Notes under the pieces: model-generated
Told to the model about the DNA's origin: nothing
Database searches by the model: none
Seen by the model: only the letters and a program-made list of their open reading frames with translations
Position numbers and translations under genes: made by a program
Shown here: positions 1 to 38,371 of the stretch, in pieces
Position numbering within the stretch: the stretch's first letter is position 1
How the letters are laid out: every line of letters begins with the position of its first letter
NCBI GenBank assembly: GCA_029975745.1
Contig: JARKOL010000163.1
Location: 1-38,371, forward strand
Source: Myxococcota bacterium
Lineage (GTDB): Bacteria; Myxococcota_A; UBA9042; DTJE01
Length of the DNA stretch: 38,371 bases
Reading direction: 5' to 3'

Positions 1-2
1 CA

Positions 3-2990
3 ACCGAGCAGTTCGACCCCAACGTCCGCCCGATGTGGCCCAGCGACAACTCGTGGGAGTTCTATGCCCAGCGACTCCTCTTCGCGCTTCATGGATGTTC
101 GTTGCTCATGCTGGACGACCCGATGGGACAGTACCTGACGCCCTGGAAGCTGGTTGCCGAAGGGTTCGTGGGCAACCGGCGGTCGATGACCGCGGACGGG
201 GACGGCAGCGTGTTCGTCGCGGCGGGGCCGGCGCTGTGCCCGTCGGGTTCGACATGCATCCCGGAAGAGACGCCGCCCGCGACCCAGATCGCGGTCGTCA
301 ACGGCACGCCCGCCTTCCCGAACGCGCGGATTGCCGGACTGGCCAACCCCACGATGGTGGTGGCCGCGAACGGCCGGCTGCTGGTGTCCAGCGGTGCCGA
401 CATCGCCATCGTGCCGCTGAATCGGCGCGACCCACTGGACGCCCGGATCGGGGCCATCACGATGCCCTGGACGGGCAGTCTTTCGGGCCATGGCAGCTTC
501 GTGAAGCTGAATGGGGCCCTGGGGTCGTCGCCGGTACACCACGCGGTCTGGATGGGCGGCATCCGGCTGGCGCTGGCCCAGGTGCGGCCCGGGGAACTGC
601 GATTCACCATTCCGAGTTTCGATTTCGGTTGGGAGCGCGCCGCTCCCTACCTGGCCGATCTGGGCCGCGGCGTCCGGATGACGCTGCCCGAGGGCGAGGT
701 CACGGTGCGCGTCGGTCCGGACACGCGGGGTATCGGCTTCGTCCAGACGCCCCAGCCGGGGCACTACAAGCCCGTGTACTACAACCAGATGAACGGCAGC
801 GGTTCGTGCTACCCCGTCGGGGGAACCGGGCCTGGTGCCGACGCGCCGTGGCTGGAGGTGGCGACGGGCGAGTGGGTCTATTGGCCCGCGCCCGGCAACG
901 CGCCCGAGTACGGTCCGTGGGGGTCTTCGCAGGCATGGTCCGTGACCTCGAACGACGGCCTGTTCTCGCCGTGGGTGGCGGCGAACGACGGCCCCTGGCT
1001 GGCCTACCGCTTCCCGACTCCCGGCCAGTACACGTTCCGGATGGAGCAGGGCGAGGAAGCGCTGGACTGCCGGATCCGGGTCACCCCCGGGGGGGCCCCC
1101 AACTACCGGACGGACATCACCGTAGACCCGGCGGTGGGGGGGACGTTCTTCAGCAACGGCCTGCGCATGCGGATCCCGCCGGGGGCGCTGCCCGGAACCG
1201 AGCCCTACACGCTGCGCCTGACGACGACGAACGACCCTGCGCCCGCGTCCGACGCCCCGGCGCCCGGCGACCCGCCGCAGCGTCATCGCCACTGGTTCAA
1301 CTTCGCGCCCCAGCCGGACCGGCTGTCGGGCACGCTGCGCTTCGGGGTCCCCGACGGCGGCGGAGGCGACGACCTGCCGCGCCCCGCGTTCTTCGACAAC
1401 GGCGCCGCCGACGGCGTCCCGGAGGCCTGGCGGATGTCGGCCTACGTGCCGATCGCGTTCGATCACGACGGGGCCGGCGGCTACGTGGATCTGGTGCTGC
1501 CGGCGGGCGAATACAACGCGCCGGGCATCCGGGACGAGGCTGCTTCCATCGCGCGCGCCGCGACACGTCCCGTCCTGGGGCCGCGCGTGCTGGAATCGGT
1601 GGTCGATGCCGGGGTCTGGCTGGGCAATCAGGTGAACGACATCGGCGCGAACCTGTGGTGGAAGGTCGGCCTTCCGAACGAGAAGATCGCCGACGAGCAC
1701 TTCACCGTCCTGTACAACACGCGCGCCGGCATGACGGAAGATCGCGCGCTGGCCGTCCACGAGGGACTCACCATGGCGCACACGCGCTTCCGGACCTGGG
1801 GCTACGAGGTGCCGGGCCACGTGATCGTCACGCTGGACAGGGACCTGGCCGAGGAGGGCAGCGCGTCGGGGCTGGGTCGCCTGGGCCACTGGAACGCGTC
1901 GGTGGCCGGCTGGCTGGCGTTCGACGACCTGACCTCGGTGTCGGCGCACGAGCTGTTCCACATCATCCAGTACGAGAACATGTCCTACGCGGCGCGCGCC
2001 CTGAAGTCCCAGTGGAAGTGGTTCATGGAGGGCTCGGCGGTCTGGGCCGAGATGATCACGTTCCCCGAGTCGAACTCGGCGAAGGACTACACGAAGGCGG
2101 GGTCGGACTTCGTGCATCTGGGCCTGGACGGCCTGGGCGCGGCGTCCGACAACCAGGCGTACGCCTCGGCCGCGCTGATCGACTACCTGGAGAAGCAGCA
2201 CGAAGGCGCCGTGCTTCAGATCCTGCAAGCGGTCGGCGTCCTGACCGCGCCCGACGACGCGCTGCGTACCGTGGTCGGCGACGTGCCGGCGTTCCTGGAA
2301 GGCTTCGCGCTGGCGTATTTCGGCGGCCAGGAAGCACCGTACAACGGATGGGACCTGTCCAAGGCGTTCCTGCCGCCGCGCGTCCTTGCGGCCCCATCGA
2401 CGACGCTGATCAACCGGGGCATGCCAGCCGAGAGCATCGTGGCGGTGCATGCCGCGACCGACCCGGGGACGACGCCGCCGGCCTCCTTTGCCGACGCCAC
2501 CGGCAGCGTGCTGCGCGCATCGCACATGAGCGAGTTCCAGCGGACGCTCCTGCTGGACGGCTCCGGAAAGGTGAAGGAACGGCTGGACGGCAAGTCGATG
2601 CCCCAGGGGATCGCGCTGGCGAAGGCCCAGACGTTCACGCCGGCGAACCGGTTGACCGTCGTGCATATCAACGGCGAACCGGCGGGCAGCTTCGCGCGGA
2701 ATCCGTCCGTGGTGTTCGAGGTGCCGACCCTGGACCAGGTGACGCCGGCCACGTTCCATTACGCCAGCGCGGTCGATCTGACGGCGACGGGCGGCGGGTT
2801 TGGCGACGGCGCGGCCAAGGGCAGCCTGGTGGTGTTCTACCAGGAGCACGCGACCAGCCAGTGGTCCGATGCGTCGGTCACGGCCCGGCTGCCCGCCAAT
2901 TCGGTGACGCCGATGGACGTGCCGGTCCTGGTGCGCCACAAGGCGGGCGTGGACAGCAACGTGCGGACGGTCACGGCGACGGGGAATTGA
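3..2990 (+). CDS. Secreted zinc metallopeptidase-like protein, 5'-partial
   Basis: The frame is open back to the first bases of the window, so the N-terminus lies upstream; the ATG at 33 is only the first Met visible. Around residue 639 (counted from that Met) there is an HExxH motif, HELFH, and about 25 residues later FMEGSAVWAE, where a Glu could be the third zinc ligand as in gluzincins. This supports a zinc-dependent peptidase. The first half is rich in Gly, Pro and Trp and looks like extracellular beta-sandwich or propeller material with Cys residues. The last ~90 residues resemble an IPT/TIG-like immunoglobulin fold. No signal peptide can be judged because the start is missing. The stop overlaps the convergent DedA-like gene by about 20 bases. 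The peptidase call rests on the motif alone; substrate and exact family are unknown. Confidence 0.75.
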   Translation, partial: TEQFDPNVRPMWPSDNSWEFYAQRLLFALHGCSLLMLDDPMGQYLTPWKLVAEGFVGNRRSMTADGDGSVFVAAGPALCPSGSTCIPEETPPATQIAVVNGTPAFPNARIAGLANPTMVVAANGRLLVSSGADIAIVPLNRRDPLDARIGAITMPWTGSLSGHGSFVKLNGALGSSPVHHAVWMGGIRLALAQVRPGELRFTIPSFDFGWERAAPYLADLGRGVRMTLPEGEVTVRVGPDTRGIGFVQTPQPGHYKPVYYNQMNGSGSCYPVGGTGPGADAPWLEVATGEWVYWPAPGNAPEYGPWGSSQAWSVTSNDGLFSPWVAANDGPWLAYRFPTPGQYTFRMEQGEEALDCRIRVTPGGAPNYRTDITVDPAVGGTFFSNGLRMRIPPGALPGTEPYTLRLTTTNDPAPASDAPAPGDPPQRHRHWFNFAPQPDRLSGTLRFGVPDGGGGDDLPRPAFFDNGAADGVPEAWRMSAYVPIAFDHDGAGGYVDLVLPAGEYNAPGIRDEAASIARAATRPVLGPRVLESVVDAGVWLGNQVNDIGANLWWKVGLPNEKIADEHFTVLYNTRAGMTEDRALAVHEGLTMAHTRFRTWGYEVPGHVIVTLDRDLAEEGSASGLGRLGHWNASVAGWLAFDDLTSVSAHELFHIIQYENMSYAARALKSQWKWFMEGSAVWAEMITFPESNSAKDYTKAGSDFVHLGLDGLGAASDNQAYASAALIDYLEKQHEGAVLQILQAVGVLTAPDDALRTVVGDVPAFLEGFALAYFGGQEAPYNGWDLSKAFLPPRVLAAPSTTLINRGMPAESIVAVHAATDPGTTPPASFADATGSVLRASHMSEFQRTLLLDGSGKVKERLDGKSMPQGIALAKAQTFTPANRLTVVHINGEPAGSFARNPSVVFEVPTLDQVTPATFHYASAVDLTATGGGFGDGAAKGSLVVFYQEHATSQWSDASVTARLPANSVTPMDVPVLVRHKAGVDSNVRTVTATGN

Positions 2991-3747
2991 GGCGACGAAC
3001 TGAATACAGAACCTTCTTCAGGATCAGGAACCCGCCGACCAGCAGCACCATGAACGCGATGGCCAGCCAGTCGAAGTACTTGTCGATGAAACGCTTCATG
3101 GGCGGACCGAAGGCCCAAAGCAGGCCGGCGACCAGGAAGAAGCGCATGCTGCGTCCGATCAGCGACCCCAGGGCCAGCGTCCAGATGTTGACGTCGAAAT
3201 AGCCCGCGGCGATCGTGAACACCTTGTAGGGGATCGGGGTGAACGCGGCGGTGAAGACCGCCATGAAGGCGTTGTCGTCGTACAGGGCCTTGACCTTCAG
3301 GAAGACCGAGCCCTGGGTGGCGGCCATGTGATCGGCGGCGTAACGGTAGAAGTCGAATCCCGACAGGGTGACCAGTTCGGCGCCCTCGCCGGACACGCCG
3401 TACCATGCCGAGGGGCCGACGATCCAGGCGATGATCGAGTTCACGGGGCCGAAGAACTCGTGGCCCAGATACCAGCCGAACATGCCGCCGGTGACCGATC
3501 CCAGCGCGCAGATCGCGGCATAGAAGAACGCCTTGCTGCGGCGCCCCAGCACCAGGGCGATCAGCAGGACGTCGGGGGGGACCGGGAAGAACGACGACTC
3601 GGTGAAGGCCAGCAGGAACAAGGCCATGGCGCCATAGGGCGTGTCGGCCCAGTGCAGCACCCAGTCGTACAGGCGGCGCATCCAGACCATCGGAAGGCGG
3701 TACCAGGGCACTGCCGCCTGCGGGGTTCCATGTTGTTCGGCCATCAT
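2971..3747 (-). CDS. DedA/YqaA-like (SNARE-associated type) membrane protein
   Basis: A 258-residue integral membrane protein. Residues ~40-60 hold AMALFLLAFTESSFFPVPPD, the acidic/proline re-entrant signature of the VTT/DedA superfamily, followed by GxxxGxxxGYxLG-like Gly patterning and further hydrophobic segments including a C-terminal one ending in basic residues. It is closest in style to the YqaA (COG1238) branch. Family members act in the inner membrane, and some are linked to lipid carrier flipping and membrane potential; the substrate here is unknown. Two adjacent ATGs follow AAGGAGGA. The second (start at 3744) gives a better Shine-Dalgarno spacing of about 4 bases, so the true protein may begin MAEQ. 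It lies convergent to the metallopeptidase gene and just downstream, on the same strand, of the PHP lipoprotein. Confidence 0.87.
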   Translation of the reverse strand: MMAEQHGTPQAAVPWYRLPMVWMRRLYDWVLHWADTPYGAMALFLLAFTESSFFPVPPDVLLIALVLGRRSKAFFYAAICALGSVTGGMFGWYLGHEFFGPVNSIIAWIVGPSAWYGVSGEGAELVTLSGFDFYRYAADHMAATQGSVFLKVKALYDDNAFMAVFTAAFTPIPYKVFTIAAGYFDVNIWTLALGSLIGRSMRFFLVAGLLWAFGPPMKRFIDKYFDWLAIAFMVLLVGGFLILKKVLYSVRRLNSPSP

Positions 3748-3786
3748 TCCTCCTTGGATTGCCGGTTGAACGGCGCCGGGCGGCCC

Positions 3787-5550
3787 CTACGGCCGCACGA
3801 ACACCGCGTTCGAGTAGATGTAGGGGTAGTCGCGATCGGCCAGCGACTCGACCCGGGGCAGCACGGGCACCAGGTGGCGCGGGGTGACCCAGACCTCGAC
3901 GCGGAACACGCCGGGCTCCGTGACGGGCCATGCGAAGGTGCGCCCCTGGCCCTCGGCCTGCAGGACGACCTCGGAGCCTTCCGCCGTCGCGCGGATCAGC
4001 TTCGTCACGATGCGGGCGGAGGCGGGGTCGTCCGCGGTGCCGCCGAATCCCCAGGCCGGCTCGACCAGGGTGGGCGCCCGGAAGTACAGCGTCACGTCCT
4101 GGGCCCCGCGGATTTCGCGTCCCATCTCGACGGGCTCGTCGTCGGCGACCGCGAAGAAGTCGAATCCCAGGGGCATGCCGACCAGATCGAAGGACGTGAA
4201 CGAACGGCCGGTGCCGGTGGCCTTGCGCATGGCATCGGGCAGCACCGCGGGCGTTTCGGCGGCAATCGCGGCGTCATCCACCAGGACGTGGTTGGCCATC
4301 CAGCGGAAACTGCGGGCATAGCCGTCCATCTGGTAGCCGTCGGACAGGATCGCCGGGCCTCCCACGAACAGCAGGCGTGCCAGGTGCGGGTACTCGTCCG
4401 GGTCCGCGAAGCACCAGTCCTCGCTGCAGATGGCCGCGGGGATCTGGACGTTGCGGTGGATGTCGGTGGCGCCGAAGGCCGTCAGGCGGATGTGGGGCAC
4501 CGAGGCGTCGAACTTCAGCGTGTCGTTGGCGATCGGCTTCAGGAAGGGCAGGATGGACAGGTCGGGGTTGGCCGAGGCGTCCGGGGTGCCCATGAACCGA
4601 TCCAGCATGTACAGGTCGTCGATGTTGCCCGTCAGCGCCTGCATCAAGGCGGGGTGGAAGTTGAAGATCTCGATGCCGTCCAGGGGCAGGGCGATGATGC
4701 GCTCGACGGACAGGTCGCTCTGCTCGGGATGGCAGACGAAGGCGAATCCGTCCTGCTCGTGAACGGCGGCGATGTGGGCCTGCGCGGCCTCCAGGGGGAC
4801 CGAGTCGGCGACGTTCTGGTTGAAGATCAGCTCCGGAAACGGCAGGTTCTGGGGCGGGTTCAGTCCGGCCAGGCCCACGGGCATCTGCTTGCTGCCCTCG
4901 GTTCCCGCGAAGAAGTAGGCGTGCTCGACCAGACTGCCGGGCGGGCAGGTAATCCGGTTGGCGAAGGGCCGATCCTGGTCGTCGAAGATCATCTGATCGC
5001 CGCGGTCCGCCATGTGCTGGACCAGATCCTCGAAGGTCTGGTCCCGGGCGTTGCCGGGGTGGTCGGTCAGCATCATGAAGGAAACGCCGGACTTGCAGGG
5101 CGCCTCGCGCAGCTCGTCCTGGCAGGCGTCGTAGTAGGCGACGTCGGGCTTGTCGGCATCGGGGCCGTCCCAGCAGCCGTCGTGGGAATACCGCGAGTGC
5201 AGGTGGACGATGCCTCGCAACACCGTGTAGCCGCGGTTCTCGGGCCCGAAGGGGATGGGAGGCGTGACGACTTCCCAGCCGGCGTCGGCGGCCACGTCCG
5301 GCGGGACATCCTCGACGGGCGGGGTGTCGGGGGTCCCGGGGTCGGCGGGCGCGTCCGGGTCCGGTGGGGTGTCCTGGGCGGACCCCGGGTCCTCTGGAAG
5401 GCCGGGGTCGTTGGCGGCATCGGTGCCGTTGTCCGTTCCGGGAATGTCGGGGGTCGCGCCCGGGTCGGTGGCGCCGCCGTCGGAGCCACCGCAGGCCACC
5501 AGCGCCAGTGTCGCAACCAGCAGGCCGCAGGACAGGATTTGTCGGGACAT
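3787..5550 (-). CDS. PHP-domain metallohydrolase lipoprotein
   Basis: A 587-residue predicted lipoprotein. The signal peptide ends in the lipobox LALVAC (Cys20), followed by about 75 residues of Asp/Pro/Gly/Thr-rich linker. From residue ~110 the sequence looks like a PHP metal-dependent hydrolase: HLHSRYSHDG supplies the HxH and a later His, then LTDH, then a CHPEQSD segment, a GIEIFN segment and a late DIH motif (GATDIH). PHP enzymes bind metals and act on phosphoesters or related bonds; the substrate here is unknown. The C-terminal ~150 residues look like a beta-rich domain. SD AGGGGGA lies 6 bases before the ATG. A plausible sigma70 promoter lies at 5580-5608. The DedA-like gene follows after about 40 bases and may be co-transcribed. 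Confidence 0.82.
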   Translation of the reverse strand: MSRQILSCGLLVATLALVACGGSDGGATDPGATPDIPGTDNGTDAANDPGLPEDPGSAQDTPPDPDAPADPGTPDTPPVEDVPPDVAADAGWEVVTPPIPFGPENRGYTVLRGIVHLHSRYSHDGCWDGPDADKPDVAYYDACQDELREAPCKSGVSFMMLTDHPGNARDQTFEDLVQHMADRGDQMIFDDQDRPFANRITCPPGSLVEHAYFFAGTEGSKQMPVGLAGLNPPQNLPFPELIFNQNVADSVPLEAAQAHIAAVHEQDGFAFVCHPEQSDLSVERIIALPLDGIEIFNFHPALMQALTGNIDDLYMLDRFMGTPDASANPDLSILPFLKPIANDTLKFDASVPHIRLTAFGATDIHRNVQIPAAICSEDWCFADPDEYPHLARLLFVGGPAILSDGYQMDGYARSFRWMANHVLVDDAAIAAETPAVLPDAMRKATGTGRSFTSFDLVGMPLGFDFFAVADDEPVEMGREIRGAQDVTLYFRAPTLVEPAWGFGGTADDPASARIVTKLIRATAEGSEVVLQAEGQGRTFAWPVTEPGVFRVEVWVTPRHLVPVLPRVESLADRDYPYIYSNAVFVRP

Positions 5551-5579
5551 CGCAATCCCCCTGGGAAATTCCGGGCGTG

Positions 5580-5608
5580 AGTATGCTGGAAAGGGGCGTG
5601 CGGTTCAA
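5580..5608 (-). promoter_or_regulatory. Putative sigma70 promoter of the PHP lipoprotein gene
   Basis: Read on the minus strand: TTGAAC, 17-base spacer, CATACT. This places transcription start about 20 bases before the SD of the PHP lipoprotein gene. Both hexamers match consensus at 4 of 6 positions and the spacing is ideal, but no experimental support is available. Confidence 0.42.
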
Positions 5609-5661
5609 GCGTCCGACGCGGGTTGCCTCCATGGACTGCTTCGATTGACACAATGGCCCTT

Positions 5662-5747
5662 GGCGCAGGCTGGCGCCTGCGCACTCCAAGGCCTTCGGCT
5701 GGTGACGCGCAGCGTCCGTGGAGTGCTGTGGCCACGCCACAGCCCTT
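5662..5747. repeat. Palindromic intergenic repeat, copy A
   Basis: Three hairpin-forming modules lie in the gap between the divergent PHP and GH31 genes. Module 1 at 5662-5681 reads GGCGCAGGCTGGCGCCTGCG. Module 2 at 5704-5728 reads GACGCGCAGCGTCC then GTGGAGTGCTG. Module 3 at 5726-5745 reads CTGTGGCCACGCCACAG. GCACTCCA after module 1 is the complement of TGGAGTGC in module 2, so the whole element can fold on itself. The same modules recur at 12343-12508 and, in part, at 8138-8184, which marks this as a REP-like dispersed element. Confidence 0.75.
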
Positions 5748-5829
5748 GCCCTGGCGCCGGGATCCTGCGCGCATTCACGCGTGGAACACCGCCGTGATCG
5801 TGGTAGATTTCACCATTCCCTAGCGGGGG

Positions 5830-6597
5830 TTGACGGTGCGTGCGATCCGCGTTCGGCCCCGGTCATCGGCTTGGATTGCCCTGGTGGGGTGTTGCGTGTC
5901 CCTGGCTGCCGTGGCGTGTGGGGGCGACTCCGGTGCCACGACGGGCGATCCGTGCGATTTCGAGGGACTTCAGGCGCAGCCGGTCCGGCCACTGGAGGAT
6001 AGGGCGTACGCCTTTGCGGTGGGGGCCTTCACGCTGGCGCGCAACGCGGCGGGCGGCCTGGTCGTGACGCACGCCGACGCGCCGGGACGCGCACTGTTCG
6101 AACTGGCTCATGCCGAGGCCGTCCAGGTCCTGCGGGCCCGGTTCACCGCCCAGGAACACCAGGGCACGTTCGATGTCCACGAGGTCATCGAGGCGACCTG
6201 CCCGCTGGGCGTCGAGGCGACTGCCCGAACCGACGGCGCGAACCTGTGGCTGGAGGGGCACTTTCCGGACGGCGGCGCGTGCGCGGGCCTGTCCTGGCAG
6301 GTGCGGGCCTGCCAGCCCATGGCGCATCATCTGTCGCTGGGAATCCGGGTTCCGGACGCCCCGTCGGACGTCGCCGTGCGATTCCAGGCGGCATCCGAAT
6401 CCGGTGAACGGGTCTTCGGCCTTGGCGAACAGTTTCCCCGGGACACCCTGGACCACAAGGGCGCGTCGTGCCTGTCCTGGTCCAGGAGCAGGGCATCGGG
6501 CGGGGCGAGCCGAACATCGCGGCCGTCATGGAGGTGCTGTCCCCGGGATCGTCCGGGGACGAAACGACGACCCATCACCCGGTGCCGCACGTGCTGA
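5830..6597 (+). CDS. GH31 glycosidase lipoprotein, N-terminal fragment (frameshifted)
   Basis: This frame begins at TTG 5830 (GTG 5836 is an alternative) and encodes a signal peptide with lipobox LAAVAC and a GH31-type N-terminal beta-sandwich domain. It reaches VFGLGEQF around residue 197 and DTLDHKG just after, the GH31 landmarks that precede the catalytic barrel. From about residue 213 the frame turns into Arg/Ser/Pro-rich nonsense, while the matching continuation VPVLVQEQGIG appears in the next frame from 6468. One base appears to be missing near 6455-6467. The real gene therefore spans 5830-8135. This is either a sequencing/assembly error or a recent pseudogene. Product of the intact gene: a lipid-anchored alpha-glycosidase. 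Confidence 0.78.
   Translation: MTVRAIRVRPRSSAWIALVGCCVSLAAVACGGDSGATTGDPCDFEGLQAQPVRPLEDRAYAFAVGAFTLARNAAGGLVVTHADAPGRALFELAHAEAVQVLRARFTAQEHQGTFDVHEVIEATCPLGVEATARTDGANLWLEGHFPDGGACAGLSWQVRACQPMAHHLSLGIRVPDAPSDVAVRFQAASESGERVFGLGEQFPRDTLDHKGASCLSWSRSRASGGASRTSRPSWRCCPRDRPGTKRRPITRCRTC
6455..6468 (+). other. Apparent single-base frameshift inside the GH31 gene
   Basis: Upstream, the coding frame reads DHKG. Downstream, the GH31 sequence resumes in a different frame at VPVLVQEQG. The bases between (ggc gcgtc gtg) contain five bases where six would keep the frame, so a one-base deletion or base-call loss is the simplest reading. There is no slippery heptamer, so a programmed shift is unlikely. 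Confidence 0.75.
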
Positions 6598-8135
6598 CCA
6601 GCCGGAATCGGTCCTTCCTGCTGGAGAACACCGAGTACGCCGTGTTCGACATGACGCGCCCGGACGCCATCGACGTGCGGGTCCATTCGGCGGACGCGCG
6701 CATTCGCGTGCTGCACGGCGAGAGTCCCCTGGAACTGATCGAGCGGTTGACCGAGTTCACCGGGCGGATGCGGCCCCCGCCCGCATGGCTGGATGAAGGG
6801 GCGATTGTCGCCATCGCGCGACCTCCCCAGGAAGCGCCCGAGATCGTGGACCGGCTGGTGGCCGCCGGTGCCCCGCTGGCGGCGGTGTGGACCCAGACAT
6901 GGTGCGGTACGGCGCGGACGGTGCTGGGCGAGCAGGTGCTGTGGAACTGGGTGGCGCGTCCGGGCTGGGATGACTACGTCGCCGCGCTGGCCCAGCGAGG
7001 CACCCGCCCGTTGTGCTACGTGAATCCGATGTTTCGCGATCTGCCGCCCGAGGCGCCGGACACCACGCGCAATCTGTTCCGCGAGGCCACGGAAGGGGGC
7101 TTCGTGGTGCGCACGGACGACGGCAAGCCGTACCTGTTGAAGCAGGGCGTGTTCGACGTCGCGCTGCTGGACCTGTCGAATCCGGCGGCCCGGGAGTGGA
7201 TGCGGGACGTCCTGGTGGTCGAGATGCTCGGGGCGGGATGCCAGGGGTGGATGGCGGACTTCGCCGAGGCGCTGCCGTTCGACGGGGTGCTGGCCTCGGG
7301 CGAGGATGCGGCCGCCTGGCACAACCGCTACCCGGTCGAGTGGGCGCGCCTGAACCACCAGGCGCTCGAGGCCGCCGGCGCACTGGACCGGACGCTGGTG
7401 TTTCACCGATCCGGATTCACCAGGACGCCCGAGTTCAGTGGCATGCAGTGGCACGGTGACCACACGGTGACCTGGGATCGATACGACGGCCTGGCCAGCG
7501 CGCTGCACGGCCTGCTGAACGGCGGGTTTTCGGGAATCGCCCTGAACCATTCCGACGCCGGCGGCTGCACGGTGGTGCCGCTGATCGAACCGCCGGTCGA
7601 GCGGACGCCCGAGCTGCTGATGCGATGGGTCGAGATGAATGCCTTCACCGCCGTGTTGCGAACGCACGAAGGCAACCAGCCTGCGGTCAATGCCCAGGTG
7701 TGGTCCAGCGGTGCGTTGATTCGCCACTTCGCCCGGTTCGCCCGGGTCTATCGTGGACTGGCGCCGATCCGGCGCACCCTGTTCCAGGAGGCGTCGGCCC
7801 GGGGCCTGCCGGTGGTGCGTCACATGGCGATGCATCATCCCGATCTGGCCAGGGCGTGGGAGGTCCACGACCAGTTCCTGCTGGGGCCGGACGTGCTGGT
7901 GGCGCCGGTGTTGACTCCGTGTGTCGATGCGAACGACTGCGTGGTGAAGCCAGCGGTATGGCTGCCGCCGGGTACGTGGGTTCATGCCTGGTCAGGCGCG
8001 GCCCATGCCTTCGGCCCTGACGGCTCCGACCTGGACGTGGACGGGCCGCTGGGGCGGCCTCCGGTGTTCGTGCGCCAGGACAGCGAGGCTGCCCACGTGA
8101 TGGACGAAGTCTTGCGAGAAGTCGCGGCGTGGTAG
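6468..8135 (+). CDS. GH31 alpha-glycosidase catalytic domain (frameshifted C-terminal part), YihQ-like
   Basis: This frame carries the GH31 (beta/alpha)8 catalytic domain. The sequence LVQEQGIGRG followed later by VWTQTWCG resembles the YihQ/sulfoquinovosidase branch. The nucleophile Asp is in WMADFAE and the acid/base Asp in WHGDH; NHSDAGG follows. In YihQ an Arg in a GxRxxW context contacts the sulfonate of sulfoquinovose; the matching segment here is GEQVLWNW, with Gln in that place. Substrate may therefore differ; this alignment is from memory. The GTG at 6468 lies mid-gene and is probably not a true start: the N-terminal domain and lipoprotein signal lie in the 5830 frame. It ends 56 bases from the convergent deacylase gene. 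Confidence 0.82.
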   Translation: MPVLVQEQGIGRGEPNIAAVMEVLSPGSSGDETTTHHPVPHVLTSRNRSFLLENTEYAVFDMTRPDAIDVRVHSADARIRVLHGESPLELIERLTEFTGRMRPPPAWLDEGAIVAIARPPQEAPEIVDRLVAAGAPLAAVWTQTWCGTARTVLGEQVLWNWVARPGWDDYVAALAQRGTRPLCYVNPMFRDLPPEAPDTTRNLFREATEGGFVVRTDDGKPYLLKQGVFDVALLDLSNPAAREWMRDVLVVEMLGAGCQGWMADFAEALPFDGVLASGEDAAAWHNRYPVEWARLNHQALEAAGALDRTLVFHRSGFTRTPEFSGMQWHGDHTVTWDRYDGLASALHGLLNGGFSGIALNHSDAGGCTVVPLIEPPVERTPELLMRWVEMNAFTAVLRTHEGNQPAVNAQVWSSGALIRHFARFARVYRGLAPIRRTLFQEASARGLPVVRHMAMHHPDLARAWEVHDQFLLGPDVLVAPVLTPCVDANDCVVKPAVWLPPGTWVHAWSGAAHAFGPDGSDLDVDGPLGRPPVFVRQDSEAAHVMDEVLREVAAW

Positions 8136-8137
8136 GG

Positions 8138-8184
8138 AAGGGCGCTGCCGTGGGCGGCGCACTCCAAGGCGCCTTCGGCGCATG
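8138..8184. repeat. Palindromic intergenic repeat, partial copy C
   Basis: The short gap between the convergent GH31 and deacylase genes holds GCGCACTCCAAGGC followed by GCCTTCGGC. This matches the GCGCACTCCAAGGCCTTCGG segment of copy A, preceded by a diverged module 1 (GGGCGCTGCCGTGGGCGGCGC). The AAGGCGCCTT core is a perfect palindrome and could also help terminate either transcript. Confidence 0.55.
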
Positions 8185-8191
8185 GGGGGCA

Positions 8192-9952
8192 TCAGCCGCC
8201 GGCGCGCAGCACGCGACCGGGCAGGGGGTCCGGATGGAAGCCTTCCGGGTCGATGATCGCGTGCCCGTTGATGAAGACGTGGTCGATGCCCACGGGGAAG
8301 TTCGAGGGGTCCTGGGCGGTCGAACGTGACGCGATGCGCGCCGGGTCGAACAGGACCAGATCCGCGAACAGTCCCGGCCGGATCCGCCCGCGGTCACGGA
8401 TGCCCAACTGGTCGGCGGGCAGCGAGGTGGACTTGCGGATCGCCTCGGCCAGTCCCAGGTGGCGGTGGTCGCGAACGTAGCTGCCCAGCAGCCGGGGGTA
8501 GCAGTCGTAGAACAGGTGGGACGGCAGTCCGAATCCCAGCAGGATCGTGTCGGTCACCACGGACACGTGGGGATTCAGCAGCGCCGCCAGCACCGACCGC
8601 TCGGTGAACGGGTCGCCGGGGAACGTCGGCGTCTCGAACACCAGCACGCGACCTTCCTCCTCGACCAGCAGGTCGCAGACCACGTCGAACGGGTGCTTGC
8701 CGACCTCGGCCGCGATGTCCGTGAAGGAACGACCCTCCAGGGGGCGGTTCTTGTCGGTCGTCACGCTCATGATGAACGCGGCGCCATAGCCCATCACCTT
8801 GAAGGCGTTGAACGACCAGGAATCGCGTCCCCGGTGCGGCCAGGCGACGTCGCCCTCCTCGATGCTGCGCCGGATCTCGCGGCGAGACACCGGGTCCCGC
8901 AGCCGCTTCAGCACCTCGGGGATGCTGCCCTGGAGGACCCAGGGCGGGAAGAAGGCCAGCAGGTGCGTGAACCCCGCGGACGTCGGCATCGTGTCGAACC
9001 CGATCGGCTCGCCGGCGTCGGCCCGCCGGAAGGCCTTTTCCATCTGGGACGCCAGCAGCCCGTCAATCGGGATCGGCAGTGGCACCGAGGCGTGAACGCG
9101 GCTGCCCAGTTGCAGCAGCCGATCCACCAGCGTCTTCCATGGCCAGGGCAGGTTCGGGATGCAGAACAGGTGGCTGACCTGCAGCGGCACCTCGGCCGCG
9201 GCGCAGACGCCCATCACCTCGTCCAGGGCGCGTCCCATCGTGTCCGAGTTGTACGAGCGCAGGTGCGACGTGAACACGCGGTGGTGGTCGTGGACCACGC
9301 GGGCCAGCTCCAGCAGTTCGTGCTCGTCGGACGACAGGCCGGGGAAATACATCAGCCCGGTGGACATGCCCAGCGCGCCCGCCTCCAGGCAGTCGGCCAG
9401 CATCGTCTTCATCGCGGCGATGTCCTGGGCGTCGGCGGTTTCGTTGCGATCACCCATGACGTTCAGGCGCAGGATGCCGTGGGGCGCCAGGAAACCGGCG
9501 TTCAGCAGCGCTCCCTGGGATTCGACGTGGGACAGCATCTGGTCGAACGTCTGCCAGTGGATGTGGTCGTGCTGGGGGGCGCCCAGGAAGAAGTCGAAGA
9601 ACGTGTGGACATAGCGAGCCTTTTCCGGAAACACCGGCGCCATGGACGTGCCGCAGTTGCCCCCGACAAACGTGGTGATGCCCTGGCGGACCAGGGGCTC
9701 CAGGATGCGGGGATGGTCGGGCTTGACCAGGGTCATCTCGGCGTGGGAATGGACGTCGATGAATCCCGGGCACAGCGCGCGGCCCCGGGCGTCGATGGTG
9801 CGTTCGGCGGACGCCTGATCCAGTGTTCCGATGGCCGCGATGCGGTCGCCGCGGATTCCGACGTCCGCGGTGAAGGGGTGGCGCCCCGTGCCATCGAAGA
9901 CGCGGGCGCCCTGAATCAGGGTGTCGAACGCGGATTTTGCGCGAAGCGTCAT
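8192..9952 (-). CDS. N-acyl-D-amino-acid deacylase (amidohydrolase superfamily)
   Basis: A 586-residue protein. It begins with the small beta domain typical of dihydroorotase-like amidohydrolases (LIQGARVFDGTGRHPF), then the HxH metal motif in GFIDVHSHAE at residues ~59-68, the Cys motif of D-aminoacylases in VGGNCG, and later SHLR and VSHLF His motifs. The C-terminus (RGRIRPGLFADLVLFDP) closes the beta domain. Family members hydrolyse N-acyl groups from D-amino acids with zinc. Length is slightly above the family's usual ~480-550. No signal peptide is seen, so a cytoplasmic role such as D-amino-acid salvage from peptidoglycan or environmental peptides is an inference. Start ATG 9952 follows CGAGGTCG. 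Exact acyl/amino-acid specificity cannot be read. Confidence 0.9.
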   Translation of the reverse strand: MTLRAKSAFDTLIQGARVFDGTGRHPFTADVGIRGDRIAAIGTLDQASAERTIDARGRALCPGFIDVHSHAEMTLVKPDHPRILEPLVRQGITTFVGGNCGTSMAPVFPEKARYVHTFFDFFLGAPQHDHIHWQTFDQMLSHVESQGALLNAGFLAPHGILRLNVMGDRNETADAQDIAAMKTMLADCLEAGALGMSTGLMYFPGLSSDEHELLELARVVHDHHRVFTSHLRSYNSDTMGRALDEVMGVCAAAEVPLQVSHLFCIPNLPWPWKTLVDRLLQLGSRVHASVPLPIPIDGLLASQMEKAFRRADAGEPIGFDTMPTSAGFTHLLAFFPPWVLQGSIPEVLKRLRDPVSRREIRRSIEEGDVAWPHRGRDSWSFNAFKVMGYGAAFIMSVTTDKNRPLEGRSFTDIAAEVGKHPFDVVCDLLVEEEGRVLVFETPTFPGDPFTERSVLAALLNPHVSVVTDTILLGFGLPSHLFYDCYPRLLGSYVRDHRHLGLAEAIRKSTSLPADQLGIRDRGRIRPGLFADLVLFDPARIASRSTAQDPSNFPVGIDHVFINGHAIIDPEGFHPDPLPGRVLRAGG

Positions 9953-9997
9953 GGCAATCGACCTCGTAACGTGGCCATCATTGGCCAGGCGTGCAGT

Positions 9998-12232
9998 CTA
10001 GCGTAATCGCGGGAATGACGCACGCGGCGGCGTGAAGACCCACCACTCGCCGCCCATCCAGTCGCGTTCGTTGCCGTTGCCCGCCTGCACCGTCGCCACG
10101 ACCCGAACCAGGTAGCGCGCCGAGGGCTCCAGTGCATCCAGCATGGCGTCTTCGTCGGTCGATCCGCCCTGCGCGCCCAGGGTCACAATGACTTCCTGGC
10201 CCTCGGCAATCGGGCCCAGGTCGAGGGCGTGCGGCAGATCCGGCAGCGTGGTGCCCCAGCGCAATTGCACCGCGGAGGCGTCGGTATTCAGCGTGAACGT
10301 CACGCGGACTCGCCCGTCCGGAAGCGGCGTCGTGGCCAGCGGACCGATGACGGCCCGGGGCGGCGGGGCCGCGATCGTTCCCTCGGGGACCGCGCTGGCG
10401 GTCGCGTCCAGGAACGACTGGATGCGGGACGGCCCCGCCGGGGACGCGGCACCAAGCCCCGCATCGATCATCGTCTGTCGCACCAGGGCCAACTCCTCCC
10501 TGGCCCAGGCGGCCCAGGGGCCCAGGTCCGGGTCGGGAGCGGCACCGCCCAGGGTTCGGGCCCGCTGGGCCCACAGGAACAGGTCGATGGCCCGCCATGT
10601 CCGGGCCGCGAACGCCTGGTGGCGCAGCCGGAATTCCAGGTCCGCCCGATCCTCGGGGCGCAGCACGTCGGGGCTTGCCGCGACCCAGTCCAGGAAGGTG
10701 ATCAGGTCCGCGGCCGCAAGGTCCACCGCCTCGGAACCTTCCTGCCACAAGTCCAATACCGTGTCGCGGTCCGGCGATCGGATGCGGTCGTACACCGATT
10801 GCCATGCCGGATCCCATTTGGGCATGTTGCCCCGGCTGAACAGTTCGCCGAACGCGGCCTTGGACGGGATGTCCGTCCCCTTCTCCAGCGCCCAGATGCC
10901 CAGCGCATAGTGGGACTTCAGCCGAATCGGGAACGTGTTCTCGAGGATCTGGCGCAGCAGGTCCGCATCGTCGCCGGGCGGCAGGTCGTAGCGGTCCTGA
11001 AGGAATCCCTCCCAGATCGTCTTCAACGGCGTTTCCGGGTTGTCCACGAAGGCGGACAGGGCGCGCAGATTGACCTCGTTCGGGGTCCCCAGCGAGCGGT
11101 TGCTGCCGCGTTCGATCCGGACGACGTAGCCGATGCCGCGGTTGGCCCATGCGTGCTGCATGCGGAAGCGGAAGTACCCCGGGCTGCAGAAGGGCAGTCG
11201 CGATGCGCCGTAGTACTCGCCGCCCACGTCCAGCTCCAGGATGGACGGATGCGGCCCCACCTGACCCACCGTGGGGTCATGGGGGTTGTAGGGTTGCCAG
11301 TCGCCCACGTCGGACTTGTGCATCCCGACGAAGTCCAGTCCGCGGGAGGCTGCGAATCCGTACGAGTGCCACGGAATTTCCGCCGGTTCGTGCAGGAAGA
11401 CGCGGGCCACCATCTCCATCCCGCGGACCGCCAGAACCTTGCCCAGTGCCTCGGTGATCATCCGGATGCGGACATCGTTCGGCGGAGCCTCGAAGGGGTT
11501 GTCCCACTGGTCCATGCACCAGTCGCAACTGCATGCCGTGAACCAGGGCGACATCGGGGCCGACCCGAACATCAGCACGACGCCGTCCACCCGCGGGATC
11601 CGATCCAGGGCGGCATTCCACGCGGCAGCCCGGTCCATCCAGACCGTGTCGCCGGGCTCGTAGCACACGTCCAGCCCGGTGCCGCTGAACTCGTGAACCC
11701 AGATGAACGCCTTCATCCCACGCTGGTGCGCGGCGTCGATGGCGTCGTTCAGGGTCTGCACGCGGGTGGTCGTGGCGGCATCGTTGCCCAGCAGATCCTC
11801 GAAGTTCATCACCAGGTCGTGCGAAAGCTGGATGTGGTTGACCCGGTAGGCCGACGCGGCCTCCAGCGCCTCCATCACCTTCTCGGGGTTCGAATCCAGC
11901 AGGATCCAGCCGCGCACGGGCGAGTAGTTGGCGCGGTCGAACTCCCAGGGTTCCGCGTCGGTGGCATCGAGGGCGTCGTCGGGCCCCGGATCGGGCGCAT
12001 CCGTGGTCGCGTCCTCACCAGGCCCCTCGTCGCCGCCGCCTGGGTCCAGAACGGTGTCGAGCCAAGGATCGCCGGGCAGGTCGCTCGGAAGGCCCGGGTC
12101 CATCATGGCGTCCGTCCCGGCGTCGTGCCTCGCGTCGCCGCCGCCCGGGGCGGCGCCCTGGCCGCCGCCACCACAGGCGGCCAGGGCCGCGGCGGTCGCC
12201 AGCATCAGGAACGAGTCGCGAATGCGCGTCAT
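9998..12232 (-). CDS. Large lipoprotein with probable TIM-barrel glycosidase-like domain and Fn3-like C-terminus
   Basis: A 744-residue protein. The lipobox LAACGG is at residues ~17-22, followed by ~70 residues of Asp/Gly/Pro-rich linker. Residues ~100-380 alternate hydrophobic strands and helices and carry motifs seen in TIM-barrel glycoside hydrolases: RGWILLDSN near the start, GMKAFIWVHEF, a CSCDWCMDQW Cys/Trp cluster, and VARVFLHEPAE, whose Glu could be catalytic. A helical region follows (~400-600) and a C-terminal fibronectin-III-like domain (~640-744). I cannot place it in a named GH family. SD GGAGG lies 6 bases before the ATG. It ends about 45 bases upstream of the deacylase start, so the two may form an operon. 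A surface carbohydrate-active enzyme is an inference. Confidence 0.72.
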   Translation of the reverse strand: MTRIRDSFLMLATAAALAACGGGGQGAAPGGGDARHDAGTDAMMDPGLPSDLPGDPWLDTVLDPGGGDEGPGEDATTDAPDPGPDDALDATDAEPWEFDRANYSPVRGWILLDSNPEKVMEALEAASAYRVNHIQLSHDLVMNFEDLLGNDAATTTRVQTLNDAIDAAHQRGMKAFIWVHEFSGTGLDVCYEPGDTVWMDRAAAWNAALDRIPRVDGVVLMFGSAPMSPWFTACSCDWCMDQWDNPFEAPPNDVRIRMITEALGKVLAVRGMEMVARVFLHEPAEIPWHSYGFAASRGLDFVGMHKSDVGDWQPYNPHDPTVGQVGPHPSILELDVGGEYYGASRLPFCSPGYFRFRMQHAWANRGIGYVVRIERGSNRSLGTPNEVNLRALSAFVDNPETPLKTIWEGFLQDRYDLPPGDDADLLRQILENTFPIRLKSHYALGIWALEKGTDIPSKAAFGELFSRGNMPKWDPAWQSVYDRIRSPDRDTVLDLWQEGSEAVDLAAADLITFLDWVAASPDVLRPEDRADLEFRLRHQAFAARTWRAIDLFLWAQRARTLGGAAPDPDLGPWAAWAREELALVRQTMIDAGLGAASPAGPSRIQSFLDATASAVPEGTIAAPPPRAVIGPLATTPLPDGRVRVTFTLNTDASAVQLRWGTTLPDLPHALDLGPIAEGQEVIVTLGAQGGSTDEDAMLDALEPSARYLVRVVATVQAGNGNERDWMGGEWWVFTPPRASFPRLR

Positions 12233-12342
12233 GGCGGGCCTCCGGTTCGGGACGGTCCAAGCGTAGCCAAGTCATGGGCCGCCGTCGAGCCGGCGGCGCC
12301 AGGGCTGAGTCAAGCCCCGCCGGTCCAGGGCCCGCGGCTCTG

Positions 12343-12508
12343 GACGCGAAGCGTCCGTGGAGTGCTGCGGCCATGCCGCAGCCCTCTGGTCGCCCGCCTG
12401 ACGGTGGCCGCCCGTACCACGGAGGCAAGGGCGCAGGCTGGCGCCTGCGGACTCCCCGGAGGCAAGGGCGCAGGCTGGCGCCTGCGCACTCCACGGACGC
12501 TGCGCGTC
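12343..12508. repeat. Palindromic intergenic repeat, compound copy B
   Basis: This 400-base gap (12233-12632) between the divergent lipoprotein and EF-G genes holds five modules. They are module 2 (12343-12367), module 3 (CTGCGGCCATGCCGCAG, 12365-12381), module 1 twice (12430-12449 and 12467-12486), and module 2 inverted (12486-12508, GCACTCCACGGACGC...). Module 3 differs from copy A at paired positions (TGTGG/CCACA against TGCGG/CCGCA), a compensatory change suggesting the hairpin is maintained. No ORF is convincing here. Confidence 0.78.
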
Positions 12509-12518
12509 GGGGAAGGGC

Positions 12519-12554
12519 GGGTACGGGCACGGGTACGGGCACGGGTACGGGCAC
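12519..12554. repeat. 12-bp tandem repeat (GGGTACGGGCAC)x3
   Basis: Three perfect head-to-tail copies of GGGTACGGGCAC lie just upstream of the putative EF-G promoter. The unit is itself two half-units, GGGTAC and GGGCAC. Perfect identity suggests recent slippage expansion; copy number may vary between strains. Confidence 0.85.
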
Positions 12555-12568
12555 GGCGCACGGCGGCA

Positions 12569-12597
12569 TCGACGCGGCCGTCGTGCGATGGCATAAT
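12569..12597 (+). promoter_or_regulatory. Putative promoter of the EF-G-like gene
   Basis: TCGACG, 17-base spacer, CATAAT, with the -10 element 35 bases before the ATG. The -10 matches at 5 of 6 positions and the -35 is weaker. A GC-rich hairpin (CCCCGCGCC...GGCGGGG) follows in the short leader. Confidence 0.35.
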
Positions 12598-12632
12598 CCC
12601 CGCGCCTGGAAACGAAGGCGGGGGGAATCCCG

Positions 12633-14687
12633 ATGGCCGAACGCGACCGCACAAGCCTGAAATCGATGCAGCGCATCCGGAACCTGGGCATCATCGCCCA
12701 CATCGATGCCGGCAAGACCACCGTCACCGAACGGCTGCTGTTCGTCACCGGGCGCACCCACAAGATGGGCGAAGTCCATGACGGTGAGGCCGTGATGGAT
12801 TTCATGGTCCAGGAACAGGAGCGCGGCATCACCATTTCCAGCGCCGTCACCTCGTTCGAATGGGACAACCACGAATTCCATCTGGTCGATACCCCCGGGC
12901 ACGTCGATTTCACGATGGAGGTCGAGCGATCCCTTCGCGTCCTGGACGGCGGCGTCGTCGTCTTCGACGGGGTCGCCGGCGTCGAACCCCAGTCCGAAAC
13001 GGTGTGGCACCAGGCCGACAAGTACCGCGTCCCCCGCCTGGGGTTCGTCAACAAGCTGGACCGGGTCGGCGCCGACTTCGAGATGTGCGTCCGCATGATG
13101 CGCGAACGCTTTCCCCAGGCCATCCTGCCCATCCAGCTTCCCATCGGCGTCGAGTCCACCTTTCGCGGCGTCGTCGATCTGATCCGCTGGCGCACCCTGA
13201 CCTGGGACGGCTCGGACCCCCGGGACACCCAGATCGTCGAAGGCGTTCCCGCGGACCTCGAGGACGAGGCGCGCCAGGCCCGCGACGACCTGGTCGCCGG
13301 CATCGCCGACCATGACGAGGTCATCGCCGACAAGTACCTGCTGGGCGATGAAGTCACCGTGCCCGAGATCCTGGCCGGGCTCCGACGCCTGACGCTGGCC
13401 GGCCAGGTGGTGCCCGTCCTGTGCGGGTCGGCCCTGCGCAACAAGGGCATACTGCCGCTGCTGGACGCGGTCGTCGAACTGCTGCCGTCCCCGATCGACC
13501 TGCCGCCGGTCCAGGGACGCCACCCGAAGACCGACGAGCCAACCACGCGTCCCCACGACCCCAAGGCCCCCCTGTGCGCGCTGGTGTACAAGGTCCAGGT
13601 CGTGGACGAAGGGCGGCGCCTGACGTACCTGCGGATCTATTCGGGCACCATCGACGAGAAGGCCGACGCCTTCAATCCCGGGCGCAACATCACCGAAAAG
13701 TTCAGCCGCATCTTCCTGGTCCACGCCAAGGACCGCACGCGCCTGGAAGTCGTCGGCGCCGGCAACATCGTCGGCGTCCTGGGACTGAAGGTCACGGGAA
13801 CCGGCGAAACGCTGTGCGACCGCGGCCATCCGATTCTTCTGGAATCCATTCGCGCCTACGAGCCCGTGATCAGCATGGCCATCGAAACCGAAGTCCAGAG
13901 CGATCGCGAGAAGCTGGACCTGACGCTGCGCCGCATTGCCGACGAGGACCCCACCTTCCGTTTTCGCGAGGATCCCGACACCGGCCAGACCGTCATGTCC
14001 GGCATGGGCGAACTGCACCTGGACATCATCGCCGATCGACTGCGGCGGGATTTCGGGATCGGGGTTCGCGTCGGGCGCCCCGAGGTCGTGTACGCCGAAA
14101 CGGTCACGCGCCCCAACGAGGGCGCGGGCGTCTGCGACATCGACAACGACGAGGCCAAGGTCTTCGCGCGCCTGGTCCTGCGCGTCGCCCCGGCCGAGCG
14201 GGGCTCGGGAGGCACGGTCGAGTTGCCCGCGATGCTTCCGGGGATCTCGCCCAACCTGCTTGCCGCCGCGCGAACGGGGGTCCAGGAGGCCCTCAGGGGC
14301 GGGGTCCTGCACGGCCTGACCCTGACCGACATCGAGGCCACGGTCGTCGGCCTCGAGACCCGCGAGGGGCGCACCATCGACGAGACCGCCGTCAAGATTG
14401 CGGCGATGAACGCGGTTCGCGAGTCCTGCGGCGGCGCCGCACCCGCGCGGATGGCCCCGATCGGCGCCATCGAGATCGTCGTTCCCGGGGAGTTCATGGG
14501 CGAGGTGCTGGGCGGCCTTCAGGTGCGGCGCGGCATCATCGAGTCGATGGAGGACCGCGGTCCGGTCAAGGTGGTGCGAGCCACGGCCCCCATCGAGCGC
14601 ATGTTCGGCTACGCCACGGAACTGCGGTCGGCCACCCAGGGGCGCGGCACCTTCGCCATGCAATTCGCTCGCTACGACATCGAATAA
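12633..14687 (+). CDS. fusA: Translation elongation factor G-like GTPase
   Basis: A 684-residue, EF-G-sized protein with a full translational GTPase core: G1 AHIDAGKT (~22-29), G2 RGITISSA, G3 DTPGHVDF, G4 NKLD (~140-143) and G5 CGSA. Domain II (AGNIVGVLGLK) and domain III (SGMGELHLDII) are clear, and the C-terminus has the EF-G landmarks MGEVLGGLQVRRG and TQGRGTF. Domain IV is divergent: the usual GGRGQYGHV segment is absent and the HDVDSSE loop reads RTIDETA. EF-G moves tRNA and mRNA through the ribosome after peptide-bond formation. The missing tip motifs suggest an EF-G paralogue (EF-G2 or ribosome-rescue/protection type) rather than the main factor. The usual rpsL-rpsG-tuf neighbours are also absent. 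Start ATG 12633 follows GGGGGGA. Confidence 0.87.
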   Translation: MAERDRTSLKSMQRIRNLGIIAHIDAGKTTVTERLLFVTGRTHKMGEVHDGEAVMDFMVQEQERGITISSAVTSFEWDNHEFHLVDTPGHVDFTMEVERSLRVLDGGVVVFDGVAGVEPQSETVWHQADKYRVPRLGFVNKLDRVGADFEMCVRMMRERFPQAILPIQLPIGVESTFRGVVDLIRWRTLTWDGSDPRDTQIVEGVPADLEDEARQARDDLVAGIADHDEVIADKYLLGDEVTVPEILAGLRRLTLAGQVVPVLCGSALRNKGILPLLDAVVELLPSPIDLPPVQGRHPKTDEPTTRPHDPKAPLCALVYKVQVVDEGRRLTYLRIYSGTIDEKADAFNPGRNITEKFSRIFLVHAKDRTRLEVVGAGNIVGVLGLKVTGTGETLCDRGHPILLESIRAYEPVISMAIETEVQSDREKLDLTLRRIADEDPTFRFREDPDTGQTVMSGMGELHLDIIADRLRRDFGIGVRVGRPEVVYAETVTRPNEGAGVCDIDNDEAKVFARLVLRVAPAERGSGGTVELPAMLPGISPNLLAAARTGVQEALRGGVLHGLTLTDIEATVVGLETREGRTIDETAVKIAAMNAVRESCGGAAPARMAPIGAIEIVVPGEFMGEVLGGLQVRRGIIESMEDRGPVKVVRATAPIERMFGYATELRSATQGRGTFAMQFARYDIE

Positions 14688-14787
14688 TCCCGACCCCGAC
14701 TCGTCCAGGGCCGCCGGCGTTTGGCCCCGGTCCCATCGCGGGCGGGGGATTCGCCTGGTCCCCGGCGGATATTTCGCGGCAACAGCG

Positions 14788-14817
14788 ATTGACGCTGGCT
14801 TTCCGACCGCAGTAACA
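14788..14817 (+). promoter_or_regulatory. Putative sigma70 promoter of the TRAP operon
   Basis: TTGACG, 18-base spacer, TAACAT, ending 35 bases before the TatT start codon. A short C6/G5 hairpin (14818-14834) sits between it and the SD AGGAGAG. Confidence 0.48.
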
Positions 14818-14851
14818 TCCCCCGGTTGTGGGGGCCGAACAGGAGAGCCGT

Positions 14852-15724
14852 ATGACCTCGCGAATTTCGATCGCCGTCGTCGTGGCCGCGTCGTTCCTGA
14901 CGGTCGGCTGCCAGTGGAACAAGCTCGTGGCGGACAATCTGACCGCAACGATGGACGATCAGAAGCGGTCGTTCTACGAGGAACCGTCCGTTGCCCACGC
15001 CCGCGCCGGCGCTCCCGCGCTGCTGAAGCTGCTGGATGGGTTCCTGGTGTCCTCGCCCGACAACCCGGAACTGCTGGTTCGCGCTGCCGAACTGAACTGC
15101 GGCTTCGCGATGCTGCTGATCGAGGAGGAGGACCCGGAGTGGGCCTCGGCGCTGTACCAGCGCGGCTTCAAGTACGCCGAGAAGCTGCTGAAGGCGCGCC
15201 TGCCCGGGTACTCGGACGCCCGCAACATCGATGACCTGGTTGCCGTGCTGGCCAAGGCCGGCAAGGGCGACGTCGGCCCCATCTTCTGGGCCGGGGACTG
15301 CCTGGGCGGCTACATGAACCTGAACCGCGAGGACGCCAGCGCGTTCGCCGAGATGCCCCGGGTGCTGGCGTTCGCCCGCCGCGCGATGGAACTGGACGAA
15401 AGCTACTTCTACGGCGGTCCCCACATGTTCCTGGGATTCGCCTATGGGGCCCTGGGTGCCTCGATCGGCGGCAAGCCCGAGGACAGCCGCATGCACTTCG
15501 AGAAGTCGTTCGCCGTCACGAATGGACGCTTCCTGCTGGCGAAGGTCTACTTCGCCAAGACGTATTGCGTGCAGGTCCAGGACCGCGCGCTGTTCGAGGA
15601 GACCCTGCAGGAAGTGGTCGATGCGCCGGACGACCTGGCGCCCGAATTCCAGCTGGTGAACGCGGCCTCGAAGCAGATGGCCCAGCGGCTGCTGGACCGG
15701 ATGGACGAACTGTTCCTGGACTAG
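14852..15724 (+). CDS. TRAP transporter TatT component family lipoprotein
   Basis: A 290-residue lipoprotein: signal peptide with lipobox LTVGC, then an all-helical, TPR-like protein. The pattern (FLVSSPDNPELLVRAAEL early, YFYGGPHMFLGFAYGALG at mid-length, then a KVYFAKTYCVQVQD segment near the end) matches the TatT family of helical lipoproteins, first described beside a TRAP transporter in Treponema. TatT is thought to associate with the binding protein in the periplasm and help deliver hydrophobic ligand. ATG 14852 is chosen over GTG 14828 because AGGAGAG lies at the right distance before it. It is the first gene of a four-gene TRAP operon, with 27 bases to the next gene. Confidence 0.9.
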   Translation: MTSRISIAVVVAASFLTVGCQWNKLVADNLTATMDDQKRSFYEEPSVAHARAGAPALLKLLDGFLVSSPDNPELLVRAAELNCGFAMLLIEEEDPEWASALYQRGFKYAEKLLKARLPGYSDARNIDDLVAVLAKAGKGDVGPIFWAGDCLGGYMNLNREDASAFAEMPRVLAFARRAMELDESYFYGGPHMFLGFAYGALGASIGGKPEDSRMHFEKSFAVTNGRFLLAKVYFAKTYCVQVQDRALFEETLQEVVDAPDDLAPEFQLVNAASKQMAQRLLDRMDELFLD

Positions 15725-15751
15725 TGTCCGAACCCACGAGGAGGTGACCCG

Positions 15752-16750
15752 ATGACCCGTTTTGCTAGCGCCCTGGCCCTGGCGTTCCTGCTTGCGCTGC
15801 CGTCGGCGGTCCGCGCCCAGGAAACGTTCCTGTTGAAGGTTGCGACCGTGGCGCCGGAAGGGTCCGTGTGGCTGAAGGTCATGCGCCAGATGGCGAAGGA
15901 CATCGAAAAGGAGTCCGGCGGCACGATCCAGTTCCGCTTCTTTGCCGGCGGCGTTCTGGGCGACGACAAGACCGTCCTCGAGAAGATGAAGTACGGCCAG
16001 GTCCAGGCGGCCGGCCTGACGGGCGTCGGCCTGGGCGAGGTGCTGCCCGAGACGCGCGTCATGGAGCTGCCGTTCCACTTCCGGACGTACAAGCAGGTGG
16101 ACTGCGTGCTGAACGAGCTGCAGCCCGACTTCGAAAAGAAGTTCATGGACGCCGGCTACGTGATGCTGGGCTGGTCCGACCAGGGCTTCGTCTACCTGAT
16201 GTCGCGCAAGGAGATCCGCAGGGCCGAGGACATGAGCGGCACCAAGCCCTGGGTCTGGGACGTCGATCCCCTGGCCAAGGCCATCTTCCAGGCGTTCAAG
16301 CTGAACGGCGTGCCCCTGGCCCTGCAGGACGTGTTCGCGTCCCTGCAAAGCGGCCTGATCGACACCGTGTACATCTCGCCCGTCGCGGGCATCGCGTTGC
16401 AGTGGTACACCAAGGTCAACACCATGGTGAACCTGCCGATTACCGACGGCGCCGGCGCCATCCTGCTGTCCAAGTCGGTGTGGGACAAGATGTCCCCCGC
16501 CCAGCAGACCCTGCTGAAGACGAAGGTCGGGGAGTACACCCGCAAGCTGAACGTCGCGACCCGCAAGCTGAACGACAAGTCCATCGACGTGCTGCGCGAG
16601 AAGGGCCTGACCATCGTGACCCCGGACGAGGCCCAGGTGGCGGCGTTCCGCGTCAAGGGCAAGGAGGCGGCGAACCTGCTGGTGGGCAAGCTGTTCTCCA
16701 AGGCGCTGCTGGACCGCGTCCAGGGCCTGCTCGACGGCAAGTGCAAGTAG
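15752..16750 (+). CDS. TRAP transporter substrate-binding protein, DctP family (TatP-like)
   Basis: A 332-residue periplasmic protein with a classical signal peptide (cleavage near VRAQ) and the DctP fold: LKVATVAPEGSVW, FAGGVLGDDKTVLEKMKYGQ, MELPFHF and the C-terminal ILLSKSVWDKMSP. In organic-acid TRAP proteins a Gly-x-Lys-x-Arg motif supplies the Arg that clamps the substrate carboxylate; here the segment reads SGTKPWVWD, with Trp167 in that place. The ligand is therefore probably not a simple carboxylate, in keeping with the TatT partner. The SD AGGAGGTGA, 5 bases from the ATG, is nearly a full match to the 16S tail, suggesting high translation. Ligand unknown. Confidence 0.92.
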   Translation: MTRFASALALAFLLALPSAVRAQETFLLKVATVAPEGSVWLKVMRQMAKDIEKESGGTIQFRFFAGGVLGDDKTVLEKMKYGQVQAAGLTGVGLGEVLPETRVMELPFHFRTYKQVDCVLNELQPDFEKKFMDAGYVMLGWSDQGFVYLMSRKEIRRAEDMSGTKPWVWDVDPLAKAIFQAFKLNGVPLALQDVFASLQSGLIDTVYISPVAGIALQWYTKVNTMVNLPITDGAGAILLSKSVWDKMSPAQQTLLKTKVGEYTRKLNVATRKLNDKSIDVLREKGLTIVTPDEAQVAAFRVKGKEAANLLVGKLFSKALLDRVQGLLDGKCK

Positions 16751-16764
16751 GCCTGCCCGGGCCT

Positions 16765-16774
16765 CCCCCCCCCC
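16765..16774 (+). repeat. Homopolymer C10 tract in TRAP operon
   Basis: Ten consecutive C residues lie between the binding-protein stop and the SD (GAAGAGG) of the small-permease gene. It lies in a noncoding position, so length changes could only alter spacing or mRNA structure, not reading frame. Confidence 0.85.
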
Positions 16775-16792
16775 TTGAAGAGGTGTCCTGAA

Positions 16793-17365
16793 ATGACACG
16801 AGTGGTCGAAGCGATCGACCGCGTCGTCGCCAAGGCGGAAACGGCCGTCCTGGCGTTCGTCGTCGGGTTGATGGTGCTGCTGGCCTTCATCGAGGTGATG
16901 CTGAAGCTGGCGGGTGCGGGCGTTCCGCAACTGGCGCAGTTCAATCGCTATCTGGTGATCTGGGTCGGGTTCCTGGGCGGCGCCGTGGCCAGCTACCAGG
17001 CGCGCCACATCAATATCGACATCGTGACCCGTTTCATCGGCGGCGAGGCCGCCAGGCGCGTCGTGGCGTTGATCGTGAATCTGGCGGCCCTGCTGCTGAC
17101 CCTGATGTTCCTGCGGGTCGGATTGTCGTACGTCGGCGACATGATCGAGGCGGACAAGGTGGCCTTCCGGGGCCGGATGTTCGGCCTGAACATCGGGTTC
17201 AGGGACTGGTGGTTCTCGCTGGTGATTCCGGCGGGACTGGCCTTGATGTCGTGGCACTTCCTGGCGCGGCTGCTGTACGCCGCGGCGAACCATGACCCCG
17301 GGGATCGTTCCGCCAAGGCACCGACGGCCGAGGCGATCGCCGACACCGAAGGAGGTGCGGCATGA
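16793..17365 (+). CDS. TRAP transporter small permease, DctQ family
   Basis: A 190-residue membrane protein with four predicted helices: VLAFVVGLMVLLAFIEVMLK, YLVIWVGFLGGAVASYQA, VALIVNLAALLLTLMFL and LVIPAGLALMSWHFLARLL. The motif around ARHINIDI after helix 2 is typical of DctQ. It pairs with the large permease to form the membrane part of a sodium-coupled TRAP transporter. ATG 16793 is preferred over the upstream TTG 16775 because GAAGAGG precedes it at a workable distance. It overlaps the large-permease gene by 4 bases (ATGA), so the two are translationally coupled. Confidence 0.9.
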   Translation: MTRVVEAIDRVVAKAETAVLAFVVGLMVLLAFIEVMLKLAGAGVPQLAQFNRYLVIWVGFLGGAVASYQARHINIDIVTRFIGGEAARRVVALIVNLAALLLTLMFLRVGLSYVGDMIEADKVAFRGRMFGLNIGFRDWWFSLVIPAGLALMSWHFLARLLYAAANHDPGDRSAKAPTAEAIADTEGGAA

Positions 17366-19035
17366 TCGGCATCGGAGTGGTTGCGATCGTCCTGCTGGCC
17401 CTGCTGGGGCTCCCGTTGTTCCTGGTGATCGGCACGGGCAGCGTGCTGGGCTACCTGGACGGCGGCCAGAACCTGAAGCTGTTCTTTGCGTCGTACTACC
17501 TTGGCGTTTCATCGACGCCGATCTACATCGCCATTCCGCTGTTCACGCTGGCGGGCTATCTGATGGCCGAAAGCGGGGCTCCGGGCCGGCTGGTCCGGAT
17601 GTCGCGCGCGGCGGTCGGCTGGCTGCCGGGCGGCCTGGCCATGGTGGCGCTGATGGCCTGCGCCGGGTTCACCGCCTTCACGGGCGCGTCGGGCGTGACG
17701 ATCGTCGCGTTGGGCGGCCTGTTGCTGCCGGCGCTGCTGAAGGACGGGTACCCCGAGCGGTTCACCCTGGGCCTGCTGACGTCCGGCGGCAGCCGCGGCA
17801 TCCTGTTCCCGCCCAGCCTGCCGCTGATTGTGTATGCCATGATCGCCGGGTTGACGATGCAGTCCATCCCGGCCGATCTGGGCAGTTCCCCGCATGACGA
17901 TCCGGCCGTTGCCGCGACGGCGCCCGTCCAGGAAAAGGACGCCGCGCAGGCGGCCCTGGACGCCGAGATGGACCGGCTGCTGGGGGGGGACGACGACGAG
18001 GACGAGGACGCGGACGACGGCGTCGCGGTGGCGAAGGCCGGGGACGACGGCGACGCGGGTGAAGGCGAACTGGACGAGGGCGACGCCATCCTGGCCGAGT
18101 TGGGCATCGAGGACGCGGCCGCCGAGATTGCCGCCATCGAAAGCCAGGCCCAGGCTGCCGCCAATGCGCAGGCCGGTTCGGATTCCGAAGGGACGCCTCC
18201 CGCGGCCACGGCACCTCCGCCGAGGCGCTCCGGCGAGGTGATGCAGGTCACCGTCGATCGGCTGTTCGTGGCCGGTGCGATTCCGGGCGTGCTGGCGCTG
18301 ATCATGGTCGCGTTGTACGCCCTGTACTTCGGCATTCGGCACAAGGTGCCTCGTTCGAAGTTCTCGTGGCGGGAACTGTGGCTGGCGACCCGGGCCATGG
18401 GATGGGAGATCCCGATCCCGCTGATCGTCGTGGTCGGCATCTATGGGGGGTTCTTCACCGCCATTGATGGTGCCGCCATCGTTGCCGCCTACACGCTGAT
18501 CGTCGAGGTGTTCATCTATCGCGACATCCCGATTCGGCGGTTGCCGGTCATCTTCCGCGAGGCGATGGTCCTGGTCGGCGGAATCCTGTTGATCCTGATG
18601 TCCGCGACGGCGCTGACGAACTTCTTCATCGATCGCGAGGTGCCCCAGAAGCTGTTCGAGATCGTGCGCGCCAACATCAGCAGCCCGCTGACGTTCCTGA
18701 TCGTGCTGAACCTCTTCCTGCTGGCCGTCGGCATGCTGATGGACATCTATTCGGCGATCATGGTCGTCGTGCCGATCATCATTCCGGTCGCGTTGCACTA
18801 CGGGATCAACCCGGTTCACCTGGGGATCGTGTTCCTGATGAACATGGAGATCGGGTTCAACACGCCGCCCGTGGGCGTCAACCTGTTCGTCGGGTCGCTG
18901 GCGTTCCGCCGGCCGGTGCTGGATCTGATTCGTGCGATCCTGCCGTTCCTGGCGATCTCGGTGATCGCGCTGATCCTGATCACCTACTGGCCGAACCTGT
19001 CGCTGTTCCTGGTGAATGCGCTGGGGATCGAGTAG
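17362..19035 (+). CDS. TRAP transporter large permease, DctM family, with acidic insertion
   Basis: A 557-residue multi-spanning permease against the family's usual ~425-440. The N-terminal part (YIAIPLFTLAGYLMAESG, FTAFTGASGVTIVALG, ILFPPSLPLIVYAM) and the C-terminal part (LFVAGAIPGVLAL, GILLILMSATALTNFF, NMEIGFNTPPVGVNLFV) are standard DctM. Between about residues 171 and 295 lies a ~125-residue Ala/Asp/Glu-rich, low-complexity insertion, including GGDDDEDEDADDG and a Pro-rich end. It sits at the short loop just before the LFxAGxxPG motif. The reading frame is continuous. SD GAAGGAGGTG is strong. It ends the operon, 27 bases from the convergent HEAT gene. Substrate unknown. Confidence 0.92.
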   Translation: MIGIGVVAIVLLALLGLPLFLVIGTGSVLGYLDGGQNLKLFFASYYLGVSSTPIYIAIPLFTLAGYLMAESGAPGRLVRMSRAAVGWLPGGLAMVALMACAGFTAFTGASGVTIVALGGLLLPALLKDGYPERFTLGLLTSGGSRGILFPPSLPLIVYAMIAGLTMQSIPADLGSSPHDDPAVAATAPVQEKDAAQAALDAEMDRLLGGDDDEDEDADDGVAVAKAGDDGDAGEGELDEGDAILAELGIEDAAAEIAAIESQAQAAANAQAGSDSEGTPPAATAPPPRRSGEVMQVTVDRLFVAGAIPGVLALIMVALYALYFGIRHKVPRSKFSWRELWLATRAMGWEIPIPLIVVVGIYGGFFTAIDGAAIVAAYTLIVEVFIYRDIPIRRLPVIFREAMVLVGGILLILMSATALTNFFIDREVPQKLFEIVRANISSPLTFLIVLNLFLLAVGMLMDIYSAIMVVVPIIIPVALHYGINPVHLGIVFLMNMEIGFNTPPVGVNLFVGSLAFRRPVLDLIRAILPFLAISVIALILITYWPNLSLFLVNALGIE

Positions 19036-19062
19036 CCCGCATCCCGGCAGAAGCCCGAAGAA

Positions 19063-21228
19063 TCAGACCTGTCCCCCTTGCTGCCGACGCATGAACGTCT
19101 GGAGCGCCCGGGTCGCCGCCTGGGCCTTTTCGGTGTCGGAGCCGCCCGCCAATGCCATCAGGGTGTCCGCGGTGTGCAGGCCGCCCCGGACGCCCAGCGC
19201 CTCGATGGCCAGCAGCACCAGGGAATCGGACTTCGGGCGGATGCCCAGACGGCCGGGCAGCAGTGTCTTCAGACGGACCGGGGACACGATCTCCAGCAGC
19301 GCCGCCTCGAAGTCGGGCTGCGGGGGCAGCAGGACCTTCTCGTATTCCAGCAGCGCGCGCAGGCAGGTTGCCTGAAGGGACTCGGACGGCTCGTCCTCCT
19401 GACGGGTACGCATGCGGATCGTCTGATGCAGGCGCTCCAGGAACTCGGGCGCGGTCGCTCGCAACGCGGCAAGCTGCTGGATGGCGCGGCGAACCACCGG
19501 CTCCTCGTCGTCGCCCAGGAATCGCAGCAGCGCCGAATCGACGTCCTCCCCTCCGATGCGCGCCAGGCCAATCAGGCATTCCTCGCGGACCTTCGGATTG
19601 GGGTGCGCGGAATACTCGATCATCACGGGGATCGCGTCGCGCGAACCGATTTCGGCCAGAACCTGGATCAGGTTGCGCGCCGTGAACCAGGGGTGCCGAT
19701 GGGCACGCAACTCGTCGGTGAGCTGGCGCAGGGCAGGGGGGCCGATCCGGACCAGCACCGAGCAGGCGGCCTTCCTGGCGGACACGTCCTGTTCGGTGGC
19801 CAGGACGGACACCAGGCCCGGCACGACGGTTTCGCCGAACATCGCGACGGCACGCTCGAGCGGGTCGCGGACCTCCTTCGACGTGGCCGCGGTCGCCTGG
19901 ATCAGGGCGTCCACGAACCCGCCGGACTCCAGCGCGCCCAGCAGCTCCCGAATGAAGCGCTGGCGGCCAGGGAAGGGTGATTCCGAGGCTTCGTGTCGCT
20001 CTAGGATTTCGAACACCCGCCCGACCAGGTCGGCACGGCCCCGCGCCAACAGCTCGGGAAGGATCAGGACCAGCACGTTCGTGTACTTCAGATAGGTGGT
20101 GGCGTCGGTGGCCCCGTCCAGGTCCGCCAGGTAGGCGTCGATCCGCTCGATGAATCGCGACGTGGTGCGACCCGCGCGGATCTTCCTCTGGACGCTCTTG
20201 GGCAGGTCGTCGAAGCCGATCAGGTCAAGCTGGTGGCACTGCTCCAGCAACGACCGAGACTCGGGGATGTCCAGGGGAGCCAGTCGCAGCAGGGCGCTGC
20301 GCAGTACATGTCGCGCGGACTCGGCCACATCCTTGGGGTCGCGCCCGACGACCCGGAACTGGGCGGGGCGATCCTGGTAGGTCTGGATCAGGTCCAGCAG
20401 CAGCAAGGCGACCTGATGGACGGTTGCCGGAGCCAGGGCGCCCAGAACGGCTTGTTCCAATTCGTCCGGGCGGGTGTAGTCCAGGCCGTCGGTGACCAGA
20501 TCCAGGTTCAGCAGGATGTCGCGCAGCAGGTCGTAGCGGGTGATCGGGCGAACGATGTCGGAAACCGCCTGGGCCTTGAGTGCCTGGATGGTTTCCGGGG
20601 CGGCACCCTTCAGCATCGGCAGGCGCGAGATGTCCTTGCGGATGCGGGAGAGCGCAATCTTGACGGCCCAGCTCAGTTGCCGGAAGCCGCCCAGCACCTC
20701 GTCGATGCCGATGATGGTGACCCGAAGCACGTCGTGGCGCGTGAACTCCTGGGACAGGCGAACCGCGCTCTCGGCACCCGTGGCGTCCTGGGTCAGGCGC
20801 AGGCCCCAGTTGACCCAGATTTCCAGGAAGCGGTCGAACTCGTCCCGCTCGATCTCGTGCTTGATGGTGAAGGACGCAATCCGGTTGCGCAGGAAGTAGT
20901 CGTGAAACTTCGCGACGAAATGGTCGCCCATCATGCTGCGGAAGGTCTTGCCGACCTCGATGGGCTCGGGCAGCAGGCCCTCGACCATGACGCCGCGGTC
21001 GTCCACCGTGGACATCAGGACGTACGACAGTTCGGTCGCGTCCTGGGTCAGCAGCTTGAACCGGCCGAACAACTCGGCGGAGGCCTGCTGGGCCAGGGGG
21101 TGGTCCAGACTGTAGGTGCCGGTCTGCAGCAGGGTCTTGATCAGCGCCATGGTGAACTCGCCACAGCGCTGCCACGCCAGGCGAGTCGGGTCATCGTTGC
21201 CGCCGCGATGGCCTCCGAAATCCTGCAC
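19063..21228 (-). CDS. HEAT-repeat protein
   Basis: The track starts this ORF at 21414, but GTG 21228 is the better start: GGGAGG lies 6 bases before it, a promoter (TTGACA-17-CATAAA) ends just upstream, and the longer version would overlap the divergent gene. Product 721 residues, no signal peptide or membrane segment, so probably cytoplasmic. The first ~430 residues are a helical domain of unknown family. The last ~270 hold HEAT/PBS-lyase-type helical repeats (e.g. ARKAACSVLVRIG, VREECLIGLARIG, VVRRAIQQLAAL), which act as protein-binding scaffolds. ATG 21150 (MALIKTLLQ) is an alternative start. No partner or role can be named. Confidence 0.85.
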   Translation of the reverse strand: MQDFGGHRGGNDDPTRLAWQRCGEFTMALIKTLLQTGTYSLDHPLAQQASAELFGRFKLLTQDATELSYVLMSTVDDRGVMVEGLLPEPIEVGKTFRSMMGDHFVAKFHDYFLRNRIASFTIKHEIERDEFDRFLEIWVNWGLRLTQDATGAESAVRLSQEFTRHDVLRVTIIGIDEVLGGFRQLSWAVKIALSRIRKDISRLPMLKGAAPETIQALKAQAVSDIVRPITRYDLLRDILLNLDLVTDGLDYTRPDELEQAVLGALAPATVHQVALLLLDLIQTYQDRPAQFRVVGRDPKDVAESARHVLRSALLRLAPLDIPESRSLLEQCHQLDLIGFDDLPKSVQRKIRAGRTTSRFIERIDAYLADLDGATDATTYLKYTNVLVLILPELLARGRADLVGRVFEILERHEASESPFPGRQRFIRELLGALESGGFVDALIQATAATSKEVRDPLERAVAMFGETVVPGLVSVLATEQDVSARKAACSVLVRIGPPALRQLTDELRAHRHPWFTARNLIQVLAEIGSRDAIPVMIEYSAHPNPKVREECLIGLARIGGEDVDSALLRFLGDDEEPVVRRAIQQLAALRATAPEFLERLHQTIRMRTRQEDEPSESLQATCLRALLEYEKVLLPPQPDFEAALLEIVSPVRLKTLLPGRLGIRPKSDSLVLLAIEALGVRGGLHTADTLMALAGGSDTEKAQAATRALQTFMRRQQGGQV

Positions 21229-21247
21229 GTTCGTCCTCCCTCCGTCC

Positions 21248-21276
21248 TTTATGTCCGGGTGCCCGGGTTCTGTCAA
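21248..21276 (-). promoter_or_regulatory. Sigma70-type promoter of the HEAT-repeat gene
   Basis: On the minus strand: TTGACA (perfect), 17-base spacer, CATAAA. The expected start near 21241 leaves a very short leader holding the SD. It shares a 124-base intergenic region with the divergent promoter at 21297-21325. Confidence 0.6.
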
Positions 21277-21296
21277 GAAGTCCCGACCGATGCGGT

Positions 21297-21325
21297 TTGT
21301 CGTTTCGGTGGCGGGCGGGTATGCT
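21297..21325 (+). promoter_or_regulatory. Putative promoter of the divergent one-TM protein gene
   Basis: TTGTCG, 17-base spacer, TATGCT; expected transcription start is about 20 bases before ATG 21353. Each hexamer matches consensus at 4 of 6 positions. Confidence 0.42.
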
Positions 21326-21352
21326 TGGGCCTCCTTGATGGAGGTGCCTCCC

Positions 21353-22381
21353 ATGGAGGACGAACCGATTCTGGTCAAGCGCAGACGCCCCTTTCTGACC
21401 GTGGCGCTGGTCATCGCGGCTCTTGCCGCGATGGGGCTGTTCTTCCTGTGGTGGGCGTATCCGCCGTATCACTCGACGCGGTCCTTCGGCAAGCCGAAGA
21501 TTGTCACGGCCCATGTGGACGAGGAGCCGTTCGCGCGCCTGGCGCTGCAGCCCGGCGATTCGTACAGGCCCATCGAGGTCATGGCCGGCACCCAGGTGCC
21601 GTTCCTTTGCGGTGTCGTCTCGACGACCAAGGGCAGCCGATTCCACCTGTCCGCCTTCGGGCGCGATCACGATTCGGACGACTGCGTGTTCGACCTGAAG
21701 GTGCCGGACGCTATCGGGACCCACCACGATCTGCGCCTGACCTTCTGGGACTCGGCGGACCAGCCCGAGCCCACGGACACGCTCGACATTCCGGTGGTGG
21801 TGGTCGCGCGCAGCGAGCGGGTCGAGTTCCAGGCCCTGGAGGACAAGGCGGGCAATCCGATCCGGGGGGCGTCGGTGCCCGGCGAGGTGCGCGTCTATGC
21901 CCGGATCATCACGCAACTGCCGTCGGACGGACGCGACTACGTCGCCCTGTTCTTCACGGCCGATCCCGGCAACGGGGTTCCGGTGCTGGAACTGATGCCC
22001 GTGGGGCCCGGCGACAAGCCCACCCCCATGGTGGGGCAGGTGTTGCGCTATCGCAGCTACGGCAAGGAGTTGTCGGGCTATGCGACCTGGACACCCGAGC
22101 CGATCCGAATCGGAGGGAGCGACGGCGATCGCCAGGTCACGGACGTCTACGTCGGCGTCTTTCCCCGGGATCAGTTGGACGACCTCTTCGCCCGGATTCT
22201 GAAGGTCCAGGTCACTGGCGCGGACACCCTGACGGTCACGCCGCGGGTCGCGAATGCCGGGGAGCTTGCCGCGATGACGGTCCATGGGCGCCTGCTGTCG
22301 CCCCCGTTGCACCTGGTTCGCGCTGCCGGTGGCACCGGATCGAACCTGCGCATGCTGCCGCTCCCCACCATCGCCCAGTAG
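21353..22381 (+). CDS. Single-pass membrane protein of unknown function
   Basis: A 342-residue protein. ATG 21353 is chosen because GGAGGTG lies 6 bases before it; the track's start at 21116 runs into the divergent HEAT gene. Residues ~1-12 are a charged cytoplasmic tail (EDEPILVKRRR), residues ~14-36 a membrane helix, and the rest a beta-rich, soluble, probably periplasmic domain. It contains two Cys (FLCG, DDCVFD) that could pair. A helix-plus-periplasmic-beta layout fits an envelope protein, but I do not recognise a family. It is followed by an imperfect tandem repeat before the convergent exbD gene. Confidence 0.72.
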   Translation: MEDEPILVKRRRPFLTVALVIAALAAMGLFFLWWAYPPYHSTRSFGKPKIVTAHVDEEPFARLALQPGDSYRPIEVMAGTQVPFLCGVVSTTKGSRFHLSAFGRDHDSDDCVFDLKVPDAIGTHHDLRLTFWDSADQPEPTDTLDIPVVVVARSERVEFQALEDKAGNPIRGASVPGEVRVYARIITQLPSDGRDYVALFFTADPGNGVPVLELMPVGPGDKPTPMVGQVLRYRSYGKELSGYATWTPEPIRIGGSDGDRQVTDVYVGVFPRDQLDDLFARILKVQVTGADTLTVTPRVANAGELAAMTVHGRLLSPPLHLVRAAGGTGSNLRMLPLPTIAQ

Positions 22382-22469
22382 GCCCCGTCTTCCACCGTCC
22401 CAGTCCGGAAGCCACGAAGCCAAGCCCGGCAAGGAAGAACAGGCGTGGGAGGGAAAACGCATCACGACC

Positions 22470-22586
22470 CCAGAGGCTCGGATCGTCAGCCTTATCGATG
22501 CCAGAGGCTCCGGATCGTCAGTCTTCACGACGCCAGAGGCTCCGGACCGTCGTCTTCACGATGCAAGAGACTCTGATCCGTCGCTT
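22470..22586. repeat. Imperfect ~31-32 bp tandem repeat, 3.7 copies
   Basis: Units begin CCAGAGGCTC(C)GGATCGTC and run at 22470-22500 (31 bases), 22501-22532 (32), 22533-22563 (31) and a diverged partial at 22564-22586. They lie head to tail with no spacers, between the convergent one-TM-protein and exbD genes. Divergence between units indicates an old array. Confidence 0.85.
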
Positions 22587-22655
22587 GATTGGCTCAGGGG
22601 TTGATTGACGGGAAAGCAGAGAAGGTCACGGCGGGGGCGCAAGCCGGGAGGAGTG

Positions 22656-23246
22656 CTAGCCGACCGGCTCGGCCACTGCGCGCGCCTTCTTCTCGACGGC
22701 GAAGTTGATCGCGGAGTATCCCTCGATGGCAGCGGTGGTCATGACCAGGCGGATGACCTCGAACGCGACGTTCTGGTCCGCCTGAATCACGATCTGCTTG
22801 GACTCCTCAAGCCACTTCTTGGCCTTCTCGGGGTCCGCCGGCATCGGGTGGTTGCTCTGGTATGCATCGTGCGCCGCCTTGAGCACCTTGGAAAGCTCGG
22901 GCAGCTTCAGGTCGGGGAAGTTCTTCTCGTTCACGGCCGCGGTCTTGATGACCTCGGCGCCCTCGAAGAGAACGACGTTCGCCGAAATGCCGATCATGGG
23001 GTAGCGCTCGAGCGTGCGGCCCGAATACGCCTTCGGCAACTGGATGTCGTCCTGCTGCAGGAGGATGTCGCCAGTGGCCGAGAACGTGATCAGCAGGAAG
23101 ACGACCAGAATGACGAACATGTCGATCATGGGCACCAGGTTCAGCGAGAAAATCATTCCCCGCTTCGAACCGCGGCTACCCACCTTCAGCGATCTCATGT
23201 GCTTCACGCTGGAGCCAATCCGGCTACCTGGTGCCTTAATGGACAT
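22656..23246 (-). CDS. ExbD/TolR-family biopolymer transport protein (second copy)
   Basis: A 196-residue protein with an N-terminal basic tail, one membrane helix at ~37-57 (NLVPMIDMFVILVVFLLITF) and a periplasmic domain. Asp42 in the helix aligns with the proton-path Asp of ExbD/TolR/MotB. The periplasmic domain is longer than in a minimal ExbD, with a helical insertion around residues 120-150. ExbD dimers plug ExbB pentamers and couple proton flow to force in the periplasm. SD GGAGG lies 5 bases before the ATG. It is the last gene of an exbB-exbD-exbD operon, 51 bases after the first exbD. The two ExbDs are clearly different, so a heterodimer is possible. Confidence 0.9.
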   Translation of the reverse strand: MSIKAPGSRIGSSVKHMRSLKVGSRGSKRGMIFSLNLVPMIDMFVILVVFLLITFSATGDILLQQDDIQLPKAYSGRTLERYPMIGISANVVLFEGAEVIKTAAVNEKNFPDLKLPELSKVLKAAHDAYQSNHPMPADPEKAKKWLEESKQIVIQADQNVAFEVIRLVMTTAAIEGYSAINFAVEKKARAVAEPVG

Positions 23247-23297
23247 GGGTCCTCCGTCGCTCGACCGGCGGGACCGCGAAAGGCGGCCCCACCCGCG

Positions 23298-23777
23298 TCA
23301 CATTCCCATCTCGTTTCTGGCCGCATCCACGTCGGCCACGACCAGGTTCTCCAGCCCCACGACCATGCATGCGTCCATGGTCGCAATCATGTCCTTGTAG
23401 GGGATGGTGTCCTCGGGCGCCACGATGACCTTCTGCTCCTTGCTCAACTCGAGGGACTTCAGGTGCTCCTCGAGCTTCTCGGGGAGGAAGCCGCCTTCGG
23501 CCTTCGGAATCGAGACCGGCTGGCTGTCGGCGAACTTCACCGTGTAACCCTTGGAATCGACCATGATCGTCAGGCGCTTCGGGGGCTCCGTCTGCTCCTG
23601 CTTCGGCTGCGGCTTCTGAACCGACTGATCGACATTGATCCGACCGGTCTGGGTCCAAACGGCGGTCATCAGCAGGAACGTGACGCAGACGATCATCAGG
23701 TCGATCATCGGGACCAGATTCAAGTCGATAACCTGGGACTTCTTTTTTCCGGTTCCGACTTCTTGTACGCCGCCCAT
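23298..23777 (-). CDS. ExbD/TolR-family biopolymer transport protein (first copy)
   Basis: A 159-residue protein with a short N-terminus, a membrane helix at ~20-42 (DLNLVPMIDLMIVCVTFLLM) carrying the conserved Asp26, and a compact periplasmic domain with the usual IVAPEDTIPYKDMIATMD-type C-terminal helix. SD GAGGAGG lies 7 bases before the ATG. It is the middle gene of the exbB-exbD-exbD operon. Confidence 0.92.
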   Translation of the reverse strand: MGGVQEVGTGKKKSQVIDLNLVPMIDLMIVCVTFLLMTAVWTQTGRINVDQSVQKPQPKQEQTEPPKRLTIMVDSKGYTVKFADSQPVSIPKAEGGFLPEKLEEHLKSLELSKEQKVIVAPEDTIPYKDMIATMDACMVVGLENLVVADVDAARNEMGM

Positions 23778-23857
23778 CTCAGGCCTCCTCGATCGTCAAT
23801 TCGACGCGTGCCCCCGCCCGAAAGGACAAGGGGCGCTCGCCCACGCAAAGCCCCGGA

Positions 23858-24508
23858 TCAGGCGGACTTGCCGTCCTGGAACTTGTCACGGTTGGCCGTG
23901 ATGAGGTTCAGAACGGACACGGTCGTCTCGTTGATGTCGTCCACGAGCTGCTGCGACTTCGCCTGGAAGACCGCGTACGACAGGGCCGAGGCGATGGCGA
24001 CGGCCAGACCGAACGCCGTGTTGTACATGGCTTCGGAAATACCGCCGGCCAGCTCGGTGGCCTTCGACGACGCATCCGCCTCGGCGACGGCGCCGAACGC
24101 GCGGATCAGGCCGAAGATGGTGCCCAGCAGACCCATGAGGACTGCCGCGTTACCGATAACGGCCAGGAAGCCGACGCGCTTCTCGATCTTGGGCAGTTCG
24201 CGCAGCGCGGCTTCGTCCATCGCGGCCTGCACGGCCTCGTCGCTCTCGGTGGCCTTCATCAGGCCCGCCTGGAGGACCTTGGCCAGCGGGAACTTCGAGC
24301 TGGAGCAGACCTTGAGGGCCTGACGCAGATCGCCCACCAGGATGTACTTGGTGAGGATGCGCACGAAGTCTTCCTTGTTGGGGTTCGCCTGGAAGTACAG
24401 CACGACGGTCCGCTCGATGATGACGCCGAACATGAAAATGCCCGTCGCCAAGATCACGAACATGTTGTGGCCGCCCGCTTCGAAGGCTGTTGCGATGAAC
24501 TCGAACAT
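23858..24508 (-). CDS. MotA/TolQ/ExbB proton channel family protein
   Basis: A 216-residue protein starting at ATG 24508 (MFEFIATAF), with GAGGAG 8 bases upstream; the track's start at 24616 adds a non-membrane leader and is rejected. Three membrane helices are seen: ~13-33, and the two conserved ones in IGNAAVLMGLLGTIFGLIRAF and EAMYNTAFGLAVAIASALSYAVF, with the large cytoplasmic loop between helices 1 and 2 as in TolQ/ExbB. It forms the stator pentamer around ExbD and couples proton flow to work. It heads the exbB-exbD-exbD operon and is driven by the strong promoter at 24637-24665. Confidence 0.93.
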   Translation of the reverse strand: MFEFIATAFEAGGHNMFVILATGIFMFGVIIERTVVLYFQANPNKEDFVRILTKYILVGDLRQALKVCSSSKFPLAKVLQAGLMKATESDEAVQAAMDEAALRELPKIEKRVGFLAVIGNAAVLMGLLGTIFGLIRAFGAVAEADASSKATELAGGISEAMYNTAFGLAVAIASALSYAVFQAKSQQLVDDINETTVSVLNLITANRDKFQDGKSA

Positions 24509-24636
24509 CTTGTGCACTCCTCTCTTAACTAGCCAACTGCCTTGCTGGAACGTCCCCACCGAAACGTCCGGTGGCGAATCCCAATCCCCTTCGGACCGGC
24601 TTCGCCCCCCGCCCAACTTGAACAGGGTGCGCCAGA

Positions 24637-24665
24637 CTTATAACCGGCTGCGGTCCGACTGTCAA
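24637..24665 (-). promoter_or_regulatory. Strong consensus sigma70 promoter of the exbB-exbD-exbD operon
   Basis: On the minus strand: TTGACA (6/6), a 17-base spacer and TATAAG (5/6). It is the best promoter in the window. Expected transcription start is near 24630, giving a leader of about 120 bases before the exbB ATG. It separates motor transcription from the upstream AgmX-type gene. Confidence 0.85.
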
Positions 24666-24771
24666 CAATACAAAGGTGTGCCGCACGCGCGCGTCGCGGG
24701 CACAGGGGTTGCGCTCGACCCGGCGAATTCCGCCTCCCCACCGACGGAATCGCCCATTCCCCGGGAAAGGA

Positions 24772-26538
24772 TCAGCCCGGGTTGAACACGAACGGCCACT
24801 GCACGACGCAGACACCACTTTCGGGTTTCTGGAAGCGCATTGCGCGAATCACGCGCAGCACGCACTGCTCGACCGCGGCATTTCCCAGGGTGGACGAGGC
24901 GATCGACGCGCCCTCGACCTTGCCTTCCTGGTCGATGGTCCAGCGGATGGTCGTCTTGCCGGCCAGGGACTCGTGGATCTGCAACTGGGCTTCGTAGCAG
25001 GCCCGGATGGCGCCGGCACGCCGCATCACGTTGGTGCGGATGTCGTCCTTCTTGCAGAAGCCGCTGGAGGCGCCCGAGTCGAGCTTCATCTGGCCGACTT
25101 TCTTGGTGCCCTTCTTGCCGAGGCCGGCGCGCATGCCCATGCCGCCACCGGTGTCCACGCGACCCAGGCCGTGGATCCGGCCGTAGCCGCCCGTGCCGCC
25201 GCCGCCGGCGCCGGTGCCCTTGAAGCCCATGCCGCCGGCGCCGTAGCCGACCTGGAGTTCCGAGCCGGTGCCCGCCATGGCGACGGCCATGCGGTTGTCG
25301 AAGGCATCGACGTTGTCGCTGAGGATCGAGGAGATCGCGCTGCTGCGGCCGAGCTGGTTCGACAGCACGTTCGCCAGACCGATCTTCTTGGGGTCGATCT
25401 TGTTGGCCAGGGCGCCGTCACGATTCGGGACCTTGCTTTCCAGGGTCGGGTCCTTGTCGGGGTCGCCGAACTTGCCTTCCTCGCCCTCGGCGCGCTTGCC
25501 GACCGAGTCGTCGTCGGACTCGGTGATTTCCAGGATGTCCTCGTCCTTTTCCATCGCGATGTTGGCCTCGACCTTCATCACGCGCTTCTCGGACTTGTGC
25601 TTGACGACGGCGCCCGCGGGGTTCCACATGAACTGCGAAACCACCCAGAAGGAGATGAGGAAGAAGGCCGACGCGACGGTCGCGGCGACGAAGGTGCCGT
25701 CCATCGAGGCGGCGGTGCTGCGGCCGATGATGACGTCGGGCCGGACGAACTGGAAGAACAGCTCGACCTTGTTGTCGAAGCTCAGGACGCCCCAGTCGCC
25801 CTTGCGCAGCGGCACGTATGTTTCGGCGCCGGCATCGGACAGGTGCTTCTTGACCCACTCGCGCAGAGGGGCCACGACGCCGTCCATGTTCAGGCGGCCG
25901 TTCATTTCGCGGGACAGGGCGACCGAGTAGTTGCCCTTGCGATCGACCTTGAACAGGGTCAGCGAGCCGGACGGCGAGGCGTTCGGCACGACGAAGTCGC
26001 TGCGCAGCGCGTCGCCGACGATGATGTCGCGGCGCTCGGTGAAGGTCGTCTCCTTGATCAGCTTGCCGTCCCACAGCAGGGCCACGCGCATCAGGCGGTC
26101 ATCGGGGCCGAGCATCGGCTGGGTCACCAGGGTCCACACGAATCCGACGACCATGACCACGATGCCCAGGAACGCCAGGTGATATCCGTAGAACATCGCG
26201 ATGCTGGTGGTTTCGGCCATGGCCTTCGCGGCGATCGCCTCGTTGATCGTGGCCAGGATCAGGAACGGGGTCAGGAACAGGAAGATGAACGACGCGGACG
26301 TGGCCAGCAGGCCCAGCAGCGCGACGAACTTCTTGCGGTTGACGAACAGCGCCACGACCGCGAGGGCGAGGGCCGCGGCCAGCAGCACGATGGCTGCGGC
26401 ACCGGTCCACCACTGGATGCCCTGGTACATCGAGGGGGCGGCGAAACCGACGACATCGGCATCGACCCAGTCGATCGCCAGGGATCCGACGATCCCCAGC
26501 AAGGCTCCGGCAATCGCAATCAGGAGTCCGATGACCAT
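24772..26538 (-). CDS. AgmX/PglI C-terminal domain protein, TonB-like energy transducer with extra membrane domain
   Basis: A 588-residue protein starting at ATG 26538 (MVIGLLIAIAG) after GAGGG; the track's start at 26790 is too far upstream. Layout: four membrane helices (~1-20, 45-66, 72-97, 119-138), a soluble domain (~150-268) of the AgmX N-terminal style (RVALLWDGK, IIVGDALRSDFVVP), a fifth helix (~282-304), an acidic linker, a Gly-rich stretch (~430-475), and the AgmX/PglI C-terminal domain with paired Cys (C495, C514, C559, C577; IRACYEAQL). The C-terminal domain resembles TonB's role of crossing the periplasm. It lies just upstream of the ExbB-ExbD-ExbD motor, whose force it may transmit. 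AgmX itself is linked to gliding in Myxococcus; the role here is not shown. Confidence 0.88.
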   Translation of the reverse strand: MVIGLLIAIAGALLGIVGSLAIDWVDADVVGFAAPSMYQGIQWWTGAAAIVLLAAALALAVVALFVNRKKFVALLGLLATSASFIFLFLTPFLILATINEAIAAKAMAETTSIAMFYGYHLAFLGIVVMVVGFVWTLVTQPMLGPDDRLMRVALLWDGKLIKETTFTERRDIIVGDALRSDFVVPNASPSGSLTLFKVDRKGNYSVALSREMNGRLNMDGVVAPLREWVKKHLSDAGAETYVPLRKGDWGVLSFDNKVELFFQFVRPDVIIGRSTAASMDGTFVAATVASAFFLISFWVVSQFMWNPAGAVVKHKSEKRVMKVEANIAMEKDEDILEITESDDDSVGKRAEGEEGKFGDPDKDPTLESKVPNRDGALANKIDPKKIGLANVLSNQLGRSSAISSILSDNVDAFDNRMAVAMAGTGSELQVGYGAGGMGFKGTGAGGGGTGGYGRIHGLGRVDTGGGMGMRAGLGKKGTKKVGQMKLDSGASSGFCKKDDIRTNVMRRAGAIRACYEAQLQIHESLAGKTTIRWTIDQEGKVEGASIASSTLGNAAVEQCVLRVIRAMRFQKPESGVCVVQWPFVFNPG

Positions 26539-26661
26539 CTGCAAGCCCTCGCATTCAAGCGGAAACACAACGCGTCGCGCACGGCCCGTCGGCCCGGGGG
26601 CCACGATCGGCGGAAGCGTGTCCCGCGGGTCGGCAGGAACCGGGTCCGCGAAGACCCTGGT

Positions 26662-26690
26662 ATTCTGCAAAGGCATCGCCCATGCGTCAA
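26662..26690 (-). promoter_or_regulatory. Putative promoter of the AgmX-type gene
   Basis: On the minus strand: TTGACG, 17-base spacer, CAGAAT, about 120 bases before ATG 26538. The -10 is weak (4/6). It lies in the 199-base gap after the mla operon, so the AgmX gene need not depend on read-through. Confidence 0.35.
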
Positions 26691-26737
26691 CAGGATTTTT
26701 CAAACGAAAAGGGGGCGGATTGACGGATATCCGGGGC

Positions 26738-27445
26738 TCAGTTCGCAGGGTTGCCCCGGATCGGCGCACCCATTGGGCCGCCACCCGCACGCCACCGGGC
26801 CGGATAGAGGCTGCGGGCCTGCCCCTCGCGCATCAGGGCGGATGCCTCTTCCGGCCGTCCGGTCTGGCGCAGCAACTGGGCCAGGCGGAATCGAGCCGCC
26901 TGGACTTCGGGATCGCGGGCAAGCAGGTTGCGGTACTCCAGAATCGCCGCGCCGACGCGTCCCGAGCGCTCGAACGCCAGCCCCCTGGCCATCGCCAGGC
27001 GTCGGGACAGCGTGTCCAGGGGCACGCGAACCGTGTCGGAGCCGGTGTCGGGCGGCAGGGGCAGCAGGTCGGCGGCGGGGTCGGGCGTATCGCGCTCCAG
27101 GGCCAGCAGCAGCGAGATCAGCGCCAGGTAGTCGCCGGTGGGTTCCAGGGTGCGAACCCGCGCCAGCGCCTGGTCGATCTGGGCGGCGGGCGCCCGCATC
27201 GCGATGGACGCGACGGTGGACTTGAGGACCGGAATCCACCATGTCGGGAATTGCGCCAGCACGTCGCGATATGCGGCCTGCGCGGCGTAGAGGTTTCCGG
27301 AATGCAGGGCCGAGTCCGCCTCGGACAGCCGCGTCCTGGCGGCCGCGATCGGATCCTCCTGGGAGGTGGCAAGGCCGGGCGCGAGGATCGATACGAACAG
27401 CGGAATCGCAAGGGCGCGAAGGTTCGATGCGCAGGCCGGCGCCAT
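26738..27445 (-). CDS. TPR-like periplasmic protein at the end of the Mla operon
   Basis: A 235-residue protein with a signal peptide (hydrophobic ALAIPLFVSILAPGLA, cleavage near ATSQ) and at least two TPR-like helical pairs, clearest in SALHSGNLYAAQAAYRDVLAQF and ILEYRNLLARDPEVQAARFRLAQLL. ATG 27445 is preferred over the TTG at 27454: GAAGGA lies 8-9 bases before the ATG but touches the TTG. It follows the mlaD-like gene with a 5-base gap, so it is the last gene of the operon. A periplasmic scaffold that holds the Mla complex to another envelope partner is an inference. Confidence 0.72.
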   Translation of the reverse strand: MAPACASNLRALAIPLFVSILAPGLATSQEDPIAAARTRLSEADSALHSGNLYAAQAAYRDVLAQFPTWWIPVLKSTVASIAMRAPAAQIDQALARVRTLEPTGDYLALISLLLALERDTPDPAADLLPLPPDTGSDTVRVPLDTLSRRLAMARGLAFERSGRVGAAILEYRNLLARDPEVQAARFRLAQLLRQTGRPEEASALMREGQARSLYPARWRAGGGPMGAPIRGNPAN

Positions 27446-27450
27446 CGGAA

Positions 27451-28446
27451 TCAATCCTTCAGAAGCAGCTTCCAGGGGTGCCGCTTCAGATCCTTCATTA
27501 TGGCGATCAGATCGTCATAGATTTCGCGGTCGGCCAGCAGGGCGCCGATGGTGCCCTTGCCATCGACGGCATTGCGGCTGAGGGTTCGCACGTCGCCCAG
27601 GATTCCGGTGATGCCCTGGCGACCGTCACTGACGACGGCCCGGGCGTCGGTCACCAGGCCGTGGCCTTCGGTGAGGGTGCGGTCCAGGTTGTCCGCGATG
27701 GCCGGCAGACGGGCGACCACGGGGCGGACACCCCGGTCCAGCGTGTCGGACAGCGAACGCAGCGATGCGACGATACCGCGCAGGTCGCCTCCGTCGCCGG
27801 TGCCGATGGCCAGCGCCGCACTGACGCGGTTCAGGTTGCCGACGATCTGGCGGATGTCGTCGCGGTTCTCGCCGACGACCTCGTCCACCTGGTTCGCCAG
27901 TCGGCCGATGCCGTCGATGGCGTCCCGGATGCCCTGCTGGTTGTCCTGCAACAGCGCCGACACGCGGGCAATCGTCTCGTTGGCATTGGCGCCCATCAAT
28001 TCGAAGCGCATCGGGCTGACGCCGTCCACGACCTGGCCCGGCTTCAGGGGCAGCGCCTCCGGGGTGCCGGGATCGATCTCGACGTACTTCTCGCCCAGGA
28101 TGCCCAGGGTCGTGATATGGAGCCGGGAATCCTGGCGCAGCATCACGAAGGAGGCGCTGTCGATGGTCAGCCGGGCCCGAACCTGGACGGGCTTGTTGTC
28201 GCGCTCCGGGTCGCGGCGTCCCCCCCACAATTCGACCGCGGTCACCTTGCCCACGGTGACGCCGCTGATCTTGACCGGCGCGCCCGTCTTCAGGTCGCCG
28301 CTGTTGGGGAAATCCACCATCAGCGGACTGCGATCCCGGCACGAGAAATCGCCCAGAAGGATGAGGAAGGCAACCAGAAGCAGGACGGCGGACAGGATCA
28401 GCGCGCCGACCTTGACTTCCATCGATCGCAGGGGACGGTCGGCCAT
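27451..28446 (-). CDS. MlaD/MCE-domain lipid-transport protein
   Basis: A 331-residue protein. An N-terminal membrane helix (~13-33) is followed by an MCE domain (PLMVDFPNSGDLKTGAPVKISGVTVGKV...GILGEKYVEIDPG). MCE proteins form hexameric rings that shuttle phospholipids across the periplasm. About 190 residues of predicted helix follow, with heptad-like Asn/Val/Leu patterns; Mla-type MlaD is only ~180 residues in all, so this one has an extra helical tail that may extend the ring into a barrel or needle. ATG 28446 is preferred over GTG 28452 because GGAGA sits 8 bases before it. Its start region overlaps the end of the ATPase gene. Confidence 0.92.
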   Translation of the reverse strand: MADRPLRSMEVKVGALILSAVLLLVAFLILLGDFSCRDRSPLMVDFPNSGDLKTGAPVKISGVTVGKVTAVELWGGRRDPERDNKPVQVRARLTIDSASFVMLRQDSRLHITTLGILGEKYVEIDPGTPEALPLKPGQVVDGVSPMRFELMGANANETIARVSALLQDNQQGIRDAIDGIGRLANQVDEVVGENRDDIRQIVGNLNRVSAALAIGTGDGGDLRGIVASLRSLSDTLDRGVRPVVARLPAIADNLDRTLTEGHGLVTDARAVVSDGRQGITGILGDVRTLSRNAVDGKGTIGALLADREIYDDLIAIMKDLKRHPWKLLLKD

Positions 28447-28448
28447 GG

Positions 28449-29192
28449 TCACGTCTCCATCGGCCCGGCGGGATCGCCTCGGACGAACTGGCGAACGATC
28501 GGGTCGTCCGCGTCGCGGAAAGCCGCGGGCGGTCCGTCAAGCCGGATGCGCCCCTTATAAAGAAAAACGATCCGGTCGGCAACGCCGAAGATGGACCGCA
28601 AATCGTGGCTGACGACGATGACGGTCTTTCGCATGCGGTGGGCCAGGTCCCGGATCATGGCATCGATGTTCTCGCTGGCGACGATGTCCAGTCCGGTCGT
28701 CGGCTCGTCCAGGATGGCGCAGTCGGGGGACAAGGTCAGCGAGCGCGCGATGGCCACGCGCTTGCGCTCGGACGGGCCGACCTCGGCGGGCATCAGGTCG
28801 GCCTTGGAATCCATGTCGACGCGCTCCAGGAAGTCGCGGGCGGACTGGCGGGCGGCCTCGCGGGACAGTCCCTGGTGCTTGCGGATGGGCAGGGCGACGT
28901 TGTCCAGCAGCGACATCGAGTCGAACAGGGTCGGGTGCTGGAAGACCAGGGCGTACCGCTTGCGGATGTCCCGCCACCCGGCCTCGTTCAGGTCGGTGAC
29001 GTCCTGTCCGTCGATGCGGATACGACCGGCATCGGGTCGCAGCAGACCCACGGCATGCTTGACCAGGACGCTCTTGCCCGTGCCGGAACTGCCGATGATG
29101 TAGGTGATCTCGCGGTCCTTCAGCGTCAGATCGATGTGGTCCAGCACCGGATGGGCGTCGAATCGCTTGGAGACGCCGACGTACTCGATCAT
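28449..29192 (-). CDS. Mla-type ABC ATPase A (canonical Walker motifs, degenerate signature)
   Basis: A 247-residue MlaF-like ATPase. Walker A is GSSGTGKS (34-41), Q-loop Gln85, Walker B LDEP with Glu163, and H-loop His196. The ABC signature, LSGGM in MlaF, reads VGPSE (138-142, in LMPAEVGPSERKRVAIAR); the surrounding residues align well, so the change is local. Checked on the DNA: the codons are clean and in frame. It can bind and cleave ATP only if a partner supplies a good signature. The second ATPase in the operon has LSGGM but lacks the catalytic Glu. It follows the second permease gene by 4 bases. Confidence 0.92.
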   Translation of the reverse strand: MIEYVGVSKRFDAHPVLDHIDLTLKDREITYIIGSSGTGKSVLVKHAVGLLRPDAGRIRIDGQDVTDLNEAGWRDIRKRYALVFQHPTLFDSMSLLDNVALPIRKHQGLSREAARQSARDFLERVDMDSKADLMPAEVGPSERKRVAIARSLTLSPDCAILDEPTTGLDIVASENIDAMIRDLAHRMRKTVIVVSHDLRSIFGVADRIVFLYKGRIRLDGPPAAFRDADDPIVRQFVRGDPAGPMET

Positions 29193-29196
29193 CCCG

Positions 29197-29943
29197 TCAC
29201 CATCCAGCCAGGTAGGCCAGGGTCGAGATCAGGAAGTCCAGCATGATCACGACGAACGATGCGTTGACCACGGCGCGGGTGGTGGCCCAGCCGACGCCCT
29301 CCGACCCGCCGGTCGCGCGAAATCCGGAATCCGCCGCCAGGATCGGGATGGCCGTCCCGAACGCCAGGCACTTGAAGACGCCGACCCACACGTCCTTGGG
29401 CGCGGTGCCCGCCAGCGACAGGAAGGTTCGCAACTGGATGTCGAAGCGCAGGGTGCCCATCAAGGTGCCGGCGGCGATGGCGACCAGGACCCCGAAGACC
29501 CACAGCACGACCATCATGATCAGCGTGGCCAGGAAGCGCGGCACGACCAGGTACTCGATCGGGTCCGTGTTCGTGACCTTCATGGCCTCGATCTGGTCCG
29601 TCACCGTCATCGACCCGAGCTCGGCGGCAATGCCGGCGCCGACGCGCGTCGCCAGCATCAGCGCGACAATCGTGGGCCCGAACGTCCGGATCATGGTGCC
29701 GATGAAGAACCGGCCCACCTGGGTCAGGTCGGGCAGCACCTTCTGGGCCTGGAACGCCCCCTGGTACACCAGGATCAGGCCCAGGAACGCCAGGGTCACC
29801 GCGATGAAGACGACGGACTGGTTGCCGATCTGGAACATGGCATCGACGACGCGGCGGCGGGCGCGCGCGGCCGACGGCAGGGCGCGAACGGTGCGCTTCA
29901 GAAGAAACAGCGGCGATGCGATGGCCGTGGGGATTCCTACCAT
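29197..29943 (-). CDS. MlaE-family permease B
   Basis: A 248-residue MlaE/YrbE permease starting at ATG 29943; the track's 30195 start is out of the true gene. It has an N-terminal amphipathic helix and five membrane helices, with family motifs FGPTIVALMLATRVGAGIAAELG, VTDQIEAMKV, LVVPRFLA and GGSEGVGWATTRAVV. It overlaps the other permease gene by 7 bases. The two permeases share motifs but differ throughout, so they are not a recent duplication. Confidence 0.9.
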   Translation of the reverse strand: MVGIPTAIASPLFLLKRTVRALPSAARARRRVVDAMFQIGNQSVVFIAVTLAFLGLILVYQGAFQAQKVLPDLTQVGRFFIGTMIRTFGPTIVALMLATRVGAGIAAELGSMTVTDQIEAMKVTNTDPIEYLVVPRFLATLIMMVVLWVFGVLVAIAAGTLMGTLRFDIQLRTFLSLAGTAPKDVWVGVFKCLAFGTAIPILAADSGFRATGGSEGVGWATTRAVVNASFVVIMLDFLISTLAYLAGW

Positions 29944-30761
29944 GTCCACAGCACCGTCACGAAGAAGTTGACGACGAAGATCGCGATCGCGGCCGTGACG
30001 ACCGAATGGTTGACCGCGCGACCGACGCCCCGGGCACCTCCGGTGACACCCAGGCCCCAGTGGCACGAAACGATGGCGATGCCGCCGCCGAAGAAGAACG
30101 CCTTGACCAGGCCCATGACGAATTCGTCCACCAGGCGGCTTTCCAGGACCCCCTGCCAGTACACGCGCATATCGATGCCCAGAAGCGCGCTGCATGCCAC
30201 GGCGCCACCCGCCAGGGCGAAGATGTCGCCGATGCAGGTCAGCAGGACCAGCATCACGATCATGGCCAGGAACCTGGGGACGACGAGGTACGCGATCGGG
30301 TCGATGCCCAGCACCCGCAACGCATCGACCTGGTTGGTGACGACCATCGTGCCCAGCTCGGCGGTGTTGTTCGCGCCGACGCGGCCCGAGAACATGAGCC
30401 CGATCAGGACGGGCCCGACCTCGCTGAAGATCGCGGTTCCGGCGGCCCAGCCCACGATGCTGGTGGCGCCGGTCCCCTTCACGAAGTTGCCCGACGAGAT
30501 GACCATCAGGGCGCCGACGAACGTCGCGGTGGCCACGACGACGCCGACGGAACGGACGCCGACCTTGAAGAGCTGGCGCACGGTCTCGTCGTAGTCGAAG
30601 GCGCCCCGCGCGAAGGTGGACCGAAGGATGCGGACCTGCAGCACGGACATGCCGCCGACCACGGCGCAGGCGGCCAGGATGGCGCGCCCCACGTCGGCCA
30701 GGAAGCCGGCCCGGGGCGGGTTGCCCGGCGCCGCGAGTTCAGGTTGCATCGTTTCGGACAT
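29937..30761 (-). CDS. MlaE-family permease A
   Basis: A 274-residue MlaE-like permease with motifs EVGPVLIGLMFSGRVGANNTAELG, VTNQVDALRVLG, LVVPRFLA and GGARGVGRAVNHSVV. Its N-terminus is about 25 residues longer than permease B. It starts at ATG 30761 (GAAGG upstream), inside the last codons of ATPase B (23-base overlap), implying coupled translation. A heterodimer with permease B is the natural reading, as with the YrbEA/YrbEB pairs of mycobacterial Mce systems. Confidence 0.9.
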   Translation of the reverse strand: MSETMQPELAAPGNPPRAGFLADVGRAILAACAVVGGMSVLQVRILRSTFARGAFDYDETVRQLFKVGVRSVGVVVATATFVGALMVISSGNFVKGTGATSIVGWAAGTAIFSEVGPVLIGLMFSGRVGANNTAELGTMVVTNQVDALRVLGIDPIAYLVVPRFLAMIVMLVLLTCIGDIFALAGGAVACSALLGIDMRVYWQGVLESRLVDEFVMGLVKAFFFGGGIAIVSCHWGLGVTGGARGVGRAVNHSVVTAAIAIFVVNFFVTVLWTW

Positions 30762-31485
30762 CCAGGAAGACCTTCACCCTGGGGTCGGGACATGCCCGCC
30801 CGTCGGCCAGCGAGCCACTGAATATCACGCTTCCACCATGGACCACATGGAAATCGGTACACAGCAGGGCCAGGCGATCGACGTCGTGGGAGGCGACGAC
30901 CACCGTGCAGCCGGTCCGTCGCTGGTGTTCCCCGATCAACTGGAATATCCGGGAGGTGGTCACCGGATCCAGGCCGCCGCTGGGGTCGTCGAACAGCAGC
31001 AGATCCGGCTGGCCGATGGCGGCGCGCGCGACGGCGACACGTCGCTGCATCCCGCCCGATAGTGCCTGGACCGGCTGATCGCCCTGGCCCGCCAGGCGCA
31101 CCGAGTCCAGTGCCGCGGCAACCCGCTGGGAAAGGACGTCGGGCGGGGGAGGGGAGCGGTCCTGCGCCAGGGGGAATGCGACGTTTTCCGCGACCGACAG
31201 GAAATCGAACAGGGCAAGGTTCTGGAACTGCACGCCGATGCGGGACCGGACCGCGCGCAACTCGTCGGGGGCGTCGTGAGGCACCGGGTCGCCGAACAGG
31301 CGCACCTCGCCGTCGTTCGGCGCAAGCAAGGTTGCCAGAAGCTTCAGGACCAGCGTCTTGCCGGAGCCGCCGGGACCGACCAGGGCGTGAACGCGCCCCG
31401 GGGCCAGCGACAGGGTCACCTGATCCAGGACGCGGGTGCCGGACAAGGTCAGCGAGACGTCCAGGATCTGGGCGACATGATCCAC
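30739..31485 (-). CDS. Mla-type ABC ATPase B (canonical signature, Walker B Glu replaced)
   Basis: The true gene starts at GTG 31485 (GGAG 7 bases upstream), not at the track's 33456, which is a high-GC read-through. Product 248 residues. Walker A is GPGGSGKT (37-44), Q-loop Gln88, signature LSGGM (142-146), H-loop His200. Walker B reads LLLFDDPSGGLDP: the catalytic Glu is Asp167. Asp at this place is a hallmark of the degenerate site in heterodimeric ABC transporters. With ATPase A, which has a good Walker B but a ruined signature, it would form one competent and one degenerate ATP site. It overlaps permease A by 23 bases. Confidence 0.9.
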   Translation of the reverse strand: MDHVAQILDVSLTLSGTRVLDQVTLSLAPGRVHALVGPGGSGKTLVLKLLATLLAPNDGEVRLFGDPVPHDAPDELRAVRSRIGVQFQNLALFDFLSVAENVAFPLAQDRSPPPPDVLSQRVAAALDSVRLAGQGDQPVQALSGGMQRRVAVARAAIGQPDLLLFDDPSGGLDPVTTSRIFQLIGEHQRRTGCTVVVASHDVDRLALLCTDFHVVHGGSVIFSGSLADGRACPDPRVKVFLDVRNDAT

Positions 31486-31505
31486 AGCCGCTCCGTGAAG
31501 GCGCG

Positions 31506-31943
31506 TCAGCCGTCGAACCCGTCGTCCCAGCCGCCGACGGCGGGCGCCTCGGCGAAGTCCTCGTCCATGGGAACGACCCGCGATTCGTCGCGCAGCAGCG
31601 CCAGCGAGAACAGGGCAATCACGCGATCGACCAGATCCTCGGAGGTCACGATCACCTCGATGCCGCGACGCGAAAGGGTTCGTCGCATCACGTCGCCGAT
31701 CGAACCCGTGACCACGACGCGGCAGTCGGACAGGATGTCGGCGACGGCGCGGTATCGGTCCTCGTGGCGTTCGCCCCGGATCGGCCGGCCAGGCAGGCGC
31801 CGGCTGGGCACGTTGTCCCTGCGCTCGACGTTGCCGATCTCGCCGGGGGTGACGTCGGCGACCACGAAGGCCGCCACGCGCCACAGGCGGGGAGCGACGC
31901 GGATGCCGTCGTCGGTGGGGATCGCGATCTTCAAGGCACGCAT
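31506..31943 (-). CDS. NifX/NifB-associated (dinitrogenase Fe-Mo cofactor biosynthesis type) domain protein
   Basis: A 145-residue protein starting at ATG 31943 (MRALKIAIPTDDG); the track start at 31991 is less likely. The pattern KIAIPTDDG, FVVADVTPGEIGNVERRD, a central His (RGERHEDRY), CRVVVTGSIGDVMRRTLSRRGIEVIVTS is typical of the NifX/NafY/MTH1175-like fold, which binds iron-sulfur or iron-molybdenum clusters or acts as a regulator. No other nitrogen-fixation gene is present. It lies 20 bases upstream of ATPase B, in the same direction, so it may be first in the Mla operon. The function here is unknown. Confidence 0.78.
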   Translation of the reverse strand: MRALKIAIPTDDGIRVAPRLWRVAAFVVADVTPGEIGNVERRDNVPSRRLPGRPIRGERHEDRYRAVADILSDCRVVVTGSIGDVMRRTLSRRGIEVIVTSEDLVDRVIALFSLALLRDESRVVPMDEDFAEAPAVGGWDDGFDG

Positions 31944-32055
31944 CCAAACGAAGGACGCGCGGATTATCGGGACGCCGTGCCGGATTTGCAAGCCCGTCTG
32001 GTCGCGGCGCCGTGGCCATGCTAGGATTCCAGCCTGATATCACAGGGGTGCGTTC

Positions 32056-33087
32056 ATGAGGGCCGTGCAGATTGCCCGCATCGGACTTCCCGCCTTCGCG
32101 CTGCGCATGGTCGATGCGCCCCTCCCCGGTCTTGGACCCGGTCAGGTCCGGATTCGGGTGCGTGCCTTCGGCATCAACTTCGCCGACATCCTGGCCCGGA
32201 CGGGAATGTATCCCGAGGCGCCCCGCCTGCCGTTCATTCCGGGTTATGAAGTTGCTGGTGAAGTCATGGATGTCGCGGAGGATGTGCGGGATGTACGCTC
32301 CGGGGACCGGGTGGCGGCGCTGACGGACCTGGGGGGCTACGCCGAGGTGGCCGTCGCCGATGCCCGGTTCACGTTCGTGCTGCCCCCGGAGATGGACTTC
32401 CTGGACGCGGCGGCCATCCCGGTGAACGGGACCACGGCCTGGCTGTCGCTGCACGAGGCGACGTGCGTTCATGACGGGGATCGGGTGCTGATCCAGTCCG
32501 CCGCCGGTGGCGTGGGAAGCATGGCGGTCCAGTTGGCGGTGGTCGCGGGCTGCGAGGTGATCGGGACCGTCGGTGCGCCCGAGAAGCTTGCCTTTCTGGA
32601 GCGGTTGGGGGTGCGTCATGCCCTGTGTCATGACACCTGTGACGTGCCGGCCGAGGTCGAACGCCTGACGGGAGGCCGGGGGCTGGACGTCGTGGTCGAT
32701 TCGCTGGGCGGCGCGGCCATTGCCGACGGGCTGCGGATGCTGGCCCCCTCGGGTCGCCTGGTCAGCATCGGGATCACGTCGATGACGCCGGCGACGCGGC
32801 GGCATCTGATTGCGCGCGGCGTCGGGCTGCTTCGGGCGCCCATCCTTCATCCGTACGCGCTGCTGGACGAAGGCAAGGGGTTCATCGGGGTCAACCTGCG
32901 TCGCACGGCCGCCGAGCGCCCCGAGCGGGTCGCGCGGTGTCTGCGCTCGGTGTTCGCGCTGGCCGCCAGCGGGCGAATTCGCCCCTGCATCGATTCGGTT
33001 CATCCCTTCGAGGACTGCGCCAGGGCGCACGAGCGGCTTCACGGCCGTCACAGTGTCGGAAAGGTCCTGGTGCGCATCGACGCCTAG
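32056..33087 (+). CDS. Zinc-independent medium-chain oxidoreductase (quinone-oxidoreductase/VAT-1 type)
   Basis: A 343-residue MDR enzyme. The N-terminal GroES-like domain has FGINFADILARTGMYP and PGYEVAGEV; the Rossmann domain has SAAGGVGSMAVQLA, the NADPH-binding glycine pattern of quinone oxidoreductases. The Cys and His zinc ligands of alcohol dehydrogenases are absent, so it is a zinc-free reductase. Substrates may be quinones or enones, not identifiable from sequence. The ATG at 32056 follows AGGGG. It is divergent from the Mla operon across a 112-base gap. Confidence 0.88.
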   Translation: MRAVQIARIGLPAFALRMVDAPLPGLGPGQVRIRVRAFGINFADILARTGMYPEAPRLPFIPGYEVAGEVMDVAEDVRDVRSGDRVAALTDLGGYAEVAVADARFTFVLPPEMDFLDAAAIPVNGTTAWLSLHEATCVHDGDRVLIQSAAGGVGSMAVQLAVVAGCEVIGTVGAPEKLAFLERLGVRHALCHDTCDVPAEVERLTGGRGLDVVVDSLGGAAIADGLRMLAPSGRLVSIGITSMTPATRRHLIARGVGLLRAPILHPYALLDEGKGFIGVNLRRTAAERPERVARCLRSVFALAASGRIRPCIDSVHPFEDCARAHERLHGRHSVGKVLVRIDA

Positions 33088-33141
33088 AGTGGCATCCGAG
33101 CCGCCGGTCTGGTACCCTTGCGCCCCGGGAGGGACCACCGC

Positions 33142-33612
33142 ATGACGTCGAACCGAGTTCCCGCTGGGACCCGCTGCCGTGGAAGTCGTCCGGACCTTCG
33201 CTGGCTGCCCTTGGTGCTGCTGGCGCTGGGCTGCGCCGGGGGCTTCAATGCGATGGACGACCTGGACGAGACGCTCCGCAACTTCCATCACCATCTGGTC
33301 GCGCAGGCGGTCGATCACGCCGCGAACTACGTGTCGAACGACGGGATCGAGGCGTTCGAGAACCTGCACGAGCCCGCGCGCAACCTGAACCGGCTCGAGG
33401 AGTACAGCGTCGTGTCGGTGCGCGAGTTCCGGCCGACGAAGGAGGACCCCAGCCATCGCGCGACCGTGGTCGTCAAGGCACGGCTGCGCCGCGCCGACTC
33501 GATCACCGTCCAGTACGTTCGCTTCCGCGAGACATGGCAGCGGGAGGGAACCCGCTGGATGCTGGTGGACACCGAGATGACCCGCATGGAAGGAGAGGGG
33601 GGACGGGACTAG
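33142..33612 (+). CDS. Small lipoprotein of unknown function
   Basis: A 156-residue predicted lipoprotein: lipobox LALGC (Cys31) after a basic, long N-region. ATG 33142 is supported by GGGAGG 8 bases upstream; the TTG at 33118 is rejected. The mature part has two helices then three strands ending QYVRFRETWQREGTRWMLVD, which recalls NTF2-like or DUF4440-type folds but is not a confident match. It lies 2 bases before the flippase-like gene, so the two are probably co-translated. Confidence 0.7.
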   Translation: MTSNRVPAGTRCRGSRPDLRWLPLVLLALGCAGGFNAMDDLDETLRNFHHHLVAQAVDHAANYVSNDGIEAFENLHEPARNLNRLEEYSVVSVREFRPTKEDPSHRATVVVKARLRRADSITVQYVRFRETWQREGTRWMLVDTEMTRMEGEGGRD

Positions 33613-33614
33613 CG

Positions 33615-34724
33615 ATGCCGATGCCCCAGGCCGCGCGAACCGCGCTGAAATGGCTGCTGTCGCTGGGAGTCGGCGCGCTGTTCATCGGGTTGGCCCTGGA
33701 CGAGTGGCCCATCGCGACCTTGACGGCCGGAGGCATCCGTCTGGACGGCCACTTCCTGACCACCGGCCAGGCGTGGCGGGTCAACCTCTGGTATCTGCCC
33801 GCATATTTCCTGACGCTGATCGTGATGCACATCTTCCGCTTCTGGCGATGGCAGCCCCTGCTGAAGCCGCTGGCGCACGTCGATCTGTGGACGCTGAACC
33901 GGGTCTGTTCGGTCGGGTTCATGGCGGTGTTCCTGATGCCGATGCGGCTTGGGGAACTGGTGCGGCCGGCGTTGATCTCGACCGAGGCGCCGATTCGCCG
34001 GTCCCCGGCGCTGGCGACCATCGTGGTCGAGCGGGTCATCGACGGGGTCATGGTCGCGGGCTTCCTGGCCGTCGCGCTGGTGTTCATGCCGCGGACGCAC
34101 GGCGATTCGGTCACCCAGATCCGCATCGGCACCTACGTTGCGCTGGCGGTGTTCGGGGGGCTGGTCCTGGCGCTGGCGCTGATGTTCGCGTTCCGGCGGG
34201 CCTTCCAGGCCTGGGTCCACGCGGCGACGGCCCGGGTGTCCGGGCGGTTCGCGCTGGCGTTCGGAGGGTTCCTGGATCGATTCCTGACCGGGCTGTCCAT
34301 CTTTCCGGACGTGAAGAACTTCGTCTGGTTCCTGTTCCTTTCGTTCTTCTATTGGGCGTCGAACGGCGTGGGGTTGTTCCTGCTGGCCCAGGGGTTCGAG
34401 GTCGGCGGGGCGTCGGGCGGCTGGGTGCCCTTCGGGATCCCGCTGATCGGGGCATTCGCGATGATGTCCACCATTGTCGTGGGCATGATGATCCCGAATG
34501 CGCCGGCCAATGTCGGGTCGTTCTGGTACTTCCTGCTGAAGCCGATCGAGTTGTATGGGGTCATGCCCGGGAATCCGGCGGGCCTGGCCTACGCGCTGAC
34601 CGTGTGGTCGCTGCAGTTGCTGCAGTTGCTGGTGTTCGGGGGCTGGTTCCTGTTGACGGGTTCGATCCCATGGCGTCGCGCGTTCACGGTGGGCACCTGG
34701 GCGGCCGCGACCCGTGACGACTAG
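33615..34724 (+). CDS. Lysylphosphatidylglycerol synthase TM-region (UPF0104) family membrane protein
   Basis: A 369-residue membrane protein with about eight helices and family landmarks: LNRVCSVGFMAVFLMPMRLGELVRP, ATIVVERVIDGV and a C-terminal P-N-A-P-A-N-V-G-S-F-W-Y motif. This is the flippase-type domain of MprF, without the lysyl-transferase domain. Such stand-alone proteins are linked to flipping or export of lipids or glycolipids; cargo unknown. The start is ATG 33615, directly after the lipoprotein gene; the track's start at 32937 runs through the previous genes and is rejected. Confidence 0.88.
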   Translation: MPMPQAARTALKWLLSLGVGALFIGLALDEWPIATLTAGGIRLDGHFLTTGQAWRVNLWYLPAYFLTLIVMHIFRFWRWQPLLKPLAHVDLWTLNRVCSVGFMAVFLMPMRLGELVRPALISTEAPIRRSPALATIVVERVIDGVMVAGFLAVALVFMPRTHGDSVTQIRIGTYVALAVFGGLVLALALMFAFRRAFQAWVHAATARVSGRFALAFGGFLDRFLTGLSIFPDVKNFVWFLFLSFFYWASNGVGLFLLAQGFEVGGASGGWVPFGIPLIGAFAMMSTIVVGMMIPNAPANVGSFWYFLLKPIELYGVMPGNPAGLAYALTVWSLQLLQLLVFGGWFLLTGSIPWRRAFTVGTWAAATRDD

Positions 34725-34760
34725 GGCGGTGGGTGGCGCGAGGCGCCGCCGTGCCGTATC

Positions 34761-35648
34761 ATGGCGTCGATGAAACGGCGGATTCTGACGGGTGCGGTGG
34801 TCCTGGGCGTGTCGCTGGCGAGTGGCGCGGCGATGGCGGACACCGTGTACCACTGCGGCCTCAAGGACGGCGTCCCGTACTTCACGTTCAACACCAAGCC
34901 CCCGGGCCGAAAGTGCCGGGTCTACTCCGAGGGCGGGCGTGCGCAGGCCGCTCGCGCACCCGAGGGGGCGAAGTGCCGGACGCAGCGATTCCGCGACTCG
35001 GTCTTCTACACGTGTGAAAAGGACGGGATCCTCTGGTACTTCAACAAGCCGGCTGCCCGTCCCTCCGGGGATGCCGACGGCGAGGCGTCCGCTGCGGCCG
35101 CTCGTCCCCGGCGCCAGGCCGAACGGTCCGGCGGCGCGACGGATGGCGGCCTCGCGGAGGCTCGCGAATCCCCGCGTTCCGGCGCGGCCGACCGCGACCG
35201 CGATTCGGGGGACGTGCCGGTCGAACTGGCGGGCATGGACTCGCGCCGGATGGACGGGGGCTACCTGCGGGACATCGTGGTCCGGGCATCGACGGCACAG
35301 GGCATCCCGGTCGCGCTGCTGAGGGCCGTGATCGAGGTCGAGTCGGGCGCGAATCCGGACGTCGTCTCGCCTGCCGGGGCCCAGGGGCTGATGCAGTTGA
35401 TGCCGGTGACGGCCGGGTACCTGGATGTCGAGGACCCGTTCGACCCGGAACAGAACGTCATGGCGGGCGCGCGTCTGCTGCGGATCCTGTCGGATCGATT
35501 CCACGGCGACGTCACGAAGACCGTCGCCGCCTACTACGCCGGTGCCAGCGCGGTCCGTCGGGCGGGCGGGGTGCCGACCCGGAGTGCCGAGAACTACGTG
35601 GCCAAAGTGTTGTCCAGATACCAAAAGTACAGCAATCCCGCGGACTAG
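34761..35648 (+). CDS. Secreted lytic transglycosylase (SLT domain) with N-terminal Cys modules
   Basis: A 295-residue protein. ATG 34770 (MKRRILTGAV) is an equally good start and gives a cleaner signal peptide, cleaved near AMAD. Two short repeats follow (VYHCGLKDGVPYFTF and VFYTCEKDGILWYF), each with Cys, like the DUF4124-type beta modules that may bind the wall. After a Ser/Arg/Ala-rich linker, residues ~165-290 form a goose-lysozyme-like SLT domain with catalytic Glu194 in AVIEVESGANP, then SPAGAQGLMQLMP and YYAGASAV. It cleaves peptidoglycan glycan strands to anhydro-muropeptides, in the periplasm or outside. It lies just downstream of the flippase-like gene. Confidence 0.92.
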   Translation: MASMKRRILTGAVVLGVSLASGAAMADTVYHCGLKDGVPYFTFNTKPPGRKCRVYSEGGRAQAARAPEGAKCRTQRFRDSVFYTCEKDGILWYFNKPAARPSGDADGEASAAAARPRRQAERSGGATDGGLAEARESPRSGAADRDRDSGDVPVELAGMDSRRMDGGYLRDIVVRASTAQGIPVALLRAVIEVESGANPDVVSPAGAQGLMQLMPVTAGYLDVEDPFDPEQNVMAGARLLRILSDRFHGDVTKTVAAYYAGASAVRRAGGVPTRSAENYVAKVLSRYQKYSNPAD

Positions 35649-35650
35649 AA

Positions 35651-35679
35651 GGCCCTCCAATTCGTTGCGGAGGGGCCCG
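35651..35679 (+). terminator. Possible stem-loop terminator after the transglycosylase gene
   Basis: GGCCCTCC, a ~10-base loop, then GGAGGGGCC: a GC-rich stem with one bulged base right after the stop codon. There is no T-run after it, so factor-independent termination would be inefficient. Confidence 0.3.
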
Positions 35680-35685
35680 ATCCGG

Positions 35686-35715
35686 TTGACAGCCGGTTCC
35701 CGAATCGGATATCCT
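35686..35715 (+). promoter_or_regulatory. Sigma70-type promoter of the bamD-like/carD operon
   Basis: TTGACA (6/6), an 18-base spacer and TATCCT (4/6), about 30 bases before ATG 35745. It lies just after the possible terminator of the previous gene. Confidence 0.58.
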
Positions 35716-35744
35716 ACACGCGCCTTTGCGTGCGCCGAGAATTG

Positions 35745-36593
35745 ATGAAGATGACACGATGGTTGCTGCCGTTCCTGGTCGTTCCGATGCTGCTGGCCGG
35801 CTGCGGCGGCACGACGAAGGCCGTTTCCGGCGGATCCGAGGGCCCCGCGACCCTGTCCCGTCAAAGCGGCTCCGCGTACCTGCGTGGCCTGAACGAACTG
35901 CGCAACGGGGACTACGCGAAATCGATGGAAACCCTCCAGGCCGTGGCCCGGGGGCCGTCGTACGTCCGATACACGGCACTGGCGCGCCTGCGCCTTGCCG
36001 ATGCGCTGTTCTACCAGGAGCAGTTCGACGAGGCGGCGGAGGGCTACCGCGGGTTCATCGAACTGAACGCGTCGGATCCGAACCTGCACTACGCGTACTT
36101 CCGGCTGGCCGAGTCGCGCGTGCGGTCGATCGCCGGCGACTTCCTGCTGATGCCCCCGTCGGACCGCAGGGATCCCCAGCGGGTGTGGGCCGCGCTGAAT
36201 CTGCTGGACGATTTCGTCGGGCGGTTCCCGAACAGTCCGCACATCGACGAGGCGCTGGTCTTGCGCGCGCGCATGGCCCGGACGGTTTCGTCCTACGAGA
36301 TGGAGGTCGCCCGCTTCTACATGTCGCGCAAGAAGCCGGCGGGCGCGGTCAATCGGATCCGGCGGCTGATGAAGACCGTGCCCTCGGTGTTCCGGGATGA
36401 AGCGACCCACCTGGCCCTGGTCGAGGCGCTGGCCGCCGCGAAGGACGGCGCCGGGCTGGAGCGGCAGTGCCAGACGTACCAGGAACTGTTCCCCGCCGGG
36501 CGGTACCGCTCGAAAGTGTCGAAGGCGTGCGCATCGGTGGTGGGGCGCACCGCCCAGTGGAACGATACGGGGATCCAGACGGACGGAGGCTAG
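35745..36593 (+). CDS. BamD-like outer-membrane-assembly TPR lipoprotein
   Basis: A 282-residue lipoprotein with lipobox LLAGC (at ~16-20) and TPR-like helical pairs (YLRGLNELRNGDYAKSMETLQ, RLRLADALFYQEQFDEAAEGYRGFIEL, ALNLLDDFVGRFPNSPHIDEAL, FYMSRKKPAGAVNRIRRLMKTVP). The layout of five helical pairs and the FYxxRKxPAGAVNR-type segment fit BamD, which helps BamA fold outer-membrane beta-barrels. ATG 35745 follows a weak SD; ATG 35751 is possible. CarD follows one base after the stop, so the two are one operon under the promoter at 35686-35715. Other helical TPR lipoproteins cannot be excluded. Confidence 0.82.
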   Translation: MKMTRWLLPFLVVPMLLAGCGGTTKAVSGGSEGPATLSRQSGSAYLRGLNELRNGDYAKSMETLQAVARGPSYVRYTALARLRLADALFYQEQFDEAAEGYRGFIELNASDPNLHYAYFRLAESRVRSIAGDFLLMPPSDRRDPQRVWAALNLLDDFVGRFPNSPHIDEALVLRARMARTVSSYEMEVARFYMSRKKPAGAVNRIRRLMKTVPSVFRDEATHLALVEALAAAKDGAGLERQCQTYQELFPAGRYRSKVSKACASVVGRTAQWNDTGIQTDGG

Positions 36594-36594
36594 C

Positions 36595-37140
36595 ATGTTC
36601 AAGAACTTCCGGGTTGGGGACATGGCGGTTTATCCGGCGCAGGGGGTCGCCGAGGTTCTTGGCATCGAGAGCCGGGAGGTTTCCGGCAACCAGGAAACGT
36701 TCTACATGCTGCGACTGATCGATACGGATCGGCGCATCATGATCCCGCTCAGCAAGGCACTGAGCGTCGGGCTTCGCCAGGTCATCTCGCGGGACGAGGT
36801 GCCGGCGGTCATGGGCTTGCTGAAGTCGAAGCCGGCCCGGCTGTCCCGTCAGAACTGGAATCGCCGCTATCGCGGCTACATCGACAAGCTGAAGACCGGC
36901 AGCGTCTATGACGTGGCCGAGGTGCTTCGCGACCTGTACCTGCTGCGCTACCAGAAGCCGCTTTCGTTCGGCGAACGCCGCCTGCTGGACACCGCCCGGG
37001 AACTGTTGACCCGGGAACTGTCCGTGGCCACTTCGGCCGGCGCGGACGGCATCCAGGCTGAACTGGACGACATCTTCCCGCCGCCTCCTCCCGAGGGAAT
37101 CGACTCCCCGCTCGAGATGGACGTCGCGGTCGAGTCGTAA
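36595..37140 (+). CDS. CarD/CdnL-family transcriptional regulator
   Basis: A 181-residue protein starting at ATG 36595 with GGAGG 5-6 bases upstream. The N-terminal Tudor-like RNAP-interacting domain (FRVGDMAVYPAQGVAEV) is followed by a helical domain (SRQNWNRRYRGYIDKLKTGSVYDVAEVLRDL, then RLLDTARELLTREL). CarD binds the RNA polymerase beta subunit and stabilises open promoters, including those of rRNA. The C-terminus has a short Pro/Glu-rich tail (DDIFPPPPPE). It shares the operon with the BamD-like gene; the next gene starts 28 bases after it. Confidence 0.93.
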   Translation: MFKNFRVGDMAVYPAQGVAEVLGIESREVSGNQETFYMLRLIDTDRRIMIPLSKALSVGLRQVISRDEVPAVMGLLKSKPARLSRQNWNRRYRGYIDKLKTGSVYDVAEVLRDLYLLRYQKPLSFGERRLLDTARELLTRELSVATSAGADGIQAELDDIFPPPPPEGIDSPLEMDVAVES

Positions 37141-37168
37141 GAATCCGTCCCCTGGAGAACACTCGACA

Positions 37169-38371
37169 ATGAAACGCTGTTTCGTGGTCCTGGCCCTGGC
37201 GTGCCTGGCTGCTCCAGCGAACGCCGGTGCCGATGGGGATCCGTGCGCCGTGGTGCCCGTCCTGCGGCCGGATGCGTCGGCCGCCGAGGTCATCCGTGCC
37301 GCCGGGGTTCTGGAGCGGACGACCGTTGCGCCCCAGGCGTGCCCGGCCGTGACGGCGTTGGCGTCCGCCATCGTTTCGCGCGGCCTGGAGGTCGGGGACC
37401 TGGACCACGCGGTGGGCGCGTGCGAATACCTCACCCACCGGGCCGGCGGAGTTCCCCGGGACGTGCGTGTCGGGTGCGCTCGGGCCTATGCGTTCGTCGG
37501 AGAGGTGGCGAAGGCCACGGTCCTGCTGGAAGCCCAGGTCGCCGAGGCCGGGGAGGATCGCCCGGGGCGAGTGCGCGCGCTGGTCGGCGCCGCACGGGTG
37601 CTTGAGGAGCGGATCCGCTTCTCGGCCGCGGCACAGTTAGTGGGGCGTGCGGTCCGCGAGGCGCCCGAGGATCCCGAACTGGGATTGCGGTGGGTGGAAA
37701 ACCTGCTCGAGGCAGGGCAGGGCGCCGCCGCGGGATCGGCCTCGGTCGAGGTCGCCGGGCGGTTGCCCGAACTCCGAAGGGAACTGGCCAAACGTCTGGT
37801 GCAGCGCGGCGCGGCCAAGCACGCCGTGGCGCTGGTCGAGGGGCTGGCCGCGACGGGGGTGCGCGAGGATCTGGACGCCGCGGTGTCCATCCTGGCCGGG
37901 AACCGGGATCGGAAGGGGGCGCGAGAGACCGTGCGTCGCTTCGTTCGCGAAGGGGCCGCGGGCGATCAGCGGGGGCGAGCGCTGGTCGGCGCGGATGTTC
38001 TGGATCGACAGGGACTCAGCCTCGAGGCCGCCGAGACGCTGGAGGAGGCGCTGGGCAACCTGGCGGCGGCGGCTCCCGACGCGGTCGAGACGCTGGGGGG
38101 CCTGCTGCTTCGGGCGGGGCGAGCGGAACGGGCGATTGCCGTCCTGGACCGGGCGTTCGAGCTCGGGGGGCGCTCGCTGGAGGCCGGGCTGCGGATCGCC
38201 GACCTGCTGCAGCGCTTCCAGCAGCATCGGGCCGCCGCCGCGCTGTTGCGGCGAATCGCGGACGTGCCGGAAGCCCGGCGGGTCGAACTGGCCCTTCGAG
38301 TCGGGCGAGCCCTGCGGGACGCGGGCGATGCCGACGGGGAGGAAGCCTTCCTGGCCCAGGCGGCCGAGGGC
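37169..38371 (+). CDS. Secreted helical-repeat protein, 3'-partial (absent from the ORF track)
   Basis: Translating from ATG 37169 gives an open frame to the window end (401 codons), not listed because it has no stop here. The signal peptide MKRCFVVLALACLAAPANA is clear, cleaved near ANAGAD. The mature part is Ala/Arg/Glu/Leu-rich and built of helical pairs resembling TPR/Sel1-type repeats (AQLVGRAVREAPEDPELGLRWVENLLEAG, then ETLGGLLLRAGRAERAIAVLDRAFELGG). Cys residues near the start may pair. GGAG lies ~12 bases before the ATG. It lies downstream of carD, perhaps in the same operon. A periplasmic scaffold is plausible; no specific role is visible. Confidence 0.75.
   Translation, partial: MKRCFVVLALACLAAPANAGADGDPCAVVPVLRPDASAAEVIRAAGVLERTTVAPQACPAVTALASAIVSRGLEVGDLDHAVGACEYLTHRAGGVPRDVRVGCARAYAFVGEVAKATVLLEAQVAEAGEDRPGRVRALVGAARVLEERIRFSAAAQLVGRAVREAPEDPELGLRWVENLLEAGQGAAAGSASVEVAGRLPELRRELAKRLVQRGAAKHAVALVEGLAATGVREDLDAAVSILAGNRDRKGARETVRRFVREGAAGDQRGRALVGADVLDRQGLSLEAAETLEEALGNLAAAAPDAVETLGGLLLRAGRAERAIAVLDRAFELGGRSLEAGLRIADLLQRFQQHRAAAALLRRIADVPEARRVELALRVGRALRDAGDADGEEAFLAQAAEG

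Follow-up and report, generated by a model that had tools for sequence, protein, structure and literature searches.

The direction and the energy coupling of lipid transport by Mla and other MCE systems are disputed. The phospholipid transporter of E. coli, MlaFEDB, has homodimeric MlaE and MlaF, together with MlaB and MlaC. In mycobacterial Mce1, a heterodimer of YrbE1A and YrbE1B sits on a homodimer of the ATPase MceG (PMC9882608). Veillonella parvula has a minimal MlaEFD system, whose long MlaD has been proposed to bridge the envelope (PMC10665443). A different layout of ATP sites is found in heterodimeric ABC exporters. TAP1/2 has one active and one degenerate ATP site (PMC4242082), the degenerate site of TM287/288 combines a Walker B Asp with a deviant signature (PMC5216877), and MsRv1273c carries Asp497 and Gln528 where its partner carries Glu and His (PMC12038006). 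Known degenerate sites show Asp for Glu, Gln for His and a deviant signature (PMC12038006, PMC5216877).

Here we describe a Myxococcota locus with two MlaE-family permeases and two ATPases of complementary defect. We analysed a stretch of 38,371 nucleotides (the window) from a metagenome-assembled genome (MAG) of 4.26 Mb that is 87% complete and was assigned to Myxococcota by its named relatives among GTDB genomes. Five of its genes would together make up a single lipid transporter of the MCE (type VIII ABC) class, an obligate hetero-oligomer with one consensus and one degenerate ATP site, a reading to which we give a probability of roughly 0.8. The gene set, the conserved pairing, the complementary motif loss and the canonical motifs of single-permease relatives can be read directly from the sequences.

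The minus strand carries a tight head-to-tail run of six genes, in the order FB, EA, EB, FA, one long MCE/MlaD gene and a TPR gene (Table 1). Gene calls and Pfam, which finds two MlaE, two ABC ATPase and one MlaD domain across the operon, agree with the order given in an initial annotation of this DNA. That annotation also named two non-identical MlaE permeases, two distinct ATPases and a single MlaD, and all of these hold: EA and EB, which together make up the span 29197-30761, are 35% identical, and FA and FB 29%. The start of EA overlaps the stop of FB by 23 nt. The start of EB is the ATG at 29943 (ATGGTAG), which shares 7 nt with the stop of EA; the reading frame is open further upstream. 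Only in the window's own family does the TPR gene accompany the module.

Table 1. Positions of the operon, its diagnostic motifs and neighbouring genes in the window.
Feature	Positions	Strand	Remarks
FB, MlaF-type ATPase	30739..31485	(-)	GTG start assigned in this analysis
FB signature	within 31062-31039		LSGGM, canonical; residues 142-146
FB Walker B	within 30996-30982		DD, Asp167 replacing catalytic Glu; His200 kept
EA, MlaE-family permease A	29937..30761	(-)	274 aa; Pfam MlaE PF02405, E=3e-65
EA clade-specific motif	30386-30351		GRVGANNTAELG
EB, MlaE-family permease B	29197..29943	(-)	248 aa; Pfam MlaE PF02405, E=7e-56
EB clade-specific motif	29649-29614		ATRVGxGIAAE(I/L)G
FA, MlaF-type ATPase	28449..29192	(-)	Pfam ABC ATPase
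FA signature	within 28781-28758		VGPSE replacing LSGGQ
FA Walker B	within 28715-28701		Glu163; Walker A intact, His196
MCE/MlaD protein	27451..28446	(-)	331 aa; Pfam PF02470; sole MCE gene in the set
TPR-repeat protein	26738..27454	(-)	signal-like N-terminus
NifX/NifB-like protein	31991-31506	(-)	dinitrogenase iron-molybdenum cofactor domain
GltG-like protein	26790-24772	(-)	adventurous gliding motility; AgmX/PglI C-terminal domain
TRAP transporter set	14828-19035	(+)	T-component (TAtT), DctP, DctM
EF-G-like protein	12633-14687		adjoins the TRAP transporter set

Several neighbours are listed with the operon. The NifX/NifB-like gene lies just upstream of FB, a position conserved across the window's family. 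The GltG-like gene comes after the MCE and TPR genes, and the linkage persists in most relatives of that family, which suggests that the lipid transporter is functionally tied to an energy transducer of the TonB/Glt type. Farther off, the window also holds the TRAP transporter set and the EF-G-like gene.

In an ABC dimer, one subunit contributes Walker A, Walker B and His to each ATP site, and its partner contributes the signature. Window FB has an intact signature and lacks the catalytic Glu, and window FA has the Glu and a degraded signature (Table 1). Motifs were counted over distinct sequences in an alignment of every MlaF-type ATPase found. LSGG occurs in none of 63 FA sequences, which have LGDGM (19), IGDGL (12), FGDGM (7), VGPSE (6) and others in its place, and all 63 keep the Walker B Glu and the H-loop His. 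FB keeps Walker A, the Q-loop and, in 64/65 sequences, the SGG of the signature. Its defect lies elsewhere: Asp replaces the catalytic Glu in 40/65, and the remaining 25/65 keep Glu and have Ser in place of the switch His, a residue lost to Ser or Gln in FB. Not one of the 65 has both residues intact. As controls we took 62 MlaF sequences from single-permease loci of the same genomes and of other phyla, and 56 are fully canonical. Four of the six exceptions are divergent FA/FB partners (L102, L121 twice, L123), degenerate in the same manner, and two (L206) are unrelated ATPases; with these six set aside, single-permease MlaF is canonical in 56/56. Given the geometry of the site and the complementary defects, only an FA:FB pair would yield a complete site, and exactly one; neither homodimer would be competent. 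Judged by its motifs, the pair belongs with the heterodimeric ABC transporters that have one degenerate site.

FA and FB differ in how their motifs have changed. A tree from which the motif columns had been removed requires one change in FA and three in FB; along it the FB Glu/Asp position changes at least twice and the His a minimum of three times. The change from one mode of FB site loss to the other thus rests on few independent events, and an independent-pairs test of Glu versus His loss had too few independent pairs. By family, both proteins are MlaF-like: the MlaF NCBIfam model is the top match for FB and the third for FA, in both cases below its equivalog cut-off, and the closest single-ABC-domain chains in the PDB are MlaF and MceG.

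The initial annotation had proposed a phylogeny of the permeases against MlaE and YrbE, with a recent tandem duplication lacking any fixed pairing as the outcome that would speak against it. In a tree of 109 proteins, EB forms one clade (support 100) and EA another (98, counting locus L121 as EA on the evidence of its neighbours, where a score cut-off had labelled it MlaE). Neither groups with E. coli MlaE, with the single-copy MlaE of the same genomes or with YrbE1A, which represents mycobacterial YrbE in this tree. A sister relationship of EA and EB is weak (support 87 in a quick tree). Their 35% identity and the age of each clade rule out a recent tandem duplication. PDB relatives of both are MlaE and YrbE1 only.

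The arrangement is found well beyond the window. When 110 relatives were searched with EB, a top tier of about 60 genomes matched at 39-76% identity, followed after a score gap by ordinary MlaE paralogs at about 31-40%. By a profile search, EB is present in 156/379 sampled Myxococcota genomes (119/237 of those of good quality), nearly always as a single copy. FB-EA-EB-FA-MCE is the commonest order in relatives, and 27 of 87 deduplicated loci are whole, many of the others being broken off by contig ends. The same order is found again in dozens of Myxococcota genomes, which makes the arrangement more than chance. Non-Myxococcota loci among the matches listed have a single permease and, where an Mla ATPase was seen, a canonical one.

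Where the operon is scattered, its parts are largely retained. EA and EB are adjacent in most loci, even those from which FB or FA is gone; the exception is one family (f6), with FB-EA, EB and FA-MCE at three separate places. In Sorangium and its relatives, EA-EB stay together, as do MCE-FA, and FB lies elsewhere. Loss of FB from these genomes was considered as a counter-example and set aside, since FB is clear at another place in 6/8, including S. cellulosum So0157-2; no high-scoring FB was found in the other two (G112, G117), MAGs that may be incomplete. Loss of FA in family f6 was likewise rejected, FA being found elsewhere beside MCE in 9/9 genomes checked. That one FA and one FB are kept elsewhere in most scattered-operon genomes checked, with a single MCE gene, argues for one obligate heteromeric transporter.

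No MlaC and no STAS domain of the MlaB type lies in the window, as first reported, and a search of the whole genome extends this. Its sole STAS match belongs to a fusion with another MlaE, on a different contig, so an MlaB just outside the locus is ruled out for this genome. There is one MlaC, on contig C242. Neither a free-standing MlaB nor an MlaA was found in the genome (87% complete). The STAS match is a system in its own right: at 6976-8175 (-) of contig C131 (L109), the domain is joined to the N-terminus of MlaE as an MlaB-MlaE fusion, adjoined by a canonical ATPase and an MCE gene. The genome's two other MCE ATPases, on C131 and C153, both have canonical motifs. Shorter C-terminal tails of FA and FB were considered as a reason for independence from MlaB and rejected, as they fall just ~10 residues below the controls.

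The MCE protein is conserved in length. An AlphaFold2 model (mean pLDDT 77, low beyond residue 245) has a TM helix, an MCE barrel (residues ~39-143) and then about 150 residues of helix (148-294); no C-terminal beta-barrel is predicted. The best full-length Foldseek match of the model is Mce1B (8fed_B), followed by MlaD. The model agrees with a homohexameric needle comparable to the long MlaD in MlaEFD systems (PMC10665443), and such a needle may extend to the outer membrane. It would also account for a pump that does without MlaC and MlaA.

In the machine that we propose, EA and EB would form a heterodimeric permease, with a heterodimer of FA and FB beneath it. The long MCE protein, encoded by one gene, would assemble from six identical chains into a ring and a needle of helices that spans the periplasm. 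The dimerization of FA with FB is suggested by site geometry and linkage. The consensus, hydrolysing site would bring together three FA elements (Walker A, Walker B and His) and the LSGGM signature of FB. At the degenerate site, Walker A and B of FB would face the degraded FA signature, binding ATP and hydrolysing it poorly. About one ATP would be burned per cycle at a fixed site, as in TAP1/2, TM287/288 and MsRv1273c/72c, and the pump would need neither MlaB nor MlaC. Subunit assembly, the matching of permeases to ATPases, the asymmetry of hydrolysis, the lipid substrate and the direction of transport are what we infer from the sequences. It is possible, although we hold this only tentatively, that the degenerate site holds the ATPase dimer in a partly closed state and fixes the direction of lipid flow. 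The result would be a strictly one-way pump with a trans-envelope needle, independent of MlaB and MlaC and possibly outward (anterograde), working alongside symmetric MCE systems in the same cell.

The operon could also be read as two separate homomeric transporters, EA2-FB2 and EB2-FA2, that share one MCE hexamer or are co-expressed. FB does adjoin EA and FA does adjoin EB, and FB-EA and FA-MCE can separate as blocks. However, ABC rules would leave both ATPases incompetent, FA2 with two degraded signatures and FB2 with two sites lacking Glu or His. Just one MCE gene is present, and outside family f6 the two permeases mostly stay adjacent even at loci without FB or FA. We consider this reading improbable. 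It corresponds to the suggestion in the initial annotation that two half-transporters were fused in one operon, against which it also counts that each ATPase supplies a part missing from the other, that the MCE gene is single, and that FA and FB are both kept in most genomes checked where the operon is scattered. About equally improbable is that FB (or FA) is decaying or regulatory, so that the pump runs on the other ATPase with no functional asymmetry. FB is indeed the more divergent, with a mean column identity of 53% against 70% for FA. Decay, however, would not spare its Walker A, Q-loop and LSGG (64/65), the signature that it retains is precisely what FA needs, and unlinked FB is still kept in most genomes checked.

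Least likely is that Myxococcota acquired a mycobacterial-type Mce system, with its YrbEA/B pair, and added an ATPase. Paired permeases and a long, Mce-like needle protein would suit this origin, but in the tree, where YrbE1A represents mycobacterial YrbE, both permeases fall outside its group. A Yrb-like pair does occur in two genomes of another Myxococcota family (G064, L113; G068, L118), with a divergently placed MCE gene. It groups with YrbE1A (support 95) and has a single ATPase with the canonical LSGGQ signature. That pair is a second, independent paired-permease MCE system in Myxococcota.

A single heteromeric transporter with one working site would matter in several ways. No description of an MCE lipid transporter with two ATPases of complementary defect was found in open-licence PMC papers; as far as we found, the degenerate-site arrangement, which some exporters of drugs and peptides have, is apparently new for Mla/Mce-family lipid transporters. 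The architecture would be extended to a further ABC class, in a lipid transporter whose ATPases are subunits of their own, and would be shown to have evolved independently in MCE transporters. The Myxococcota, in which it was found, form a large group of bacteria from soil and sediment. With a one-active-site version beside symmetric versions in the same genome, they would offer a built-in comparison, which could address which site is needed, how much ATP is used per lipid and whether asymmetry sets direction.

Set against the described systems, the Myxococcota locus has the marks of an MCE, or type VIII (Mla), ABC transporter: an MlaE-family permease, an MCE protein encoded alongside and an MlaF-type ATPase. 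It shares these parts with E. coli MlaFEDB, and among solved structures the single chains nearest to it are MlaE, MlaF and MlaD. It departs from the homodimeric E. coli type in its two permease genes, two ATPase genes with complementary defects and long MCE protein, with no MlaB or MlaC in the locus; free-standing MlaB and MlaA were not found in the genome, and MlaC lies on another contig only. With V. parvula it has in common a locus lacking MlaA, MlaB and MlaC (PMC10665443). V. parvula has one mlaE and one mlaF, and the Myxococcota MCE protein differs further in having no predicted C-terminal beta-barrel.

Mce1 resembles the locus in its heterodimeric permease, predicted here, and its needle-forming MCE proteins, among them the best Foldseek match. 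The contrast drawn at the outset with the mycobacterial systems, paired permeases served by a single ATPase, is borne out by the YrbE heterodimer on its MceG homodimer (PMC9882608). Mce1 combines that one-ATPase homodimer with six different MCE proteins, whereas the Myxococcota set has two ATPases, one MCE gene and permeases in clades of their own outside the YrbE1A branch. In its ATP sites the locus is most like the heterodimeric ABC exporters, in which one subunit lacks the Walker B Glu, the switch His or both, and the other has a deviant signature, leaving one consensus site. Those exporters have fused TMD-NBD chains; in the Myxococcota lipid transporter, of the MCE type, the NBDs are separate subunits. 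The likeness is therefore one of convergent mechanism and not of membership.
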